From: Corynebacterium tuberculostearicum
GTDB taxonomy: Bacteria > Actinomycetota > Actinomycetes > Mycobacteriales > Mycobacteriaceae
Assembly: GCF_016894265.1 (NCBI RefSeq)
Contig: NZ_CP069791.1
Location: 434,001 to 498,000, forward strand
Reading direction: 5' to 3'
Length of the DNA stretch: 64,000 nucleotides
In this document: positions 1 to 64,000 of the stretch, one piece after another
How positions within the stretch are numbered: position 1 is the stretch's first letter
Layout of the letters: the number at the start of each line of letters is the position of its first letter
Program-made: the position numbers and the translations under genes
The notes under the pieces: generated by a model
Database searches by the model: none
Seen by the model: only the letters and a program-made list of their open reading frames with translations
What the model was told of the DNA's origin: nothing

Positions 1-1691
1 TCGGCGCCTTCTACCTCGAACTTCTCCTCCTTTCCCTGCAGGTCAATGCCCTTATCGGCGCAGTAGTTCTTGAAAGCCACCACGGCGATGCCCAGGCCAC
101 CGAGGTCACCGATATTCTCGCCCAGGGTGAAGCTGCCGTTGACACCGGTGGAGTCGATGCCAGCCTCCTTGAGCACCGTCGGTACCTGTCCATTGAATTG
201 CTCCACCAGCTTGGCGGTGAGCTTGTCAAAGGCCGCGCGGTCCTCCTCGGACCACCAGGAGTTCAGGTTGCCCTGGCCATCAAATTGCGAGCCCTGGTCA
301 TCAAAGCCATGTCCAATCTCGTGGCCGATGACGGCACCGATGGCGCCGAAGTTTTCTGCGGCATCAGCATCCGGGTTATAAAACGGCGGGCGCAGGATGG
401 CGGCCGGGAAGGTGATGTCATTGACCACCGGGTTATAGAAGGCGTTGACCGTCTGCGGGGTGGTTACCCATTCATCGCGGTCGGCCGGCTTGCCAATCTT
501 GGCCAGCTCAAAGTCATGGGAGAACGCGGAACCGGCGCGGGCATTGGCCAGCAGGTCCGCGCCCTTGCCAGAGACCTCGAGGCCAGAGTAATCGCGCCAG
601 GAATCCGGGAAGCCAATCTTGGCCTTGAACTGGGATAGCTTTTCCAGCGCGCGCTCGCGGGTGGCCGGCGTCATCCACTCCAGCTGGGAAATGCGCTCAC
701 GGTAGGCGGCGATGAGGTAGTCCACCAGCTCATCCATCTCGCGCTTGGAAGAGGCCGGGAAGTGCTTATCCACAAATACCTGGCCAATCTCTTCGCCCAC
801 GAGGGACTCGGCCAAGCCCACGGCGCGCTTCCAGCGGTCGCGCTGCTGGGTAGCGCCGGAGAGCTTGGTGCCATAGAACTCGAAGTTCTTCGCGCCTACC
901 TCCTCCGGCAACATAGCCGCGCGGGAGCGCAGGATGTGCCAGGTGGCCCATAGCTGCCAATCGGCCATGCGCGCGGTGGTAAAGAGGCTCTCGAAGTGCT
1001 CGAGGTAGGACGGCATCATATTGACCACGCGGTGCTCTGGCAGGTTGCCGCCGGAGAGCAGAGCGCGGGTCATGGTGGGCAGCTCGCTAAATTCGCAGGG
1101 GTTATAGGTCTTAACCGCATCGCGGGTGGAGACCACGTCCCAATGACCAGCGGCCAGCTCCTTTTCCAAGGCAACGATGCGATGGGCGGCCACCTCGGCG
1201 CCCAGGCCAAAGAGGCGGGCTGGGTCGAGGAATTCCAGCATCTCGGCCACATGCTTTTCATAGGCGGCGAGAGTTTCGGCGTGGGCTTCCTCGCGGTAAT
1301 AAGCCTCATCCGGCAGGCCCAAGCCGGATTGGATGACATAAGCAATGGCATCCTCGGAACCGGAGTCCTTGGACACCCAGAAGGTCACCGGGGAGCCAAC
1401 GCCGGTGCGCTCCAGCTCACCCAGGCGCTGCGCCAGTTCCTCGGGGTCGGCCGCGCTCAGGCGGTCCAGATCCGCGTCCAATGGAGCCATGCCGGCCGAG
1501 TTGACCCCCTCGGTATCCATAAAGGAGGCATAGAGCTTGCCCGGGCGGCCGGTGTCCTTGTCCACGATCTCGTGCACGAGTTCCTCCGCCTCATCGCGCA
1601 GCGCGTGGAAGGTGCCATCCACGCCGCGATCATCGGGAATGACGTGGCTTTCCAGCCAGGGTCCATTGACTAGTTGATAAAGATCTTTCAT
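1..1691 (-). CDS. pepO: M13-family zinc metallopeptidase (PepO/neprilysin-like), truncated at window edge
   Basis: Neprilysin-type endopeptidase that cleaves oligopeptides. The frame is open from an ATG at 1691 to the window edge (about 563 residues of a usual 640-660). Seen directly: the substrate-binding motif NAFYNP near residue 416, the zinc motif HEIGH at 457-461, and the third zinc ligand Glu525 in GENIGDLGG. There is no signal peptide (it begins MKDLYQLVNG), so the enzyme is probably cytoplasmic, as for other bacterial PepO proteins. It is divergent from the gene at 1734, with 42 bases between the two starts. The only missing part is the C-terminus, which lies outside the window. Confidence 0.93.
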   Translation of the reverse strand, partial: MKDLYQLVNGPWLESHVIPDDRGVDGTFHALRDEAEELVHEIVDKDTGRPGKLYASFMDTEGVNSAGMAPLDADLDRLSAADPEELAQRLGELERTGVGSPVTFWVSKDSGSEDAIAYVIQSGLGLPDEAYYREEAHAETLAAYEKHVAEMLEFLDPARLFGLGAEVAAHRIVALEKELAAGHWDVVSTRDAVKTYNPCEFSELPTMTRALLSGGNLPEHRVVNMMPSYLEHFESLFTTARMADWQLWATWHILRSRAAMLPEEVGAKNFEFYGTKLSGATQQRDRWKRAVGLAESLVGEEIGQVFVDKHFPASSKREMDELVDYLIAAYRERISQLEWMTPATRERALEKLSQFKAKIGFPDSWRDYSGLEVSGKGADLLANARAGSAFSHDFELAKIGKPADRDEWVTTPQTVNAFYNPVVNDITFPAAILRPPFYNPDADAAENFGAIGAVIGHEIGHGFDDQGSQFDGQGNLNSWWSEEDRAAFDKLTAKLVEQFNGQVPTVLKEAGIDSTGVNGSFTLGENIGDLGGLGIAVVAFKNYCADKGIDLQGKEEKFEVEGA

Positions 1692-1733
1692 GCTTGCCAC
1701 TCTAGGTCAAAGCAGCAAGATAAGGTGTGGGCT

Positions 1734-2315
1734 ATGGAATTTTATCGCTTTCCTCCAGCGCATCCGCGGCGCCTTTTCCTCGCCGTCATTGCGTTCGTGG
1801 CGGTGGTTCTCGCTTTGCCCACAATTGTGCAGGCGGCGCTGGTGGATTCCTCCGCGGACGTCGAGCAGGTCACCCTGACCGAGCCCAGCCAGGATTGGGA
1901 GATTGACGTTGCCGATCTCTACTGCGAGCGCGATTATGAATCCCTCGCCAGCATCGGCTGGACCTGCGGTGATGTCAGTGTGCAAGCCACCCTTACCGAG
2001 GATGCCAAGGACGATGCCACCACCTTGCGCCGCATGGTCCGCGCCCTAACCATGGCTTCCCTGCCGGCCGACGCCCCCACCTTTGACGGCACGAATGGAG
2101 CGCTCCTGCTTGCCGACGCCCCCTCCTCCACCGCCGCCCTCTCCCTCGACGGCACCGGCGAGGACGAAAACAAGGATTGGGTGGTCACCGTGACCGGCAA
2201 GGGCGATCAGGCCCGGGCCACCACCTCCCGCATCTGGCATGCCTTCGGCCAAGAGGATCTGCCCGCTGCGGCCGATGCAGAATTCGCTGACTTCTCCGGG
2301 GAGTTGATGTTCTAG
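1734..2315 (+). CDS. small membrane-anchored protein with Cys pair, partner of PrsW (copy 1)
   Basis: Unrecognised 193-aa protein. Residues 14-35 form one hydrophobic segment after a short basic N-terminus, so the rest should be outside the membrane. The external part has Cys64 and Cys78 (C-x13-C, ending W-x-C) and a later helix with RRMVRA at 99-104. The protein at 56158 has the same order of features, and both sit directly before a prsW gene, so I treat them as paralogues. Here the stop codon directly abuts the PrsW start. TAAGGT at 1721-1726 sits 7 bases before the ATG, consistent with a leaderless transcript. A longer frame opens at 1674 but has nothing to recommend it. Role unknown; a PrsW partner or substrate is inference. 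Confidence 0.8.
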   Translation: MEFYRFPPAHPRRLFLAVIAFVAVVLALPTIVQAALVDSSADVEQVTLTEPSQDWEIDVADLYCERDYESLASIGWTCGDVSVQATLTEDAKDDATTLRRMVRALTMASLPADAPTFDGTNGALLLADAPSSTAALSLDGTGEDENKDWVVTVTGKGDQARATTSRIWHAFGQEDLPAAADAEFADFSGELMF

Positions 2316-3167
2316 ATGTCTAAGCTCTTTCGCACCACGCTGTGGATCCTGTCCGGCATTGGCCTCATCGCGTTCTTTTTCCAGACGCTGAGCACATTTT
2401 TGATCTCTCCCCTGATGGGCCTGCTCAGCCTGCTCATCGCCGCCGTTCTCGTGGCGCTGGTCATCTTCTTGCTGCAGCGCAGCCCCATGTGGGCCCGCCC
2501 GGCGCGCCTGTGGGCCCTACTGGCTTTCCTTTGGGGCGGCGGGGTGGCCGTAGCCCTAGCGCTTATCAGCTCCGGTCCTGTCATGCAGCTTGCCATCGAC
2601 ACCGGCTGGGTGGATGCCATGATGTCCTGGAGCGGCGCCTACCCAGAGGAAATCTCCAAGGCTACCGGCGTTATCTTCGTGCTCATGTCCTTCCGCCAGC
2701 TCAACCGCCCGTGGCATGGCTGGATGGTGGGCGCAGTGGTGGGCCTAGGCTTCGAGGCCTGCGAAAACATCCTCTACGGCGCCATGGGCGCGACCATGCA
2801 CCCCGATAGCGATATTCAGGGCCTATTTGAGATGTGGGGCCTGCGGCTTATCGCCGGCCCTGGCCTACACGTCTTGCTCACCGCGCTGGCCGGCTGGGGC
2901 ATCGGCTGGGCGCTCTATGCCGCCGCCAAACCGCTGTGGTGGCGTATCGGCGTCTTTCTCGGCTGCCTCGCCGCCGCTTTCCTCCTGCACTTTTGCTGGA
3001 ACTACATGCACGATTCCGAGGTGGCCGCCATCATCCAGGCCGTCACGGTAGCGCTTATCCTCTACCCGCTGAGCATATGGCTGGTGCTGCGCGGCAATAA
3101 GCTCGCCAAGGCCGATGAGAGTTATAGCCACAGCACTGCCGACGACGCCCTCGCCTACATCCGCTAG
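2316..3167 (+). CDS. PrsW-family intramembrane metalloprotease (copy 1)
   Basis: Polytopic membrane protein of 283 aa with the PrsW signatures in order: EEISK at residues 111-115, GFEACEN around 145-151, a membrane helix with GPGLH, and a late helix with LLHFCWNY. Family knowledge: PrsW of Bacillus subtilis cuts the anti-sigma factor RsiW inside or next to the membrane; many actinobacterial members have no known substrate. The ATG follows the stop of the upstream anchored-protein gene with no spacing, so translation is very likely coupled. A second copy of the same two-gene module lies at 56158-57389. Transcription probably ends at the hairpin at 3188-3240. Confidence 0.88.
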   Translation: MSKLFRTTLWILSGIGLIAFFFQTLSTFLISPLMGLLSLLIAAVLVALVIFLLQRSPMWARPARLWALLAFLWGGGVAVALALISSGPVMQLAIDTGWVDAMMSWSGAYPEEISKATGVIFVLMSFRQLNRPWHGWMVGAVVGLGFEACENILYGAMGATMHPDSDIQGLFEMWGLRLIAGPGLHVLLTALAGWGIGWALYAAAKPLWWRIGVFLGCLAAAFLLHFCWNYMHDSEVAAIIQAVTVALILYPLSIWLVLRGNKLAKADESYSHSTADDALAYIR

Positions 3168-3187
3168 AGCCGCCGACCACTCTGCAC

Positions 3188-3240
3188 AACAAGCACGTTT
3201 CGCCCTTTTCATGCTCCGTGAGAGACGAAACGTGCTTGTT
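3188..3240. terminator. bidirectional hairpin between convergent genes
   Basis: A perfect 15-bp inverted repeat (3188-3202 and 3226-3240, AACAAGCACGTTTCG and its complement) with a 23-base loop lies between the convergent prsW gene and the serine hydrolase gene. It is suitably placed to stop transcription from both sides. Confidence 0.65.
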
Positions 3241-3267
3241 CTGCATTTTCTCGAGCCTCTAAAAGCC

Positions 3268-4125
3268 CTAGTTGCACACGCGCATCGGCGTTACCTGCGC
3301 CAGTGCTCGATTAGCGCTCGCGCAAGCCTGGCGCTCGTAGTTCGCTGCCGTGCGGGTGGCATCTCGTACAGCCTGTCGCGCTGGGCCTTGCAGGTGCAGA
3401 TCGTGCTCGATACGAGCTCCAATGGCCTCGCTCGAACCGCCGGGGATTGCGCCTGGGGCATTATGTACGGCGCGGGTGACGTCAGCGGTATGGGTGGCCG
3501 CATCACCATAGGTATTGGCGGCTACGGTAAATCCAGGGGCGGTGGATACCGAGGCATGGATGCGGCGATTGTCTGACCAGCCAAACTTGGTACCGATAAC
3601 CCCTGGAATCCGGGAGGTGCCAAAGTCTTGCCGGTAGCCATCGGCAGCCACAGGAGCGGCAGTAGCCATGCCGGTCCTGATGGGTGTGGCAACGGGATCG
3701 TGCTGGATACGCGAGGTAAACCGCGCTACATCCTCGGTGGAGGTGGTCGTTGTCCCCCAGTAGCCGGTGTAGTGCGTTTCGCGCAGGCCAAACTCGTGGA
3801 TGATGCTGGGGATGGCCTGCGGGTAGCGGCGGTCCAAGTCGGTAGCCACGTTGTCATCGCTCACACGAATCATATGCTCCACGCGGGCTTTATCGGCCGG
3901 CGCACCGTATTTTAGGACCCAATAGCCCAAGTAGAGCTTGCTCAAAGACAGCGCGGGGCGAGACTCATGGGAATTAGCGGTGGACACCGTGGCCCCAGAA
4001 TCGTGCCGGACGGTGATTTGGGTGCGCGCGGGCACAGCGTGCGGGTCGAGAGTGACAGCCTGGGCGGCGGGGATGGTAACGAGGGAGAGTGCGGTAACCA
4101 AGGAGCCTACCGCCAGCTTTTTCAT
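3268..4125 (-). CDS. secreted serine hydrolase of the beta-lactamase/PBP-like fold
   Basis: Exported protein of 285 aa. The start at 4125 is chosen because it gives a clean signal peptide (MKKLAVG, hydrophobic core, then PAAQA for cleavage); the frame stays open upstream but only into the neighbouring SMR gene. The mature part has the three motifs of penicillin-recognising serine enzymes: SxxK as LSLSK, an SDN-like VSDDN and a KTG-like TKFG. This supports the beta-lactamase/DD-peptidase fold. Substrate unknown; members are common as uncharacterised secreted proteins in corynebacteria. It is followed by the 3188-3240 hairpin. Confidence 0.72.
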   Translation of the reverse strand: MKKLAVGSLVTALSLVTIPAAQAVTLDPHAVPARTQITVRHDSGATVSTANSHESRPALSLSKLYLGYWVLKYGAPADKARVEHMIRVSDDNVATDLDRRYPQAIPSIIHEFGLRETHYTGYWGTTTTSTEDVARFTSRIQHDPVATPIRTGMATAAPVAADGYRQDFGTSRIPGVIGTKFGWSDNRRIHASVSTAPGFTVAANTYGDAATHTADVTRAVHNAPGAIPGGSSEAIGARIEHDLHLQGPARQAVRDATRTAANYERQACASANRALAQVTPMRVCN

Positions 4126-4154
4126 CAGAAAATATCCTAGCGCCACCGTGGGTA

Positions 4155-4472
4155 TTACGCACCGGCTTCTACGAGCAGGACTCCCCCGACAATGAGCACC
4201 ACGCCGAGGGATTTCAGCCAGGTAAATGGCTCCTTGAACAGGAGGTAGGAGGCGATGGCGGTCAAAGCAACACCGGTGGCAGCCCAAATGCCGTAGGCCA
4301 CACCCAGATCCATGCCGGCCTTGAGCACGAGCGCCAAGAAGCCGTAGGCAGAGACATAGCACAGGGCAACGAGCGCCACCCAGAAACGGCGGCCGGTTAC
4401 CGCGGACATGCGCAGGCACAGCGTGCCTGTGACCTCAATGGCGGTGGCGAGGAAAAGGAGGAACCAGATCAT
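4155..4472 (-). CDS. SMR-family small multidrug transporter (second of pair)
   Basis: 105-aa protein with four predicted membrane helices and the SMR signature, including the proton/drug-coupling Glu14 in ATAIEVTGT. Its ATG overlaps the stop of the upstream SMR gene in an ATGA junction (4469-4472). Such tandem SMR pairs often form obligate heterodimers (EbrAB or YkkCD type) for cationic drug efflux; heterodimerisation here is inferred from gene order. Confidence 0.9.
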   Translation of the reverse strand: MIWFLLFLATAIEVTGTLCLRMSAVTGRRFWVALVALCYVSAYGFLALVLKAGMDLGVAYGIWAATGVALTAIASYLLFKEPFTWLKSLGVVLIVGGVLLVEAGA

Positions 4473-4828
4473 TGCGGCGCCACCTCCACGGTGCGGTCGT
4501 GATCCTTGTCCGACTTAGCGCCCATTTCCACGCAGAATACGCCGCCCATGATGAGCGCAATGCCGGCGAGCTTTACGGCGCCGAGCGGCTCGCCAAATAG
4601 CGCGGCGGAAAGCAGCGCAGTGGAAATGACCCCGCCGGATGCCCAGAGACCGTAGGCCACGCCCACGTTGACGCCTTCTTGCATCACGCGGTGCAGCAGC
4701 ACGAAGGCAAGGATGAAGCAGAGGGCGGCCACGCCGTAGATCCAGAAATGGTCCACGGCGTATTTCAGCGCGACAGTGCCCACGACTTCGCTGGCAATCG
4801 CGAGAAAAAGAATGACCCAGGCCCTCAC
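4469..4828 (-). CDS. SMR-family small multidrug transporter (first of pair)
   Basis: 119-aa SMR protein with four helices and the conserved glutamate in LAIASEVVGT, plus a charged C-terminal tail of about 15 residues. It overlaps the ATL gene upstream (ATGA, 4825-4828) and the second SMR gene downstream, so the three genes form one tightly coupled operon. The longer tail distinguishes it from its partner, a common asymmetry in paired SMR proteins. Confidence 0.9.
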   Translation of the reverse strand: MRAWVILFLAIASEVVGTVALKYAVDHFWIYGVAALCFILAFVLLHRVMQEGVNVGVAYGLWASGGVISTALLSAALFGEPLGAVKLAGIALIMGGVFCVEMGAKSDKDHDRTVEVAPQ

Positions 4829-5136
4829 TCCATCAACTCCTGTAATTCGCGGGCGTCGATTCCGTGCTCGTGCATTTTAACGCGGCCATTGGCGTGCGCG
4901 ATGGCCTCGAGATCCCACAATTCTGCGGCACGGGCGGGATCGTGGGAGGCACCATCGGCGCGGACCACGCGCCACCAAGCGGTAGTGGCACCGCCGCCGT
5001 GGCGTTTCAGTACGGTGCCGACGTTGCGCGCACCGCAGCCGGCCACCTTAGCCACCTCGCCATAGGAAGTGACGTTGCCGGGTGGGATTACGGCAACGAC
5101 CGCTAATACGCGCTTGACCAGTGGCGATTCACTCAT
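4825..5136 (-). CDS. alkyltransferase-like (ATL) DNA-repair protein
   Basis: 103-aa protein matching the DNA-binding domain of O6-alkylguanine-DNA methyltransferases (IPPGNVTSYGEVAKVAGC, then RNVGTVLKRHGG). At the active-site position, where MGMT has PCHRV with the acceptor cysteine, the sequence reads WWRVV, so it cannot accept an alkyl group. That is the mark of ATL proteins, which bind alkylated guanines and hand them to nucleotide excision repair. It heads the SMR efflux pair with overlapping ends. Confidence 0.88.
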   Translation of the reverse strand: MSESPLVKRVLAVVAVIPPGNVTSYGEVAKVAGCGARNVGTVLKRHGGGATTAWWRVVRADGASHDPARAAELWDLEAIAHANGRVKMHEHGIDARELQELME

Positions 5137-5141
5137 TGCAA

Positions 5142-5969
5142 TTATTGCGGGTCGAGGCCCAGCACATCATCCGACTCGGTGGGCTCTTCTTCGGGGGCGT
5201 CTTCGACCTCGGTGAGGGTTATGGTTGCACCGGTGGAATCGGCTAAAAGGCACATGCGGCCGAAGGGCGAATCCCATGGTTCGCGGATGATCTCGCCGCC
5301 TAGTTCCACGGTCTTCTTCGCAGCGGCGTCGATATCGCGCACGCCCAGGTAGGTCTGCCAGAAGCTCGGGACCTGCGGCGGGAACTGGCCCTCGGCGTTC
5401 CACAGGCCAGCAAAGGGCGCACCGTCTTCTTCCGCGGTAGCGTAAATGAAGTTCTCATCCTCGGACTGCATGGCGCGAATTTCCCAGTTGAAAAGCTCGC
5501 CATAAAAATCCATCGCGTTCTGGAAGCCCGAGGTAGCGGTGAGCTCGTGCCAGACCGGGGTGCCGGGCTCGCCGGCGGCCACGAAGTGCTCTGGGCCGGC
5601 GGGTTGGATGAGGCCGAACATGCCCCCGGCGGCGTCGACAAGCAGGGCCATGTGCCCCAGCTGCACCTGCTGCGGCTCCACGAGGATGCGCCCGCCGAGG
5701 TTCTGCGCGTGCTGGCAATCGCCCGCGATGTCCTTGGACAGGAAGTAGGTCACCCACGTATCCGGCATGGGGGCCTCCTCCGGCTGCGGGATCAGACCGG
5801 CGATGGGCAGGCCCTGCAGGCGCGCCATCTGGTAGGGATTGTCTTCGCCGGACTCGGCGGAGATTTCCCATCCCAGCACCTGCTCGTAGAAGTGCGCGGA
5901 CTTGCGCGGGTCCGAGGTGGTCAGGTCGATCCAGTAGGGCATGCCCACTTCAGCTTCGAATGCTGGCAT
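5142..5969 (-). CDS. VOC-family protein with two glyoxalase-like domains
   Basis: 275-aa protein made of two tandem vicinal-oxygen-chelate domains, each with the family pattern WxxLTTSDxxxSxxFYxxVLGW (first) and WHELTATSGFQNAMDFYGELFNW (second). Two-domain proteins of this kind are frequent in actinobacteria and are annotated as glyoxalase or bleomycin-resistance-like; no substrate can be assigned. The acidic C-terminal tail is rich in Asp/Glu. Its ATG follows the stop of the S4 gene directly at 5969/5970, and 5 bases separate it from the ATL gene, so it lies in the same transcription unit. Confidence 0.88.
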   Translation of the reverse strand: MPAFEAEVGMPYWIDLTTSDPRKSAHFYEQVLGWEISAESGEDNPYQMARLQGLPIAGLIPQPEEAPMPDTWVTYFLSKDIAGDCQHAQNLGGRILVEPQQVQLGHMALLVDAAGGMFGLIQPAGPEHFVAAGEPGTPVWHELTATSGFQNAMDFYGELFNWEIRAMQSEDENFIYATAEEDGAPFAGLWNAEGQFPPQVPSFWQTYLGVRDIDAAAKKTVELGGEIIREPWDSPFGRMCLLADSTGATITLTEVEDAPEEEPTESDDVLGLDPQ

Positions 5970-6254
5970 CTACATATTCCTCCACTTTTCCGGATCAAAG
6001 TCATCGTCGGCCGTGGCTTCATCAAAGTAATCATCGTCATCGTCCGGCTCGCCCACGCGCGCGCAGGCGTCCTCGATGCACACCTCATCGCCTGGGTGGA
6101 GCATGGCGCCCCGGCGCGTTTCAGGCTCGCCATTGACCGTAACTACGCCTTCTGCGATGAGCTCTTTAGCCTCGCCGCCGGTAGCCACCAAGCTGGCCAG
6201 CTTGATGAACTGGCCCAATTTGATGGAGTCGCCGTTGATAGGAATGTCTAGCAT
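5970..6254 (-). CDS. S4-domain RNA-binding protein
   Basis: 94-aa protein with a single S4 RNA-binding fold (IKLGQFIKLASLVATGGEAK, then EGVVTVNGEPETRRG and GDEV), of the YaaA/YlmH-like small type, followed by a very acidic tail (DDDDDYFDEATADDD). The start at 6254 gives the conserved length; an upstream extension would only add low-quality sequence overlapping the esterase gene. It is translationally coupled to the VOC gene (adjacent stop and start). Likely binds structured RNA or the ribosome. Confidence 0.85.
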   Translation of the reverse strand: MLDIPINGDSIKLGQFIKLASLVATGGEAKELIAEGVVTVNGEPETRRGAMLHPGDEVCIEDACARVGEPDDDDDYFDEATADDDFDPEKWRNM

Positions 6255-6289
6255 GCCGCCCAGCTTACCCAGCCCGCGCGCTGCGCCTA

Positions 6290-7225
6290 CTACGGGTGGG
6301 CGATATGGAAGAAATCCAGGACCGTATCGGTGGTCCACTCCGCTTTCACCAAACCGGAATGGTCCGTGGCCCCGCCATTCCACGTGTGCGTGCCACCGTG
6401 GATGGTGTACTGCTCGGTGCGCGCATCACATACCCGCCAGGTGAAGTGCTCCACTGCTTCTTTCCGACGCCGCTTTGGAAACGGATTGCACCCATTCTCC
6501 CTCGCGATTCCGCGTAGCGATTGCTTCACCGAGCGGTAGTGCGCGCCGTGCTGGTGCCCGCCACCGTATTTCATAAGCACGTCGTCCGTGCCGTGAATAT
6601 CGAGGTAATCGGTAGGCTCGCTGGCGCAGTCCTTTTCCACGCGGTCATACTTGGCCGCCGAAACCGTGGCCACCGCATCGAATAGGCCCGGCCGCTTGCA
6701 CGTCATCGCGCGAGCGAATCCGCCGCCATTGGAAAAGCCCACGCCATAGGTGGTGTCCGTGGCGGGATAATGGCGCCGGACGAAATCAATCGTGTCATCC
6801 ACGTACTTGAGGTCATCTTCCAAGCTGGTTACCGCATAGGGTGCCGGTGCCCACGCCTTGCCCGCACCTTGGACAAAGACGGTAATGGCATCGCCCTGGG
6901 ATAAGTCGGTGCCTTTGAACATGTTGCCGGCGTCCATCTCATAGCCGTGCATCGCCACGACCACGGGCAGGCGGTGGTGCTTATCCGCATTAAACGGCAC
7001 GTGGACTACAAAACTGCGATGATTTTGTAGGTTAATGATCTGGTAGCGGCCATTAGCCGTTGTGCCTTGGTCCGGCAGCGTGGTGATATAGCCATCGGCC
7101 GCGCCGTGCGATTCATTCGGCACGCTGCCCGGCCGCGGCGGTTCTTCCTCGCACCCCGCCATGAGCCCGGCGGCCGCGCATAACCCAGCGCATAGAGCCA
7201 GTGTTTTCTTGCCTACCTTAGTCAC
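6290..7225 (-). CDS. lipoprotein esterase, PHB-depolymerase/LpqC-like
   Basis: 311-aa alpha/beta hydrolase of the polyhydroxybutyrate-depolymerase/feruloyl-esterase type. The N-terminus is a lipoprotein signal peptide with lipobox LMAGC, so it should be anchored to the outer face of the membrane. The catalytic serine is in GFSNGGG; an Asp in the IHGTDD stretch and a late His in TDHSG complete a plausible triad. The mycobacterial counterpart is LpqC. Natural substrate unknown. Its start overlaps the end of the YbjQ gene by 8 bases. Confidence 0.83.
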   Translation of the reverse strand: MTKVGKKTLALCAGLCAAAGLMAGCEEEPPRPGSVPNESHGAADGYITTLPDQGTTANGRYQIINLQNHRSFVVHVPFNADKHHRLPVVVAMHGYEMDAGNMFKGTDLSQGDAITVFVQGAGKAWAPAPYAVTSLEDDLKYVDDTIDFVRRHYPATDTTYGVGFSNGGGFARAMTCKRPGLFDAVATVSAAKYDRVEKDCASEPTDYLDIHGTDDVLMKYGGGHQHGAHYRSVKQSLRGIARENGCNPFPKRRRKEAVEHFTWRVCDARTEQYTIHGGTHTWNGGATDHSGLVKAEWTTDTVLDFFHIAHP

Positions 7226-7547
7226 GGGCGCGCAGCTTCACCGCCGTGCCGGTGGCCGTGACCATCAGCATGTCATTCGAGGTGCCCATGGGCGAATAAT
7301 CAAAGGCGATGCCCACCACGCCATCGGCCCCGAGCTCCTGTCCGCGGCGCCACAACTCATCGAGTGCCGCCTCGCGTGCCTTGATGGCTTCGCTTTCGTA
7401 TCCAGCGGAGCGCCCACCGGTGATATTGCGGAGGGATGCCCCGAAATCCTTCAGCATATTAATACCGATGACGGTCTCTCCGGCGATAATGCGGATATAG
7501 TCCGTAATCTCATAACCATCAACGGTGTTAGTAGTGGTAAAAATCAT
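7218..7547 (-). CDS. YbjQ/UPF0145-family protein
   Basis: 109-aa protein that closely follows the YbjQ (UPF0145) family: TTNTVDGYEI near the N-terminus, GGRSxxYE in the middle and GADGVVGIAFDY towards the end. The family is a compact homo-oligomer called a putative heavy-metal-binding domain; its cellular role is not established. It overlaps the esterase gene by 8 bases and begins 9 bases after the LysE gene ends, so the three may be cotranscribed. Confidence 0.88.
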   Translation of the reverse strand: MIFTTTNTVDGYEITDYIRIIAGETVIGINMLKDFGASLRNITGGRSAGYESEAIKAREAALDELWRRGQELGADGVVGIAFDYSPMGTSNDMLMVTATGTAVKLRARD

Positions 7548-7556
7548 GGACCCAGA

Positions 7557-8231
7557 TTACATGGCTATAAGGCCACGCACTCCTTCAAAAAGGATGATGA
7601 TGCCCAGCAGCAGGAAGACCACGCCACTGACAATATCCACCCACGCGGAATTCTTGGCCATCCACTTCGATACCGCGCGGGTACTCAAAGCCACGCCTAC
7701 AAAGAGCACGAGGCTTTCCAAAATCAATACGGCACCCACCATGAGATTGGCGCCAATGCCCATGCCGGGATCAATGAAATTGGCAAAGATAGCGCCGAAG
7801 AAAATGACCACCTTGGGGTTCGAGAGATCGCAGATGAATCCCATGCGATAGGCGGTGGCCGCCTTGATAATGCCGTCCGGCGTAAACCCGCGCGGCTGCG
7901 GGGCGCGGGTTTCGGTGCCCACTACGGTTGCGGGTGCGCGGCGCTCCTTAATGCCACCGGTAATGGCGGTATAGGCCATCCACAGCAGGTAACAACCACC
8001 GAGAACCTGCAGCGCCACGAGGATGCCAGGGTGCGCGGAAATCAGAGCGGATAGCCCCGCCAAGGAGGCCACGGTCCAAATGGTAAGGCCGGTGGTACTA
8101 CCAAGCGCCGCCCATACGGCTGCGCGCGTAGAACGCGCACCTAAGCGAATGATTTGCACTACGTCTGGGCCCGGCGAGGCCATCGCCGCGAACCACACGC
8201 CCATTAAGGTCACCAGGGCGCTAATAGCCAC
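7557..8231 (-). CDS. LysE/RhtB-family amino-acid exporter
   Basis: 224-aa membrane protein with about six helices and the family signature MASPGPDVVQIIRLG near the N-terminus, plus SNPKVVIFFGAIFANFI in the middle. Members export lysine, arginine, homoserine, threonine or related molecules; the substrate cannot be told from sequence. A decayed relative with the same SNPKALVFFGALFAQFI segment lies immediately upstream at 8368-8963, suggesting an old tandem duplication or replacement. Confidence 0.88.
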   Translation of the reverse strand: MAISALVTLMGVWFAAMASPGPDVVQIIRLGARSTRAAVWAALGSTTGLTIWTVASLAGLSALISAHPGILVALQVLGGCYLLWMAYTAITGGIKERRAPATVVGTETRAPQPRGFTPDGIIKAATAYRMGFICDLSNPKVVIFFGAIFANFIDPGMGIGANLMVGAVLILESLVLFVGVALSTRAVSKWMAKNSAWVDIVSGVVFLLLGIIILFEGVRGLIAM

Positions 8232-8367
8232 CTAACACCTCCATACTCGCATGCGATTGGATTAACACATGCCACTATAAGAACCCTCTCACCTGCAGCG
8301 AAACAGGTAAGTTCTGTGATTTAGGTAGCTCCTATATCAACTCTTTTATAGAAATCCGCCACCTGTA

Positions 8368-8963
8368 CTAACCGAAGAGCTCGATAGCGCCCTCCACGAC
8401 CATAATGAATCCCAGCACCGCAAAGATAAGACCGGAAACGATACCCGCGGAATGATGTGCAATCCAGCGCGATGCCGCGCGCACAATGAGTGCAAAGGTA
8501 GAAATCCACGTCACGGACATCGCCACGAGGATTACCGCCACCGCAACGGTGCAAGTGGGCGACATATCGGGACGAATAAACTGCGCGAAAAGCGCACCAA
8601 AGAATACGAGCGCTTTCGGATTGGACAGGTTCGTGACCACCCCGAGCTTATAAGCGCGCCACCCGGTCATGTCATCGATGCTGCCGGCCGCAATGGCCTG
8701 TTCCGTGTAATTCTCAGTGCCCGCCACCACGGTAGGTACGCGGCGGACGTAAAGCCGGAACGAATCTAAGACACGCCCATATAGACAAGAAAAGCCCGCC
8801 AATGAGTTGCAGCGCACCCAACACACTAGGCCGTGCAGTGATCACCGCGGAGCGCCAGCCAAGGATGCTGTCACCCAAAACTCTGTGCCGCTGCACACCC
8901 CAACGCACACATCAACCCGGCGCGGGTCGCCCGCGGGGTCACACGGATAACTTGAACCAAGTC
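8368..8963 (-). pseudogene. decayed LysE-family exporter gene
   Basis: LysE-family coding sequence broken in several places. Homology begins abruptly at DLVQVIRV (8963), lacking the N-terminal 20-25 residues that should precede it. It hits an in-frame TGA after QSF, continues in another frame through VLGALQLIGG, and changes frame again near 8770 before FRLYVRRVPTVV. The last 130 residues to the stop at 8368 are intact (LSNPKALVFFGALFAQF). The upstream break coincides with the left copy of a 20-bp imperfect repeat at 8964-8983, so loss of the N-terminus and insertion of the adjacent block may be one event. Confidence 0.8.
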
Positions 8964-8983
8964 GAGTTCAAGTTCAACGTGTA
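8964..8983 (+). repeat. left copy of 20-bp imperfect direct repeat
   Basis: GAGTTCAAGTTCAACGTGTA; it matches 10372-10391 at 18 of 20 positions. It sits exactly where homology of the LysE pseudogene stops, and the two copies bracket the VOC and TIGR02391 genes. Confidence 0.6.
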
Positions 8984-8984
8984 G

Positions 8985-9344
8985 CTAGGCCCCGGGGTTA
9001 CCCACGCAGAAATCGTTGCCTTCCGGGTCCTGCATGACGGTCCACACCAATCCCGGCGCTTCGTGGGTGGTGAGTTCGGTGGCGCCTAGGTCTTTGAGGC
9101 GTTCTATTAAAGTTTCGCGCTCCGCCCCGCCAACGTCGACGTGCATGCGGTTTTTCCCAGGTGTCGGTTCCTCAACGCGCTGAAATCCCAGCGCCGGGGT
9201 GGAATCAACCATCACGAAATCGCCGTAATCCGCGGCGATTTCGCAGCCGGTTGCGGCGGACCAAAACTTGGCGAGCTTTGAGGGATCGTGGCAGTCGAAG
9301 GTGATCTGGCGGATCGTGAAGTTGGGGTCGCTCATGGTTTCCAT
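8985..9344 (-). CDS. VOC-family protein, single domain
   Basis: 119-aa single vicinal-oxygen-chelate domain (RQITFDCHDPSKLAKFWSAATG, later HVDVGG and DPEGNDFCVGNPG). The C-terminal EGNDFCV pattern is that of the actinobacterial glyoxalase-like subgroup. Start at 9344 or at the second Met (9335); both are possible. It stands alone, divergent from the TIGR02391 gene, inside the segment bounded by the 20-bp repeats, and so may have arrived with it. Confidence 0.85.
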   Translation of the reverse strand: METMSDPNFTIRQITFDCHDPSKLAKFWSAATGCEIAADYGDFVMVDSTPALGFQRVEEPTPGKNRMHVDVGGAERETLIERLKDLGATELTTHEAPGLVWTVMQDPEGNDFCVGNPGA

Positions 9345-9448
9345 TATGTGCGCGCGTCAGCGCGCCTGCAACAATGCGAGGTGTTTCTGGTGGGGGTATC
9401 AGACCAGTTCTCTCCGGCCATGTCAGCCCCATACGTCATAATGGAGGC

Positions 9449-10174
9449 ATGGCCGAGCTGGACCCCGAGTGGGCGATCAATGAGATAGACGCGTTCCTGC
9501 AAGTCACAGCGAAGGTAGTCCCCGACATGGGCCCGGGCATCGCCTACCTTGGAACCGTTATGAGTGGATCGCCGACTGAGGCTGCGGCGCGCGCCCATGT
9601 CGTTGAAATGATCCTTGACCGAGTGCTTCCCGGGTGGAGACAAGGACTCCCGGTCCAGGACAAGGAGTATAGCTGGCTGAGGGGTCAAGCGGCCCAGGCC
9701 AAGACAGCGCTTGAACGTCGGTCTGAACTCGCTGAAAAGCTCGGAGAGAACACGCCAGACTTAGATGCAGCCAATCTGCATCCGTGGGCGTGGGAAAATG
9801 GCAAGGGTTACTGGAATCACGGGCACTACCATCAAGCCGTGATGCAGGCTGCCATCCGCGTCAATGCAGAGACCCAAGCGAAACTGAACCGCCTAGACGT
9901 ATCTGAAACAGCACTTTTCAACGAGGCGTTTTCACTCCATGATCCGAAGCGTAATGTGCCGCGCCTTCGGCTTATGGAAAATGATGGCAGTAAGACGTTT
10001 GAGAACCTGCATCGGGGCGCCCGCGCCTTTGCAGAGGGCTTGTACGCGGCTATCCGCAATCCCGGGATGCATGTTCCACACGACGGTGGTGAGGAGCAAG
10101 TCGCGTTGGAGCAGCTCGCGGCTTTCAGTCTATTGGCTCGCTGGGTTGATAAGGCTACCGTCCTGGAAGGGTGA
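9449..10174 (+). CDS. TIGR02391 (Ymh)-type protein with HEPN-like Rx4H motif
   Basis: 241-aa protein. The C-terminal half (from HYHQAVMQAAIRVN to LLARWVDKA) resembles the TIGR02391/Hypoth_Ymh family found near restriction and phage-defence genes. It contains RNPGMH (Arg203, His208), the R-x4-H arrangement of HEPN ribonucleases. The N-terminal half is unrecognised. The start at 9449 is chosen because CATAAT at 9437-9442 ends 6 bases before it, fitting a leaderless mRNA; the frame is open from 9374. A role in abortive infection is inference from family and motif. Confidence 0.72.
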   Translation: MAELDPEWAINEIDAFLQVTAKVVPDMGPGIAYLGTVMSGSPTEAAARAHVVEMILDRVLPGWRQGLPVQDKEYSWLRGQAAQAKTALERRSELAEKLGENTPDLDAANLHPWAWENGKGYWNHGHYHQAVMQAAIRVNAETQAKLNRLDVSETALFNEAFSLHDPKRNVPRLRLMENDGSKTFENLHRGARAFAEGLYAAIRNPGMHVPHDGGEEQVALEQLAAFSLLARWVDKATVLEG

Positions 10175-11090
10175 CAACATCGGTTTACGGGATAGCAGTC
10201 CGCTTGAGCGAAGGATGTGGGGAGCACGAACGCCTGTGATGGAGGTGCCGGGTGCTCAGTCAGCAAGGCCGTCCAGGACCATCGCCGTAGTTTTGTGCAA
10301 GGTTAACGCCAGCGACTGGGCTGGGTCCAAGAATGAATCTCGCACACGTTAAACTGCGCCGACACTCTGTGGAGTTCAAATTAAACGTGTAACGCTGGGC
10401 GTTGATGACGCTTCGCTTTATTGGGGGTAGGTTGAAGCGCGGTCCGTTCGTTCACCGACGCAGCCGCCGCCGGATTCTCGGCGGCGATTCCGGCCCGAAC
10501 CTCGGGGACATCCCCCCATCTTCGATAGCTTTAGTGAGCACGACCACGACCATCTGATCTGGTGCGCTGGTTTTCGTTCGGCTCTCGGTCTATTCCGCCA
10601 CCTCATGCGCGGCCGCGAAACCGCGGTGAAGAATCTGCATCTAGTCGGTTACGGCAACTGGAACGGCGAGGGCTCGGCAACGCTGATGAGGGTGGGGTCC
10701 TTTGTCAAACACACTGACCAGGTAGTCGCAGGCTGTGTCGATGAGACTCGGCAGCACTCCGAATGGATGTCCGCGGTATCAAGGCCGCTGAACTATTCAA
10801 GTTGCGGGACGAAAAGAGTCTCGCAGTGACGCTTGGTCCCTGCGCAAGTTCGCTCCTTCCACGATCTGCGCTGAAGACGCCGAGCGCTCGGGGGCCCTTG
10901 ACCGGCTGGGGCACGTGCCGGGTGGTGGCTCGCCCACAGCCCCCGTGCCCACCCGCACCGAGAAGGGACAGATCACCGAGTACGATCCCGATTCCACGGA
11001 GACGGACCATGAACTCGAATGACGTGCCTGGCCCAAGGTGTGTCCGCTCGGCGTGTGGTTTAACCCTTATGAGACTTGCCGGTCGCAGCC
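10175..11090. other. gene-poor accessory segment, no supported gene
   Basis: About 0.9 kb with no complete recognisable gene. On the plus strand a frame ending at 10829 reads plausibly as protein (for example LHLVGYGNWNGEGS) but matches nothing I know. A short tail ending in DPDSTETDHELE and a TGA near 11021 looks like the end of a lost gene. It lies between the repeat-bounded block and the metal-resistance operon, so decayed mobile DNA is the likeliest explanation. Confidence 0.4.
10372..10391 (+). repeat. right copy of 20-bp imperfect direct repeat
   Basis: GAGTTCAAATTAAACGTGTA, 18 of 20 identical to 8964-8983. No integrase gene or tRNA adjoins it. Confidence 0.55.
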
Positions 11091-12983
11091 TCAGCGCTTC
11101 GCTTGCGCAGCCCGCAGGCCGTTCAAGATCACGATCACTTCGGCGACCTCGTGAACCAACACGACGGCGGCCAGGCCCAGCACGCCGCTGATCGCCAGTG
11201 GCATCAACACGATGATGATGGCCAGAGACAGCACGATGTTTTGGTTGATGATCCTGCTTCCTCGGCGGGCGTGCTGCAGCGCCTTCGGGATTAGCCGGAG
11301 GTCGTGGCCGGTGAAGGCGACGTCAGCGGACTCGATCGCGGCGTCAGAGCCGGTCGCTCCCATCGCTATGCCCACCGTCGCGCCCGCCAGTGCCGGCGCG
11401 TCGTTGATGCCGTCGCCGATCATCGCCGTCGGCGTCTTGGAGGAGAATTCGGCCACGATGCTTGCCTTGTCCTCAGGGCGCAGCTCGGCGCGCACGTCGT
11501 CGATTCCGGCGATTCCAGCCAGCGCCCGGGCGGTGCGTGTGTTGTCGCCGGTGAGCATGCTTACTTCCACGTCGTTGGCGTGCAGGGCCTGCACGGCTTC
11601 GGGCACCTCGGGCCGCAACTCGTCGCGGACCCCGATCGCCCCGGCGAGAGCGTCATCGACGGTGACCAGGACGCAGGTCTGGCCCTCGGACTCCATGCGC
11701 TCAACGTCCGCTTTCAGTGGCCCGGCGTCGATCCATCGGGGGCTGCCCACCAGCACCCGTCGGCCTTCGACGGTGCCGCCGATGCCATGCCCAGCTTCCT
11801 CGCTGATGTCCGAGGCGGTGGGCGCTTCGGGCCCCGCTGCCGCGATCGCCGCGGCGAGGGGGTGTGTCGATTGCTGCTCAACTGCCGCCGCGAAGGAAAG
11901 CACCTGCGCCCGATCGAATCCGTCTGCCGGGACCACTCCGGTAACCTCAGGCTGGTTGCGGGTAAGGGTTCCGGTTTTGTCCACTGCCAGGTGACGGATG
12001 CCGCCGAGTCGCTCGAACGCCGCGCCGGACTTGATGACCACTCCGAACTGGCTGGCCGCGCCGATCGCGGCCACGACCGTCAGCGGCACGGAGATTGCCA
12101 GCGCGCACGGCGACGCTGCGACCAGGACTACCAGCGCACGGGTGATCCACGTCTCAGGGTCGCCCAGCAGCGAGCCGATCACGCCGACCAGCACCGCCAG
12201 GATCATCACCCCGGGCACTAGGGGTTGGGCAATCCGGTCGGCGATCCGGGCGCGGTCGCCCTTTTCCGCCTGCGCTTGCTCGACTAGGTCCACGAGTGTG
12301 GTCAGCGAGTTGTCCGTTCCAGCTGCGGTCGTCTCGACCTCCAGCACCCCGGCGGAGTTGATCGCTCCCGCAGGCACTTCGTCGCCGGGCGCAACCTCCT
12401 CCGGAATGGATTCTCCGGTGATCGCTGAGGTGTCAAGGCTGGAGCGCCCAGACCGAATGATGCCGTCCGTGGCGATCCGCTCCCCGGGGCGCACGAGCAT
12501 TAGCTCGCCAACCTCGAGGTCCTTCGCTGCGACCTCGGCCGCTGTGCCGTCGCGCAGCACCGTCGCGGTCTGCGGTACCAGCTTCAACAGCGCCCGCAGT
12601 CCGCCTTGGGCCCGGTCCATCGCCTTGTCTTCCAGTGCCTCGGCGATCGAATACAGGAACGCTAGCGCCGCGGCCTCTCCGACGAATCCGAGGATCACCG
12701 CACCGACCGCGCTGATCGTCATTAGCAAGCCAATGCCGAGCTTGCGCTTCGTGACAAGGTTTCGGATCGCTCCAGGCGCGAACGTGTAAGCGCCCAACAG
12801 CAGGCCAACCCAATACAGTACCGTCGCGGGCGTCTCCAAGTCGGACCAGTCCAGCGCCAGTCCTGTTATGAGGGCTACGCCGGAGAAGATCGGTAGCAGT
12901 AGCTCAGGGTCCTTCCACCATGGCCGATCGAGCTCGTCAATCTCCGTAGCAGGTTCGTGTTCGCATCCACATGCTGAACTCAT
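11091..12983 (-). CDS. P1B-type heavy-metal exporting ATPase (SPC subtype)
   Basis: 630-aa P-type ATPase counted from the ATG at 12983, which overlaps the cmtR stop in ATGA. Seen: actuator TGES at about 189-192, transport motif SPC at about 291-293, phosphorylation site DKTGT at 335-339, GDGINDAPAL, and a last helix with HEVAEVIVILNGLR. The SPC motif with HExxE-type final helix marks the P1B-4 group, which exports Co, Zn, Fe or Cd; there is no classical HMA domain, but the N-terminus has a CGCEH cluster. Its coupling to a CmtR-type sensor points to Cd/Pb or similar soft metals. A longer GTG/ATG start inside cmtR is unlikely. Confidence 0.92.
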   Translation of the reverse strand: MSSACGCEHEPATEIDELDRPWWKDPELLLPIFSGVALITGLALDWSDLETPATVLYWVGLLLGAYTFAPGAIRNLVTKRKLGIGLLMTISAVGAVILGFVGEAAALAFLYSIAEALEDKAMDRAQGGLRALLKLVPQTATVLRDGTAAEVAAKDLEVGELMLVRPGERIATDGIIRSGRSSLDTSAITGESIPEEVAPGDEVPAGAINSAGVLEVETTAAGTDNSLTTLVDLVEQAQAEKGDRARIADRIAQPLVPGVMILAVLVGVIGSLLGDPETWITRALVVLVAASPCALAISVPLTVVAAIGAASQFGVVIKSGAAFERLGGIRHLAVDKTGTLTRNQPEVTGVVPADGFDRAQVLSFAAAVEQQSTHPLAAAIAAAGPEAPTASDISEEAGHGIGGTVEGRRVLVGSPRWIDAGPLKADVERMESEGQTCVLVTVDDALAGAIGVRDELRPEVPEAVQALHANDVEVSMLTGDNTRTARALAGIAGIDDVRAELRPEDKASIVAEFSSKTPTAMIGDGINDAPALAGATVGIAMGATGSDAAIESADVAFTGHDLRLIPKALQHARRGSRIINQNIVLSLAIIIVLMPLAISGVLGLAAVVLVHEVAEVIVILNGLRAAQAKR

Positions 12984-13339
12984 GCGTCCGTTCCTTTCTC
13001 GCCGCAGTCGGGCACCGAGCACTCAGTGTCGATGCAAGGGGCATTCTCGTCGACGGCCAGCGTCGCGTGGACCAGCGCTTCGAGCGCTGCCGCGAGGTGG
13101 GGATCGGCGATTTCGTAGCGGGTCTTGCGGCCCTCCGGCTCAGCGACGACAATGCCACAATCGCGAAGGCAGGACAGGTGGTTCGAGACGTTCGAGCGGG
13201 TCAGATCCAAGCTTTGCGAAAGCACGGCCGGGTAGCTCGGACCGTCTAGTAGGGTTATCAGGATTCGGGAGCGCGTCGGATCAGCCATGGCCCGGCCGAG
13301 CCGGTTCATGACGTCGAGGCGCGAAGCAATAGTCAGCAT
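12980..13339 (-). CDS. cmtR: CmtR-type ArsR/SmtB metal sensor
   Basis: 119-aa winged-helix repressor. It carries the CmtR metal ligands at the same numbering as the mycobacterial protein: Cys57 and Cys61 in the recognition helix (SNHLSCLRDC) and Cys102 near the C-terminus (DENAPC). CmtR releases DNA on binding Cd(II) or Pb(II). Further cysteines at 107 and 112 are extra. It is the first gene of an operon with the metal ATPase. Three TGAACTA repeats spaced exactly 19 bp lie directly upstream and probably form its operator. Confidence 0.93.
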   Translation of the reverse strand: MLTIASRLDVMNRLGRAMADPTRSRILITLLDGPSYPAVLSQSLDLTRSNVSNHLSCLRDCGIVVAEPEGRKTRYEIADPHLAAALEALVHATLAVDENAPCIDTECSVPDCGEKGTDA

Positions 13340-13343
13340 ATGC

Positions 13344-13388
13344 TGAACTATACAGTATGCGATGAACTATTTAAAATGGGCTGAACTA
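13344..13388 (-). promoter_or_regulatory. three TGAACTA iterons, candidate CmtR operator/promoter
   Basis: TGAACTA occurs at 13344-13350, 13363-13369 and 13382-13388, each start exactly 19 bases from the next. On the coding strand the repeats read TAGTTCA and overlap the likely -10 (TATAGT) just upstream of the cmtR ATG at 13339. Regular spacing of nearly two helical turns suggests protein binding on one face of the DNA. Confidence 0.55.
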
Positions 13389-13448
13389 ACAGTCACGCGA
13401 AAGTCCTGCGACCTGCAATAATTAGTCGATGGGATAGCCGATGACTGG

Positions 13449-13664
13449 TCATTCGCGGTTCGGCTGCCAACTCAACGCGGGGGCGGCGTGGGCGGCGAAG
13501 TTCTCCAGAATCTTCACGTGGATGTCCACACCCACCCCTGTGGGGATGGTGATGAACAGGGTGTCGGCGGACATGACGCCGGCGTAGGTGCGGCCAGCGA
13601 CACTGACACCAGGTTCTCCATGAAGAGCTAGACGCTCACGGACATTGCGTACGGGTCGAACCAC
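13449..13664 (-). pseudogene. possible gene fragment, unrecognised
   Basis: A short frame whose last 50 residues look protein-like (SVAGRTYAGVMSADTLF, then ending in ALSWQPNRE before a TGA). The upstream part gives fragments in more than one frame and I see no ribosome-binding site, so it may be the 3' end of a decayed gene. I do not recognise a family. Confidence 0.3.
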
Positions 13665-13694
13665 ACGTAGCGAAGCTTTCTAATAGCCAAATGA

Positions 13695-13793
13695 CTAACT
13701 CTTTTCGCTGGTATCCTGGAATGATACTTCCTTGAAGTCGGCGGTGTTGGCTACCCCACGTACGAAGTACTGGAACTGCTGCTTGGAAAGCAC
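13695..13793 (-). CDS. possible 32-aa peptide or C-terminal remnant
   Basis: GTG-initiated frame reading LSKQQFQYFVRG and onward to a TAG at 13695. No ribosome-binding site is evident. It is in the same frame as the 25-codon ORF upstream, separated by two stop codons, so both may be pieces of one decayed gene. Confidence 0.25.
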   Translation of the reverse strand: MLSKQQFQYFVRGVANTADFKEVSFQDTSEKS

Positions 13794-13817
13794 TTTGGCC
13801 TACGAAGCCATAGCCCT

Positions 13818-13895
13818 TCAAGCTGCATCGCAGGAAAATTCCATTTCACGGTCGGTATGGGCCTTTTGCAGTTGGTTAATTCGAAATTTGTTCAC
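13818..13895 (-). CDS. possible 25-aa peptide
   Basis: GTG at 13895 preceded by AAGGAGAC, a good ribosome-binding site, encoding a 25-residue peptide beginning NKFRINQLQKAHTDREMEF. It follows the 42-aa membrane peptide gene by 23 bases on the same strand. Either a genuine short peptide or the start of a gene truncated by a stop. Confidence 0.35.
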   Translation of the reverse strand: MNKFRINQLQKAHTDREMEFSCDAA

Positions 13896-13918
13896 CGTCT
13901 CCTTAGCCACCCACACGC

Positions 13919-14047
13919 TTAACACGGTGTTTGGTCATCTTCGCGCAAGGCGAGTAGTTCCTTTAAGTGCGCATCGATGTCATCGAGCTTTTTAATAACG
14001 GCAACGGCGAAAACGATACTAATGACTAAAGCGATAATGCTGAGCAT
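13919..14047 (-). CDS. 42-aa membrane peptide
   Basis: Short ORF starting at an ATG preceded by AAGGAAGG, a strong ribosome-binding site. Residues 1-18 form a hydrophobic helix (MLSIIALVISIVFAVAVI), followed by an amphipathic charged tail (KKLDDIDAHLKELLALRE) and a C-terminal Cys. This looks like a real small membrane peptide. Function unknown; it lies between the metal-resistance operon and betA. Confidence 0.5.
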   Translation of the reverse strand: MLSIIALVISIVFAVAVIKKLDDIDAHLKELLALREDDQTPC

Positions 14048-14174
14048 TAATGCCTTCCTTTACTCTGGCGCTTCACTAGATTGGCCCTGATTCCTTGCCA
14101 GGAGATTAAACCATGGCTCTGGCCCAGCGGATAGGGAGTCACGGTGAGGAAAAAGGAGGACGTCGGCAAGCAAA

Positions 14175-14209
14175 AGCGCCGCGCCCCCAGAAAAAGGGAA
14201 CGCGGCGCT
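14175..14209 (-). terminator. terminator of betA
   Basis: Nine-bp stem AGCGCCGCG/CGCGGCGCT (14175-14183, 14201-14209) located 24 bases after the betA stop; on the minus strand it is followed by TTTTGC. Confidence 0.6.
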
Positions 14210-14232
14210 ACAGCCATCCGGCGGGAGGGTGC

Positions 14233-16008
14233 TTAGTGGTCAGCGCCCTGGATGGAGTGCTTGTGATCGCGGACTGCTTCGCCCTCAGCGTAGAGCGGCA
14301 TATCCTGCTTGGCCTTGTACCACTCGGCGTGGTTTGGCTCCAGCGGGGTGCGGCCGGCGATGAGGTCGGCAGCCTTCTCGCCCACCATCATGGTTGGGGC
14401 GTAGATATTGCCGTTGGTCACGGACGGGAAGACGGAGGCATCCGCAATGTAGAGGCCTTCGACGCCCCACACACCCATGGTGTCTGGGTTAACAACGGCC
14501 ATCGGATCGGACTCCACACCCATCTTGGCGGTGCAGGATGGGTGCAGCGCGGTCTCGCCGTCGTTGCGGACCCACTCCAGGATCTCCTCGTCGGTCTGGA
14601 CATCCGGGCCTGGGCTGAACTCGCGGGCGCCTACCTCTTCCATAGCCTTGGTATCCAGCAGGGAGCGGGCAACGCGTACGGCCTCAACCCACTCGCGGCG
14701 GTCCTGGTCGGTCTTCAGGTAGTTGAAGAGGATGGACGGCTTGTCGTGGATATCGGCGCTCTTGATGTGAACGTGCCCCTTGGTATCGGAGAACATCGGG
14801 CCCACGTGCCACTGGAAGCCGTGCTTGACGTCCGCCTTCTGGCCGTCATAACGCACGGCCATCGGCAGGAAGTGGAACATGAGGTTCGGGTAGTCCTCAT
14901 TCTCATTGGAGCGCACGAAGCCGCCGCCTTCAAAGTGGGAGGTAGCAACCGGGCCCTTGTGGGTCAGCAGCCACTGCAGGCCCATGAACGGCCAGCGCCA
15001 CTTATCCAGGTAAGGCTGGGAGGAAGCGGTGGACTTGGTGGTCTCATACTGGATGTAGACCTCGAGGTGGTCCTGCAGGTTCTCGCCCACACCTGGCAGG
15101 TGCTTGACGACGTCAATGCCGTGCTTCTCCAGAATTTCACGGTCACCAATACCGGAGATTTCCAGCAGCTGCGGGGTGTTAATGGCACCGGCGGACAGCA
15201 CGATCTTCTCGGCATAAACGCGGTGCACGCCACCCTGCCACTCGTACTCGACGCCGATGGCCTTCTGGCCCTCGAAGAGGATCTTGGTGGTGAAAGCGCG
15301 GGTGCGGATCTCGAGGTTCTCGCGATCCATATTGGGGTAGAGGTAGGCACGGGCAGCGGACCAGCGCTTGCCGTTCTTAATATTGCGGTCGAACGGAGCG
15401 AAGCCCTCCTGGCGGTAACCATTGACGTCATTAGTCAGGTTGTAGCCGGCTTCCTGCACGGACTTAAACAGGGCTTGGAAAAGCTCGGAGGTAGCCGGAC
15501 CGCGGGAGAGGTACAGCGGGCCATCGTGGCCACGGCGCGGATCGTTCGGCTCGGCCGCAGCGGCGGTTTCCATGCGGTTGAAGTACGGCAGGCAGTGGGC
15601 GAAGTCCCAGTTCTCCATGCCCGGGCCCTGGCCCCACTTCTCATAGTCCATCGGGTTACCGCGCTGGTAGATCATGCCGTTGATAGAAGAAGATCCGCCG
15701 AGAACCTTGCCGCGGGCATGGTAAACGCGGCGGCCGTTCATCTCCGGCTCCGGATCGGACTCGTACATCCAGTCATAGTTCTTTGCACCGATTGGGAAAG
15801 AGAAACCGGACGGCATGTGAATGAACAGATCCCACAGGGAATCTGGGCGGCCAGCCTCAAGGACCAGCACGCGGGTGTTCTTGTCTTCAGTCAGGCGTGC
15901 GGCGATGACGGAGCCTGCGGAGCCACCGCCAACGACGACTACGTCGCTTACTTCATCGGTGACCTTTTTAGCGGAACGCTTCTTGGTCAGCTTGTCCATA
16001 AAACCCAT
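14233..16008 (-). CDS. betA: choline dehydrogenase (GMC oxidoreductase)
   Basis: FAD-dependent GMC-family oxidoreductase of 591 aa from the ATG at 16008, which has AAGGGG just upstream; an upstream ATG at 16038 would start inside the operator palindrome. The FAD-binding site is [16 protein letters not shown] near residue 25. The GMC signatures [15 protein letters not shown] and [15 protein letters not shown] follow, and the C-terminus has the catalytic HPSCTAKMG region. It oxidises choline to betaine aldehyde (often onwards to betaine). It is divergent from the betT-betB pair; a GlxR-consensus palindrome sits at 16024-16039. Confidence 0.93.
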
Positions 16009-16023
16009 AAATCCCCTTCTTTC

Positions 16024-16039
16024 TGTGAAATATTTCACA
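16024..16039. promoter_or_regulatory. GlxR/CRP-consensus palindrome
   Basis: TGTGAAATATTTCACA is a perfect 16-bp palindrome that fits the corynebacterial GlxR consensus TGTGANNTANNTCACA at every defined position. It lies 15 bases before the betA start, within the leader or core promoter, so binding should repress betA; it could also affect divergent betT. Confidence 0.7.
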
Positions 16040-16341
16040 CGTCAAGATTGCCCCACTGGAAGTGAAAATATTGTAATTTATACAAAAGTGTGTATTTATT
16101 CACATCGCCTTATGTGCGGGCACTACCTCCAGAGTACACATCCCCCTAGAAGTTTGCCCATCTTAATGTATATTTACCTTGTCCGGATGGATATCTCTGG
16201 AGATGAAATCCGAAGTCTTTGCGCATAGTTCACCCTCATATGATTCATTTCACTCACCTATCTCTCCCTGCGATCTTGTGAGACTTTTGGGGCACTCGTG
16301 CGAAAGATTCGGCCCAAACCAACCAACACTAGGAGAAGTAG
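16040..16341. other. betA-betT divergent intergenic region
   Basis: About 300 AT-rich bases between divergent choline genes, presumably holding both promoters. There is no betI-type regulator gene within or beside the cluster. Apart from the palindrome at 16024-16039 I see no further clear operator. Confidence 0.5.
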
Positions 16342-18591
16342 ATGGCAAACTTCGATCCTCACGACCCTGAGGAGTCCCACACTTCGAGCACTTCCCCCCA
16401 ACACGGGGGTAAAGACACCTCTCTCGCAACCCCCTCTGGGGATACCAAAAAGCGCAGCCCGCGCTACCAAGTCCGCGCCCTCGTCGGCAGCTATAAGGCA
16501 GAAACCGGCGATGATGTAGGCGCAGCCGAGGTCCCCGCACCCAAAACCAACTGGCCGGTATTTATTATCTCTGGCGTGTTGATCATCGCCATGGTGCTCT
16601 ACGCCGGCTTTGGCCGTGAATCGGCGGCGGAGACCCTGGCCAATGTCACCGGCTGGATTGGTACTAACCTCGGCTGGTTCTATGTTCTCACCGCCACCAT
16701 CGCCGTGGTCTTTGTCCTTTATATTGCCATCTCCAATGCCGGCAATATCCGCCTAGGCCCGGACCACTCGCGGCCCAAATTCAATACTTTCTCCTGGGTG
16801 TCCATGCTCTTTGCCGCCGGCATTGGCGTGGATCTTATGTTTTTCGCCGTCGCCGAGCCGGTCACCATGTACATGGCGCCGCCCGTGGGCGAGGGCGAGA
16901 CTATGGAGGCCGCCAAGGAAGCCGTGGTCTACGCCATGTTCCACTATGGCCTGACCGGCTGGGCGCTCTACGCCCTCATGGGCATGGCCTTCGGTTACTT
17001 TGCCTACCGCCTGAATATGCCGCTGGCTATTCGCTCCGCGCTCTACCCGCTCATCGGCAAGCGCGTGCACGGTCCTATTGGCTCCGCTGTCGACATCGCC
17101 GCCATGCTGGGCACCGTCTTCGGTGTGACCGCCTCCCTGGGTATCGGCGTGGTGCAGCTGTCCTACGGCATTCACCTCATCTTCGGCTTTGAGCAGGGCT
17201 TCGGTCTGCAGGCCGCGCTCATCATCATCGCCATTACTATTGCGACCCTCTCGGCCGTATCCGGCGTGGATAAGGGCATTCGCTTCCTCTCCGAGCTCAA
17301 CGTCTACCTGGCCATCGCGTTGATGATTTACGTCGTCGTCTTTGGCAAGACCGCGTACCTCTTCGATGCCATCGTGACCAATATCGGCGACTATGTCTCG
17401 AAGTTCCCGTCCTGGACCATGGAGACCTTTGCCTTCGCCGAGGACCAAGCGGCCGCCGATACCTGGATGCAGTCCTGGACCCTGTTCTTCTGGGCATGGT
17501 GGATCGCCTGGGCGACCTTCGTCGGCCTCTTCCTGGCCCGCATCTCCCGCGGCCGCACCCTGCGCCAGTTCATCTTCGGCACCTTGACCTTCCCGTTCCT
17601 GTTCATCCTGATGTGGATGTCCTTCTTCGGTAACACTGCCTTGGACATGGTCCGCTCCGGTGACTACCCTGAATTCGCCGAGAACGCCATTAACGTTCCG
17701 GAGCAGGGCTTCTATGACATGCTGCACGAGTTCCCGGGCTCTGGCATCGTTATCTTCTTGACCACGTTCATCGGCCTGCTGCTCTACATCACCTCGGCCG
17801 ATTCCGGCGCGTTGGTGATGTCCAACTTCACCTCCCGCATTACCGATAACCGCCAGGACGGTTCCCGCTGGCTGCGCATCTTCTGGTCCGTCACCGTGGG
17901 CGCGCTCACCCTGGCCTTGCTGCAGATCGATGGTATTGCCACCGTGCAGTCCGCGACCGTCGTGATGGGCCTGCCCTTCGCATTCGTGGTCTACCTCATT
18001 ATGTTCTCGCTGTGGAAGTCCCTGCGCCTGGAAAATATCCAGCGCGAGGCCCGCACCACCGCTATGCATGGCGTGATTTCCTCGCGTACCGAGCGCGAAC
18101 CGGCCAATGCCGACCTCTGGAAGAGCCGCCTCGACCGCGCCAATACCTTCCCCTCCAAGAAGGAGATGGATACCTACCTGCGCGAGACCGCTACCTACGC
18201 CTTGGAGCAGGTAGCAACGCACATGCGCAGCCGCGGCTACGATGCCCTCTTGCTCACCAGCGAGCTTCCCGACGTCGAACTTCCCCAGCTCGACCTAGAA
18301 GTTAAGCTGCACAATGAGCGCATGTTCCGCTATCAGCTCTTCCCAGTCGCGGCCGAGCGCCCCGACTTCAGCACGGGCGAAGGAGACGAATACTACCGCC
18401 TCGAGGTCTATGACATGACTGGCTCCTTGGGCTATGACGTCTACGGTTACTCCGAGAACCAAATCATCAATAACGTGCTGGACCTCTACGAGCGCCACCT
18501 GGCCTTCCTGCACATGCAGCAGACCCAACCGGGTGAGTCCGATGTCTCCGATGGCGCCGAGCCTGAGCGCACCTGGCGCGAAGATAGCTAA
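16342..18591 (+). CDS. betT: BCCT-family choline/betaine transporter (BetT-like)
   Basis: 749-aa secondary transporter of the betaine-choline-carnitine family with 12 predicted helices. It has a long hydrophilic N-terminus of about 70 residues and a cytoplasmic C-terminus of about 200, the long-tailed BetT arrangement linked to osmotic control. The BCCT core motif is seen as MQSWTLFFWAWWIAWATFVGLFLARISRGRT. It sits between betA and betB, so choline is the likely substrate. AGGAGAAG lies just upstream of the ATG. Confidence 0.92.
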   Translation: MANFDPHDPEESHTSSTSPQHGGKDTSLATPSGDTKKRSPRYQVRALVGSYKAETGDDVGAAEVPAPKTNWPVFIISGVLIIAMVLYAGFGRESAAETLANVTGWIGTNLGWFYVLTATIAVVFVLYIAISNAGNIRLGPDHSRPKFNTFSWVSMLFAAGIGVDLMFFAVAEPVTMYMAPPVGEGETMEAAKEAVVYAMFHYGLTGWALYALMGMAFGYFAYRLNMPLAIRSALYPLIGKRVHGPIGSAVDIAAMLGTVFGVTASLGIGVVQLSYGIHLIFGFEQGFGLQAALIIIAITIATLSAVSGVDKGIRFLSELNVYLAIALMIYVVVFGKTAYLFDAIVTNIGDYVSKFPSWTMETFAFAEDQAAADTWMQSWTLFFWAWWIAWATFVGLFLARISRGRTLRQFIFGTLTFPFLFILMWMSFFGNTALDMVRSGDYPEFAENAINVPEQGFYDMLHEFPGSGIVIFLTTFIGLLLYITSADSGALVMSNFTSRITDNRQDGSRWLRIFWSVTVGALTLALLQIDGIATVQSATVVMGLPFAFVVYLIMFSLWKSLRLENIQREARTTAMHGVISSRTEREPANADLWKSRLDRANTFPSKKEMDTYLRETATYALEQVATHMRSRGYDALLLTSELPDVELPQLDLEVKLHNERMFRYQLFPVAAERPDFSTGEGDEYYRLEVYDMTGSLGYDVYGYSENQIINNVLDLYERHLAFLHMQQTQPGESDVSDGAEPERTWREDS

Positions 18592-18636
18592 GCTGGCCAG
18601 TACAACTACCTCTATGAGAGAAAGGTTGCTTTTCAC

Positions 18637-20214
18637 TTGAGCACCCAGAACACTCTGTTCGACCCCACCCAGACTGATTTGCTGAAGGGCGTGCATGCCG
18701 ACGGCACCCCGAAGTCCCTGTTCATCAACGGTAAGTGGGAAGCCGCCCAAAGCGGCGAGACCCGTACGATCATCTGCCCGGCCGATGGCTCCACCGTCGG
18801 CCTGGTCTCCGAGGCCTCCGACGAGGACACCGAGCGCGCCATCAAGGTTGCACGTGAAAACTTCGACAACGGCGAGTGGGCCAATACCCCGTCCGCCGAG
18901 CGCGGCAAGCTCGTCATCCGCGTGGCCGATTTCATCCGCGAGCACAAGGAGCTTTTCGCCCAAGCCGAGTCCGCCGATACCGGCAAGCGCTACGAGGAGT
19001 CCCTGGGCGATATGGATGACATCGCCAACGCCTTCGAGTTCTTCGGCACCCTGGCCCAGCACCAGGCCGGCCGCGTAGTCGACCCACAGGATCCCAACCT
19101 GCGCTCGCGCATCGACGCCGAGCCCGTTGGCGTCTGCGGCCTGATTACCCCGTGGAACTACCCGCTGCTGCAGGTCTCCTGGAAGGTCGGCCCAGCCCTG
19201 GCCGCCGGCAATACCTTCGTCCTCAAGCAGGCGGAGCTCACCCCACACACCGCCATGCTGCTCATGGCCGCCCTCAAGGAGTGCGGCCTGCCAGACGGCG
19301 TGGGCAACCTCATCACCGGTGCTGGCGCTAACTGCGGCAACCCACTCTCCCAGCACCCTGATGTGGACATGGTCTCTTTCACCGGTGGCCTTGTTACCGG
19401 CAAGATCATCGCCAAGAATGCGGCAGAAACCGTCAAGCGCACCGCACTCGAGCTCGGTGGCAAGAACCCGAACGTCATCTTCGCCGATGCCGATTTCGAC
19501 GTCGCCGTGGACAACGCCCTCAATGGCGCCTTCTTCCACTCCGGCCAGGTCTGCTCCGCAGGCTCCCGCATCGTCGTAGAAGAGTCCCTGCACGATAAGT
19601 TCGTCGATGCCCTGGTAAAGCGCGCCAATAAGATCAAGATCGGCGGCCCGACCGATGACAAGGCCGAGACCGGCCCGCTCATCTCCGCCGAGCACCGCGA
19701 GAAGGTTGCCGCCTACGTGGACAAGGCTCGCGAGCAGGGCGCCAAGATCCTTACCGGCGGCCGCGCCGCTACCAGCGAGGACACCAATGGCCAGCACGGC
19801 ACCGGCACCACCGACCTAGGCGCTGGTGTCTACTACCTGCCAACCATCATCGATGGAGCCACCCGCGAGATGGATTGCGTGCACGACGAGGCCTTCGGCC
19901 CGACCGTGACCATCGAGACCTTCACCACCGAGGAGGAGGCCATCGCCATCGCTAATGACACCGAGTACGGCTTGGCAGGCGCCGTCTACACTTCCGACGC
20001 CGGCCGCGCCGAGCGCGTCGCCCGCGCCCTGCGCCACGGCACCATCTGGATCAACGACTTCCACCCCTACCTGCCGCAGGCAGAGTGGGGCGGCTACAAG
20101 CAGTCCGGCAACGGCCGCGAGCTTGGCCCCACCGGCTTGGCCGAGTACCAGGAGCACAAGCACGTGTACCAGAACCTCTCCCCTGCCGCTTGGGAGCAAT
20201 TTGGCCTGCAGTAA
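18637..20214 (+). CDS. betB: betaine aldehyde dehydrogenase
   Basis: 525-aa NAD(P)-dependent aldehyde dehydrogenase. Family motifs: LITPWNYPLLQVSWKVGPAL, the catalytic glutamate in LELGGKNPNV, and the catalytic cysteine in FHSGQVCSAGSR. It converts betaine aldehyde to glycine betaine, completing the pathway begun by BetA. The start is a TTG at 18637 with GAGAAAGG upstream; no better ATG exists. It follows betT by 45 bases and is terminated by a strong hairpin at 20233-20276. Confidence 0.92.
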   Translation: MSTQNTLFDPTQTDLLKGVHADGTPKSLFINGKWEAAQSGETRTIICPADGSTVGLVSEASDEDTERAIKVARENFDNGEWANTPSAERGKLVIRVADFIREHKELFAQAESADTGKRYEESLGDMDDIANAFEFFGTLAQHQAGRVVDPQDPNLRSRIDAEPVGVCGLITPWNYPLLQVSWKVGPALAAGNTFVLKQAELTPHTAMLLMAALKECGLPDGVGNLITGAGANCGNPLSQHPDVDMVSFTGGLVTGKIIAKNAAETVKRTALELGGKNPNVIFADADFDVAVDNALNGAFFHSGQVCSAGSRIVVEESLHDKFVDALVKRANKIKIGGPTDDKAETGPLISAEHREKVAAYVDKAREQGAKILTGGRAATSEDTNGQHGTGTTDLGAGVYYLPTIIDGATREMDCVHDEAFGPTVTIETFTTEEEAIAIANDTEYGLAGAVYTSDAGRAERVARALRHGTIWINDFHPYLPQAEWGGYKQSGNGRELGPTGLAEYQEHKHVYQNLSPAAWEQFGLQ

Positions 20215-20232
20215 CTAAGCCGGCCGCATAAT

Positions 20233-20276
20233 AGTCAGCCCCCGCTGCTCGGAAAGAGCGCGGGGGCTGACTTTTG
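20233..20276 (+). terminator. strong intrinsic terminator of betT-betB
   Basis: A perfect 13-bp GC-rich stem (20233-20245 with 20260-20272), 14-base loop, then CTTTTG. Located 19 bases after the betB stop. Confidence 0.85.
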
Positions 20277-20297
20277 TATGCGGCCAACAGGCTCTGA

Positions 20298-20843
20298 TTA
20301 TGCGGAAACGACGTCTTCCAGCTCAGCCAGCAAGGAGTTGGTGCGCTCCACCTTTGCATCCACGGGGCGGAATTCGCCATCGGTCCAGTCAGTAAAGAAA
20401 CCGAAATTGAGCTGGTTGCGCAGCTGCGGCATGGAGAAGTTGACCACGATGGTGCGCCATGCTTCCACACCGCGGATTGCGCCCGCTGGACCGTAACCGG
20501 CGAACGCAACCGGCTTACCGGTCCACTCCCCTGCCAAGCAGTCGAAGGCATTCTTGAATGGACCCGGCACGGAGCGGTTGTACTCTGGGGTGACAAATAC
20601 GAAACCATCGCAGGCATCCACTGCATCAGACCACGCCTGTACCTTTTCATCCGCATACTGCTTATTGGCGGTGGCAGGAATGACGTCAGTGGTCAGCAGC
20701 GGAATATCAAACTCCTTGAGATCCAGCAGGGTGTACTCCACCCCATCCTGGCGCCCCTGGGCAAGATCATAAAGCCACTCGCCCACTACCTTGCCGGCCG
20801 AGTTATCGCGGGTAGTGCCGATGATGATGCCGATACGAGACAT
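20298..20843 (-). CDS. NAD(P)H-dependent FMN reductase
   Basis: 181-aa flavodoxin-fold protein. The FMN phosphate-binding loop GTTRDNSAG lies near the N-terminus, and the family motif TPEYNRSVPGPFKNAFD is central. Members reduce FMN, quinones or azo compounds using NAD(P)H and often help against oxidative stress. Single gene with GAAAGAAGG-like sequence before the ATG. Confidence 0.88.
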   Translation of the reverse strand: MSRIGIIIGTTRDNSAGKVVGEWLYDLAQGRQDGVEYTLLDLKEFDIPLLTTDVIPATANKQYADEKVQAWSDAVDACDGFVFVTPEYNRSVPGPFKNAFDCLAGEWTGKPVAFAGYGPAGAIRGVEAWRTIVVNFSMPQLRNQLNFGFFTDWTDGEFRPVDAKVERTNSLLAELEDVVSA

Positions 20844-20881
20844 AAAAGAACCTTCTTTCCTTTAAGCTTTATGTAACATCC

Positions 20882-21571
20882 CTAGCTTACCGCCCGTACA
20901 GATACTTGTCTGATAGTGATGTTGATACGTCCCTCTTTAAGCCCACACCCCTGCGGCAACGTGCCATCATTGACGCGCACTACCCCGTGGTAGGCAAAGC
21001 GCTTCGGTCCGCCAAAGACCACCAAATCCCCTGAGCACAACGTGATATCGTCCCACGGCCGCGTGCGCGCCTCGGTATGCCCCATACGGAAAAGTGCCTC
21101 ATCCCCAATGGAAAGCGAAATCACCGGCGCAGGTGATTCCTCAAAGGCATCCACGTGCATACCCATGGCCGATCCCGGTGGATAGTAATTCACCAGCGCC
21201 ATCTCCGGCACGAAAGTCTCCACCCATGGCTCTATCTCGGGTGCTACCTCCGCCGCGGCGCGCAATGCCCCCGGAACAATCCGCCGCAGGCTCTCCGGCA
21301 CCGGCGGAACCCGCGTGCCGTCTATATTGTCCACGTACCGATAGCTGGGATAATGCCAATACCTACCCACATGCAGCTGAAATACACTCATTTGCCCGCC
21401 GGATTTCAACCGCGGGCGCACCATCGCCATCGGTGTCGCCGCATACTCGCGCGCAATGCCGCGCATCTCTTCTACCAAGGCCTTCTGCTTATCGACGCCC
21501 ACCCATCCCGGCACATGCCCCACCCCCGGAGCTACACGCACGCTCGGCCGCGGCAGCGAATCAAAAAGCAT
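20882..21571 (-). CDS. alkB: AlkB-type 2-oxoglutarate/Fe(II) DNA dioxygenase
   Basis: 229-aa oxidative demethylase that removes 1-methyladenine and 3-methylcytosine damage. The iron ligands HxD are in MGMHVDAFEE, the distal His lies in FAYHGV, and the 2-oxoglutarate site is the RINITIR motif at the C-terminus. NYYPPGSAMGMHVD is the typical AlkB signature. Full length for the family. Confidence 0.9.
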   Translation of the reverse strand: MLFDSLPRPSVRVAPGVGHVPGWVGVDKQKALVEEMRGIAREYAATPMAMVRPRLKSGGQMSVFQLHVGRYWHYPSYRYVDNIDGTRVPPVPESLRRIVPGALRAAAEVAPEIEPWVETFVPEMALVNYYPPGSAMGMHVDAFEESPAPVISLSIGDEALFRMGHTEARTRPWDDITLCSGDLVVFGGPKRFAYHGVVRVNDGTLPQGCGLKEGRINITIRQVSVRAVS

Positions 21572-21941
21572 GACCTCACCCTAACCCAACGCCCCGATAA
21601 ATCGACCAAGACCTATTATCCTCGCCAAGGATCAGAATCTGTTCAAGACCAATAGGCCCAAGCCTAGGGCACCTCACGCGGGTTTCTCCGGCTGGTTTAT
21701 CTGGTTCCAAATGGCCTATTGAAGTGCCCCAGACCACCACTGCACACGGCCCGTAGGAACACAACAACCTCGACTTTCTCACCAGCCTCGAACTAGGCGA
21801 GGAGGCTCCTACCGGCTACCAGACCGTGGATAACGCACACGACACCCAGAGTGAGAACAAGGCACCAGAGCTGGAAGCACAGCATGAAGACGATTAGGAC
21901 GCCGAACTCTAATCACACCGGAGCCGGAACAGGATTAGTCC
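21572..21941. other. intergenic segment, possible gene remnant
   Basis: No complete gene. On the plus strand a frame ends at a TAG near 21895 with a protein-like tail (LELGEEAPTGYQTVDNAHD and a charged end), perhaps the C-terminus of a lost gene. Nothing else recognisable. Confidence 0.3.
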
Positions 21942-22135
21942 TTAGTCGGTGCTTTCCCAGAAATCATCCGGGATAGCCTCTTCCAACTCACGGTCTAAAT
22001 ACTCGATGGCTTCCTTCTCGCTCATGCCCTGGCTCATTAACTCATCAATCATGTAATCGGTGGCAGCGTTTAACTTCTGCTGGGAAATATCCCGCAGACT
22101 CGGCCCTCGCCGCTGACCATCGTCAGCGGTAGTGG
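21942..22135 (-). pseudogene. 3' part of a small gene split by the IS-bounded island
   Basis: Minus-strand coding remnant entering from the IS end at 22136 and ending at a TAA at 21942. It reads ATTADDGQRRG through MSEKEAIEYLDREL to FWESTD. Joined to the 16 bases at 33184-33199 beyond the far IS copy, it gives an uninterrupted 69-codon ORF starting METDLATT. The product is acidic, helical and unrecognised. Confidence 0.6.
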
Positions 22136-22178
22136 GGTTACCCGCAAGTCGTGGACACGTTGTTAAGCTGCTTAGGAG

Positions 22179-23039
22179 TTAAGCAGCGGCCTTCTTATTA
22201 CCGTTTTGATCAGCGAGCTGGGCTTCGAAATCGACGGGGCTTACCATCCCGATGGACGAGTGGCGACGGCGCCGGTTATAGACGATCTCAATCCAGCGAG
22301 CCACCGTCTTCCGGGCTTCGTTGCGGGTTTGCCATTTCTTCCGATCGTAAAATTCGGTCTTCAATGTCGACCAGAACGACTCGGCCATCGCATTGTCAAA
22401 GCAGACACCAGTACGGCCGACCGATTGTGCAATCCCTAGTTCTTGACAGACCTGCCACAGCTGTTCGCTGGTGAACTGGGTACCACGATCGGCGTGGAAG
22501 ACCACGCCGTCGGGTACTTCACCACGCAGGGTGTAAGCCATGCGCAGTGCACGTTCAACCAGGTAAGAATCCTGCACACTATCCATGGACCAGCCTAGGA
22601 CTCGGCGGGAGTGTCCATCGCGGATAACGCATTGGTACAGCTAGCCCTCATTCGTGCGCAGATGGGTAAAATCCGACATCCACACTCGATTAAGCTGCCC
22701 TTGATCAAATAGGCGTTTTACCAGGTCTACAAGCGTGAACTTCTGCTTGGATTGAATTGTCGTTACGGGAACAAACGCCCTGTGTGAGATACCCTCAATA
22801 CTCATCATCCGCATGCGTTTGGCCACGGTTTAGCGATTGACATAGACCCCATCCTCAGAGAGTTCTGCACTAATCCGTGGGGCACCGTAGACTTCGTCAG
22901 AATCTTCCCAGATATCAAGAATTTTCCTGTCTAACTGGTCGAGGAATCTCTGACGCTGATTTTCACCACGATGTCGTACTGCTTGAGCCTTTTGCCATTT
23001 ATAGTAGCCAGAATGGGAAACCTCTAATAACCTGCTCAT
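22179..23039 (-). pseudogene. IS3-family transposase orfB, two in-frame stops (copy 1)
   Basis: DDE integrase-like transposase frame with DFTHLRT, FHADRGTQFTS and the NAMAESFWSTLKTE segment carrying the catalytic Glu. A TAA at 22830-22832 (after YVNR) and a TAG at 22641-22643 (after RTNEG, where a Trp codon is expected) interrupt it. Both stops recur at the same places in copy 2. Otherwise the frame is continuous for 287 codons. Confidence 0.85.
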
Positions 23040-23044
23040 TCGTT

Positions 23045-23392
23045 TTATGCTGTAGTTCGCCTTCTCCTGGTGTAGTAGCTCAAATTTTTCCGATCGCGTT
23101 GCCTCAAAGCGACGAAGGCGGTGGCTTTTGACAAGAACTCACTATCCATCTTGGCCTCAGCTAACTCACGACGCAGGCGAGCGTTTTCGGCTCGTATATC
23201 GGCATCACTGCGGCCATCTACCGAGCCTTGGCGTTCCCGCTCGAGTGTGACCCACCTGCCTAAAATTGTGGCTGATACGTTAATTTCCTTAGCCGCATGA
23301 GCGATTGGGTGCCCGGACTCAATGACCAGTCTGGCGGCCTCCTGCCGGTACTCCGGGGTGTACTTCTTCCCTGACGAACTCACAATGAACAC
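23045..23392 (-). CDS. IS3-family transposase orfA (copy 1)
   Basis: 115-aa HTH protein (SSGKKYTPEYRQEAARLVIE, then a leucine-zipper-like stretch DIRAENARLRRELAEAK). It begins with GTG after AGGAG and is intact. It contains the slippery heptamer for making the OrfAB fusion, but that fusion would stop early in orfB because of the two nonsense codons. Confidence 0.85.
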   Translation of the reverse strand: MFIVSSSGKKYTPEYRQEAARLVIESGHPIAHAAKEINVSATILGRWVTLERERQGSVDGRSDADIRAENARLRRELAEAKMDSEFLSKATAFVALRQRDRKNLSYYTRRRRTTA

Positions 23393-23591
23393 CCGCTCCT
23401 ACAGGCACAAGATCCGTACTAATAGGGTGTCCGCTAAACGAGGGTAACCTTATTCTTTGCTTGCCCTCAACCGGTGTCCATCTCCTCTGAACGCTTGCCT
23501 CTGCTTCTGGCGTGACGCAGCGATTAGTGCCCACCGGGGGTAGCGGTTCTTGGCATCGAGATCATGCCCGTGGCACGCAGCCCAAGGAAAA

Positions 23592-23628
23592 AGGGGCGGG
23601 CTCAGCGTTGTGTGCTGAGCCCGCCCCT
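23592..23628 (-). terminator. terminator of the pilus operon
   Basis: A perfect 15-bp GC-rich stem (23592-23606 with 23614-23628), 7-base loop, followed on the minus strand by CTTTTTCC. It lies 69 bases after the tip adhesin stop. Confidence 0.85.
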
Positions 23629-23697
23629 CCTTTATGTGCCTACTACCTAGGTCAGGTGGCGCGATGCACGCGCCACTCCCCTGCCTGGTTTTACCGC

Positions 23698-26600
23698 TTA
23701 GGCGGTCTTACGGCGGCCGAGCAGGAGGCCCGCGCCTGCGAGCACGGCACCAATGAGCCCCACGAGGGCCACGCCGTACCCGCCGGTCTTCGGGAGCTTA
23801 CCGGCAGTGGTGTCCGCCACCTGCAGGATCATCTTATCGCCTTGGCCACTCACTTGGATTTGTCCGCTGCTAGTGCTGACCGCAGAAATCTTATATTGCT
23901 TAGTCTGCTCATCCACTGAAATCTGAAACTCGACCGGCTGGGCCAGCAGGTTGAGCCCCTTAGGAGCCTTCGTTTCAACGAGGAAGAACGTACCGGTCGT
24001 CTTCACTTCGATAGACTCCTGCCCGGGCTTGATGGTGTAGAGCTCTCCAGCGCTGTAGTCCGGCTGGCCTCCCTTGGACGGGTAGATCTTGAAGGTCGCG
24101 CCACCCAGCCCAGACATCTCCACGATCTTATCGCCGTCGTACTGAGCCTTCTTGAAGGTCAGCTTGCCCGGCGGAGTTTCCGGCTGCTTGTAGTTATCAA
24201 CTACGCAGGAAACCGAAGACAGCTTCTTATCTTTCTCGCTCATCTTGACCTTGAAACCGAACTCACCGTCATTTGTGACCTCAACCGGTTTCGTTACCCC
24301 GTCACGGGTTTCGGTACACACGGCATTCTTGTCATTCCTCTTATAGAGGTTGAAACCCGGTTGCTGTGTCTCTACCAGAGTCAGTTGCTGCTCTTGTTCG
24401 CTCATGATGTTCCAGGAGGCAGTGCCAAGGTCCCTGTCGGCCGAGGACGTTGCCTTCAGCGACCTCCGAACGAGCTCGCCATTACCTGGGTCGATGATGT
24501 CCTGGCCACCGGCAGACAGGGTGAACTCCCAGCCTGGGACACCGTCTTCAAGAACCTTGCCGTTTTCGTCAACGATCCGCTTCTTGACGGTCACCGCACC
24601 ATTGCATCGTGCGGTTACGTCTTGGGCGATTTTCTTCATCTGTTCGGTAAGGTTGCTGTAGTTAGACACCTTCACCGTGTGACCCGTGCCCGAGATATCC
24701 TCGCCCATGGTCTTGACACCACGTGCACCGTAAGTCCACCTCGACATGTCCGAAGTGACTGTCACTGACCTCCCATTAGGCAACCGCTCAAACACCTGCA
24801 GTGCCCGATTCGGCGCCAGCTTCGCAGCTCTCTCTAGGTTCGCCATAATGAGCTCGCCGCTTTCGTTAGTTCCTTTACGTTCCTTGTCGTTGTAGTTTGC
24901 TTCTCGCGCGGCTTGAATCCCGGAGTCGATTTTGTAGTAGACACCAGGTTGTTGCGGCACTTCGGCATTCAGACCGATGCGTTTGATGTCCTTGAGAACA
25001 TAGTCTTGCTCAACAACCCAATCTTTACCCGTATTTCCGCCAAGCGTCAGATCAACCATGATTGGCACAACACGGGTACCGGCAGCTTTGAGTTCGTTGG
25101 CTGCCTTAATCGCGTCGTTGAGAGCACTAGCCTGAACGAATTCACCACCGAGGCCCTTGCTCTTGATTGTCGAGGAGGTCGTGGGCATACCATCCGTGAT
25201 GAAGTACACCACGTCGTAGTCGTGATCCTTGACCTGCTTCAGGCCCGCTTCCCAGTTCGTAGCACTGTTATTTGCGTTATAACTCCAGTTCTTAACTACG
25301 TCCTTTGCTCGCTGGACGCCCTGCTCCGACAGCATTGAAATATAGGGTGGGTTCTGACCGTGTGTCGTTCCAGCCTGATTAGCCGGACCGCCACTTGCGA
25401 AATTATAGATTCCGAGTTCAGCTGGGGTGCCCTGCAGGGAATCAATAAATGCATTCGCAGCCTTTTTGGATGCCTCGAAGCCATTAGTATCTGCGTAGCG
25501 GAGCGATGTCGATAGGTCGGCCACCAAAGCAATGCGCAGACCACAACGCTGTGGCATCGGCGGGTTAGGGACACGTCCGTTAACCCACTGAGCTCCATAC
25601 GGCTGAGAGATAATCTCTGGTGGTTTTGGTGTGCTCTCATTCGCGCCATACACATCAAGACCGACCTTCAAATTCTTGTTCTCCGAGAGATTATTAGTGA
25701 AGGTGAATACCGCATCCTTCGGTACAACGGCAGAGTCAACCGGTTTACCATCCTTTACCGGAACAACGTCCATGGTGATGAAGCCGTTGCCAATATTGAC
25801 GTTGCGTTTCTGCAAGGTCACACCTGGCTCAATCTGATCCAGGGTGAGGTTGTACTTCTGCGGATCCAAGAAAGTCGCGTCAGTCTCGATACGCACGGTT
25901 GCGTACTTCATGTGAGATTCCGCAGTCACCTTAGCCGTAAAGGCATTGGGCTTGGTCGGATCTACTGGGTCAGCTTTAACTGCAAACTCGTGGCCGATGG
26001 CATCAAAGTGACGCCCTTCGACCGCCGGTGGCTTGGGGTCTTCAGAAGAATCTGAACAGTCTTTCACCTCCCCGCTGAAGTCGAAGAACCACTCGGTCTT
26101 CGCACCGGCAGCGAACTGGTATCCGTTCTGCGGCTTCGCCGTAACCTTAACGGTGGCCTTTTGGCCCTCGTAGAAGTGCTGCCCAGCGGGCTTTCGCTCG
26201 CCACCAATGAAGTAGTCAACACCCTTCGTGTCTGGAATGTTGATGTAGCCCTTCTCAACACACGAGGGAGCGGTGGCTGGATCAACTGCAGTTGGCGCTG
26301 CGGGAGTCACGGACGCCCCCGGGTTCGGTTCCGGAGTTGGCTCTGGGTCAGGCTGCGGCTCCGGGTTCGGCTCGGTTGGCGGAGGGGTACTGCCGCTCAA
26401 AGTGCCCTTCGGGCTAACGGACACCGTTCCCGATACTTTAGGCGCAGTAAAGTACGGCGAAATTCTAATGATTTCGCCCTTTTTCACTGCAATATTCAGA
26501 CCATCATGGGTAACCGTCAACGGAGCTTGCTGTGCACTGCCCGATGGTGAAATTTTCGGGGAAAGTGTAGTGTTCCCGACTTTCAGCTCGTATGCCTTCA

Positions 26601-26859
26601 GCCAGCCAGAACCACCAATTTGAAAATCAAGGCTCGTGATCGTGGCGTCTTCCTCAACCGTGAACTCGAACGGCGGGTTGTACTTTCTGGTATCCAGGTC
26701 TTTGAAGTCTCGCTTCTGCGGGCTCACCGGGATCGCCGTGGTCTGCGCCTGCGCAACAGGGGCCGGCAGGCTCGGTAGCGCGCCCGGGATAGCGACGCCA
26801 AAAACCAACGCAAGCGCAACGGTCAGCGCGGCCGCTACTCCCATGAACTTTGTTTTCAT
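23698..26859 (-). CDS. pilus tip adhesin with vWA domain and LPKTG anchor (SpaF/SpaC type)
   Basis: 1053-aa secreted surface protein. Order: signal peptide (cleavage near PVAQAQ), N-terminal domain, Pro/Glu-rich linker at about 159-181, a further N-terminal module, von Willebrand A domain starting near 442 with the MIDAS motif DLSTS at 448-452, Cna-B/SpaA-like domains with the E-box FFLVETKAPKG, and a C-terminal LPKTG sorting signal with hydrophobic segment and RRK tail. Size and vWA domain match the tip pilins SpaC/SpaF/SpaG, which mediate host-cell contact. Last gene of the pilus operon, 5 bases after the minor pilin. Confidence 0.9.
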   Translation of the reverse strand: MKTKFMGVAAALTVALALVFGVAIPGALPSLPAPVAQAQTTAIPVSPQKRDFKDLDTRKYNPPFEFTVEEDATITSLDFQIGGSGWLKAYELKVGNTTLSPKISPSGSAQQAPLTVTHDGLNIAVKKGEIIRISPYFTAPKVSGTVSVSPKGTLSGSTPPPTEPNPEPQPDPEPTPEPNPGASVTPAAPTAVDPATAPSCVEKGYINIPDTKGVDYFIGGERKPAGQHFYEGQKATVKVTAKPQNGYQFAAGAKTEWFFDFSGEVKDCSDSSEDPKPPAVEGRHFDAIGHEFAVKADPVDPTKPNAFTAKVTAESHMKYATVRIETDATFLDPQKYNLTLDQIEPGVTLQKRNVNIGNGFITMDVVPVKDGKPVDSAVVPKDAVFTFTNNLSENKNLKVGLDVYGANESTPKPPEIISQPYGAQWVNGRVPNPPMPQRCGLRIALVADLSTSLRYADTNGFEASKKAANAFIDSLQGTPAELGIYNFASGGPANQAGTTHGQNPPYISMLSEQGVQRAKDVVKNWSYNANNSATNWEAGLKQVKDHDYDVVYFITDGMPTTSSTIKSKGLGGEFVQASALNDAIKAANELKAAGTRVVPIMVDLTLGGNTGKDWVVEQDYVLKDIKRIGLNAEVPQQPGVYYKIDSGIQAAREANYNDKERKGTNESGELIMANLERAAKLAPNRALQVFERLPNGRSVTVTSDMSRWTYGARGVKTMGEDISGTGHTVKVSNYSNLTEQMKKIAQDVTARCNGAVTVKKRIVDENGKVLEDGVPGWEFTLSAGGQDIIDPGNGELVRRSLKATSSADRDLGTASWNIMSEQEQQLTLVETQQPGFNLYKRNDKNAVCTETRDGVTKPVEVTNDGEFGFKVKMSEKDKKLSSVSCVVDNYKQPETPPGKLTFKKAQYDGDKIVEMSGLGGATFKIYPSKGGQPDYSAGELYTIKPGQESIEVKTTGTFFLVETKAPKGLNLLAQPVEFQISVDEQTKQYKISAVSTSSGQIQVSGQGDKMILQVADTTAGKLPKTGGYGVALVGLIGAVLAGAGLLLGRRKTA

Positions 26860-26864
26860 CGTCG

Positions 26865-27731
26865 CTACCCTTCTTGCTTTCGCTTCTTCGTGATCAACAG
26901 CATCAACAGCCCGGCGCCCATCAGCGCCACCGCGGCGAGGACGAGCCCGATGATCTGTACACCAGTCATCGCCAGGTCGCCCTGTTCACGTTCTTTCTCA
27001 TCGCCCGGCACGGGGGTTTCGCCTGGTGGCGGGGTCTCGCCCGGTGGGGTGTCCCCTGGGGGTGGGGTGGTAGATGGTGCTGTCGGTGGCGTCCCCGGTG
27101 GGGTCGACGGCGGCGTCTCCGGAGGTTCGGTCGGTGGGGTGGTCGGCGGAACCGTGGTGTTCGTCTTCGCCACGATCACGCCTTCCACTGGTCGGGGGTT
27201 ATCGGCAACGGTGTGGAACGGCACCGCCACGAGGAAGGGGCTGATCTCCCGGTACTCCCCCGCCGCGGCACCAGCCGGCGCCTGGGAGGTGACCAGGTAG
27301 ATGCCCTTCTCGAGCCCCTGGAAGCGGACCTGGCCGGCGTCGTTAGTCACGGCCCTGATCGTGCGGTCGGTCGGCCAGTCAGCGATCTTGTCTGCACCGG
27401 TGTTGCGGACCTTCGCCATGTCTGCGGCGTTCTCCGGGTCGATGCCCTTCAGCCGCTCCAGTTTGATGGTCACGCCCGCGACCTTGCCCGTGGCAGGGTT
27501 GACCGGGTCCCCATTGCCCGGGGAGAGCGTGATGCTCAGCGTGTCGGTCCCGTAGTCGCGGGACACCCCGGGTTGATCACTGAGCCCGGCAACCTTGGCT
27601 GCGTCGGCGATACCGACGGCACCGTGTGCGCCGCCGAGCAGGCCAGCGCTGAGGGCGATGGCCGCCACGAGGCTGCGGCTGGTCCGCGCCGCGCGTGCTT
27701 GGCTAGTCATCTGCGCCAGCCCCTTCGTCAT
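26865..27731 (-). CDS. minor (base) pilin with proline-rich stalk and LAMTG sorting signal (SpaE/SpaI type)
   Basis: 288-aa secreted protein (or 281 from an ATG at 27710, which overlaps the sortase less). Signal peptide, one Cna-B-like domain (VTIKLERLKGID ... GLEKGIYLVTSQAPAGA), a Pro/Thr/Glu-rich spacer of about 60 residues, then the sorting signal LAMTG, a hydrophobic helix and KKRKQEG. The LAxTG motif resembles the LAFTG of corynebacterial base pilins such as SpaB and differs from the LPxTG of the two other pilins. It probably ends polymerisation and joins the pilus to the wall. Confidence 0.85.
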   Translation of the reverse strand: MTKGLAQMTSQARAARTSRSLVAAIALSAGLLGGAHGAVGIADAAKVAGLSDQPGVSRDYGTDTLSITLSPGNGDPVNPATGKVAGVTIKLERLKGIDPENAADMAKVRNTGADKIADWPTDRTIRAVTNDAGQVRFQGLEKGIYLVTSQAPAGAAAGEYREISPFLVAVPFHTVADNPRPVEGVIVAKTNTTVPPTTPPTEPPETPPSTPPGTPPTAPSTTPPPGDTPPGETPPPGETPVPGDEKEREQGDLAMTGVQIIGLVLAAVALMGAGLLMLLITKKRKQEG

Positions 27732-28641
27732 TCATCGTTTCTGTCGTTTCCTGGGATTCGCGATCCCGCTTTTGCTTCAGCAGCCACCGCAGCAGCAGGG
27801 TCAGCACCAGCGCTGCTGCCGCGACGAGGGCGTACATCCACCACTGCCACCCAGCACCGTGGTTCTTGTCGAAGATCTCGTGATCCGATTCGTCCAGCGG
27901 AACCTGGTGGCCGCGCACCAGCAGGCGGTGCGTGTTGATCCCATAGGGGGTGCAGGTGATCAGGGTGATGTAATCCTTGCCCTGCTCGGGGCGGAGGTCC
28001 TCGGTTTCGGTGGGCAGCACGACCTTGATCTGGTCGACCACGTACTTCAGCTTCTCGCCGGAGACCTGGACGTAGAAGGCATCACCCTTCTCCGCCTTGT
28101 TGAGGTGATCGAACATGGTGGAGTTCGCCAGGCCCGTGTGGCCAGTGATCACCGAGTGCGTGCCCTTGCCGCCGACCGGCAGGTCGGAGCCGAACAGGTG
28201 GCCCAAGCCTCGTTGCAAAGTGTCGCTATCTGTTCCGTGGAAGATCGGCAGGTCGGCCTTGATCTTTGGGAAGATGAGGCGCGCCATCGCGTCGTTCGCG
28301 TCGAGTTGGTCCAGGTATTCCTGGTAGTCCGGGTTGTTCTCGTCGAAGCGGGCGAGCCAGGGGTCGAGGATGGGGCCGGTGGTTCGGTTCTCGTTGTATT
28401 TGTGGGCGTTATCCCACTGCGTGTTTTTGACTTCTTCTGGAGTACTTTTTTCGAGTTCCGCGTAGTCTTGCGCGACCTTCGTGGCGACGTAGTTGTTCCA
28501 CAGGGTGGACGTCACCGGGTACAGCATCACGAGCACCCCGAGGATCACGAGCACCGCGGCCAGCACGGGGCTGGTCTTGGTGCTGTTGGCACGGCGTGGT
28601 TCCTTCTTTGGTTCCACGTCTGTGCTGAGGGTGTGATCCAC
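27703..28641 (-). CDS. class C (pilin) sortase
   Basis: 312-aa transpeptidase that cross-links pilins. Features: N-terminal membrane helix around residues 25-45, lid motif DPW at 93-95, His168 in TGHTGL, catalytic Cys230 in TLITC, Arg239 in INTHR, and a second C-terminal helix with basic tail; this layout is diagnostic of class C. It lies between shaft pilin and minor pilin, as srtC does in the diphtheria SpaD locus. Its end overlaps the annotated minor-pilin start by 29 bases. Confidence 0.93.
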   Translation of the reverse strand: MDHTLSTDVEPKKEPRRANSTKTSPVLAAVLVILGVLVMLYPVTSTLWNNYVATKVAQDYAELEKSTPEEVKNTQWDNAHKYNENRTTGPILDPWLARFDENNPDYQEYLDQLDANDAMARLIFPKIKADLPIFHGTDSDTLQRGLGHLFGSDLPVGGKGTHSVITGHTGLANSTMFDHLNKAEKGDAFYVQVSGEKLKYVVDQIKVVLPTETEDLRPEQGKDYITLITCTPYGINTHRLLVRGHQVPLDESDHEIFDKNHGAGWQWWMYALVAAAALVLTLLLRWLLKQKRDRESQETTETMNDEGAGADD

Positions 28642-28683
28642 GGGGTGCTCCTGGGGCTGGTTCTGCTTGGGTTCGCCTGGGTG

Positions 28684-28722
28684 AAACCTTCGCCCCCGGG
28701 GTTGTCCGTTGGGCGAAGGTTT
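28684..28722 (-). terminator. intercistronic hairpin after shaft pilin
   Basis: Perfect 12-bp stem (AAACCTTCGCCC 28684-28695 with 28711-28722) between the shaft pilin stop and the sortase start. It probably terminates partially or protects the upstream mRNA, giving more shaft protein than sortase and minor pilins. Confidence 0.6.
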
Positions 28723-28740
28723 TACCGGTTCAGCGGGCTA

Positions 28741-30366
28741 TTAGTTCTTAGCGCCGCGGCGTGCGAACCATGCACCGGCTGCCACGATGGCGGCACCAAT
28801 TGCGGCCAGGATGCCAATACCCATGCCACCGGTCATCGGCAGGTTCGGGGTGGTGTCGTCGGAGTTAACGACCTCGCCCTTGTTTGCGCCGACCTGGACG
28901 GAAGCCAGCTCGTAGACGCGCTCCGGGTCAGTCGAGGTAGCAACCAGCTTGAACTCGAGTGCCTCCGGCAGCAGCTCCTTGCCCTTCGGAGCCTTGGTCT
29001 CAATCAGGCAGTAGTGGGACTGGTCACCAGCGGCAACCTCGGCATTGTCTTCGAAATCGTTGACGTGGAGACCGGTGATCTTCACCATGCCGTCCTGGCC
29101 AGAGACGAAGGTGGTCTTAACCTTTCCACCCTGCTGACCGTTGACCGGGGTCCAGGAACCCTTCTTGGTGGTGTCGATCTCGGAGCACTGCTTGCCAGCT
29201 GCCTGGCGAGCAATCTGGAACTCGGCGCCTTCCAGAGCCTTGCGGTCGCCATCGACCTTCTTGAACTGCAGGCCACCCCAGTAGGTCTTGACCTCCGGGG
29301 TCTCCTTAGGCTTGTCAGACTCCGAGCCGTCCGGGTTGTTCTGGAACACCCGAGCCTTATTCGGCGCGATGTCGGTGTCCTTCGCGAACTCAGCCTTCAG
29401 CTTGGTGGTGATCGTTACCTCGACCTTGTCGCCCGCCTCCAGCGTCTTAGCTACTTCAGGCTTCAGGGCGACGTCGACGTTGTTACCCTCGTAGAACTTT
29501 CCGTCTACATCCTGCTCGGGCTGGATCTCCTTGCCCGCGGCCGTCACGTTAACGCCAGTGATCTCCAGCTTCGGGTCAATCTGGTCAGTGATACGGAACT
29601 GGGTGCGCTCCGTGTTCGGCTTCAGCTGGCGAGCAGTACCAGTGACGGTGTAGATGAGGTTCTCGTCGCCGGCGTTCTGGTCCTTGTCCTTGACGGTCTT
29701 GGTCGGTTCTTCGTCCTTGTAGTTCTTCGGGAACGCGTGGACGTCGTAGTTCCAGCTAGTGCCCTGGTTATCCGCACCGTTATCCGCGGTCATCGGGACG
29801 AATGCAATGAACGGGACAGCCGGGTCGTAGCCCTCCTTCGGGGTGGTCTCCACGACGAGGTAGGCACCGAGCTCCAGCTCCTTGCTTACCTCCCAGGTGC
29901 CGTTTGCACCGGTCGTACCGGTATCGACCTTGGTGAGGGCTCCAGCCGGGAGGCCGTCCTTCAGCTGTGCTCCCTGGGAGAAGTCTGCAGCCTTGAGCTT
30001 GGAGGCAGCGACGAGCCCCTCATTCGTGGTGACATCGATGTCGGTAGCGCCATCCGCAGTCGTGTTGATCTTGTATACGGTGAAGCCGACACCTTCCAGA
30101 GGCTCGCCACCGTTGCGCTCGACGTCCTTCGCATCTTCAAGAGTGCCCGACGGGGTGCCTTCATTGATCGGGTTGCCGAACTTGTGGATGGTCAGTGCAC
30201 CCTTGGCGTTCTTATTCACCAGCGGGGAGTCGCCTGCAGTCTGGTTGACGGTCGGGTCCTGACCTTCCTGAGCAACAGCGATCGAGCCCGGGGCAGCGAT
30301 ACCCAAAGAGAGACCAGCGATGGCGGCGAAAGTGACCGAACGAATGGTCAGAGAGTTCTTCTTCAC
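28741..30366 (-). CDS. major (shaft) pilin with LPMTG anchor (SpaD/SpaH type)
   Basis: 541-aa pilus backbone protein. The GTG at 30366 is preferred because AAAGGA precedes it and the signal peptide follows directly (KKNSLTIRSVTFAA ... SIAVAQ); an ATG at 30411 would add 15 residues. The pilin motif WNYDVHAFPK at 205-214 ends in the lysine used for cross-linking. An E-box YCLIETKAPKG and two or more Cna-B folds follow, then LPMTG at 509-513 with helix and basic tail. First gene of the operon shaft-sortase-minor pilin-tip. Confidence 0.92.
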   Translation of the reverse strand: MKKNSLTIRSVTFAAIAGLSLGIAAPGSIAVAQEGQDPTVNQTAGDSPLVNKNAKGALTIHKFGNPINEGTPSGTLEDAKDVERNGGEPLEGVGFTVYKINTTADGATDIDVTTNEGLVAASKLKAADFSQGAQLKDGLPAGALTKVDTGTTGANGTWEVSKELELGAYLVVETTPKEGYDPAVPFIAFVPMTADNGADNQGTSWNYDVHAFPKNYKDEEPTKTVKDKDQNAGDENLIYTVTGTARQLKPNTERTQFRITDQIDPKLEITGVNVTAAGKEIQPEQDVDGKFYEGNNVDVALKPEVAKTLEAGDKVEVTITTKLKAEFAKDTDIAPNKARVFQNNPDGSESDKPKETPEVKTYWGGLQFKKVDGDRKALEGAEFQIARQAAGKQCSEIDTTKKGSWTPVNGQQGGKVKTTFVSGQDGMVKITGLHVNDFEDNAEVAAGDQSHYCLIETKAPKGKELLPEALEFKLVATSTDPERVYELASVQVGANKGEVVNSDDTTPNLPMTGGMGIGILAAIGAAIVAAGAWFARRGAKN

Positions 30367-30895
30367 TGGAGTGAATTCCTTTACATCAGTAGTGACTGGA
30401 GCGCGTAGCACCCCTCGACGTTCAGCGACCCACTCCGGTTAGCTGATTTTAAGCTTGCCGCCCTTTCGGTCACGACACCTTAAAATTCGCTGGTGGTCAC
30501 ACGCGCCAAAACCCCTTTGTTGACAGATCACTTTTGTTGTGATGCCACCAATTCTCGGGCTTCAGTCCCGCGATCCCCACCTAGTGAATCGCACATAATT
30601 AGCTTATAGCCAATGGCACATATTCGGCACCCCCTACAGCTAAAACGATTGAGACATGCGTTATTGCCCCCAACACAAACCCGGCTGGAGCCACTCAAAA
30701 TCGTCCCTGAACTGGACTGTTGAACAGTTTTTCGCTCTATGCGCACCAGTAATAGCCCCCCCACATTAGGGTGATAAGTGATAAGCATCTCACAGCAAAA
30801 ATTGCGCCTTTTTGTAACCTCGCAGCGAAGAATAGACTCCAACTGTCCACGTTCCACCGGAGCGAGCCCCAACCCCTCAGTAGAAGTTAAGGCCT
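30367..30895. other. divergent pilus promoter region
   Basis: About 530 AT-richer bases between the shaft pilin and the divergent sortase. TTGACA at about 30519-30524 is a possible -35 but lacks a good -10 partner. I see no ORF I would support and no regulator gene. Confidence 0.4.
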
Positions 30896-31885
30896 ATGAC
30901 AGACCAACCCCCAACGCCGAACACGACGGACGCGACCCCGCACCGCCGAGATAAGAAACTGAACGCCAACGCAATCATTGCCGTCGCCCTCATCCTCGCC
31001 GGCCTGGGCGTACTGCTATACCCGGTGCTCGCCACCCAGTGGAATAACTACCAGCAGTCCCGCGCCGCCGAGGCCTACTCGCAGCTAGAAAAGGGCGTAC
31101 CCCCAGAAGTCCTCAACAAGGCCCGGGAGGAGGCACAGCAATACAACGCTAGCCTCGGGGACATCGACCCCAGCGATGCGTGGACCAGCTCCGACGACGA
31201 GAGCTCCCCGGCGTATCAGCGCTACCTGAATTACCTCTCCGTCCTGAACGAGACCGAGGCCATGGGCCGCATTGTGCTGCCCTCCATCAAGTCCGATCTG
31301 CCAATCTTCCACGGCACCTCCGACCGCGTGCTGGCCCGCGGGGTCGGCCACCTTTACGGCACGGACCTGCCTGTCGGCGCACCCGGCGAGCTCGGCGAAG
31401 ATGGCGCTATCCTGCCCGCCCCACCAGAGGGCCGACTCTCCGCGCTTTCTGCCCATACCGGACTGCAGAACGCCACCCTGTGGGACAACCTCGACCAGAT
31501 CGAGAAGGGCGACCCGGTCTACGTCGCCGCGGCGGGCGAGAAGCTGAAGTACGAGGTCCGAGACATCGAGGTCGTCACCCCGGATAAGACCAGCCTGCTG
31601 CGTCGCACGCCGAATAAGGACCTGGTCACGCTCATCACCTGCACCCCCTATGGCATCAACACCCACCGACTGATCATCACCGCCGAGCGCGTGCCGATGG
31701 ACCCGCAGGAAGAGTCCGTCTTCGACGGGCAGGGCACCACCTGGCAGTGGTGGATGTGGGCCATCCTCGCTGCCGCGGCGATCATCGTGCTGCTGCTGAT
31801 CCGCTGGTGGTGGAAGAACTTCCGCAAGCAGGAAGGCGAGGAGGGCCCCACAACCTCGGGCACTGGTGAGGTTACCCTCGTTTAG
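30896..31885 (+). CDS. second class C (pilin) sortase, C-terminus ends inside IS
   Basis: 329-aa class C sortase: N-terminal helix around 26-46, lid motif DAW at about 94-96, His187 in SAHTGL, Cys249 in TLITC, Arg258, and C-terminal helix WWMWAILAAAAIIVLLLI. It is divergent from the shaft pilin gene, as srtB is placed beside spaD in the C. diphtheriae SpaD locus, and may handle a subset of pilins or wall anchoring. Its last residues (VTLV) and its TAG stop are supplied by the end of the IS copy starting at 31870, so the native C-terminus was probably replaced. Confidence 0.92.
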   Translation: MTDQPPTPNTTDATPHRRDKKLNANAIIAVALILAGLGVLLYPVLATQWNNYQQSRAAEAYSQLEKGVPPEVLNKAREEAQQYNASLGDIDPSDAWTSSDDESSPAYQRYLNYLSVLNETEAMGRIVLPSIKSDLPIFHGTSDRVLARGVGHLYGTDLPVGAPGELGEDGAILPAPPEGRLSALSAHTGLQNATLWDNLDQIEKGDPVYVAAAGEKLKYEVRDIEVVTPDKTSLLRRTPNKDLVTLITCTPYGINTHRLIITAERVPMDPQEESVFDGQGTTWQWWMWAILAAAAIIVLLLIRWWWKNFRKQEGEEGPTTSGTGEVTLV

Positions 31886-31926
31886 TGGACACCCTATTAG
31901 TACGGATCTTGTGCCTGTAGGAGCGG

Positions 31927-32274
31927 GTGTTCATTGTGAGTTCGTCAGGGAAGAAGTACACCCCGGAGTACCGGCAGGAGGCCGCCAGACTGGTCATTGA
32001 GTCCGGGCACCCAATCGCTCATGCGGCTAAGGAAATTAACGTATCAGCCACAATTTTAGGCAGGTGGGTCACACTCGAGCGGGAACGCCAAGGCTCGGTA
32101 GATGGCCGCAGTGATGCCGATATACGAGCCGAAAACGCTCGCCTGCGTCGTGAGTTAGCTGAGGCCAAGATGGGTAATGAGTTCTTGTCAAAAGCCACCG
32201 CCTTCGTCGCTTTGAGGCAACGCGATCGGAAAAATTTGAGCTACTACACCAGGAGAAGGCGAACTACAGCATAA
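31927..32274 (+). CDS. IS3-family transposase orfA (copy 2)
   Basis: 115-aa HTH protein starting at GTG after AGGAG. It differs from copy 1 at a couple of residues (KMGNEF instead of KMDSEF). Intact. Confidence 0.85.
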   Translation: MFIVSSSGKKYTPEYRQEAARLVIESGHPIAHAAKEINVSATILGRWVTLERERQGSVDGRSDADIRAENARLRRELAEAKMGNEFLSKATAFVALRQRDRKNLSYYTRRRRTTA

Positions 32275-32279
32275 AACGA

Positions 32280-33140
32280 ATGAGCAGGTTATTAGAGGTT
32301 TCCCATTCTGGCTACTATAAATGGCAAAAGGCTCAAGCAGTACGACATCGTGGTGAAAATCAGCGTCAGAGATTCCTCGACCAGTTAGACAGGAAAATTC
32401 TTGATATCTGGGAAGATTCTGACGAAGTCTACGGTGCCCCACGGATTAGTGCAGAACTCTCTGAGGATGGGGTCTATGTCAATCGCTAAACCGTGGCCAA
32501 ACGCATGCGGATGATGAGTATTGAGGGTATCTCACACAGGGCGTTTGTTCCCGTAACGACAATTCAATCCAAGCAGAAGTTCACGCTTGTAGACCTGGTA
32601 AAACGCCTATTTGATCAAGGGCAGCTTAATCGAGTGTGGATGTCGGATTTTACCCATCTGCGCACGAATGAGGGCTAGCTGTACCAATGCGTTATCCGCG
32701 ATGGACACTCCCGCCGAGTCCTAGGCTGGTCCATGGATAGCGTGCAGGATTCTTACCTGGTTGAACGTGCACTGCGCATGGCTTACACCCTGCGTGGTGA
32801 AGTACCCGACGGCGTGGTCTTCCACGCCGATCGTGGTACCCAGTTCACCAGCGAACAGCTGCGGCAGGTCTGACAAGAACTAGGGATTGCACAATCGGTC
32901 GGCCGTACTGGTGTCTGCTTTGACAATGCGATGGCCGAGTCGTTCTGGTCGACAGTAAAGACCGAATTTTACGATCGGAAGAAATGACAAACCCGCAACG
33001 AAGCCCGGAAGACGGTGGCTCGCTGGATTGAGATCGTCTACAACCGGCGCCGTCGCCACTCGTCCATCGGGATGGTAAGCCCCGTCAATTTCGAAGCCCA
33101 GCTCGCTAATCAAAACGGTAATAAGAAAGCCGCTGCTTAA
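32280..33140 (+). pseudogene. IS3-family transposase orfB, four in-frame stops (copy 2)
   Basis: Continuous 287-codon frame interrupted at 32487 (TAA), 32676 (TAG), 32871 (TGA in place of a Cys codon) and 32985 (TGA in place of a Trp codon). The first two are shared with copy 1; the last two are private, so this copy has decayed further. Confidence 0.85.
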
Positions 33141-33183
33141 CCCCTAAGCAGCTTAACAACGGGTCCACGACTTGCGGGTAACC

Positions 33184-33199
33184 CCAAATCTGTTTCCAT
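33184..33199 (-). pseudogene. 5' end of the small gene split by the IS-bounded island
   Basis: ATG GAA ACA GAT TTG G, running into the IS end at 33183. It is in frame with 22135-21942 across the whole island (16 + 194 = 210 bases, 70 codons including stop). The ribosome-binding site is weak. Confidence 0.5.
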
Positions 33200-33379
33200 A
33201 TGTTCACTCGTTGTGTTTGCGCCTTCTACTAGCACTCAACCTTAACTCTGAGAATTAGCAACCGCTTTGCCAATGTTGGCTACGATTTTTATCGAACTAG
33301 CAAAAGCGGCCTGTGGGGTTTGTGATTTACGGAAACCTAAGTGAATTTCGCAGGTGCCTATTAAGCACCACTCGCCCTC

Positions 33380-33385
33380 TACAAT
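33380..33385 (+). promoter_or_regulatory. -10 box of a leaderless promoter
   Basis: TACAAT seven bases before the ATG at 33393; no ribosome-binding site is present. Confidence 0.5.
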
Positions 33386-33392
33386 GACACCC

Positions 33393-34049
33393 ATGGATGC
33401 ACAGAGGCGGCAGGACTTGGAGCGTTACGGCTCATGGGAGCGGATGACCGGCGGGGAGTGGTTCCTGCCGAGCATGCCGGAGGCGAAGAAAGAGCATCAG
33501 CGCGGTTTTCGCATGGTCAAGCAGCTCAATGAGCTGCAGAATACGGACCCGGAGCGCGCGAAGGGCATCCTGCGCGAGATTCTGCCGGAGGAATCCGCGG
33601 TGCCGGGCCTGCACGTTCCGCTGAACCTGGAATATGGATGCAATCTGGTGTGCGGGGAGCGCGTCTTCATTAATTTCGGTGCCACCATCTTGGCGCAGGC
33701 CAAGGTGACACTCGGCGATGGCGTCATGATGGGCCCCAATTGCTCCTTGATTACGGTGGGGCATCCGGTCAATGATCATGAGATGCGCGCCGGTGGGTGG
33801 GAGATTGCCAAGCCCATCACCATCGGGGACAACACCTGGTTCGGCGCCAATGTCACCGTGCTGCCGGGGATCAGCATTGGAAAGAACTGCGTCGTCGGCG
33901 CAGGCACGCTTATTACCACCGATATTCCGGATAATTCGCTGGTTCTCGGCACTCCCGGCCGCGTGGTGCGCCAGCTGGAGAATAACGAGGACGCCTGGGA
34001 GCGCCAGGATCTCAACGGTCCCGTGGAAGGTTTTGGAGCCGCCAACTAG
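33393..34049 (+). CDS. maa: maltose O-acetyltransferase-like hexapeptide acetyltransferase
   Basis: 218-aa left-handed beta-helix acetyltransferase (NodL/Maa/LacA family) with an N-terminal Mac domain (WERMTGGEWFLPSMPE) and hexapeptide repeats. The catalytic His is in TVGHPVN. It uses acetyl-CoA to acetylate a sugar or similar hydroxyl; the natural acceptor is unknown. ATG 33393 is chosen because TACAAT lies 7 bases upstream; ATG 33384 is an alternative. Its stop abuts the hrpB start. Confidence 0.87.
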   Translation: MDAQRRQDLERYGSWERMTGGEWFLPSMPEAKKEHQRGFRMVKQLNELQNTDPERAKGILREILPEESAVPGLHVPLNLEYGCNLVCGERVFINFGATILAQAKVTLGDGVMMGPNCSLITVGHPVNDHEMRAGGWEIAKPITIGDNTWFGANVTVLPGISIGKNCVVGAGTLITTDIPDNSLVLGTPGRVVRQLENNEDAWERQDLNGPVEGFGAAN

Positions 34050-36317
34050 ATGTTTGATCTCGCCAGAATCGGCGCGGGCTTGCCCGTAGCCGAGACCATC
34101 GAATCGCTGCCGAGCACCGGAAACGTAGTTATTCAGGCCCCGCCCGGTACGGGTAAAACCACGCTCGTGCCACCGGCGCTAGCCAATCATGCCGCCGGGC
34201 GCGGCAAGGTCATCGTCACCGCCCCGCGCCGTGTGGCCGTGCGTGCGGCCGCGCAGCGCTTGAGTACCCTCAGCGGCACCCCGGACAAGGTTGGCTTTGC
34301 CATCCGCGGCGAGTCCCGCAAGGGCAGCGAGGTCGAGTTCGTCACGCCCGGTGTGCTGCTGCGCCGCCTGCTGAAGGATCCGGAGCTCGAGGGCGTAGCC
34401 GCCGTTGCCATCGACGAGGTCCACGAGCGCCAGCTTGATACGGATCTGGTGCTGGGCATGTGCCTGGAACTAGCCGAGCTACGCGAGGACTTCCGCGTCA
34501 TCGCCATGTCCGCCACCGTGGATGCGCAGCGCTTTTCCCAGCTCATGGACGCCCCCGTCCACGTCACCGAGGCAGTCACCCACCCGCTCGATATCCACTA
34601 CGCCCCCATGCCGGGCAGGGCGGCGGGGGCGAGGGAGTTTTACGGGGACGTCGCCAAGCAAGCAGCCCGCCAGCACGAATCAACGCTGGTCTTTGTGCCC
34701 GGCGTGCGCGAGGTGAACCTCGTGTGCGAGGCGCTGGACGGCCATAATGTTTTCCCGCTGCACGGCAAGCAAACCACCGCGGAGCAAGACGCCGCGCTGT
34801 ATACCGAGGAGCGGCGCATCGTCGTGGCTACCTCCATCGCGGAGTCCTCGCTTACCGTGCCGGGCGTGCGCGTAGTGGTGGATGCCGGGCTCTCCCGCGT
34901 TCCCCGGCGCGATGCGCAGCGTGGCATGTCCGGGCTGGTGACGGTGTCTACCTCGAAGTCGAGTGCCGATCAGCGCGCTGGTCGTGCCGGCCGTGAGGCG
35001 CCTGGCACCGTCATTCGCTGCTACTCGCAGGATGATTACCAGCACTTTTCTCCGCATACCACCCCGGAGATCTTGTCCGCGGATCTGACCCAGGCCGCGC
35101 TATTTCTGGACTGCTGGGGCGCAGGCCCGGACTTCCCGTTGCTCGATCCGCCGCCAGCCCCGGCCCTTGCGGCCGCGCACGCCACCCTTGAGCGCATTGG
35201 TGCCACGCAGGAGCTCGCCCTCCTGCCCACCGATCCGCGCCTCGGCGCCTCCTTGCTCCGGCACGGCAGTCAGGCCGCGCCCATTATTGCCTCGCTTGCC
35301 GACGCCCCCTTAACCCCCAACCTCACCCGTCACCGCCCACCTCAAAAAGAGGTCAAGCGGCTCGCCCGCCTCGTCGACGATTTCGGCCCCGCCGATCCCG
35401 GCGAGGTCGTCGCCACCGCCTTTCCCGAGCAGGTTGCCAAGCGCGTGGGCGAGGATTACCTGCTGGCCAGCGGCACCCGCGCACGGCTGCTGGACAACTC
35501 GGGCCTGGCCGGCGCCCCGTGGCTCGCCATCGCGGAGGTATCCCTGTCCAACGCGGGCAATGCCATCATCCGCTCGGCCGCGCGCATCGAGGAAACCGCA
35601 GCCCTCGAGACCATCGGCGTCACCGAGGAGACCCGCGCCTTCCTGCGCGATGGTCGCGTGCGCGGCGTCAAGGTCAAGGCTGCGGGCGCCATCACGCTCT
35701 CTGAAACCCCAGTCAAGGTCACCGGCCCCGCGGCCGAGGAAGCCCTTGCCGCCGGCATCCGCGAGGAAGGGTTGGGGCTTTTCACCTTCAGCGAGAAAGC
35801 CCAAAACTTAAAAGACCGTTTGCGCCACCTGCACGCCCACTATGGCAAGCCGTGGCCCGATGTCGATTCCGCGGATCCCGCCGAGTGGCTCGGGCCCGAG
35901 CTCCACCGCATTGCGGAGGGCACTCCCGCTGCCAAGCTCGACATGTACCCCGCGCTGCAACGCCTTCTGCCCTGGCCGGAAGCCACCCATCTGGACGATC
36001 TCGCTCCCGAGCGCCTTCCGGTTCCCTCCGGCCGTGATGCCGCCATCGATTGGTCCGGCGATCGCCCCGTGGTCCACATCAAGCTGCAGGAATGCTTCGG
36101 CTTGGCCGAATCCCCCGAATACTGCGGCCACCGTGTGCAATTCCACCTGCTCTCCCCCGCCGGCCGCCCGCTCGCGGTAACCGATGATCTTGCCAGCTTC
36201 TGGTCCGGCCCTTATGCCGGTGTGCGCGCCGATATGCGCGGGCGCTACCCCAAGCACCCATGGCCCGAGGATCCGTGGAATGCCGTTGCTACCGCGCGCA
36301 CTAAAAACCGGATGTAG
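34050..36317 (+). CDS. hrpB: ATP-dependent RNA helicase HrpB
   Basis: 755-aa DExH-box helicase. Walker A is APPGTGKTTL near residue 36; motif II reads DEVH in AIDEVHERQLD; motif III is SAT in AMSATVD; motif VI is QRAGRAGR. The helicase core is followed by the HrpB-specific C-terminal domain (RYPKHPWPEDPW near the end). Role unclear in most bacteria. The start directly follows the acetyltransferase stop, so the two are cotranscribed; its stop abuts the stop of the convergent TSUP gene. Confidence 0.92.
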   Translation: MFDLARIGAGLPVAETIESLPSTGNVVIQAPPGTGKTTLVPPALANHAAGRGKVIVTAPRRVAVRAAAQRLSTLSGTPDKVGFAIRGESRKGSEVEFVTPGVLLRRLLKDPELEGVAAVAIDEVHERQLDTDLVLGMCLELAELREDFRVIAMSATVDAQRFSQLMDAPVHVTEAVTHPLDIHYAPMPGRAAGAREFYGDVAKQAARQHESTLVFVPGVREVNLVCEALDGHNVFPLHGKQTTAEQDAALYTEERRIVVATSIAESSLTVPGVRVVVDAGLSRVPRRDAQRGMSGLVTVSTSKSSADQRAGRAGREAPGTVIRCYSQDDYQHFSPHTTPEILSADLTQAALFLDCWGAGPDFPLLDPPPAPALAAAHATLERIGATQELALLPTDPRLGASLLRHGSQAAPIIASLADAPLTPNLTRHRPPQKEVKRLARLVDDFGPADPGEVVATAFPEQVAKRVGEDYLLASGTRARLLDNSGLAGAPWLAIAEVSLSNAGNAIIRSAARIEETAALETIGVTEETRAFLRDGRVRGVKVKAAGAITLSETPVKVTGPAAEEALAAGIREEGLGLFTFSEKAQNLKDRLRHLHAHYGKPWPDVDSADPAEWLGPELHRIAEGTPAAKLDMYPALQRLLPWPEATHLDDLAPERLPVPSGRDAAIDWSGDRPVVHIKLQECFGLAESPEYCGHRVQFHLLSPAGRPLAVTDDLASFWSGPYAGVRADMRGRYPKHPWPEDPWNAVATARTKNRM

Positions 36318-37100
36318 CTAACCCCACTGCTGCCAGCCCAGGTAGCAGCTCATGACCACGACCAGGGTAAGCAAGGCGTAGCGGATGAATTTGGCACCGC
36401 CACCAAGTACGGTACGAGCGCCGAGAAGTGCGCCGGCGATATTGGCTACGCCGAGCACAATGCCGAGCGTCCACCACACGTGCCCGCCAATAATAAATAC
36501 GATAAGCGCACCTAAGTTGGTAGCGGTATTGACTACCTTGGCCATGGCCGCAGAGGTCAAGAAATTCTGCGCAAAAATAGAGGTGAAGGCCATGATCAAA
36601 AACATTCCGGTACCCGGACCGAAGATGCCATCATAAAAGGAAATGATGCCGGAGAGCACCAAGACCACGACGGTCCGCCAACCACCACGGGTACCGGCCG
36701 AGTCGCTACTGCCAAAATCTGGCTTGAAGGCAACGAAGACGCCCACGGCCACCATGAGCACGATGATGATGGGGCGCATGATGTCTTTATCGAGGCTCGA
36801 GGCCACGCTGGCCCCCAACCCGGAGCAGACCAGCGCGATAAGGATGAAGCGCGCCATTTCTGCCTTGTCCAGCTTCACCTTGCGCGCAAGGGTCACAGCT
36901 GCCGAGCCGGTGCCGGTTACCGCGGCGAGCTTGCTAGTGCCCAAAGCGGCGGCCGGAGCAAGGCCCGGCAGGACCGCCAGCAGCATCGGGATCAGGATCA
37001 ATCCGCCACCACCAATGACCGCATCGACCCACCCCGCGGCCGCGGTACCAAAGAAGAGAATTATCCACTGCACCACATCGATTTCCATGCCCCCGATCAT
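36318..37100 (-). CDS. TSUP/TauE-SafE-family sulfite exporter-like transporter
   Basis: 260-aa membrane protein with about eight helices and the duplicated TSUP signature (DAVIGGGGLILIPMLL in the first half, YDGIFGPGTGMFLIMAF in the second). Members move sulfite, sulfonates or other organic anions; the substrate is not predictable. Single gene, convergent with hrpB without any gap. Confidence 0.9.
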   Translation of the reverse strand: MIGGMEIDVVQWIILFFGTAAAGWVDAVIGGGGLILIPMLLAVLPGLAPAAALGTSKLAAVTGTGSAAVTLARKVKLDKAEMARFILIALVCSGLGASVASSLDKDIMRPIIIVLMVAVGVFVAFKPDFGSSDSAGTRGGWRTVVVLVLSGIISFYDGIFGPGTGMFLIMAFTSIFAQNFLTSAAMAKVVNTATNLGALIVFIIGGHVWWTLGIVLGVANIAGALLGARTVLGGGAKFIRYALLTLVVVMSCYLGWQQWG

Positions 37101-37201
37101 AAATCTTGAATGATGTAAGGTGATAACCCGTCTACCGCCCTCTCCGTAGTAGAGCAGAAAGAGGCACTATACTTTTGTCGCAGCAGAACTAGGAGGCTCG
37201 C

Positions 37202-38293
37202 ATGGCCGCACAGCAGGAAGGCACCGGGCTTAGTGCCCATACCGTGGCACGGTGGGCCATTGTTGTTCCGGCATCGGTCGTACTGGGCTGGCTTTTTAGC
37301 ATGTGGCACGTACCTGCGGCTTGGATCTTGGCAGCGATCCTCTCCTCCGGCGCCATGGCGCTTTTTACTGGGGAAGATCTGCGCGTGAACCGCAGTTTTT
37401 ATAGCATGTCGCGTGGATTTATCGGCATAATGGCTGCGATCCCGCTGACCGTGGTGCCGGTGGGCCAATTGCTTGGCTTCCTGCCTGCCGCCCTGACGAT
37501 GTCCTTTGTCACACTGATGGTAGGCGTTATCGGCGGCCAACTCTTACACCGCGCGCAGCCGCGCGATGTGTCCTCAGAGACAGGAATTTTGTCCATGTTG
37601 CCCGGTGGTGCCTCGCTGATGCCCGCGCTTGCCGACGAACTCGGTGCCGACTTCCGCTACGTCGCCCTCGCCCAATACCTGCGCCTCTTAGTAGTCTCGG
37701 TATCGCTACCCGCCGTGGTCGTCTTATTGGACACGCCCGCCGGCGAGGGGGCAGATCTTTCAGTCGACGGGGAAACCACGTGGTGGATAGTTGCCCTAGT
37801 GGTTGTCATTGCTTGCATAGGAGAAAAGGTAGGCAAGTTCCTCCATCTCCCCGCCGCCGCGGTGCTCGGCCCCTTACTGCTGACGGTTCTAGCCTCTTTC
37901 GTGTTGCCGGAGGGTCACACGCTCGAGCCGCTCTACGCCTTTAAAGTGATGGCGTTTTTGTCCATCGGCTGGGTCTGCGGTGGCGGGCTTTCGCTGCCCG
38001 CGCTCAAGGCCTTTGCCAAGCAATTGCCTGCCACGGTTCTTTTCATCGTGGTCATCATCGGCATCTGCGCGGCCACCGCCTGGCCGCTGACCATGTGGCT
38101 GCACATCACCTACTTTGAGGCCTACCTGGCCACCAGCCCCGGCGCGCTGGAAACGGTGCTCGCTCTCTCAGCGGAGGGCGGGGCGGGCCCAGCGGTCATC
38201 GCGGTACAGCTCACCCGTCTCATCGGGGTGCTCGTCGTCGCTGGTTATTTGCCACAGCTGCTGCGGCTGGCCCAGCGGCTGCTGCGCCGCTAG
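37202..38293 (+). CDS. AbrB-family membrane protein
   Basis: 363-aa polytopic membrane protein with two repeats of the AbrB (ammonia-monooxygenase-like, PF05145) fold; GILSMLPGGASLMPALADELGADFRYVALAQYLRLLVV and SPGALETVLALSAEGGAG are the two characteristic segments (shown here as family signature regions). Function in the family is unproven. A strong AGGAGG lies 6 bases before the ATG. Its stop overlaps the stop of the convergent DUF885 gene. Confidence 0.88.
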   Translation: MAAQQEGTGLSAHTVARWAIVVPASVVLGWLFSMWHVPAAWILAAILSSGAMALFTGEDLRVNRSFYSMSRGFIGIMAAIPLTVVPVGQLLGFLPAALTMSFVTLMVGVIGGQLLHRAQPRDVSSETGILSMLPGGASLMPALADELGADFRYVALAQYLRLLVVSVSLPAVVVLLDTPAGEGADLSVDGETTWWIVALVVVIACIGEKVGKFLHLPAAAVLGPLLLTVLASFVLPEGHTLEPLYAFKVMAFLSIGWVCGGGLSLPALKAFAKQLPATVLFIVVIIGICAATAWPLTMWLHITYFEAYLATSPGALETVLALSAEGGAGPAVIAVQLTRLIGVLVVAGYLPQLLRLAQRLLRR

Positions 38294-39960
38294 TTGTCCA
38301 AGACGGCCTCGCGCAGGACGGACATCGGCACGGAGCCAAGGGCGAGGGCCTCGGAGTGGAACTCGCGCGCGCTCATGCCCTGCTTCTCGGCCGCGGCGCG
38401 GGTCTCCTGCCACAGGCGCTGCCCCAATGCATAGGACGGCGCCTGGCCCGGCCAGCCGAGGTAGCGATTGACCTCAAAGTTGAGGTTCGCATCATCCATA
38501 GCGGTGTTCTCACGCATGAAGGTCTTCACGTGCGCCTTGTCCCACACGCCGGACGTCGAGCAATCCGGCAACTGCTTGCCCAAGTGCAATCCGATGTCCA
38601 CGACCACGCGGGCGGCGCGCAGGCGCTGCGCATCCAACATGCCCATGCGGAAGCCCGGATCGTCCATGTAGCCCAGCTCGGCCATGAGCTGTTCGGCGTA
38701 GAGCGCCCAACCCTCGCCATGACCAGAGTTCCACGTCACCGCGCGGCGCCACAGATTGAGATCTTCTTGCACCAGCGCGGAGCCGAGCTGCAGGTGGTGG
38801 CCTGGCACGCCCTCGTGGTGGACGGTGGTCAGCTCCTGCCAGGTGTGGAAGGTGTCCTGGCCCTCTGGCACGGACCACCACATGCGGCCCGGGCGGGAGA
38901 AGTCATCGCTCGGCGGAGTATAGAAGATGCCGCCGGTGCCGGCTGGATCGATGCAGCACTCGATCTCTTCTACTTCCTCCGGAATATCGAATTCCTTGCC
39001 GTTGAGCTCGGCAATGACGCCATCGGCGGTGGACTGCATCCACTCCACCAGCGCATCGGTGCCGCGCAGGGTGTAGCGGTCCTCGTGGTTGAGCTTGCGC
39101 ATCGCCGAGCGCACCGAGCACTCAGAGCCGTAGAGCTCGTGGGCGATCTTTTCCTGCTCCGCGCGCAGGCTACGCACCTGGTCCAGGCCCCACTCATAGG
39201 CCTCGTCGAGGTCGACGGCATCGCCCACAAAGAGCTTGGAAAAACGCTCGTAGCGCTCGCGGCCCACGGCGTCCTTGGTGGGCGCCTGGGGCTGCAGTTC
39301 ATTGGAGAGCCAATCGGAGAACTCGCCAAAGGCCTCCTTGGCCTGCTGCACCTCGGCGGAGTCGGCGTCGAGGCCGAGGGACTCGAGCATCGAGTCGGCG
39401 TCGGCAAGCCGCTCGCACTGCACAATGACCTCAGAGATCTGGCGGTGCGGTGCCACCATGCCGTGGGAGGCCGCCTCCTCCAAGGAGCTGCGGTATCCGG
39501 CCAGGGAGGTCTTCACCTTGGACAGGCGGGAGCGGATGGCATCGCGGTCCTCGTCCGTATCCTGCGGCATGAGCAGCAGGGTATCGCGGATGGTCTGCAC
39601 CGGGGAGGCGATGTTATTCAGGCAGCGTACATCCTCGCTGTGGTGGTGCAGATCGAGGTCAAGGCAGAGGCGATCGCGCAGGACGGCCGCGGTGACATAG
39701 TCCACGTCATCAAAGTCATCCTCATCATCGGACTCATCGGTGGTGTCATCCAGGGCATCCAGGTCCGCGACCATTTCGCGGGTGCGGTCTGCGATGGCGG
39801 TGAAGTACTCGGGGGAGAAATCCTGCAATTCGCCCTCGTAGCCGTCAATGCCCCACGCGGTGGCATCGGTGGGGGAAAGCTCGGCTAGGTCGTGAACGAA
39901 GTTATCGCACGAAGCGTCCAGTAGAGAGGGCTGGCGCTTAGCGGTCTGCTCAGAACTCAT
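38290..39960 (-). CDS. DUF885-family zinc peptidase-like protein
   Basis: 556-aa protein with the DUF885 motif HHEGVPGHHLQ, an HExxxGHH variant of a zinc-binding site, and a conserved C-terminal WPGQAPSYALGQRLW. Family members are predicted metallopeptidases, some acting on peptides or amides; function unverified. The ATG at 39960 (MSSEQTAKRQ) is preferred over 39999. No signal peptide, so cytoplasmic. Convergent with the AbrB-like gene; the stop codons overlap. Confidence 0.88.
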   Translation of the reverse strand: MSSEQTAKRQPSLLDASCDNFVHDLAELSPTDATAWGIDGYEGELQDFSPEYFTAIADRTREMVADLDALDDTTDESDDEDDFDDVDYVTAAVLRDRLCLDLDLHHHSEDVRCLNNIASPVQTIRDTLLLMPQDTDEDRDAIRSRLSKVKTSLAGYRSSLEEAASHGMVAPHRQISEVIVQCERLADADSMLESLGLDADSAEVQQAKEAFGEFSDWLSNELQPQAPTKDAVGRERYERFSKLFVGDAVDLDEAYEWGLDQVRSLRAEQEKIAHELYGSECSVRSAMRKLNHEDRYTLRGTDALVEWMQSTADGVIAELNGKEFDIPEEVEEIECCIDPAGTGGIFYTPPSDDFSRPGRMWWSVPEGQDTFHTWQELTTVHHEGVPGHHLQLGSALVQEDLNLWRRAVTWNSGHGEGWALYAEQLMAELGYMDDPGFRMGMLDAQRLRAARVVVDIGLHLGKQLPDCSTSGVWDKAHVKTFMRENTAMDDANLNFEVNRYLGWPGQAPSYALGQRLWQETRAAAEKQGMSAREFHSEALALGSVPMSVLREAVLDN

Positions 39961-40029
39961 AACGAGGAAGTCTATCCCTAAGTATCGCCTATAGGCCACC
40001 CGGGCGGGCTGAAGTTGCGAACTTGTTAA

Positions 40030-40599
40030 CTAATCGTTGTCCCACTTTGTTCCGGGGTAGCTCCAGCCGCTGAATTTATCCAGGATATCCTGCGGTTTCT
40101 CCTCCATCACCAAGGCGTCGACAAAACGCGGCAGGATGAAGCCGGACTCGGCCATGGCGGCGTACATGGCATAGAACGGGCGCCAAAAGTCCTCCGTATT
40201 AACAAGGCCTACCGGGCCGCGGATGTGGCCCAGCTGCTGCAAGGTGAGCACCTCGGTGAGCTCTTCGAGGGTGCCGACGCCGCCGGGGAGGCAAATATAG
40301 GCATCAGCAAGCTGCTCCATGCGGGTCTTGCGCTCAGCCATGGAGCCGACCACCTCAAGGGCGGTCAGGCCGGGGTGGGAAATCTCCAGGTCCACCAGCG
40401 ACTGCGGCATCACGCCGGTGACGGTACCGCCGGCGGCCAGGCAGGCCTCTGCCACCTCGCGCATCAAGCCGATATTGCCGCCGCCGTAAACCAGAGTCAG
40501 GCCGCGTCGGGCCAGCTCCGCGCCCAATTCCTGTGCCGCCTGCGTATAGGCCGGCGAGTTTCCTGTTGCTGAACCACAATAAACCGCTACTGACTGCAT
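40030..40599 (-). CDS. LOG-family (TIGR00730) nucleoside-monophosphate phosphoribohydrolase-like protein
   Basis: 189-aa Rossmann-fold protein of the LONELY GUY type. The signatures GGGNIGLMREVAEA and PGGVGTLEEL are the ribose-5'-monophosphate binding site and the catalytic Glu region. Such proteins cleave cytokinin or purine nucleotides to free base; in actinobacteria some make cytokinins. The start at 40599 has GGAGAGC just before it; longer starts at 40611 and 40635 are less likely. Confidence 0.9.
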   Translation of the reverse strand: MQSVAVYCGSATGNSPAYTQAAQELGAELARRGLTLVYGGGNIGLMREVAEACLAAGGTVTGVMPQSLVDLEISHPGLTALEVVGSMAERKTRMEQLADAYICLPGGVGTLEELTEVLTLQQLGHIRGPVGLVNTEDFWRPFYAMYAAMAESGFILPRFVDALVMEEKPQDILDKFSGWSYPGTKWDND

Positions 40600-40694
40600 G
40601 CTCTCCAGCATAGATATCTGCGCGCCCACCACCACCTTTAGACCATTCGGTACATGGTGAGTTTATGAGATTAGACAAAGCAGTCTGGAATATT

Positions 40695-40700
40695 TATACT
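40695..40700 (+). promoter_or_regulatory. -10 box of a leaderless promoter
   Basis: TATACT ends seven bases before the ATG at 40708, with TAGACA at about 40673-40678 as a plausible -35. Confidence 0.5.
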
Positions 40701-40707
40701 TCTTTTT

Positions 40708-41841
40708 ATGATCAAACCTGGCCCAGTGTTCACGCGCCCCCGCACACCGGCCGCAAAGTGCCTTCATTTGGTGCGCCTGAACCCGATCATCACCCGGAGC
40801 GAGCTGGTGGAAGCCACCGGACTTTCCCAGCCCACCATCACGCGCGCTACTACTTCCCTACTCAACGCGGGCCTCATCCAGGAACGCACCGACCTCACCC
40901 AGTCCCGCGGGCGCGGCCGGCCCACCGTGCCGCTTGAGGCGGCCGATAATGACTGGGCGCTCGGCGGCATTTCCGTGGGCACCAAACAGACCTACATCGG
41001 CCTCTATGACATCAAGGGCCGCACGTTGAGCGAAGAGGAATTGACCACCCCGGTGGCTAACCTCAGCGAGGATGACTTCCTCGAGCACATCATGGCCGGC
41101 ATCAACCGCATGATGACCAACCTGAACCACCGCTTGGTCTCCCTCGGCGTGACCACCTCCGGCACCGTGGATGATAACGGCCTGGTCACCGCGGAAAATC
41201 TCAATTGGCACGGCGTGGACATTGCCGAGCGCCTGCGCTTCCAGTTCGGCGTACCCGTGGTGGTCTCCTCCGTCATCCCGGCCATCCTCGGCTCCGAAAC
41301 CCAGGCGGCCGAGATTGGCACCAGCGAGCGCGTCCTGGTGCTCTTCGCGGACGATTCCATCGGCTCCGCCCTCTCCGTAGAGGACGAGGTCAGCCCCATT
41401 ATTCCCGTGCCTGCGACTCACTCCGAGCTGCTGGGCCACGGCGCGTCCGAGCACCTGCTGGCCACCCAGCACATCCTGGAGGCGATACGCCATGAGGGCG
41501 TGGAGGCAGCCTCGCTTGCCGACGCCGCCCAAGTAGCCGACTCCCACCCCGCCGTCCGCGCCATTTTGGACGAGCGCGCCCGCCAGTTGGGCGCCATCAC
41601 CGCGGAACTGGTCAAGGCCCACTCCCCGGCCACCGTGGTTATCGCCGGCGGCGCGTTTACCGACGACCCGAAGGCCCCCAAGCAATTCGCCGCCACCGTC
41701 CGCGCCTCTGCGGGCGAAGAGTTGCAGCTGCGCATGATCCCCGGCCATAAGGAGATTGTCCGCGCGGTAGCCCGCACCGTGGCCACCGATCAGCTACTGC
41801 GCCAGCCGCTGGATTTGGGCCGCTCACTCCAGCACGCTTAG
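40708..41841 (+). CDS. ROK-family transcriptional regulator
   Basis: 377-aa protein with an N-terminal winged helix (LNPIITRSELVEATGLSQPTITRATTSLLNAG) and a ROK domain. The ROK ATP/sugar motif is imperfect (GVTTSGTVDDNGLV), and the usual cysteine-rich zinc motif is not apparent, so it is more likely a sugar-responsive repressor than a kinase. Translated from a leaderless promoter. The 3' end overlaps the convergent HAD gene by 18 bases. No sugar genes lie nearby to suggest the effector. Confidence 0.85.
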   Translation: MIKPGPVFTRPRTPAAKCLHLVRLNPIITRSELVEATGLSQPTITRATTSLLNAGLIQERTDLTQSRGRGRPTVPLEAADNDWALGGISVGTKQTYIGLYDIKGRTLSEEELTTPVANLSEDDFLEHIMAGINRMMTNLNHRLVSLGVTTSGTVDDNGLVTAENLNWHGVDIAERLRFQFGVPVVVSSVIPAILGSETQAAEIGTSERVLVLFADDSIGSALSVEDEVSPIIPVPATHSELLGHGASEHLLATQHILEAIRHEGVEAASLADAAQVADSHPAVRAILDERARQLGAITAELVKAHSPATVVIAGGAFTDDPKAPKQFAATVRASAGEELQLRMIPGHKEIVRAVARTVATDQLLRQPLDLGRSLQHA

Positions 41842-42420
41842 CACCTCGCGTACCGAGTCGATGCCGCGGAAGAGGTGGGCGTTGAGCCCGCAGTAGTTCG
41901 CGCCTTCCACGTAGTCGATGCGGTCATCAAAAAAGTGCGTATCCTTCGGCTGCGCGGCGAGCGCATCCACGGCCACGCGATAGGCTTCTGGGTGCGGCTT
42001 GGCCACGCCAATATCGCAGCTAAACGTCACCGCCGCGCAGTCCTCGAGCCACGGCTGCTTCTTTCGCACCTGGCCCGCCAGCGTGGTGGGGATATTGGAC
42101 AAGATGCCCACGCTATAGCCTTCCCCGATAAGGCCCTTGACCAGCGCCACCATCTCCGGATCCGCCTCCAGTAGGCCGCTGTTTTCGCACGCTACCGCCT
42201 CCGCGACGGGAACCTCCCCTAGCCCGGCGCGGGCCGCTACCTCGTTCCAGTAGTGGCTATCGCTAAAGATGCCGGCATCGTAGTCTGGCCGATAAAACCC
42301 GTAGGCCTCCCACATCGCCTCTGCATCTGGCGGCGCGAGGAGGCGCTCCAAGTCCGCATGGCTTTCTGGGGTGGCCGGGCGCATGAGCACGCCGTACATA
42401 TCAAAGAGGAGTTTGGGCAT
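41824..42420 (-). CDS. HAD-superfamily hydrolase-like protein
   Basis: 198-aa HAD subfamily IA protein: nucleophile region LLFDMYGV at the N-terminus, Ser/Thr motif ILSNIP, Lys in GVAKPHPEAY, and the acidic motif FFDDRIDYVEGA. The second Asp of the usual DxD loop is replaced by Tyr (DMY), so the general acid is missing and activity may be altered or restricted, as in other DxG/DxN-type HADs. Convergent with the ROK gene. Confidence 0.85.
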   Translation of the reverse strand: MPKLLFDMYGVLMRPATPESHADLERLLAPPDAEAMWEAYGFYRPDYDAGIFSDSHYWNEVAARAGLGEVPVAEAVACENSGLLEADPEMVALVKGLIGEGYSVGILSNIPTTLAGQVRKKQPWLEDCAAVTFSCDIGVAKPHPEAYRVAVDALAAQPKDTHFFDDRIDYVEGANYCGLNAHLFRGIDSVREVLSVLE

Positions 42421-42433
42421 AACGGGGGCCAGT

Positions 42434-42787
42434 TTAGGCGCGTTTCGGCGCTTGGGTCAGCACGGCTACGATCCCCACGCCCGCACCAGCGACAAAGAGA
42501 GGCAGCATCGCAGGAGCCTGGTCCATGGACAGAGCGAAGATGCCGCCGATGGCACCGAGGAGCAGCATGCCGCCGAGGCTGTAGAGCGAGCGCGTGACTA
42601 CCCCACGCTTTCCGGCGACGCCATAAACCAGCAGGGCGAGCCCGGCGAATGGGCCGAGCATCAGCGCCGCAGTGGTCAGAAATACCCCCAAGGCCATGTG
42701 CGTGGACATGATTGCCGCTCCCACGATGAGAAAGAGCGCCAGAACTAACAGGGTTATGGCGCACGAAGCCTTGCGTTGCGTTGACAT
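42434..42787 (-). CDS. small membrane protein, unknown
   Basis: 117-aa protein with four predicted helices from ATG 42787; a longer frame from 42820 would begin inside a hairpin and is unlikely. I do not recognise it. Its ribosome-binding site (GGGAGGA) is the 3' arm of the hairpin that follows the ferritin gene. It lies between the ferritin and HAD genes, same strand as both. Confidence 0.7.
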   Translation of the reverse strand: MSTQRKASCAITLLVLALFLIVGAAIMSTHMALGVFLTTAALMLGPFAGLALLVYGVAGKRGVVTRSLYSLGGMLLLGAIGGIFALSMDQAPAMLPLFVAGAGVGIVAVLTQAPKRA

Positions 42788-42792
42788 AGAAA

Positions 42793-42830
42793 CAATCCTC
42801 CCACCGCACCGCAGTGCCATGGGAGGATTG
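42793..42830 (-). terminator. ferritin terminator whose 3' arm is the next gene's Shine-Dalgarno
   Basis: Perfect 11-bp stem (42793-42803 with 42820-42830), 16-base loop. On the minus strand TTTCT and then the ATG of the downstream gene follow. The arm contains GGGAGGA, so when folded it both stops transcription after ftn and hides the ribosome-binding site. Confidence 0.65.
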
Positions 42831-42869
42831 AGCTAAATCTTGATGGGTTTGTTATTCACCCACGCGCGC

Positions 42870-43370
42870 TTAGGCAGCGCCGCCATCGGGGCGGCCAGCC
42901 AGGCGCTCATCGATGCGCAGCAGACCAGAGCCGTCATTGCCCACCAGCTTGATCTGGTCCAGAATCTCAGAAACGGTAGCTTCTTCCTCCACCTGCTCGC
43001 TCAGGAACCAGTCAACGAGCTGGCGGGATTCCAGATCCTGTGCGTCTAGCGCCGCGCGGGCGATGGTGCGGATCTCCTCGGACACCTTCTGCTCGTGCTC
43101 GAGGGAAGCCTGGAAGGCATCCTGCGGGTTAGCGGCCTTGACGGAGCCAACCGGGATGTCATTGAGCTCTACGCGGTAACCGCGGGAGAGCAAGTGGTCC
43201 GCAATCTTCTCGGCGTGCTCGCGCTCCTCCGCAGCCTGGCCCATGAACCAATCACGCATGCCCGGGAAGGAGAGGTTATCCATCTCGAAGGCCAGCTGGG
43301 TGTAGACCATGGAAGCGCCGTATTCGCTAATAACCTGGTCATTCAACAGGGTTTGCAGCTTCTCGTCCAT
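42870..43370 (-). CDS. ftn: ferritin
   Basis: 166-aa non-haem iron-storage protein of the FtnA type. The ferroxidase residues are visible in order: Glu in SEYGAS, the ExxH unit in EEREHAEK, and later Glu in SLEHEQKVSEEI and SEQVEEEATV. The length is typical. GAAAGG lies before the ATG. Corynebacterial ftn is known to be under DtxR control; a DtxR-like box occurs about 115 bases upstream at 43485-43502. Confidence 0.95.
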   Translation of the reverse strand: MDEKLQTLLNDQVISEYGASMVYTQLAFEMDNLSFPGMRDWFMGQAAEEREHAEKIADHLLSRGYRVELNDIPVGSVKAANPQDAFQASLEHEQKVSEEIRTIARAALDAQDLESRQLVDWFLSEQVEEEATVSEILDQIKLVGNDGSGLLRIDERLAGRPDGGAA

Positions 43371-43484
43371 CGTAAAAACCTTTCTGTGTGGGGAAATTAA
43401 TTAGTGCTAAGCACCACACTACCGAAGATTCTCCCGCGATCCAGCAAGGCCTACTTAAGTAAACTTGCACGTCATTATGCTTTT

Positions 43485-43502
43485 TTAGATTGGATAACCT
43501 AA
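43485..43502 (-). promoter_or_regulatory. weak DtxR-like box upstream of ferritin
   Basis: On the minus strand TTAGGTTATCCAATCTAA shares the full left half-site of the DtxR consensus TTAGGTTAG-S-CTAACCTAA but only part of the right. Distance from the ftn start suits activation rather than repression. Confidence 0.4.
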
Positions 43503-43656
43503 GTTAGCCAAGACAAAGCTAGCGCCCAAGCGCGGGCAAAGTTGCCCTAAGAACGCGAGGTCATCGCGGATACCCCGCACTTATACCTACGCGAACCCCG
43601 CGGCCACTTCGGCGGCTAAGGTTTAAGCCGCCGCACGCTAGGGTGCGAGTGTGACT

Positions 43657-45138
43657 TTAATCACCCAGGCGGCCACTCAGGCGATGCAGGCGCTGTGCAC
43701 TCGCGCCTCCCAAGCCACGGAACTCCACCTCAATGCCACGCTCGGCGTACTTCTTCTGTACCGCATCCAGCGTCGCCACGGTAGAAGCATCCCAGACCTC
43801 CGCCTTGCACATATCAATAACCACGCGCTGGGTATCCAGCGTGTAGTCAAAGGCGTAGACCAAGTCATTGGAGGAGGCGAAGAAAAGCTGGCCGCGCACC
43901 GCATACTCGGCATCGCCTACGTGCTTCACCTCCACCAGGTGGGCCACGCGGCGGGCAAAGCCGATCGAGGCTGCCACCACGCCGAGCACCACGCCCACCG
44001 CCAAGTTATGCGTGGCCAGCGTTCCTACCACCGTCACCAGCATCACGAGCGTTTCTGATAGCGGCATGAGCTTAAGCGTGCGCGGGTGAACCGAATGCCA
44101 ATCCACCGTCGTTGCGGCCACGATGATCATCACCGCCACCAGCGCGGCCATCGGAATGCGGCCGACGGTCTCGCCAAAGAGCAGGCAGAGGATGAGGAGG
44201 AAGACGCCCGCGAGGAACGTCGACAAGCGCGTGCGCGCCTGGGATGCCTTCACACCGATGATGGTCTGGCCAATCATGGCGCACACACCCATGCCGCCAA
44301 TGGCCGCGGCGAGGATATTGCCCACGCCCTGGCCAAAGGACTCGCGCGTCTTATCGGAGTGGGTATCCGTAATGTCATCGACCAGCTTGGCCGTCAGCAG
44401 CGATTCCATCAGGCCCACCAAGGCCATGCCAAAGGCATACGGAGCAATAAGCTGCAGGGTATCTAGGTTCCACGGAATATCCGGCACGAAAAGCCCCGGC
44501 AGCGTGGTGGGCAGCTCGCCCTGGTCCGCCACATCGGGCACCTTCCACCCAGCCGCCACCGCAATGATGCTGACCACCAGAATGGTGATCAGCGGGGCGG
44601 GAATCACCGTGGTCAACCGCGGTAGCCCCAGCATGATAGCCAGGCCAATGGCCACCAGCAGATACACCATCCACGGCACATCTATAAGGTGCGGCAGCTG
44701 CGTAGTAAACATCATGATGCCCAACGCATTCACAAATCCCGTCATCACCGAGCGCGGGATAAAGCGCATGAGCTTGGCCACACCTACCGCGGCCAATACC
44801 ACCTGCATGATTCCCGCCAAGAGCACTGCAGCGACCACATAGTCATGCCCATGCTCATGCGCGAGCGGAGAGACCACCAGTGCCACCGCACCGGCCGCGG
44901 CGGAAATCATCGCCGGCCTGCCGCCAGTAAAGGCGATGGACATGGCCATCACCACGGAGGAAAACAATCCCACCCGCGGATCCAACCCTGCGAGGATGGA
45001 AAAGCTTAAGACCTCCGGGATCAAAGCAAGCGCCACCGCTAGTCCGCCGAAGACCTCCTTGCGCAGGCGCGCAGGCGAGGAAAATGCATAGCGGAAACTG
45101 GCGATGACGCCGGTAGGAGCAGGCTGTTCTTTAATCAC
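43657..45138 (-). CDS. SulP-family anion transporter with STAS domain
   Basis: 493-aa transporter with 10-12 membrane helices in the SulP arrangement (SILAGLDPRVGLFSSVVMAM, FTGGRPAMISAAAGAVA) and a C-terminal STAS domain from about residue 400 (VIDMCKAEVWDASTVATLD). Related proteins carry sulfate, bicarbonate or other anions. No sulfur-assimilation or carbonic-anhydrase gene is adjacent, so the substrate is open. Confidence 0.9.
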   Translation of the reverse strand: MIKEQPAPTGVIASFRYAFSSPARLRKEVFGGLAVALALIPEVLSFSILAGLDPRVGLFSSVVMAMSIAFTGGRPAMISAAAGAVALVVSPLAHEHGHDYVVAAVLLAGIMQVVLAAVGVAKLMRFIPRSVMTGFVNALGIMMFTTQLPHLIDVPWMVYLLVAIGLAIMLGLPRLTTVIPAPLITILVVSIIAVAAGWKVPDVADQGELPTTLPGLFVPDIPWNLDTLQLIAPYAFGMALVGLMESLLTAKLVDDITDTHSDKTRESFGQGVGNILAAAIGGMGVCAMIGQTIIGVKASQARTRLSTFLAGVFLLILCLLFGETVGRIPMAALVAVMIIVAATTVDWHSVHPRTLKLMPLSETLVMLVTVVGTLATHNLAVGVVLGVVAASIGFARRVAHLVEVKHVGDAEYAVRGQLFFASSNDLVYAFDYTLDTQRVVIDMCKAEVWDASTVATLDAVQKKYAERGIEVEFRGLGGASAQRLHRLSGRLGD

Positions 45139-45159
45139 GCCTGCACATCCTAGTGGACT

Positions 45160-45672
45160 TTAGGAGCCTTCCTTAAACGAGCCATCCGCGGTGATCACGG
45201 GCAGCACGGACCACGCGAAGTTGATCCACTGATCGGTCTTCTTCCACGAGAAGTCCGGCTCAAAAATGGTCTTCGGCTTGGTGTAAATGACGGCCGAGCG
45301 CACATCATCTGCGGTTTCCTTGAGCAGGTTAACCGCCAGATCGAGGGTCTTGCCGGAGTCCGCGACGTCATCGACAACCAGGACCTTCTTGCCCTTTAGC
45401 GAATCCGTATCCAGCTGCGGGGAAAGAATTACAGGCTCATCCAAGGTCTGGCCGATGTCAGTGTAGAACTCCACATTGATAGCGCCCATGGCCTTGACAC
45501 CGATGGCATAACCGATAGCACCGGCTGGGATCAGGCCGCCGCGGGCGACGCCCACGATAAGGTCTGGGAACCAGCCAGATTCCACAATCTGTTCCGACAG
45601 GTTACGGCTCGCCTCGCCGAAGACCTCCCAGGTGAGGTTTTCCCGGTCCGGGTGGATCCAATTTTCAGTCAC
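45160..45672 (-). CDS. purine phosphoribosyltransferase (xanthine/guanine type)
   Basis: 170-aa type I phosphoribosyltransferase; the PRPP-binding loop is VLVVDDVADSGKTL and a hood region PDLIVGVARGGLIPAGAIGY precedes it. It most resembles actinobacterial xanthine-guanine phosphoribosyltransferases, which salvage bases to nucleotides. AMP nucleosidase lies next to it on the same strand (74 bases apart), making a purine-salvage pair. Confidence 0.88.
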   Translation of the reverse strand: MTENWIHPDRENLTWEVFGEASRNLSEQIVESGWFPDLIVGVARGGLIPAGAIGYAIGVKAMGAINVEFYTDIGQTLDEPVILSPQLDTDSLKGKKVLVVDDVADSGKTLDLAVNLLKETADDVRSAVIYTKPKTIFEPDFSWKKTDQWINFAWSVLPVITADGSFKEGS

Positions 45673-45745
45673 GATTGTGTGGCTCCTTTTGCGTCATGGG
45701 CTTTCTTTGTAGTTTAACGAGCGATGCCTGCCAAAGGAAAGGCAG

Positions 45746-47149
45746 CTACCGGAATGGAACCTCGCCCAAAGTCCGGCGCAGCTTGCGGGTGCGCAAGCGC
45801 TCCGGATTCTCGGCCAGATGCTCCATGGCGCGCACCGCGCACATCACGTGAGCTTCCTTCGAATTGGAGTAGAAGGCCTGCGCCTGCGCCGGCAGCTTCG
45901 GCACCGCATGCAGCGGCAGGTCAGAGACCGACAGCAGCGTGCCATAAGGAACGCGGTAGCGGTAGCCATTGGCCGCAAGCGTGCACGATTCCATATCCAC
46001 TGCCACCGCGGTGGAGGTGCGCAACCACTCCCACAGATCCCGATTGGTACGCCACTCCCAGTTGCGATCATCGGTGGAGAGCACCGTGCCAGTGCGCATG
46101 AGCGAATTATCGTCGCCGTATACCGCCTTTACCGCGGACTCGAGCATGCGCTGTACCTCCGGAATCGCCGGGATGGGCGAGGTCGCCGCAACCTTCTGAT
46201 CCAAGATGTGGTCATTGCGCTGATAGGCATTGCCCAAAATCAGGTCACCGATGCGCATGCGGCCGTCCATGCCGGCGCAGTGCCCAATCATGATCCATGC
46301 CTCCGGGCGCAGCACCGCCAAGCAATCCGTAATGGTCTTTGCATTCGAGGGGCCTACGCCGATATTGATCATCGTGATGCCATCGCCGCCGGCAGTAATT
46401 AGGTCAAAGCGGGGCATCTGGTACCGGGAGGTCAACGTTAAACCGTCCACATCAAGGTCCACCGCATCGTTGGGGTGGATGGTCTCACCATTGGGCAGCA
46501 CCAAGGCGGTATAGCGCGAGTCTTCCTTGGTCAGCTCACGCAGACCAAACTTCACAAACTCGGTGGTGTGCATCGCGTAGTTAGTAAACAGAATGTATTT
46601 CTGCACCGTATCGACCTCGATACCGGTGTAATGCTCGATGCGCGCACAGGCGATATCGAAGCGCTGGGCGCCAAAGTGGAATAGCGGCTTTTCCTCGCCA
46701 TGGAAGGCATCCCATTCGCCATCAATGATCGCATCGTTGACCTCATCCAACGTGGGCCGCGGAATGGGCCCGCGTTCCTGCGGGGCCGTGGCGGTGTCCT
46801 TGATGTATTCCGGCGGGATGCGCTGGTCCGACTGGCCAACAAAGATATCGCAAGGATAATTGCCCGCCAAGCGGGTGAGCTGCTCGTGCAGGTAGTCCCG
46901 AATAATGTGCGGCTTGGAAATTACCGCCGAGTACTTGCCAGCCTCGTTGACGTAGCCGAAGGGCTCGGAACGATCGATAGGCTGCCACTTGCGGATATCC
47001 ACCGTGACCTTCGGATAAACCACGTAGCGATAGTCATCCAGGTTTCCTGATTCCAACGTCTTGCGGGCAAGCTCGCAGGAATTCTCATAGAGCTCAATCA
47101 GGCGGTTTACCGCCTCATCAACGGAGTGGACATGCTGCAGGTCGGTCAT
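45746..47149 (-). CDS. amn: AMP nucleosidase
   Basis: 467-aa enzyme that hydrolyses AMP to adenine and ribose 5-phosphate. An N-terminal AMN regulatory domain (SVDEAVNRLIELYE, PFGYVNEAGKY) is followed by a nucleoside-phosphorylase-like catalytic domain (MINIGVGPSNAKTITDCLAVLRPEAWIMIGHCAGM split across the active site; VAVDMESCTLAANGYR near the end). Full length. With the neighbouring phosphoribosyltransferase it can interconvert purine nucleotides and bases. Confidence 0.93.
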   Translation of the reverse strand: MTDLQHVHSVDEAVNRLIELYENSCELARKTLESGNLDDYRYVVYPKVTVDIRKWQPIDRSEPFGYVNEAGKYSAVISKPHIIRDYLHEQLTRLAGNYPCDIFVGQSDQRIPPEYIKDTATAPQERGPIPRPTLDEVNDAIIDGEWDAFHGEEKPLFHFGAQRFDIACARIEHYTGIEVDTVQKYILFTNYAMHTTEFVKFGLRELTKEDSRYTALVLPNGETIHPNDAVDLDVDGLTLTSRYQMPRFDLITAGGDGITMINIGVGPSNAKTITDCLAVLRPEAWIMIGHCAGMDGRMRIGDLILGNAYQRNDHILDQKVAATSPIPAIPEVQRMLESAVKAVYGDDNSLMRTGTVLSTDDRNWEWRTNRDLWEWLRTSTAVAVDMESCTLAANGYRYRVPYGTLLSVSDLPLHAVPKLPAQAQAFYSNSKEAHVMCAVRAMEHLAENPERLRTRKLRRTLGEVPFR

Positions 47150-47626
47150 AGACGTGAGTGTAGCGGGGACTTAGCTGCGCGGCAGCGGTCTGCGCTTTTC
47201 ACTCCTCTTTTCGCTGTGGTTTTGGCGATATGGCTGCTGATACCGTTGTCAAAAAGAAAGGCGCACGAAAGTCAACGAGCCAAAACAGTATCCGTTACAT
47301 GGAGGCGGAAGTGCGTACGGTAGTCAGCGATACAATTCAACCGAAGAACCTTTGGGGTAGCGCTTCATGAGGACTCCCGCGAAGCTCCTGCTGAGATTCC
47401 CCTCCCACCACGCGATGATGAGGCGCGGACTATGAGTTCCCATGACCATCGTCGGTACGAACCTCATTTCAGAGGCCATGAAGTTCGAACCCCGCATTCG
47501 GCAAGCAGATTGCCACGGTTAACACGCAAAGAACTGCGGTCTGCCGAACCCTATCGGCACACTGCACCACGAGAAATATATGCGCCTCTGCCGACAAAGG
47601 CATCCTGCCTTTGATCCGTGAGATTC
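47150..47626. other. intergenic region, nothing recognised
   Basis: About 480 bases upstream of amn and downstream of the MFS gene. It contains a weak inverted repeat (TTCGGCA near 47498 and TGCCGAA near 47541) but no ORF with a ribosome-binding site or family resemblance. Confidence 0.4.
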
Positions 47627-48775
47627 CTAATTCTCATTGTCCCTAGGCTTAGGGAAAGACAAGGCTCCCACTCCGATACTGCAGACGATTCCTACTAAGA
47701 CTACGAATAGCGCCCCCAATAAGATTCCCGTGTAGGAGGGCAAAAATAGGCCACCTACTGCGGAGCCAACAGCCGAACCCAGATAATTCGCGGACGCATT
47801 AGCAGCAACGGCAGTCGCACCTTCATCAGGATTTGCACTGAGCAGCGAATGCTGTTGCGGCGCCATGGAAGACCATCCCAAAAGCCCCCATACAAAAAGA
47901 CACACCAGTGCCACCATGCGGCTCGAGGGAAATAGCAACAACATTGCAAAATCAGCAGCAAGCAAAACAATGATTATGGTCGTTAGCTTGCGAGAACTAT
48001 CTACCTTATCGAGCACCCGCCCGATTCCAAATGCACCAACTGCACCACCAATTCCCCAAATCCACATGCCAGGAATGGTGTCTACCTGCACTCGTTCGAG
48101 CACCACGGAAATATAGGTATACAGTCCCAGCGAACCGACTCCCACGAAGAAAGTAACCAAGACCGTTAGGAAATTATCCACCCGACCAATGATTCGGAGT
48201 CGCTGCCCTAGCGAGGAAGAGGGCACAGCTGGTACAGCACTCGTTTTACGTATCGCTAAACCTGCCAACGCCGCCATGCCAACCACCGATACCAAAGCAA
48301 TGGCAGCCCGCCAGCCTAGCTGCTTGGCCACTCCCAGTCCCGCTGGTACACCCGCAACAGTTCCTACCGCCAAACCGGCTAGTACCAATGAAAGCGCACG
48401 TCCGCGACGCTCCGCTGTGACCGACATGCCCGCTACCGCCGCGGACAATGGCGAATAGATTCCCGCTGCCGCCCCCGCAATCAGCCTCGAAACTATAAAA
48501 ACACCTACCGTAGGGGATACAGCGGTCACAACATTGGCCAGAGAAAACACAGCAATAGCGCCCAGCAGTCCATTTCGCGGATTCTTGCCCGCCCTACCTG
48601 ATAATAGTGGGCCGCATACCGCGTACGCACCGGTAAAAGCGGTAACACCTAAGCCAATCACGCTGCCACTTGCACCCAAGTCTTCGGCAATCTGAGGCAG
48701 CAGCCCAGCAATAACATACGCATCCAACCCGAGTGCTACGCTGCCCAAAACTAACGGCCATAGCTGTTTAAGCAT
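47627..48775 (-). CDS. MFS drug/sugar efflux transporter (DHA1 type)
   Basis: 382-aa major facilitator with 12 helices. Motif C of drug antiporters is seen in helix 5 (GLAVGTVAGVPAGLGVAKQLGWR). It begins 8 bases inside the end of the ArsR-family gene, so the two are translationally coupled and the ArsR protein is the likely local regulator. Related actinobacterial exporters expel chloramphenicol or arabinose-like compounds; substrate not predictable. Confidence 0.88.
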   Translation of the reverse strand: MLKQLWPLVLGSVALGLDAYVIAGLLPQIAEDLGASGSVIGLGVTAFTGAYAVCGPLLSGRAGKNPRNGLLGAIAVFSLANVVTAVSPTVGVFIVSRLIAGAAAGIYSPLSAAVAGMSVTAERRGRALSLVLAGLAVGTVAGVPAGLGVAKQLGWRAAIALVSVVGMAALAGLAIRKTSAVPAVPSSSLGQRLRIIGRVDNFLTVLVTFFVGVGSLGLYTYISVVLERVQVDTIPGMWIWGIGGAVGAFGIGRVLDKVDSSRKLTTIIIVLLAADFAMLLLFPSSRMVALVCLFVWGLLGWSSMAPQQHSLLSANPDEGATAVAANASANYLGSAVGSAVGGLFLPSYTGILLGALFVVLVGIVCSIGVGALSFPKPRDNEN

Positions 48776-49073
48776 TAGAAATCACCATGTCAAGCAAACC
48801 TGGAAAGCACTCGTCTAGATCGTCTCGGCGCAAAGAGATGACACAACTGCGCCCCTGGCTTCTTGTCCACGTCACACCGGCTTCACGCAGCCGCCGAGTG
48901 TGGTAAGTCAGGGTCGACCGAGGCAGATCGTCAGCAAGCGTCAAGCTATCGTGCTCCTTGCCGTCTGCTAAGCGCTTGACCATTTCCAACCGGATGGGAT
49001 CACTTACTGCAGCCAATACACGGACGAATTCTAAATCCTCGGTAGCCGGATGCTCATATTTTCGTGGGCTCAT
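48768..49073 (-). CDS. ArsR-type winged-helix regulator
   Basis: 101-aa HTH protein (LAAVSDPIRLEMVKRLADGK, recognition helix LPRSTLTYHTRRLREAGV). No Cys/His metal-binding cluster in the recognition helix, so it more likely senses an organic ligand than a metal. Operon with the MFS exporter. Two 16-bp dyads at 49088-49103 and 49137-49152 upstream of the start are good candidates for its operator. Confidence 0.87.
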   Translation of the reverse strand: MSPRKYEHPATEDLEFVRVLAAVSDPIRLEMVKRLADGKEHDSLTLADDLPRSTLTYHTRRLREAGVTWTRSQGRSCVISLRRDDLDECFPGLLDMVISNA

Positions 49074-49087
49074 TCCAACTCCAATCG

Positions 49088-49103
49088 TGCAATAATTCTT
49101 GAA
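49088..49103. promoter_or_regulatory. proximal dyad, candidate ArsR operator
   Basis: TGCAATAATTCTTGAA, 13 of 16 identical to the perfect palindrome at 49137-49152; 15 bases before the ArsR start at 49073. Confidence 0.5.
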
Positions 49104-49136
49104 CGATTAGCCACACTAAGTTACCCGAGACATTCG

Positions 49137-49152
49137 TGCAAGATTTCTTGCA
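49137..49152. promoter_or_regulatory. distal 16-bp palindrome, candidate ArsR operator
   Basis: TGCAAGATTTCTTGCA, a perfect 7-2-7 dyad between the ArsR gene and the upstream terminator hairpin. Confidence 0.55.
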
Positions 49153-49157
49153 TAAAC

Positions 49158-49190
49158 GAAGGCCCACCGACAGCGCATCGGTGGGCCTTC
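49158..49190 (-). terminator. intrinsic terminator in the ArsR leader
   Basis: Perfect 13-bp stem (49158-49170 with 49178-49190) with a 7-base loop and CGTTTATG following on the minus strand. It lies between two divergent genes where no upstream gene needs it, so it ends a short transcript started near 49260 or acts as an attenuator for the ArsR-MFS operon. Confidence 0.6.
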
Positions 49191-49304
49191 TCCCCATGAC
49201 TAATCTCTCGGCACCCAAGGAGGGAGTGGAGCGCACCCTCCTGCAAGCACCGCCCGTGATTAGGCAAGCCTAAGTTTATAAACCTTTCGTAGGATGGTCA
49301 AGGG
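49191..49304 (-). ncRNA. candidate iron-regulated small RNA or attenuated leader
   Basis: On the minus strand a promoter-like pair TTGACC and TAAACT with a 17-base spacer (roughly 49273-49301) is overlapped by the dyad TTAGGCTTGCCTAA, a DtxR-like box (14 of 19 positions of the consensus over 49260-49278). Downstream lies a 7-bp hairpin (49218-49242) and then the terminator at 49158-49190, predicting a transcript of about 95-105 bases. No convincing ORF lies inside. Whether it is independent or a leader is undecided. Confidence 0.4.
49260..49278. promoter_or_regulatory. DtxR-like iron box
   Basis: TTAGGCAAGCCTAAGTTTA contains the perfect dyad TTAGGC-AA-GCCTAA and matches 14 of 19 positions of the DtxR consensus TTAGGTTAGSCTAACCTAA. 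It overlaps the minus-strand promoter described at 49191-49304 and is about 100 bases upstream of the divergent lipase gene. Confidence 0.55.
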
Positions 49305-49374
49305 TTTGCCCATAAATTTCTTCACCCCTGGCAAAAACACAGGTAACCTGCAATAACGAGTACAATCCGGAACC

Positions 49375-50364
49375 ATGGCTGAGTTGAAATCCACTATTTC
49401 CGAACAACTCCGCAAATTCTGGCGTGCCAACGAGAAGGAATTGACCGATTCCCCGCGTCGCGGCGTCGCCTCCCCTGCCGAGGCCACGGCACTGCGCGAG
49501 GAGGTCGCGGCCGAAATCGCGGACCTCATCAAAGCCCAGAAGGTCAAGACCAGCCCAGGCGATACCGCCCTCGACGCCGATGCCGCCGCTACCCTTCCCC
49601 TTGGAGCCCGCATCAAACCGCGCGGCGTCTTTGAAGATGACTGGGGCGCGCGTCCTACTGCGGAACGACCCTGGCCGGTCATCCTCATCCACGGCACCTG
49701 CGATACCAAAGGCGTATGGCAGCTCCTAGGCAATGAACTGCGCCAGGACGGCTGGGCCGTCTTCGCCCCTGATTATGGGCACCGCGCTACCCAGCCGCTC
49801 GCGGAATCTGCACGCCAGCTTGGCGCTTATATCGATACCGTCCGCGCAGCTACCGGCGCGGACAAGGTCATCCTCATCGGCCACTCCCAGGGCGGGCTTC
49901 TTGCCCGCCATTGGATGCGTATGGAGGGAGGCGCCGAAAACGTCCTGCACCTGATGTGCATTAGCGCGCCGAATCACGGGACCACCTATGGCGGAATCGC
50001 CAGCCGCCTCATCCGCACTCCGCGCCAAGAGGCGGTCCTGCGCTCCATCATTGATGGCTGGTTTGGGCCGGCGGGCATGGACCAGGTCGTCGGCAGTGAG
50101 GCTCTGCGCGAAACCAACCGGGACGGCGATCTGGAATCCGGCGTGAGCTATACCTGCATTGCCACGCGGTCCGACGCCGTCGTTGTCCCGCCCGAGACCT
50201 GCTTTCTCGACCCCCGCGGCGTCGCAGAGGGCACGGTCCGCAATATTTATGTCCAGGACTTTGACCGCCTCGCGATGGTCATGCATGAGGATATGCCGAT
50301 GGATAAGCGCGTTCGCGCCATCGTGCGCACCATTTTGGAATTGGTGGAGAGCATCCCGCGCTAG
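49375..50364 (+). CDS. class 2 lipase/esterase-like alpha/beta hydrolase
   Basis: 329-aa protein. Oxyanion segment VILIHGTCDTKGVWQ, nucleophile GHSQGG and ISAPNHGTTYGG match the lipase class 2 (EstB/LipA) family. Its first 95 residues are extra, charged and without a signal peptide, so it is probably cytoplasmic. TACAAT at 49361-49366 lies 8 bases before the ATG and there is no ribosome-binding site, indicating a leaderless mRNA. Its stop abuts the convergent sirtuin gene. Confidence 0.85.
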   Translation: MAELKSTISEQLRKFWRANEKELTDSPRRGVASPAEATALREEVAAEIADLIKAQKVKTSPGDTALDADAAATLPLGARIKPRGVFEDDWGARPTAERPWPVILIHGTCDTKGVWQLLGNELRQDGWAVFAPDYGHRATQPLAESARQLGAYIDTVRAATGADKVILIGHSQGGLLARHWMRMEGGAENVLHLMCISAPNHGTTYGGIASRLIRTPRQEAVLRSIIDGWFGPAGMDQVVGSEALRETNRDGDLESGVSYTCIATRSDAVVVPPETCFLDPRGVAEGTVRNIYVQDFDRLAMVMHEDMPMDKRVRAIVRTILELVESIPR

Positions 50365-51288
50365 TTATAGCCCCAGCTCATCGAGTACCGCGTCAAAGGC
50401 CGGACCCACCTGGGTGCGCCACAGCGTATCCACTTTCTGATCACCCCGGCCGGGCCCGCCATTGATAACGGCCACGCGCTTGCCCTGCTTCTTTGCCTCC
50501 AGCACAAAGCGGTACCCGCTCATAACCGCCAGCGAAGAGCCGGCCACCACGAGCGAACGCGCCTGGCCCAGCAGTGCAAAAGCAGCATCGCGGCGCTCCG
50601 CCGGCACGGGCTCGCCAAAGTAGACGACGTCCGGCTTCAACAAGGCAGAACCACAGCGCTCACACCCTGCCATGCGGAAGGCTGCCACGTCTGCTTCAGC
50701 GAGCGTCACGTCACCGTCCGGGTTCACCTGATCCGCCTCCACCACGAGGCGTTCCAGGTAACCCGGGTTCGCTGCAGCTAGGCGCGCATCGAAGTGCGGC
50801 CGCGCCTCCCGGTGCCCGCACATCAAGCACACCACGGTTTCCATATCGCCATGCAGCGCCACCAAGTTCGCGGTTCCCGCCTGTTTATGCAGGCCATCCA
50901 CGTTTTGCGTGACCACGCCATTGACCAGCCCGGCGCGCTCCAGTTCCACGAGTGCATAGTGCGTGCGATTCGGCACCGCGGAATCCATAACCCGCCATCC
51001 CACAAAGCTGCGGGCCCAATACCTATGGCTCGCGGCCGGGTCGTGGCGAAATTCCTGATAGGTCATCGGCCGGTGCCTACTGAGTGAGCCGCGCGGCCCC
51101 CGATAGTCCGGCACGCCCGAGTCCGTAGACACCCCAGCCCCGGTCAGCACCATTACGGGGCCCTCGCGCAGCTGCTTGACGACGTCCCCTAAGGCCTTCC
51201 CTTCCTCCGTATGCGGCGCCGATTCTTCGACCACTCGGGCGATCGAACGCAGCGCAGACTGGTGGGCAAGGGAGACGGCGGGATCCAT
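50365..51288 (-). CDS. Sir2-family NAD-dependent protein deacylase
   Basis: 307-aa sirtuin. NAD-binding GAGVSTDSGVPDYRGP, active site TQNVDGLH, zinc ligands CLMCGH and CERCGS, and the late GSSLAV loop are all present. It removes acyl groups from lysines using NAD. About 45 residues at the N-terminus are extra to the core. Next gene upstream on the strand is unrelated to it (a peptidase is divergent); bsaP and bioB follow on the same strand upstream in coordinates. Confidence 0.92.
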   Translation of the reverse strand: MDPAVSLAHQSALRSIARVVEESAPHTEEGKALGDVVKQLREGPVMVLTGAGVSTDSGVPDYRGPRGSLSRHRPMTYQEFRHDPAASHRYWARSFVGWRVMDSAVPNRTHYALVELERAGLVNGVVTQNVDGLHKQAGTANLVALHGDMETVVCLMCGHREARPHFDARLAAANPGYLERLVVEADQVNPDGDVTLAEADVAAFRMAGCERCGSALLKPDVVYFGEPVPAERRDAAFALLGQARSLVVAGSSLAVMSGYRFVLEAKKQGKRVAVINGGPGRGDQKVDTLWRTQVGPAFDAVLDELGL

Positions 51289-51298
51289 GCCCCCGATG

Positions 51299-51571
51299 CT
51301 AGCTTTCGGGCAGGTGCTCTACATAAAGCCACTCCGAATCCAGCTCCCCGTGGCGTGAGCACTTAGTGTGCCAACCATCGGGGCGCACCTGGGCCACCAT
51401 GCGGCGGCCACAGATCTGGCAATAGCGTGGCACGTCGAGGCCGGCTGCGGCCGCCGGGTGCAGCGTGAATTCCTCTTCGACCGGCTTGCCGGTATTTGGA
51501 TGGAAAATCGGCTCGTCCCCAGCCAGTACGGCAGCAGCCAATTCGGATGTTGGCTCGGAAAAACCAGGCAC
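51299..51571 (-). CDS. bsaP: biotin synthase auxiliary protein BsaP
   Basis: 90-aa protein with cysteines in YCQICGRRM and TKCSRHG. In actinobacteria a short Cys-containing protein immediately downstream of bioB (BsaP; Rv1590-type) is needed for biotin synthase activity and binds an iron-sulfur cluster. Position and cysteine pattern fit. GTG start overlapping the last base of bioB (TAGTG), so translationally coupled. Confidence 0.8.
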   Translation of the reverse strand: MPGFSEPTSELAAAVLAGDEPIFHPNTGKPVEEEFTLHPAAAAGLDVPRYCQICGRRMVAQVRPDGWHTKCSRHGELDSEWLYVEHLPES

Positions 51572-52551
51572 TACAGGGCCTTAATCGGCAGATCGATGCG
51601 GTGCAACATGTCCACATCCTTTTCAATCTGCTGGCCCAGGGTAGTCAGGTAGTTGCCGGCGATAATGGCGTTGATGCCGCCGAGGAGGCCGCGCTCAGTG
51701 CCGTCGTCGCCAAGCGAAAGCTCGCGGCCACCAGCAAAGCGCAAGGTGGTAGACGGCATGGCCAAGCGGAACGCCGCCACGGCGCGCAGGCCCTCACCCA
51801 AGGGAACCAGCGGGCGATCGGCGAAGGGGGTGCCCGGGCGCGGATCAAGGAAGTTCATCGGTACCTCGCACGGATCAATCTCTGCCAGCTGCGCGGCGAA
51901 CTCGGCGCGCTGCTCCAGGGACTCGCCCATGCCGATGATGCCGCCGCAGCAGACCTCCATTCCCACCTCGCGCACGTAGTCGAGGGTCTGCTTGCGCTCC
52001 TCCCAGGTGTGGGTGGTGACCACATTAGGGAAGAAGGAACGGGAGGTCTCCAGGTTGTGGTTATAGCGCTGCGCGCCCATATCCTTCAGGCGCTGCGCCT
52101 GCTCGCGGGTCAGGGTGCCCAGCGAGCAAGAAATCTCGATATCGACGGCGTCATTAATCGCGGCAATCGCCTCGCCCACCTGGTCCAGCAAGCGATCGTC
52201 CGGGGACTTCACCGCGGCAACAATGCAGAACTCGGTAGCGCCGGACTTAGCGGTCTTCTGTGCCGCCTCCACCAGCTCCGGGATGTTCAGGCGCACGGCG
52301 CGCACCGGGGACTCAAAAAGGCCGGACTGGGAACAGAAGTGGCAATCCTCTGGGCAGCCGCCGGTCTTAATGGAGATAATGCCTTCCACCGATACGTCCG
52401 GGCCGCACCACTTCAGGCGGGTCTGGTGCGCAATATCGGCGATCTCCTCCAGCTGGGAATCCGGAACCTGCAATACCTGCAGTAGCTCTTCCTGGTTGAG
52501 GCCTTTGCCTTGCTCCAGGGCTTTCTCACGGGCGATGTCAACGATGCTCAT
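51571..52551 (-). CDS. bioB: biotin synthase
   Basis: 326-aa radical SAM enzyme that inserts sulfur into dethiobiotin. The cluster motif CxxxCxxC is visible in [12 protein letters not shown]; the [2Fe-2S] ligand region follows further on ([25 protein letters not shown]). ATG 52551 is the family-consistent start. A BioQ-type operator lies 17 bases upstream. No bioA/bioD nearby, so biotin genes are dispersed as usual in corynebacteria. Confidence 0.96.
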
Positions 52552-52567
52552 GGTGCTAAACCTTACT

Positions 52568-52580
52568 TGAACGGCGTTCA
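52568..52580. promoter_or_regulatory. BioQ-like operator upstream of bioB
   Basis: TGAACGGCGTTCA, extendable to the perfect dyad TTGAAC-GGC-GTTCAA at 52567-52581. It fits the corynebacterial BioQ site TGAAC-N3-GTTAC except for one position. Located between the bioB start and the divergent peptidase gene. Confidence 0.7.
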
Positions 52581-52629
52581 ACTTTGGTTAAAACCACATA
52601 TAAATCTGTACGGAACTACCCTCGGGGGC

Positions 52630-53940
52630 ATGACGCTTTATGATGACACCCTCTCCCTCCTCCAAGAGCTTATCCGCAATGCCTGCGTTAATGACCTCAC
52701 CCCAGATTCCGGCCACGAGGTGCGCAATGCGGATAGCCTGGAAAAATTCTTCGCGGGCGAAGACGTACAGATTGAGCGCTTCGAGTCCCACCCGGGCCGC
52801 GTTTCCATCGTGGTAACCGTCCCCGGCGATCCAGAAAAGGAACCGCTCACCCTCATGGGCCACACAGACGTCGTCCCCGTGGATGAGCCCAAGTGGACCA
52901 AGCCGCCTTTCGAGGCCCTCATCGAGGACGGCAAGCTCTACGGCCGCGGTTCCGTAGACATGCTCTTTATTACCGCCACCATGGCCGCCGTCACGCGCGA
53001 GGTCGCCCGCACCGGTAACACGGGCGGCACCCTCGCCTTCGTCGGCATGGCCGATGAAGAGGCCCGCGGCGGCCTTGGCGTGCGCTTTATGTCCGAGAAC
53101 CACCCCGATGCCTTTTCGTGGAAGAACTGCCTGTCTGAGACCGGCGGCAGCCACCTGCCCGGCGCGGTGGGCTTCAACGTGGGAGAAAAGGGCGCTGGCC
53201 AGCGCCGACTGCACGTACATGGCGATGCTGGCCATGGCTCCACGCCTTATGGCAAGGACTTTGCCATCGTGAAGATCGGTGAGGTCGCTCGCCGCATCGC
53301 CACCGCTGAGCCGCCCACGGCCTCCAATGAGATCTGGGAGGGCTTCGTGCGCACCTTCAAGTTTGATCCCCAGACGGAGCAGGAGCTTATCGACGGCACG
53401 GGTGACTACTCCAAGTTCGGCAACCTCGACGCCTACGCCCACGCCTTTAGCCACACCACCATCGCCGAGACCGTCCTGCGCGCGGGCGGCGCCATCAATG
53501 TGCTGCCTTCGCACGCTTACCTGGAAATGGATGTGCGCCCCTTCCCCGGCCAGACCCAGGAGGATCTGGATGACTTCCTGCGCAGCGCCCTCGGGGACAT
53601 GGCCGATGAGGTAGAAATCGAGCACCTCATCACCGAAGATGCCACGCAATCTTCCACCGATACCGAGCTCTGGCGCGCCATTGAGGCCACCTCCAAGGAA
53701 TTCTTCCCCGACAAGGACGTTGTCCCAGTTCACGCCACCGGCGGCTCCGATCTGCGCTTCGCCCGCCGCAAGGGCGGCAATGCCTATGGCTTTGCCATGC
53801 ACGCCGAGGGCCGCGATATGGCTAGTGCCAATTCGCAGCTGCACAGCCACGACGAGCACCTCTACCTAGAGGACCTCGAGCTCACCGTGCGTGCCTACCG
53901 CAGCCTGGTCAATCGCTTCCTAGGCCTGTCACAGGCGTAA
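52630..53940 (+). CDS. M20-family metallopeptidase
   Basis: 436-aa di-zinc peptidase. Motifs: TLMGHTDVVPVDEPKW (first zinc His/Asp), GRGSVDM (bridging Asp), GMADEEARGG (catalytic Glu pair) and HAGHGS-like GDAGHGSTPYGKD in the dimerisation domain. It is of the dipeptidase/deacylase type that processes peptides or N-acyl amino acids. The ATG at 52630 is chosen by family start; upstream sequence belongs to the bioB promoter. Divergent from bioB. Confidence 0.9.
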   Translation: MTLYDDTLSLLQELIRNACVNDLTPDSGHEVRNADSLEKFFAGEDVQIERFESHPGRVSIVVTVPGDPEKEPLTLMGHTDVVPVDEPKWTKPPFEALIEDGKLYGRGSVDMLFITATMAAVTREVARTGNTGGTLAFVGMADEEARGGLGVRFMSENHPDAFSWKNCLSETGGSHLPGAVGFNVGEKGAGQRRLHVHGDAGHGSTPYGKDFAIVKIGEVARRIATAEPPTASNEIWEGFVRTFKFDPQTEQELIDGTGDYSKFGNLDAYAHAFSHTTIAETVLRAGGAINVLPSHAYLEMDVRPFPGQTQEDLDDFLRSALGDMADEVEIEHLITEDATQSSTDTELWRAIEATSKEFFPDKDVVPVHATGGSDLRFARRKGGNAYGFAMHAEGRDMASANSQLHSHDEHLYLEDLELTVRAYRSLVNRFLGLSQA

Positions 53941-53953
53941 CAAATGTGGCAAG

Positions 53954-54529
53954 ATGTCTGGCATGAGCTTTGCACGTAAGTCCGCGCTGCTATCTGCAGC
54001 TACCGCCCTGACCGTAACCCTTGCCGCCCCTGCCGCTGCCCATGCCGACGCCGTTGATAATCTCCTCGACAAGATGCCTGCCGGCCAGATTTCCTGCTCC
54101 CAGGCACAGCAATACTGGACCAACTCCGCTGACTACAACCAGAAGAAGTCCCAGGCCCTCGCCGTTGCCACCGTGCACCCACGCGGCAACGAAGTCCGCG
54201 GCGCCATCGGCCGCATGGATGAGGCCATTGCCCGCTGCGGCCTAAACGGCACCACCGGTCAGGGCAAGCCGGTCAACACCGGCGGCCAGCGCGGCAATGC
54301 TCCTGCGCCAAAGCCGGCACCGGCACCGGCCCCTGCCCCAGCGCCAGCCAAGAACGCCAAGGTCATCGAGCTGGGCACCATCCCTGGCCAGCCGACTGTC
54401 GACGTCCCCTTCCTGGGCCAGACCTTCCGCATCCCGGACGCGGCCAAGATTGCCCAGAACGCCGTATCCCAGTTCCAGCTGCCACAGATCCCGCAGATCC
54501 AGCAGCTGCAGCAGCTGTCTTCCTTCTAA
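53954..54529 (+). CDS. secreted alanine/proline-rich protein, unknown
   Basis: 191-aa exported protein (start 53954 or 53963). Signal peptide ending AAHADA; a helical N-terminal domain with two cysteines (QISCSQ and IARCGL), a PAPA repeat linker at about 115-132, then a C-terminal segment rich in Gln/Leu/Pro ending QQLQQLSSF. Corynebacterial proteins of this composition are known only as secreted hypotheticals. Follows the peptidase gene by 13 bases and may be cotranscribed. Confidence 0.75.
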   Translation: MSGMSFARKSALLSAATALTVTLAAPAAAHADAVDNLLDKMPAGQISCSQAQQYWTNSADYNQKKSQALAVATVHPRGNEVRGAIGRMDEAIARCGLNGTTGQGKPVNTGGQRGNAPAPKPAPAPAPAPAPAKNAKVIELGTIPGQPTVDVPFLGQTFRIPDAAKIAQNAVSQFQLPQIPQIQQLQQLSSF

Positions 54530-54551
54530 GACACTGACTTGGCCGGACCGC

Positions 54552-54857
54552 TTAGCGGTCTAGCTGAAAATAGATCCCGGCATGCGCACTGCAGCCGGGA
54601 TTAAATTTATGCCCGCAGTAGGGACAGGCAGGCGCGGCGGAATAGGCGTGATAGTTCATTTCGGTGCGGCAAGCGCCGCAGAGGACCGAGGGGGCGTCGA
54701 CAAGCATGGGCCCAAACTCATGCTCAGTGAGCTCGGCATGGCACAGCGCGCAGGCAAAATACTTCCCGCAGGTGGCGCACTTATTGGCCACCACGTCCAG
54801 CGGGGAATGCCAATGCTTGCACCGGCCCTCCGCATCAATCGCGCCGTGAATCTTCAT
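54552..54857 (-). CDS. CHY-type zinc-finger protein
   Basis: 101-aa protein with eight or more Cys/His zinc ligands: CKHWHSPLD, KCATCGKYFACALCH, VLCGACRTEM and CPYCGHKFNPGCSAH, typical of CHY zinc fingers. Small bacterial members are uncharacterised. The start (54857) lies 23 bases inside the end of the upstream gene, so the two are coupled. A small hairpin (GACCGC-TTA-GCGGTC) sits at 54546-54560 at its end. Confidence 0.85.
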   Translation of the reverse strand: MKIHGAIDAEGRCKHWHSPLDVVANKCATCGKYFACALCHAELTEHEFGPMLVDAPSVLCGACRTEMNYHAYSAAPACPYCGHKFNPGCSAHAGIYFQLDR

Positions 54858-55674
54858 GGCCGTCAGCATACGCGCCATTCTGCTGCCACTGGTGCTTCTT
54901 TTCTTCAGACTTTTTGGCATTGCGCACTGCCTGAATGCCCACCACAATGGCAATGATGATCGGCACCCACACCTTGCTGTAATCCATGAGGAATACGAGC
55001 CAGTCGGGCAGATCGATGTCGATGTTGAAGTCGAGATTCGGCACCGGCAGCTCTATCTGCGGAAACTCCGGCACCGGGAGCGCGATATCCGGCAGGTTAA
55101 TCTCCGGCAGCTCCCAATCCGGCAGCAATCGGGACAAAATGCGGCTGATGATCGGGCCTAGCACGATCACGCCAATGGCCCAGCCGGACTTTCCCAAGCC
55201 ACCCAAAAGCGGATACAGCACCCGTTTAAAGGAGCTTTCCTCCATGGCGTGGCGGCGCTTTTCCCCCACGGAGCCGGCCGGGGGATCGAGGGCGACTGCC
55301 TCCTCCCCATTGCGGTAGTAGACGTCGAGGAGCTCGCCAAAGGGGGAGGCTTGGATATCTAGGTAAGGCTTGGTTCGCGGGGCGGAGTTCTCGAGCAGGG
55401 TGAGGTCTTTTTCGATCTTCTTCTTAAGTGAATAGCGGCCCGCACGCGGCCGATCGTGGCGGCTGCGTACCTGACCGTTCACCACAATCTGCAAGCGTGG
55501 GCTCGGGTTCTTCCGCCAGAGCCGGAGGCGTTCCGGCAGGGTGGCATCGCCTGGAACCGGGGTGAAGTCCTTCGCTTTCTTAGGCCACTGGCCCATCTCC
55601 GCGAACTCGGCATCATACCCGCGCTGCACCTCGATGGTGCCCACTTCGGGGTGCTCTAGGCGCCACGTTTCCAT
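54835..55674 (-). CDS. membrane protein with repeated ELP-type linker, unknown
   Basis: 279-aa protein. The N-terminal 150 residues are soluble, basic and contain short WRLEHPEVGTIEV and LQIVVNGQVRSRHDRPRAG segments. A hydrophobic helix follows, then a linker of repeating L-P-[ED/V]-x motifs (PEINLPDIALPVPEF), another helix and a basic tail. I do not recognise it. It is coupled to the 121-aa membrane protein (55674 shared base) and the CHY gene. Confidence 0.75.
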   Translation of the reverse strand: METWRLEHPEVGTIEVQRGYDAEFAEMGQWPKKAKDFTPVPGDATLPERLRLWRKNPSPRLQIVVNGQVRSRHDRPRAGRYSLKKKIEKDLTLLENSAPRTKPYLDIQASPFGELLDVYYRNGEEAVALDPPAGSVGEKRRHAMEESSFKRVLYPLLGGLGKSGWAIGVIVLGPIISRILSRLLPDWELPEINLPDIALPVPEFPQIELPVPNLDFNIDIDLPDWLVFLMDYSKVWVPIIIAIVVGIQAVRNAKKSEEKKHQWQQNGAYADGHEDSRRD

Positions 55675-56039
55675 TAACTCTTCCCTGCCTTAGAGCCCAC
55701 CACGGCGCCCAGCCTGCTCGCGGCCCATGCCAGGAAAACAAATACCGGGAGGTATATCCAGGTGCCTTCGTTGAAGTACAGGGACATGGCGGCAAAATAG
55801 GCCAACCCTGCCACGCTAAAGATGGTCCAGGAGGCGCGGAAGGTGGCGCCGTCGGCAAGAGCAATGACCACCGTCAGCACGGCCATGAGGATGAGCAGAA
55901 CTACGCCGGAGACTAGGTGATAGACCGCGGGCGGAAGGCCAACAAAGACCGCGGCCATGGCGACGGGTGCCCACCACTGCCACCACACGCGGGTGGGCTC
56001 GTCCTTTGCTTCTGCTTCTTCCGCTAGCTCCTCAAACAC
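55674..56039 (-). CDS. small membrane protein, unknown
   Basis: 121-aa protein with four predicted helices after a charged N-terminus (MFEELAEEAEAKDEPTRVWW). Its stop shares a base with the next start (TAATG type). First gene of a three-gene operon with the ELP-linker protein and the CHY finger. Function unknown. Confidence 0.75.
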   Translation of the reverse strand: MFEELAEEAEAKDEPTRVWWQWWAPVAMAAVFVGLPPAVYHLVSGVVLLILMAVLTVVIALADGATFRASWTIFSVAGLAYFAAMSLYFNEGTWIYLPVFVFLAWAASRLGAVVGSKAGKS

Positions 56040-56157
56040 GCACCCAACCTATCACAGGGCTTGGCAGAACTTATGGGGGAGAAATCCTCCCTATGTCCGG
56101 CTTAATCCTCCCCGCGGAGGATACCGCGCTGAGCAGGGCATACCTAGCGTTGAGTGT

Positions 56158-56592
56158 ATGAAAAGCACACCACTCATCCTCGCGGCGGGCGTGATATTTG
56201 GTGCCATCTACGGCACCAATGCGCTCCTGCCAGACATGTATGACAACCCCACCTCTGAGGTGCAGGCCGGCTCGGCTCGCATCCCCGGTTTGTCCTGCCT
56301 CGAAGAAGATGGCTCCACCACTGGCAATCCGCGCTGGGACTGTGATGGCACCCAAATCCGCGCCAAGGAAGCCGGCGTCCAGGACAAAGACCAAGCAACC
56401 CGCCGGTACCTGCGGGCAATGGGCGAGGGCACGGCCATGCCGGGAGGAGACATCGTGCGCGACGGCGATAAGCGCACGCTTGTCGATGGCGACCTAGTAG
56501 CCATCAGCGTCGAGGGCGATGGCCCCACCACGTTCGTTTCCCTGCGCGGACCGCGCGCTGAAGAACTCGCCCAGGAGGTAGAAAAGGCATGA
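56158..56592 (+). CDS. small membrane-anchored protein with Cys pair, partner of PrsW (copy 2)
   Basis: 144-aa protein with an N-terminal hydrophobic segment (residues 5-23) and an external domain. Cys47 and Cys62 (C-x14-C ending W-x-C) and the helix RRYLRA at 82-87 match the copy at 1734 (Cys64/Cys78, RRMVRA) in order and spacing. Its end overlaps the following prsW start (ATGA). TAGCGT at 56145-56150 lies exactly 7 bases before the ATG, the same layout as copy 1. Role unknown. Confidence 0.8.
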   Translation: MKSTPLILAAGVIFGAIYGTNALLPDMYDNPTSEVQAGSARIPGLSCLEEDGSTTGNPRWDCDGTQIRAKEAGVQDKDQATRRYLRAMGEGTAMPGGDIVRDGDKRTLVDGDLVAISVEGDGPTTFVSLRGPRAEELAQEVEKA

Positions 56593-57389
56593 AGAATCTG
56601 TACTGGCTATTTATCGCTTTTGGCCTGGTAGTCTCCGGCTTCTTTTTGCCTGGTCGTCGGTTTACCGAGGTTGGCCTCCTCGGCGCGCTCATCTGCGCGG
56701 GCCTGACGCTCGGGCTGGGATTCTTGTGGTTTAGGCCGCGACCGATGTGGCACGGCATCCTCTGGGGCGCGCTCGCCCAGCCGGTGGTGGTAAGCCTCAA
56801 CGATCAAATGGTGGGGATTTCAGACAAGCTGGGGCTTGCCTACTTGGACGCGGCCTTTTACTCGCCGCTTCCGGAGGAAACCATCAAGCTCCTCGGCGTC
56901 GTCATTATTATTGCGGCCTTTGGAAACGTGCGACATCCCTACCAGGCCGCCGCGATCGGCATGGCGGTAGGCCTAGGCTTCGATGCCATGGAAAACGTGC
57001 CGTTCATCCTGAACGCGGCCATCGATGACCTGGACGGCGATCTCTGGGGCGTGCTCATTACTGGTACCGGGCGAATCTTCACTGGCGCCTTTGGCCATGC
57101 GCTGTATACGGGGGTTGCGGCGTGGGGCGTCGGCAAGCTCTATGTGGGCGCGCGCCACGGCTACTGGCAGGTGGCCGGATTCTGGCTGGCCGCTATCGCC
57201 CTGCATACCTTGTTCAATGGCGCGACCATGATTGTGGGTGAATGGCCGGCGACCTTCCTCGTTATCGTCCTCATCACGTGGGCGCTTATTATCTGGGGTC
57301 TGCGATTCATACGCAAGCAGGACAAGAAATACGCGGCACAAAGCAGCGAAAATTCCCTCCCCACTAAAGATCCGGAATATAGCTCCTGA
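56589..57389 (+). CDS. PrsW-family intramembrane metalloprotease (copy 2)
   Basis: 266-aa polytopic protein with PEETIK at residues 95-100, GFDAMEN at about 130-136, GRIFTGAFGHAL and ALHTLFNGATM, the family's catalytic and metal-binding segments. Overlaps the upstream anchored-protein gene by 4 bases. It shares the signatures but differs broadly from copy 1 at 2316, so the two modules are old paralogues rather than recent copies. Confidence 0.88.
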   Translation: MKNLYWLFIAFGLVVSGFFLPGRRFTEVGLLGALICAGLTLGLGFLWFRPRPMWHGILWGALAQPVVVSLNDQMVGISDKLGLAYLDAAFYSPLPEETIKLLGVVIIIAAFGNVRHPYQAAAIGMAVGLGFDAMENVPFILNAAIDDLDGDLWGVLITGTGRIFTGAFGHALYTGVAAWGVGKLYVGARHGYWQVAGFWLAAIALHTLFNGATMIVGEWPATFLVIVLITWALIIWGLRFIRKQDKKYAAQSSENSLPTKDPEYSS

Positions 57390-57437
57390 GCTGGTTCAAT
57401 GTGGAGAAAAAGGCTCGTGTCCGAGGGGTGTTATAAG

Positions 57438-57479
57438 GTGTGAATCGTACACCAGTTCACACGATAATTTAGGTACTAT
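57438..57479 (+). promoter_or_regulatory. leaderless promoter with operator-like dyad before the HNH gene
   Basis: GTGTGAA (57438-57444) and its complement TTCACAC (57456-57462) flank an 11-base spacer; TACTAT at 57474-57479 is the likely -10, 5 bases before the ATG at 57485. Confidence 0.45.
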
Positions 57480-57484
57480 GCGCC

Positions 57485-58681
57485 ATGGAAGAACCCTACT
57501 TTTCCACGACCAACACCACCGACCCCACCACACGCTTAGCCTTTGAGATGCGAAAGGCGGAGTACGAGTTCTGGGTGAGCCAAGTCCCGGATCTCGATTC
57601 TGATTTCGAATTAGTTACCCAATCCCTCTACCGCACTACCGGCGTTAACGAAGGCCGGATCGGCCATATCCTCATGGCGCTGCACCGCTTGGAGGAGCTG
57701 CCTGAGCTGCAGGCCTTACAGCACCGCCTCTATCATTTAGACCTCGACCGGATTATTGCCATCAATAAGTCCCTCAACCGCTTGGGTAACCCCACACCGG
57801 AGGTAGTGGCGCGCATCGATGAGCAGCTCACCGACTACCTCACCCCTACCCGGCCGAACCAGACCATGCGTACGCAGGCACAGATCAAGCGCAAGCTCAA
57901 CGAGCTCATCAACCTCGCCGATGACACACTAGCCGTCACCCAGGGCCCTACACAGCCGCGCTACACCATGGAAAATTGGGGCGATAACACCTCGGCGGTG
58001 ACTTTGAGTGCGGACCCGGCGGTTATCGCGAGCGTCGATAAGTGCGTCCGGCAGACCGCGCTGGAGCTAGATTGCTCGCTTGCCGACGCCGCCGTTGCAC
58101 TCCTCACCGGCCGCACCCAAGCCCCCGAGATCATTCTCAACGCCTACAAGGCCACCGACGTGCCCAATTCCCCGGCATTTATTGAGTCCGTGGGCTGGCT
58201 CGACCCGGCGCGCTCCAATGCGCTGCCCTACACTAAAATCCGGGAGATGGACCCTAACCACGAGGTCAAGGGCTATGTCACTCCCGCGGCCATGGCCGCG
58301 TACCTGGAAGGATTTGACGGTACCTGCCGCTACCCCGGCTGCAACCGCCCGGCCACGGCCTGCCAGAAAGATCACCGCATCAACCACGCGGATGGCGGGC
58401 CGACCACCCCGGCAAACCTTGCCTGCCTGTGCCAGCACCACCACAATGTGAAGACCGATGGCCGGGCCTTTTATATCATGGACCCGCATACGCGCGACAT
58501 CATCTGGCTATTTGAAGATGGCACCTGGACCACCACCGAACCCTCCGGTCCACTGGCGCACAAGAACAAAAACTGGGTGCAGACCTTCGCCCAAACCATG
58601 ACCGCCCACCGCGCTCGCGCCTACGAGGAAGCGCAAGCACTCATGCGCCAGCAGAAAACCACCCCTAGGGAGGAGGAATAA
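57485..58681 (+). CDS. HNH endonuclease-domain protein (DUF222/13E12-like)
   Basis: 398-aa protein. The N-terminal 250 residues are helical, as in the 13E12/DUF222 repeat proteins of actinobacteria. The C-terminal HNH domain carries zinc and catalytic residues: CRYPGCNRPA, KDHRINHADGG, LCQHHHNVKTDG. Such genes occur in several diverged chromosomal copies in corynebacteria; function unproven. Leaderless start, strong AGGAGG absent. Confidence 0.88.
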   Translation: MEEPYFSTTNTTDPTTRLAFEMRKAEYEFWVSQVPDLDSDFELVTQSLYRTTGVNEGRIGHILMALHRLEELPELQALQHRLYHLDLDRIIAINKSLNRLGNPTPEVVARIDEQLTDYLTPTRPNQTMRTQAQIKRKLNELINLADDTLAVTQGPTQPRYTMENWGDNTSAVTLSADPAVIASVDKCVRQTALELDCSLADAAVALLTGRTQAPEIILNAYKATDVPNSPAFIESVGWLDPARSNALPYTKIREMDPNHEVKGYVTPAAMAAYLEGFDGTCRYPGCNRPATACQKDHRINHADGGPTTPANLACLCQHHHNVKTDGRAFYIMDPHTRDIIWLFEDGTWTTTEPSGPLAHKNKNWVQTFAQTMTAHRARAYEEAQALMRQQKTTPREEE

Positions 58682-58709
58682 AACCACCAGCTTCCCTACA
58701 GTGGCTGGC

Positions 58710-59288
58710 ATGACGCAAAATTTATTCACACTTGACGAGCTCGTAATTTCTCAGACCAAGTCCTTCCTCAACGATCAGTTCATGATCACCGATCTAGACG
58801 GCACTCCTGTGGGCACTATCCTGCAATCCACCAGTCTCAAAGACATGGTGTTTAAATCCTCTCGAAGCTTGGAGGTCGCACTCACGGATGCTGAAGGCAA
58901 CCCGCTACAGACGGTCATGACGATTTCGGATCCGCCGAATTTTCTGCGGGATACCTATGAGGTGCACTTGCCGGGAATCGAAAAGCCCATGGCCGTTATC
59001 ACCAAGCGTTTCTCCATGCTCAAGACAAAGTTGGACTTGACCATGGAGGGCTTTGCCGACGTCGAAATTCACGGCGACTTCTGGGATTGGAACCTTTCCA
59101 TCACTTCAGAAGATCGCCTGCTTGCTGACGTCTCTAACGAATGGACTGGCATGGGTAATTTCTTCATGGGCAAAAACACGTACCGCCTGCGCATCACGCC
59201 GGGCCTCAATGAGCAACATCACGCCGCCATCATCGGCGCCGTGATGAGCATGGATATGCTGCGCACCAAGCAAAAGAATAGCGACTAG
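58710..59288 (+). CDS. LURP-one-related/scramblase-like protein
   Basis: 192-aa protein with the tubby-like beta-barrel pattern of LURP-one-related proteins: FMITDLDGTPVG, FKSSRSLEVALTDAEGN, MAVITKRFSMLKTKL, and a late hydrophobic helix HHAAIIGAVMSMDML. Family role in bacteria is unknown. ATG 58710 is preferred because TACAGT at 58697-58702 lies 7 bases before it. Ends at the hairpin 59303-59333. Confidence 0.8.
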   Translation: MTQNLFTLDELVISQTKSFLNDQFMITDLDGTPVGTILQSTSLKDMVFKSSRSLEVALTDAEGNPLQTVMTISDPPNFLRDTYEVHLPGIEKPMAVITKRFSMLKTKLDLTMEGFADVEIHGDFWDWNLSITSEDRLLADVSNEWTGMGNFFMGKNTYRLRITPGLNEQHHAAIIGAVMSMDMLRTKQKNSD

Positions 59289-59302
59289 GACACACAAAAA
59301 GA

Positions 59303-59333
59303 ACCGGAGTGGAAAAGTATTTCCATCTCCGGT
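59303..59333 (+). terminator. intrinsic terminator
   Basis: Stem ACCGGAG-TGGAAA with TTTCCA-T-CTCCGGT (59303-59315 and 59320-59333, one bulged base), 12 bases after the LURP-one-like stop. Confidence 0.6.
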
Positions 59334-59956
59334 CTTGGTGGTGTGATGTTCACGATGGCAGCTCAGCATGGCTTTTCAAAAAGTGTCTCCCGAGCTGCGG
59401 ATATGGAATCTCCCGAGTATTAATTCCGCTACTAAGGCGCTTCAATCGGCCGCAAATTAGGCCACAGAATCACCGCTAAACCGTTTCCTTCCCTTATCTA
59501 GCACATACTGTGGACATGAAAAACTCGCCAGCAGGACCAGACGAGCATTAGAACATTTGTTTTATAAAATCTCCCAGAGGTTTATCGGTCGACATTCCGC
59601 AACTGGATTGACAGTCTTATTCTTCCGGCTCCTCGGAACGCCAAGGTGCGGTTTCAGAACTGTAAGTTGTAAGCACCATGTCACACCACAGACGAGCAGC
59701 ATTCACTGCAAGCTCTGCATGCCGCTGCTCTAGCCCCGACCGTAAACTCTTCCATTTCCTTTCCACTCTCAATTCAGTCTCTTAAAAAATACCGAAATAG
59801 ACGAAACGCAACGCAGGACGCCTCATCTTGCGCTTCCTCTGAGTCTGTTGCGGCGGCAAGTGAACTACAAATTAGTAATGGAACGATTGTCCCAATAGTT
59901 AGCTTGCAAGATTCTGACAATTCAGCTCCATCCAATTCGGTAAAATTGACCATGCC
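59334..59956. other. intergenic region, nothing recognised
   Basis: About 620 bases of lower GC than the neighbourhood. No ORF with ribosome-binding site or family resemblance; no repeat seen. Confidence 0.4.
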
Positions 59957-60574
59957 ATGACAAGTCGCTGGAATCACAACACGGCCTACCATTCTGAACT
60001 GCTCGCCGCTGCCCCGGGGCCGGATTCGAAAGTCCTTGACGTTGGTTCGGGAGACGGACTGCTAGTCAGCAAATTCGCGGAGGTAGTCCATGACGTAAGA
60101 GGCATAGACTCAGACCCCCATGCAGTCAAACAGGCTAGGGCCCTTCTGGCCACCGTCCCAAACGCAACTGTAATTCTCGGCGATGTTTTCGACGCCCCAG
60201 AACTACTAGGACAGCAGTTCGATCTCATCACGGCAGTGGCAACACTCCACCACCTCCCACTCGAACCGGCACTCAAACGGCTCGCAGAACTCCTATCACC
60301 CGGAGGAGAACTATTCGTGATAGGGATTGCCTCCAACAAAACTGCGGCCGACTGGTTCATCTCCGGAGCACTCGTCATCCCAGTACGTTTGATGAGTAAA
60401 GCCCATCGTGAGGAATATTATCCCGGTATGAAGACTTCAAAACCACAAAAGTCGCTGAAAGAAATTTGCGACATAGCCAAAATTGTTCTCCCCGGATGCC
60501 GCATTCAACGACGTTTTTACTACCGATACACACTCAGGTGGACTAAACCATCCGGCGGATTTACTAACTCCTAA
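59957..60574 (+). CDS. class I SAM-dependent methyltransferase
   Basis: 205-aa methyltransferase with motif I VLDVGSGDGLL near residue 26, GIDSDPHAV, LGDVFDAP and AVATLHHLPL, the usual SAM-binding order. Of the UbiE/COQ5-like general type; substrate unknown. The GC content is lower than neighbouring core genes, and it stands alone between gene-poor stretches, so transfer is possible. Confidence 0.85.
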   Translation: MTSRWNHNTAYHSELLAAAPGPDSKVLDVGSGDGLLVSKFAEVVHDVRGIDSDPHAVKQARALLATVPNATVILGDVFDAPELLGQQFDLITAVATLHHLPLEPALKRLAELLSPGGELFVIGIASNKTAADWFISGALVIPVRLMSKAHREEYYPGMKTSKPQKSLKEICDIAKIVLPGCRIQRRFYYRYTLRWTKPSGGFTNS

Positions 60575-60913
60575 TCCAGCAACCCAACCACCTGGCACCG
60601 ACACATTCGACAAGTCAGTAGCCCCTCGGTCAGGCCGGTAACCTTCCACCCCTGCACGAAACGGGGCGAGTGAAAAGCATTTTTGGAACCTCATCGACTT
60701 TGCTCTCCAAGAGAGCCCAGCACCTCTACTCACACCCCAAAACCGGAAAACCAAAACAGCAGATTGGAGACTCTTTCAAGCTTTCTGCTTTAAGAACGAG
60801 CCAAAAGGAAAGATCGACTTACAGAACCGACTTTCCCCTCTCTGTTAGGAAAATTCATAGCGATCAATAAGCGTTGATTTGACCTTTCCTAGGCATTAAA
60901 TGGTTGTCATTGT
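60575..60913. other. intergenic region, nothing recognised
   Basis: AT-rich 340 bases. No supported gene; frames present are short and lack start signals. Confidence 0.4.
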
Positions 60914-60939
60914 GTAAAGTATATTTACGTCACCGACGT
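60914..60939. promoter_or_regulatory. two adjoining dyads upstream of the membrane-peptide/HTH pair
   Basis: GTAAA-GTATA-TTTAC (60914-60928) and ACGTC-ACC-GACGT (60927-60939) are both inverted repeats and overlap by two bases. They lie 22 bases before the GTG at 60962 and are likely binding sites, possibly for the HTH protein encoded downstream. Confidence 0.5.
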
Positions 60940-60961
60940 TAAAGACATCCGAGGAGGAAAT

Positions 60962-61150
60962 GTGACTAAGCAACGCACCCTGGTAGCAACCGTAAACGTC
61001 TTAATCATGATGGCCCTAGTGACTCTTTACTCTCAGGGTTGGGGCAATATCTATGTATACGCTGGCCTGGCAATGCTAGCGGTGGTTTTTGGCGGTGTTG
61101 CAGTGGCTCAGGCCGTTGATGTCAGTGACAAAGATGCAAACGCCCGATAG
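60962..61150 (+). CDS. small two-helix membrane protein
   Basis: 62-aa protein starting at GTG with a strong GAGGAGG five bases upstream. Two hydrophobic helices (about 8-24 and 30-52) and a short charged tail. Its end overlaps the start of the HTH gene. HTH-plus-small-membrane-protein pairs recur in bacteria, where the membrane protein is often the partner or target of the repressor; the role here is inference. Confidence 0.65.
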   Translation: MTKQRTLVATVNVLIMMALVTLYSQGWGNIYVYAGLAMLAVVFGGVAVAQAVDVSDKDANAR

Positions 61151-61346
61151 AACAAACAACATGCTAAGAACCACGCGAATTCGGAAAGGGCTAACCCAAT
61201 CGAAACTTGCGGAATCCGCAGGAGTATCACGCCAAACAATCTATGCCGCTGAGCAGGGAGCCGATCTGCGCCTTTCGGTAGCAAAAAGGGTGGCAAATGT
61301 TCTTCAATCAACAGTGGACGAGCTTTTTAGCCACAGCCCGCGGTAA
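61134..61346 (+). CDS. small XRE-family HTH regulator
   Basis: 70-aa protein (or 61 from the ATG at 61161) consisting almost only of a Cro/CI helix-turn-helix: RIRKGLTQSKLAESAGVSRQTIYAAEQG, then LSVAKRVANVLQSTVDELF. This is the compact YgzD-like type. Overlaps the membrane-peptide gene by 17 bases, so coupled. Confidence 0.85.
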   Translation: MQTPDRTNNMLRTTRIRKGLTQSKLAESAGVSRQTIYAAEQGADLRLSVAKRVANVLQSTVDELFSHSPR

Positions 61347-61545
61347 GACGTACGCGCATTCGCCCGATAAAGTAAAGGCTAGGGCATCTCTTATCAACAG
61401 GCTGAGGCTACCGGGCTGAACCCTTGAAAGTGGGCATCGGAGATTGAATCTATGCCGTCAATTTGAGGGTACGGAACAAAACCCGGGGCACTTCAATTCA
61501 CAAATTCGCTATGCGCGATTTGCACATTGACCGTAGGGTAAGAGT

Positions 61546-61833
61546 ATGCCGCTGACACTCGTTTCCTTATCAACCGACCCAACACCCGACTTGCTTCGAA
61601 CACGCATCGGACAAGCACTTCGCCAAACGCGGATAGCACAATCCAAGACTCTCCAAGACGTAGCCGATGAGGCAAACCTGTCACGATCCCACCTATCAGA
61701 TATTGAACGTGGCAGGAAAGAAGCATCCTCAGAAGTCATTCGCAGCATCCACCAATCCTTAAACCTCAGCATCGACGATTTACTCGACCGCGCCTCACAC
61801 TCGTCGAATCAGGGCCTGTGCCTAGCAGCCTAA
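61546..61833 (+). CDS. XRE-family HTH regulator, ClgR-like
   Basis: 95-aa protein with one HTH domain, RIAQSKTLQDVADEANLSRSHLSDIERGRKEASSEVIRSI shortened here to its hallmark SDIERGRKEASSE, the segment shared with ClgR, activator of clp protease genes. It is about as short as ClgR but the N-terminus differs. A role in proteostasis is only suggested by that motif; the true clgR may lie elsewhere. Confidence 0.75.
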   Translation: MPLTLVSLSTDPTPDLLRTRIGQALRQTRIAQSKTLQDVADEANLSRSHLSDIERGRKEASSEVIRSIHQSLNLSIDDLLDRASHSSNQGLCLAA

Positions 61834-61851
61834 ACACATCCAAGCACCGAT

Positions 61852-62592
61852 TTACAGTCCGCCTGAGGCCGTAATCATTTGGCCAGTAACCCAGCGCGAC
61901 TCTGGCCCCGCAAGGAAAGCGGCTACCTTTGCAATATCTTCCGGGCGGCCCAACCTACCCATAGGGGTCATCTGTGCGAGCTGTTGCCTTAGTTCCGGGT
62001 CCGGATTGGCCTCTTGCTGGCCGTCGGTATCTGTTACTCCTGGCCGAATTGCGTTGACCGTAATATCTTTAGCTGCAAGTTCTTTAGCAGCTACTTGCGT
62101 CAGTGCTTCCAAAGCAGACTTCCCCGCGCAATACTCAGCGATCCCAGGTTGCGGCAACAAAGTATTCAACGACGAAATATTAATAATGGAACTTCCCTGA
62201 GGCATCGAAGGAGCAAGATGCTTAATAAGCAGGAAAGGGGCCGTCGCATTAATAGTGATGGCCTTATTCCATTCGTCTAACTCAGTATCAACTATGGGCC
62301 CGATCTCAGTTCCGGCACTGGCGTTGTTGACAACGACATTAAAAAGACCTTCTTGCGCTAGCTCTTTAACCGTTTCTTCGACAGAATCACTGGCACTTAG
62401 ATCTGCACGTACAGCACGAACCTGATAGCCCCGGGACGACAAATCAGTGACCGCCTCATCCGCAGCGGTGCGGTTACTATTCCACGTCAGTACAACGTCG
62501 TACCCACCCCGTGCAAGGGTTTCTACTACCGCACGTCCAATACCACGCGACCCACCAGTAACTAATGCGGCTTTCTTCGTTGATTGTTCCAT
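61852..62592 (-). CDS. short-chain dehydrogenase/reductase
   Basis: 246-aa SDR. Coenzyme motif TGGSRGIGRA near residue 13; NNASAG, Ser in INISSLN, and the catalytic YCAGK are present, as is the C-terminal GRPEDIAKVAAFL typical of FabG-like enzymes. NADP(H)-dependent, substrate unknown. ATG 62592 is preferred over 62616 because MEQSTKKAALVTGG is the usual start distance. Convergent with the ClgR-like gene. Confidence 0.9.
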   Translation of the reverse strand: MEQSTKKAALVTGGSRGIGRAVVETLARGGYDVVLTWNSNRTAADEAVTDLSSRGYQVRAVRADLSASDSVEETVKELAQEGLFNVVVNNASAGTEIGPIVDTELDEWNKAITINATAPFLLIKHLAPSMPQGSSIINISSLNTLLPQPGIAEYCAGKSALEALTQVAAKELAAKDITVNAIRPGVTDTDGQQEANPDPELRQQLAQMTPMGRLGRPEDIAKVAAFLAGPESRWVTGQMITASGGL

Positions 62593-62770
62593 GCCGTCAA
62601 TAATCCCCATCCCCACATAAAAAAGCCACGGATTCCGCTCCTAGCGAAATCCCTCCGAACTCGCGAACCCATAACCCATCGTCACATCAAACATTGCCCT
62701 CAAACGGGATGTGCGCCCTCAATCCCCGCACGTTCAATCCTCGGCCCTTAAAAACCGGAAAACGAAAGAA

Positions 62771-62810
62771 ACCGGAGGTAACATACCCTTTCGAGTTTGT
62801 TACTTCCGGT
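62771..62810 (-). terminator. terminator of tRNA-Leu
   Basis: 13-bp stem with one mismatch (62771-62783 with 62798-62810); on the minus strand TTTCTTTCGTTTT follows, 24 bases after the tRNA CCA end. Confidence 0.7.
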
Positions 62811-62833
62811 CGTGCAGTTTGTTCAACTGCTCA

Positions 62834-62921
62834 TGGTGCCCGGGGCGGGACTTGAACCCGCACGTCCTTATCGAACACTGGCACCTGAAGCCAGCGCGTC
62901 TGCCAATTCCGCCACCCGGGC
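62834..62921 (-). tRNA. tRNA-Leu (CAG)
   Basis: Minus-strand cloverleaf of 85 bases plus encoded CCA. Acceptor stem GCCCGGG pairs with CCCGGGC, the anticodon loop TTCAGGT gives anticodon CAG, there is a long variable arm as expected for leucine, and the T-loop is GGTTCAAGTCC. Confidence 0.95.
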
Positions 62922-63073
62922 AGGGTGTGAATGTCTTAGCGACTTGATAAAGATACCACGAATGCTCCTCAGAACTACAAATCTGCAGGAAAAATAAACT
63001 ATTTCGGGGAAGGAGCAGCGAAATTTCTGGGAACTTTCGCGTCGCCATCTACGTTTCGAGGGAGTGAACAAAC

Positions 63074-63096
63074 TATACTGATCGCTACTGATCGCT
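63074..63096 (+). promoter_or_regulatory. fhaA promoter with tandem 10-bp repeat
   Basis: TATACT (63074-63079) is the likely -10; the decamer ACTGATCGCT is repeated head to tail at 63077-63086 and 63087-63096, overlapping the transcription start. Confidence 0.45.
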
Positions 63097-63120
63097 GCAT
63101 GGTGGAAAGGAGAATGGCTC

Positions 63121-63954
63121 GTGGCGTTTTTGGAAAAGCTGGCGAAGCTGGACTCCGCCATGCAACGCGGCCTTGATAATGGCATGGCTCTTGTCTTCGG
63201 CGGCAAGGTCGTTCCAGCGGAGATTGATGAGCTTTTAAAGCAGGAAGCCCAGGATAATCTCGCACGCGGGGACGATGACAACCTTTATAGTCCGAATGTG
63301 ATGACTGTGGGTGTCTCCTCCAAGGATTTGGAGAACTTGTCGCAGGATCGCAATTTGCCGGCCGATTGTGCAGACCAGTTGACGCGGTTTATTCGCAATA
63401 GCGGATGGTCCCTCGCGGGCCCCGTGATTGTGCGAGTGGCGGAGGAATCTGGTTTGCGCACGGGTCAGCTTCGCGTGTCCTCGTTTATTGATCACGAGCC
63501 CACGGAAGAGACCGGTTTTGAGGCTATTTTCCACGACTTTGATGGTCAGGAGGACCAGATGACCGAGCAGCACGAGAATACGGCTGATGACGCGGTAACT
63601 ACCGCTTTCATTGCTCCAGATAGTCAACCCGCCCCGCAGCCGCAGGGCCCCGCAGTCAACCTGATGCTGCAGGATGGCTCTTCGCGCGTTTATCACGTGC
63701 AAGAAGGCTCCAATATTATCGGCCGCAGCAATGACGCGGACCTGCGCCTTCCGGATACGGGCGTATCCCGCCAGCACGCGGAAATCACCTGGAACGGCCA
63801 GGATGCGGTGCTGGTGGATTTGCAGTCCACTAATGGCACCACGGTGAATGAGACGCCGATTGATAATTGGCTGCTGGCCGATGGCGATGTGATCACTATG
63901 GGCCATTCCCACATCGAGGTCCGCATCACGGGCCTTGATTCGCACAGCTACTAA
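63121..63954 (+). CDS. fhaA: FhaA, FHA-domain protein of the cell-division/kinase cluster
   Basis: 277-aa protein: an N-terminal DUF3662 domain (about 1-125), an acidic disordered linker, and a C-terminal FHA domain from about 185 with IIGRSNDADLRL, VSRQHAEI and STNGTTVNE, the phosphothreonine-binding loops. In mycobacteria and corynebacteria FhaA binds phosphorylated MviN/MurJ-type proteins and controls peptidoglycan synthesis at the pole. GTG at 63121 after AAAGGAG. Followed within 25 bases by fhaB. Confidence 0.93.
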   Translation: MAFLEKLAKLDSAMQRGLDNGMALVFGGKVVPAEIDELLKQEAQDNLARGDDDNLYSPNVMTVGVSSKDLENLSQDRNLPADCADQLTRFIRNSGWSLAGPVIVRVAEESGLRTGQLRVSSFIDHEPTEETGFEAIFHDFDGQEDQMTEQHENTADDAVTTAFIAPDSQPAPQPQGPAVNLMLQDGSSRVYHVQEGSNIIGRSNDADLRLPDTGVSRQHAEITWNGQDAVLVDLQSTNGTTVNETPIDNWLLADGDVITMGHSHIEVRITGLDSHSY

Positions 63955-63979
63955 GTTCAGTTAAGGAAGGGAGGTCGCC

Positions 63980-64000
63980 ATGGATGCAGTCATCATGCTG
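63980..64000 (+). CDS. fhaB: start of FhaB (truncated by window end)
   Basis: ATG at 63980 preceded by GGAAGGGAGG. The visible residues MDAVIML match the hydrophobic N-terminus of FhaB, which always follows fhaA in corynebacteria. Confidence 0.65.

Follow-up and report, generated by a model that had tools for sequence, protein, structure and literature searches.

To our knowledge, little has been established about the function or control of PrsW-family intramembrane proteases beyond Bacillus subtilis and C. difficile. RsiW, the known substrate, is a single-pass protein that is cut on its outer side. In B. subtilis, PrsW performs the site-1 cut of RsiW, and the family is described with an eight-helix architecture and with fusions of PrsW to toxins (PMC3482391). 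For Corynebacterium, one protein is given merely as a 'PrsW peptidase' (PMC7456259). A small protein partner is absent from the consulted passages of both papers. Among the matches listed, titles and abstract openings of the literature on PrsW (in Corynebacterium, in Mycobacterium/Rhodococcus, on intramembrane substrates and on accessory proteins) or on LpqN/MmpL3/Mog1p do not describe the pair of genes considered here either.

The window, a stretch of 64,000 nucleotides from Corynebacterium tuberculostearicum, contains this pair twice, as the preliminary description had observed when it pointed to a small gene abutting a PrsW gene in two copies. The relevant features are the following.

1721-1726, forward strand: -10 element TAAGGT of a leaderless-type promoter, 13 bases before the ATG of partner 1
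1734-2315, forward strand: PrsW partner 1, 193 aa, with a short cytoplasmic tail, a membrane anchor and an exported LpqN/PsbP-like domain (predicted)
1830-1832, forward strand: codon of partner 1 residue 33, Q here, at the predicted outer anchor end; co-varies with PrsW residue 95
2316-3167, forward strand: PrsW-family intramembrane protease 1, 283 aa, with E111, E112, E150, H185, H225 and N229 present
2598-2600, forward strand: codon of PrsW 1 residue 95, D here; its loop precedes the catalytic Glu pair
56145-56150, forward strand: -10-like element TAGCGT in front of partner 2, 13 bases ahead of its ATG
56158-56592, forward strand: PrsW partner 2, a diverged homologue, 144 aa
56589-57389, forward strand: PrsW-family intramembrane protease 2, 266 aa; its start overlaps the end of partner 2 by four bases (ATGA)

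In copy 1, the PrsW ATG directly follows the TAG stop of the partner, with zero overlap. PrsW 2 is 29% identical to PrsW 1 over 249 residues, while PrsW 1 is 94-96% identical to its nearest named records (C. kefirresidentii and C. tuberculostearicum). The whole source genome (2.43 Mb, one contig) holds two PF13367 matches, both within the window. Divergent from copy 1 and upstream of it lies an M13-family peptidase gene (3-1691, reverse strand; PF05649 335 bits, PF01431 147 bits), which also appears leaderless, with ACTCTA at 1699-1704 before its reverse-strand ATG at 1691 (judged by eye). Further downstream, two adjoining small multidrug resistance genes (PF00893; 4155-5136, reverse strand) sit beside a gene with a 6-O-methylguanine DNA methyltransferase DNA-binding domain.

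Both proteases belong to the PF13367 family (144.3 bits for PrsW 1 and 97.6 bits for PrsW 2, cut-off 23.5) and share with the B. subtilis enzyme the conserved set of Glu-Glu, Glu, His, His and Asn. In contrast to that enzyme, they score far below the cut-off of the NCBIfam PrsW equivalog NF033739, the RsiW site-1 protease (28.4 and 30.7 bits against 225), and are accompanied by a dedicated upstream partner that is unrecognisable as an anti-sigma factor. E111, E112, E150, H185, H225 and N229 are invariant in the alignment of all 142 partnered PrsW proteins. Judged by sequence, the partnered protease is catalytically intact at every aligned locus, with proteolysis itself being predicted; the partner is thus unlikely to be a relic.

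The recurrence of the pair across the genus indicates that its arrangement is not due to chance. PF13367 was found in 120 of 151 Corynebacterium genomes (about 80% of the species sampled), and a partner profile built from the same genomes matched 122, including all 120 with PrsW; a C. glutamicum control genome also gave a PF13367 match. One of the two additional genomes has its contig cut off about 400 bases beyond the partner, where a PrsW start can still be read; in the other, the match covered the anchor alone within a 497-aa frame and was taken as chance. The surroundings of at least 150 PrsW matches from 119 genomes were collected, and the trimmed profile, started from 57 sequences and iterated at a threshold of E < 1e-3, matched one upstream frame at 141 of 149 PrsW loci; the other 147 of the 288 upstream frames, which served as built-in negatives, were unmatched. 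An earlier, untrimmed profile, into which antisense frames of the M13 peptidase gene had entered, likewise gave 141 loci, and a strict motif search finds the partner at only 53 of the 149. One further locus (L040) was matched with a wider search range, and two were set aside, one with a cut contig (L034) and one with stops in the PrsW frame (L131), so that the partner lies directly upstream of PrsW at 142 of 148 readable loci. A scan of named genomes, a set overlapping the first, found it at 79 of 80 PrsW loci, the exception being a contig end. The recurring, dedicated upstream partner expected by the preliminary description was therefore found in other genomes.

The six PrsW loci with no partner directly upstream are second copies in two groups. 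In the first (L116-L118), a long gene replaces the usual partner; that of L116 matches VanW and a putative peptidoglycan-binding domain, the Pfam match having been checked in L116 alone and the other two being alike by eye. The second group comprises L145, L146 and L148, which have none there. In the one of these that was checked (genome G057; L233, G057:C681:161287-164293), a single partner lies between two protease genes, in the order PrsW, partner, PrsW, and in two genomes (G012 and G100) partner matches occur close to the lone-looking PrsW as well. A record titled Kocuria sp. 36 (L275) carries a typical Corynebacterium-type pair, and its organism name may be wrong. Fusions of partner and PrsW were absent from 12 long PrsW frames and from L040. 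A relative of the M13 peptidase lies upstream on the opposite strand at 89 of the 142 partner loci only, which places it outside the core module.

The preliminary description placed the two small proteins of the window in diverged copies of one arrangement, sharing a Cys pair in spite of low overall identity, and proposed to check their relatedness with a profile. Pairwise BLASTP is unconvincing alone (28% identity across 87 residues, with E 0.005 for a single comparison). With the clade of copy 2 (6 of 142) excluded, a profile built from the other 136 partners matched copy 2 with an E of 6.9e-24 in a search of 528 window frames and one reversed control; the control was unmatched and the best unrelated frame reached 0.044. 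The profile thus bears out the homology. The Cys pair noted earlier corresponds to C64/C78 of copy 1, with both columns Cys in 94% of the 142 partners, and would form a disulfide in partner 1; an Arg at position 100 is invariant. Neither Pfam (both window partners and six diverged partners) nor NCBIfam (both window partners) yielded a family or model above its cut-off.

Structure prediction for partner 1 gives an anchor helix at residues 11-35, with residue 33 at its outer end, and an exported LpqN/PsbP-like domain at 43-170. The predicted domain, beta-beta-beta-beta-alpha-beta-beta-beta-alpha, superposes on LpqN, PsbP and Mog1, and its fold would be that of LpqN, Apa and MTC28 of Mycobacterium tuberculosis. 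Foldseek alone returned no match for the model at E 0.001 or better, and a search of solved chains with partner profile A1 found nothing related and no LpqN at E up to 10. Unlike LpqN, MTC28 and Apa, the partner has no Pfam match, is predicted to be helix-anchored and is encoded beside PrsW, and the Corynebacterium type has the hairpin Cys pair and the invariant Arg. The fold also matches SciW/EagT6, chaperones that bind the membrane helices of effectors, and, at lower Z, the C-terminal domain of RseB, a sensor on the anti-sigma factor RseA that shields a protease target. These are structural likenesses only, and neither is the anchored partner of an intramembrane protease.

The two genes are closely coupled, as had been proposed from the window. 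An exact 4-base overlap occurs at 75 of 142 loci, and a candidate PrsW start lies between -14 and +10 bases from the partner stop at 140 of 142, the start being taken as that nearest to the stop, a choice that favours small gaps. The matching leaderless promoters noticed in front of both copies also belong to a genus-wide pattern: of 47 non-redundant partner starts (reduced from the 75 of 142 loci at which the start could be placed), 42 have a TANNNT that begins 12-14 bases ahead of the start codon, with at most two occurrences per position elsewhere in the 60 bases. Partner and PrsW probably share one promoter.

Partner and protease also diverge together. Across 142 pairs, their distance matrices correlate with a Pearson coefficient of 0.80, with median pairwise identities of 0.196 and 0.301. 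Of 62 tests in 20 multi-copy genomes, not all of them independent and some from closely related species, 53 placed a PrsW's own partner closer than that of another copy; the nine opposite results fall in three genomes (G007, G143 and G132). The first of these has five partner-PrsW pairs that differ widely in sequence (L029, L041, L095, L103 and L119), a natural set for probing the specificity of pairing.

Co-variation between individual residues was scored as corrected mutual information over 147 × 240 column pairs. Partner residue 33 with PrsW residue 95 gave the highest inter-protein value (0.387), the maxima of the shuffles being 0.147 with random pairing (20 shuffles) and 0.304 with clades preserved (16 runs). 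Residue 95 precedes the Glu111-Glu112 pair by 16 residues; hydropathy, together with the charges of the adjacent loops, would place its loop outside the cell, a simple hydropathy scan alone not resolving the eight helices. Where PrsW has K95, the partner has N or D at 33 in 49 of 50 loci; where K95 is absent, it does so in 12 of 92 (61 of 142 overall). Seven independent pairs on the PrsW tree gave on average 6.2 in the same direction and 0.1 in the opposite one, with a median p of 0.031 that is not corrected for picking 33/95 afterwards as the best of all column pairs and comes from related loci. A held-out set was formed by 33 of the 80 named loci, the others being unpairable or having a PrsW at least 97% identical to one in the first set; here N/D33 was found in 4 of 7 loci with K95 and in 2 of 26 without (p 0.011). 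The three held-out K95 loci that lack N/D33 count against a contact, and window copy 1 itself, with Q33/D95, indicates that 33-95 is not a universal one. N-terminal residues 4-6 also score high in co-variation but follow clades, and were given no weight.

Related forms of the pair occur elsewhere in the class, in what may be called the Rhodococcus/Gordonia type. Direct comparison of the two partner profiles failed, with a probability of 7.6%, and the link with Corynebacterium is instead drawn from gene position, fold, the motif at the anchor exit, g30 and g22 partners that bridge the two profiles (40% match), and one Corynebacterium partner from the five-pair genome that is matched by the Rhodococcus/Gordonia-type profile (E 6.9e-4). 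In each of the 13 Rhodococcus/Gordonia-type partners examined, a proline at the end of the anchor is followed by N or D, and each of the 13 PrsW proteins has a Lys in the same loop, as against 2 of 22 partnerless PrsW proteins (two more being unreadable), a contrast confounded by clade. Pairs of the g30 type have E (or R or D) with D at the two positions, which are not complementary and count against a contact.

Strict co-inheritance, coupled genes and contact-like co-variation near the active site argue for a complex, and the likeness of the predicted fold to SciW/EagT6 and RseB was counted on the same side. We consider it an even call that the pair works as one membrane machine in which the partner is most likely a regulatory or adaptor subunit of PrsW. 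The small protein would be the obligate membrane-anchored partner of a catalytically competent glutamic intramembrane protease of the PrsW family. Its anchor would be in contact with PrsW, the outer end being next to the exoplasmic loop just ahead of the catalytic Glu-Glu helix. Its LpqN/PsbP-like domain, stapled by the disulfide, would cover the outer mouth of the protease, where it may gate the active site or present substrates. MmpS5, a single-pass protein encoded upstream of MmpL5 and with a fold different from that of the partner, provides a possible parallel. It is described as an adaptor for the MmpL5 transporter (PMC12346298), so that in a related mycolic-acid bacterium a small adaptor would likewise accompany a large polytopic membrane protein; the other fold, and a transporter in place of a protease, make this an analogy only. 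Also counted against this reading were a proline near the outer anchor end, which would suit a cleaved substrate or the c-region of a signal peptide as well, the six PrsW loci without a partner directly upstream, and the nine pairing tests that went the other way.

The strongest alternative, which we consider possible and less probable than a subunit, is that the partner is a dedicated substrate, cut by PrsW at the outer end of its anchor or immediately beyond it, so that the LpqN/PsbP-like domain is shed, perhaps under stress. The site-1 cut of RsiW by B. subtilis PrsW offers a precedent (PMC3482391), and strict co-occurrence and joint absence fit a substrate too. The helix-breaking proline (column 29, conserved in 129 of 142 partners) keeps this alternative in play, being close to the outer anchor end and adjoined by the co-varying residue 33, beside the catalytic loop. 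The subunit was ranked above it since the partner lacks a cytoplasmic effector domain that a cut could release, and lacks a conserved cleavage motif: the tail before the anchor has about 10 residues in partner 1 and 5 in partner 2, and the linker that follows the anchor belongs to the more variable regions (mean top-residue fraction 0.30). Moreover, RsiW is not encoded beside PrsW, and exact 4-base overlaps, as general experience suggests, occur more typically between genes for subunits of the same complex.

The same short tails, and the absence from both window partners of an anti-sigma domain or any other Pfam domain, are at odds with the classical scheme of anti-sigma cleavage. The membrane signalling switch suggested in the preliminary description consequently found no direct support, while its recurring dedicated partner, homology, coupling and leaderless motifs stood.

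Improbable in our judgement is an envelope protein with a role of its own, for example the binding of clients in the manner of LpqN, whose gene shares a transcript with that of PrsW only because both serve one stress or envelope response. The predicted fold of LpqN, Apa and MTC28 and a probable single promoter would suit such a role, against which stand the lack of a clear single loss or separation at the presence level in 151 genomes, the co-divergence of paralogous pairs and the residues that co-vary between the two proteins. Still less credible is a secreted protein whose signal peptide is cut after the anchor and which acts on targets away from PrsW. In its favour, 92 of 142 partners have a loose motif resembling a signal-peptidase site towards the end of the hydrophobic stretch; against it, a strict AxA occurs in only 23, the longest stretch free of charged and N/Q/H residues has a median of 20, and there is no known reason for discarded signal-peptide residues to co-vary with PrsW.

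With the partner read as a regulatory or adaptor subunit, a broader proposal, offered tentatively and at slightly short of even confidence, is that actinomycetes use a two-subunit PrsW, in which the protease's own anchored LpqN/PsbP-like lid would dock at the loop just ahead of the catalytic Glu pair and select what is cut. Regulated intramembrane protease complexes would thereby gain a class not described before, one that works independently of anti-sigma factors. The partner-PrsW pair is apparently undescribed, and it has the look of a unit in which a protease comes with its own regulator or its own substrate. Two groups of proteins so far unannotated as 'hypothetical protein' gain a predicted fold, a likely envelope location and a probable binding partner. 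Whether as lid, adaptor or substrate, the strictly co-inherited partner would offer a concrete handle on the targets and control of PrsW.
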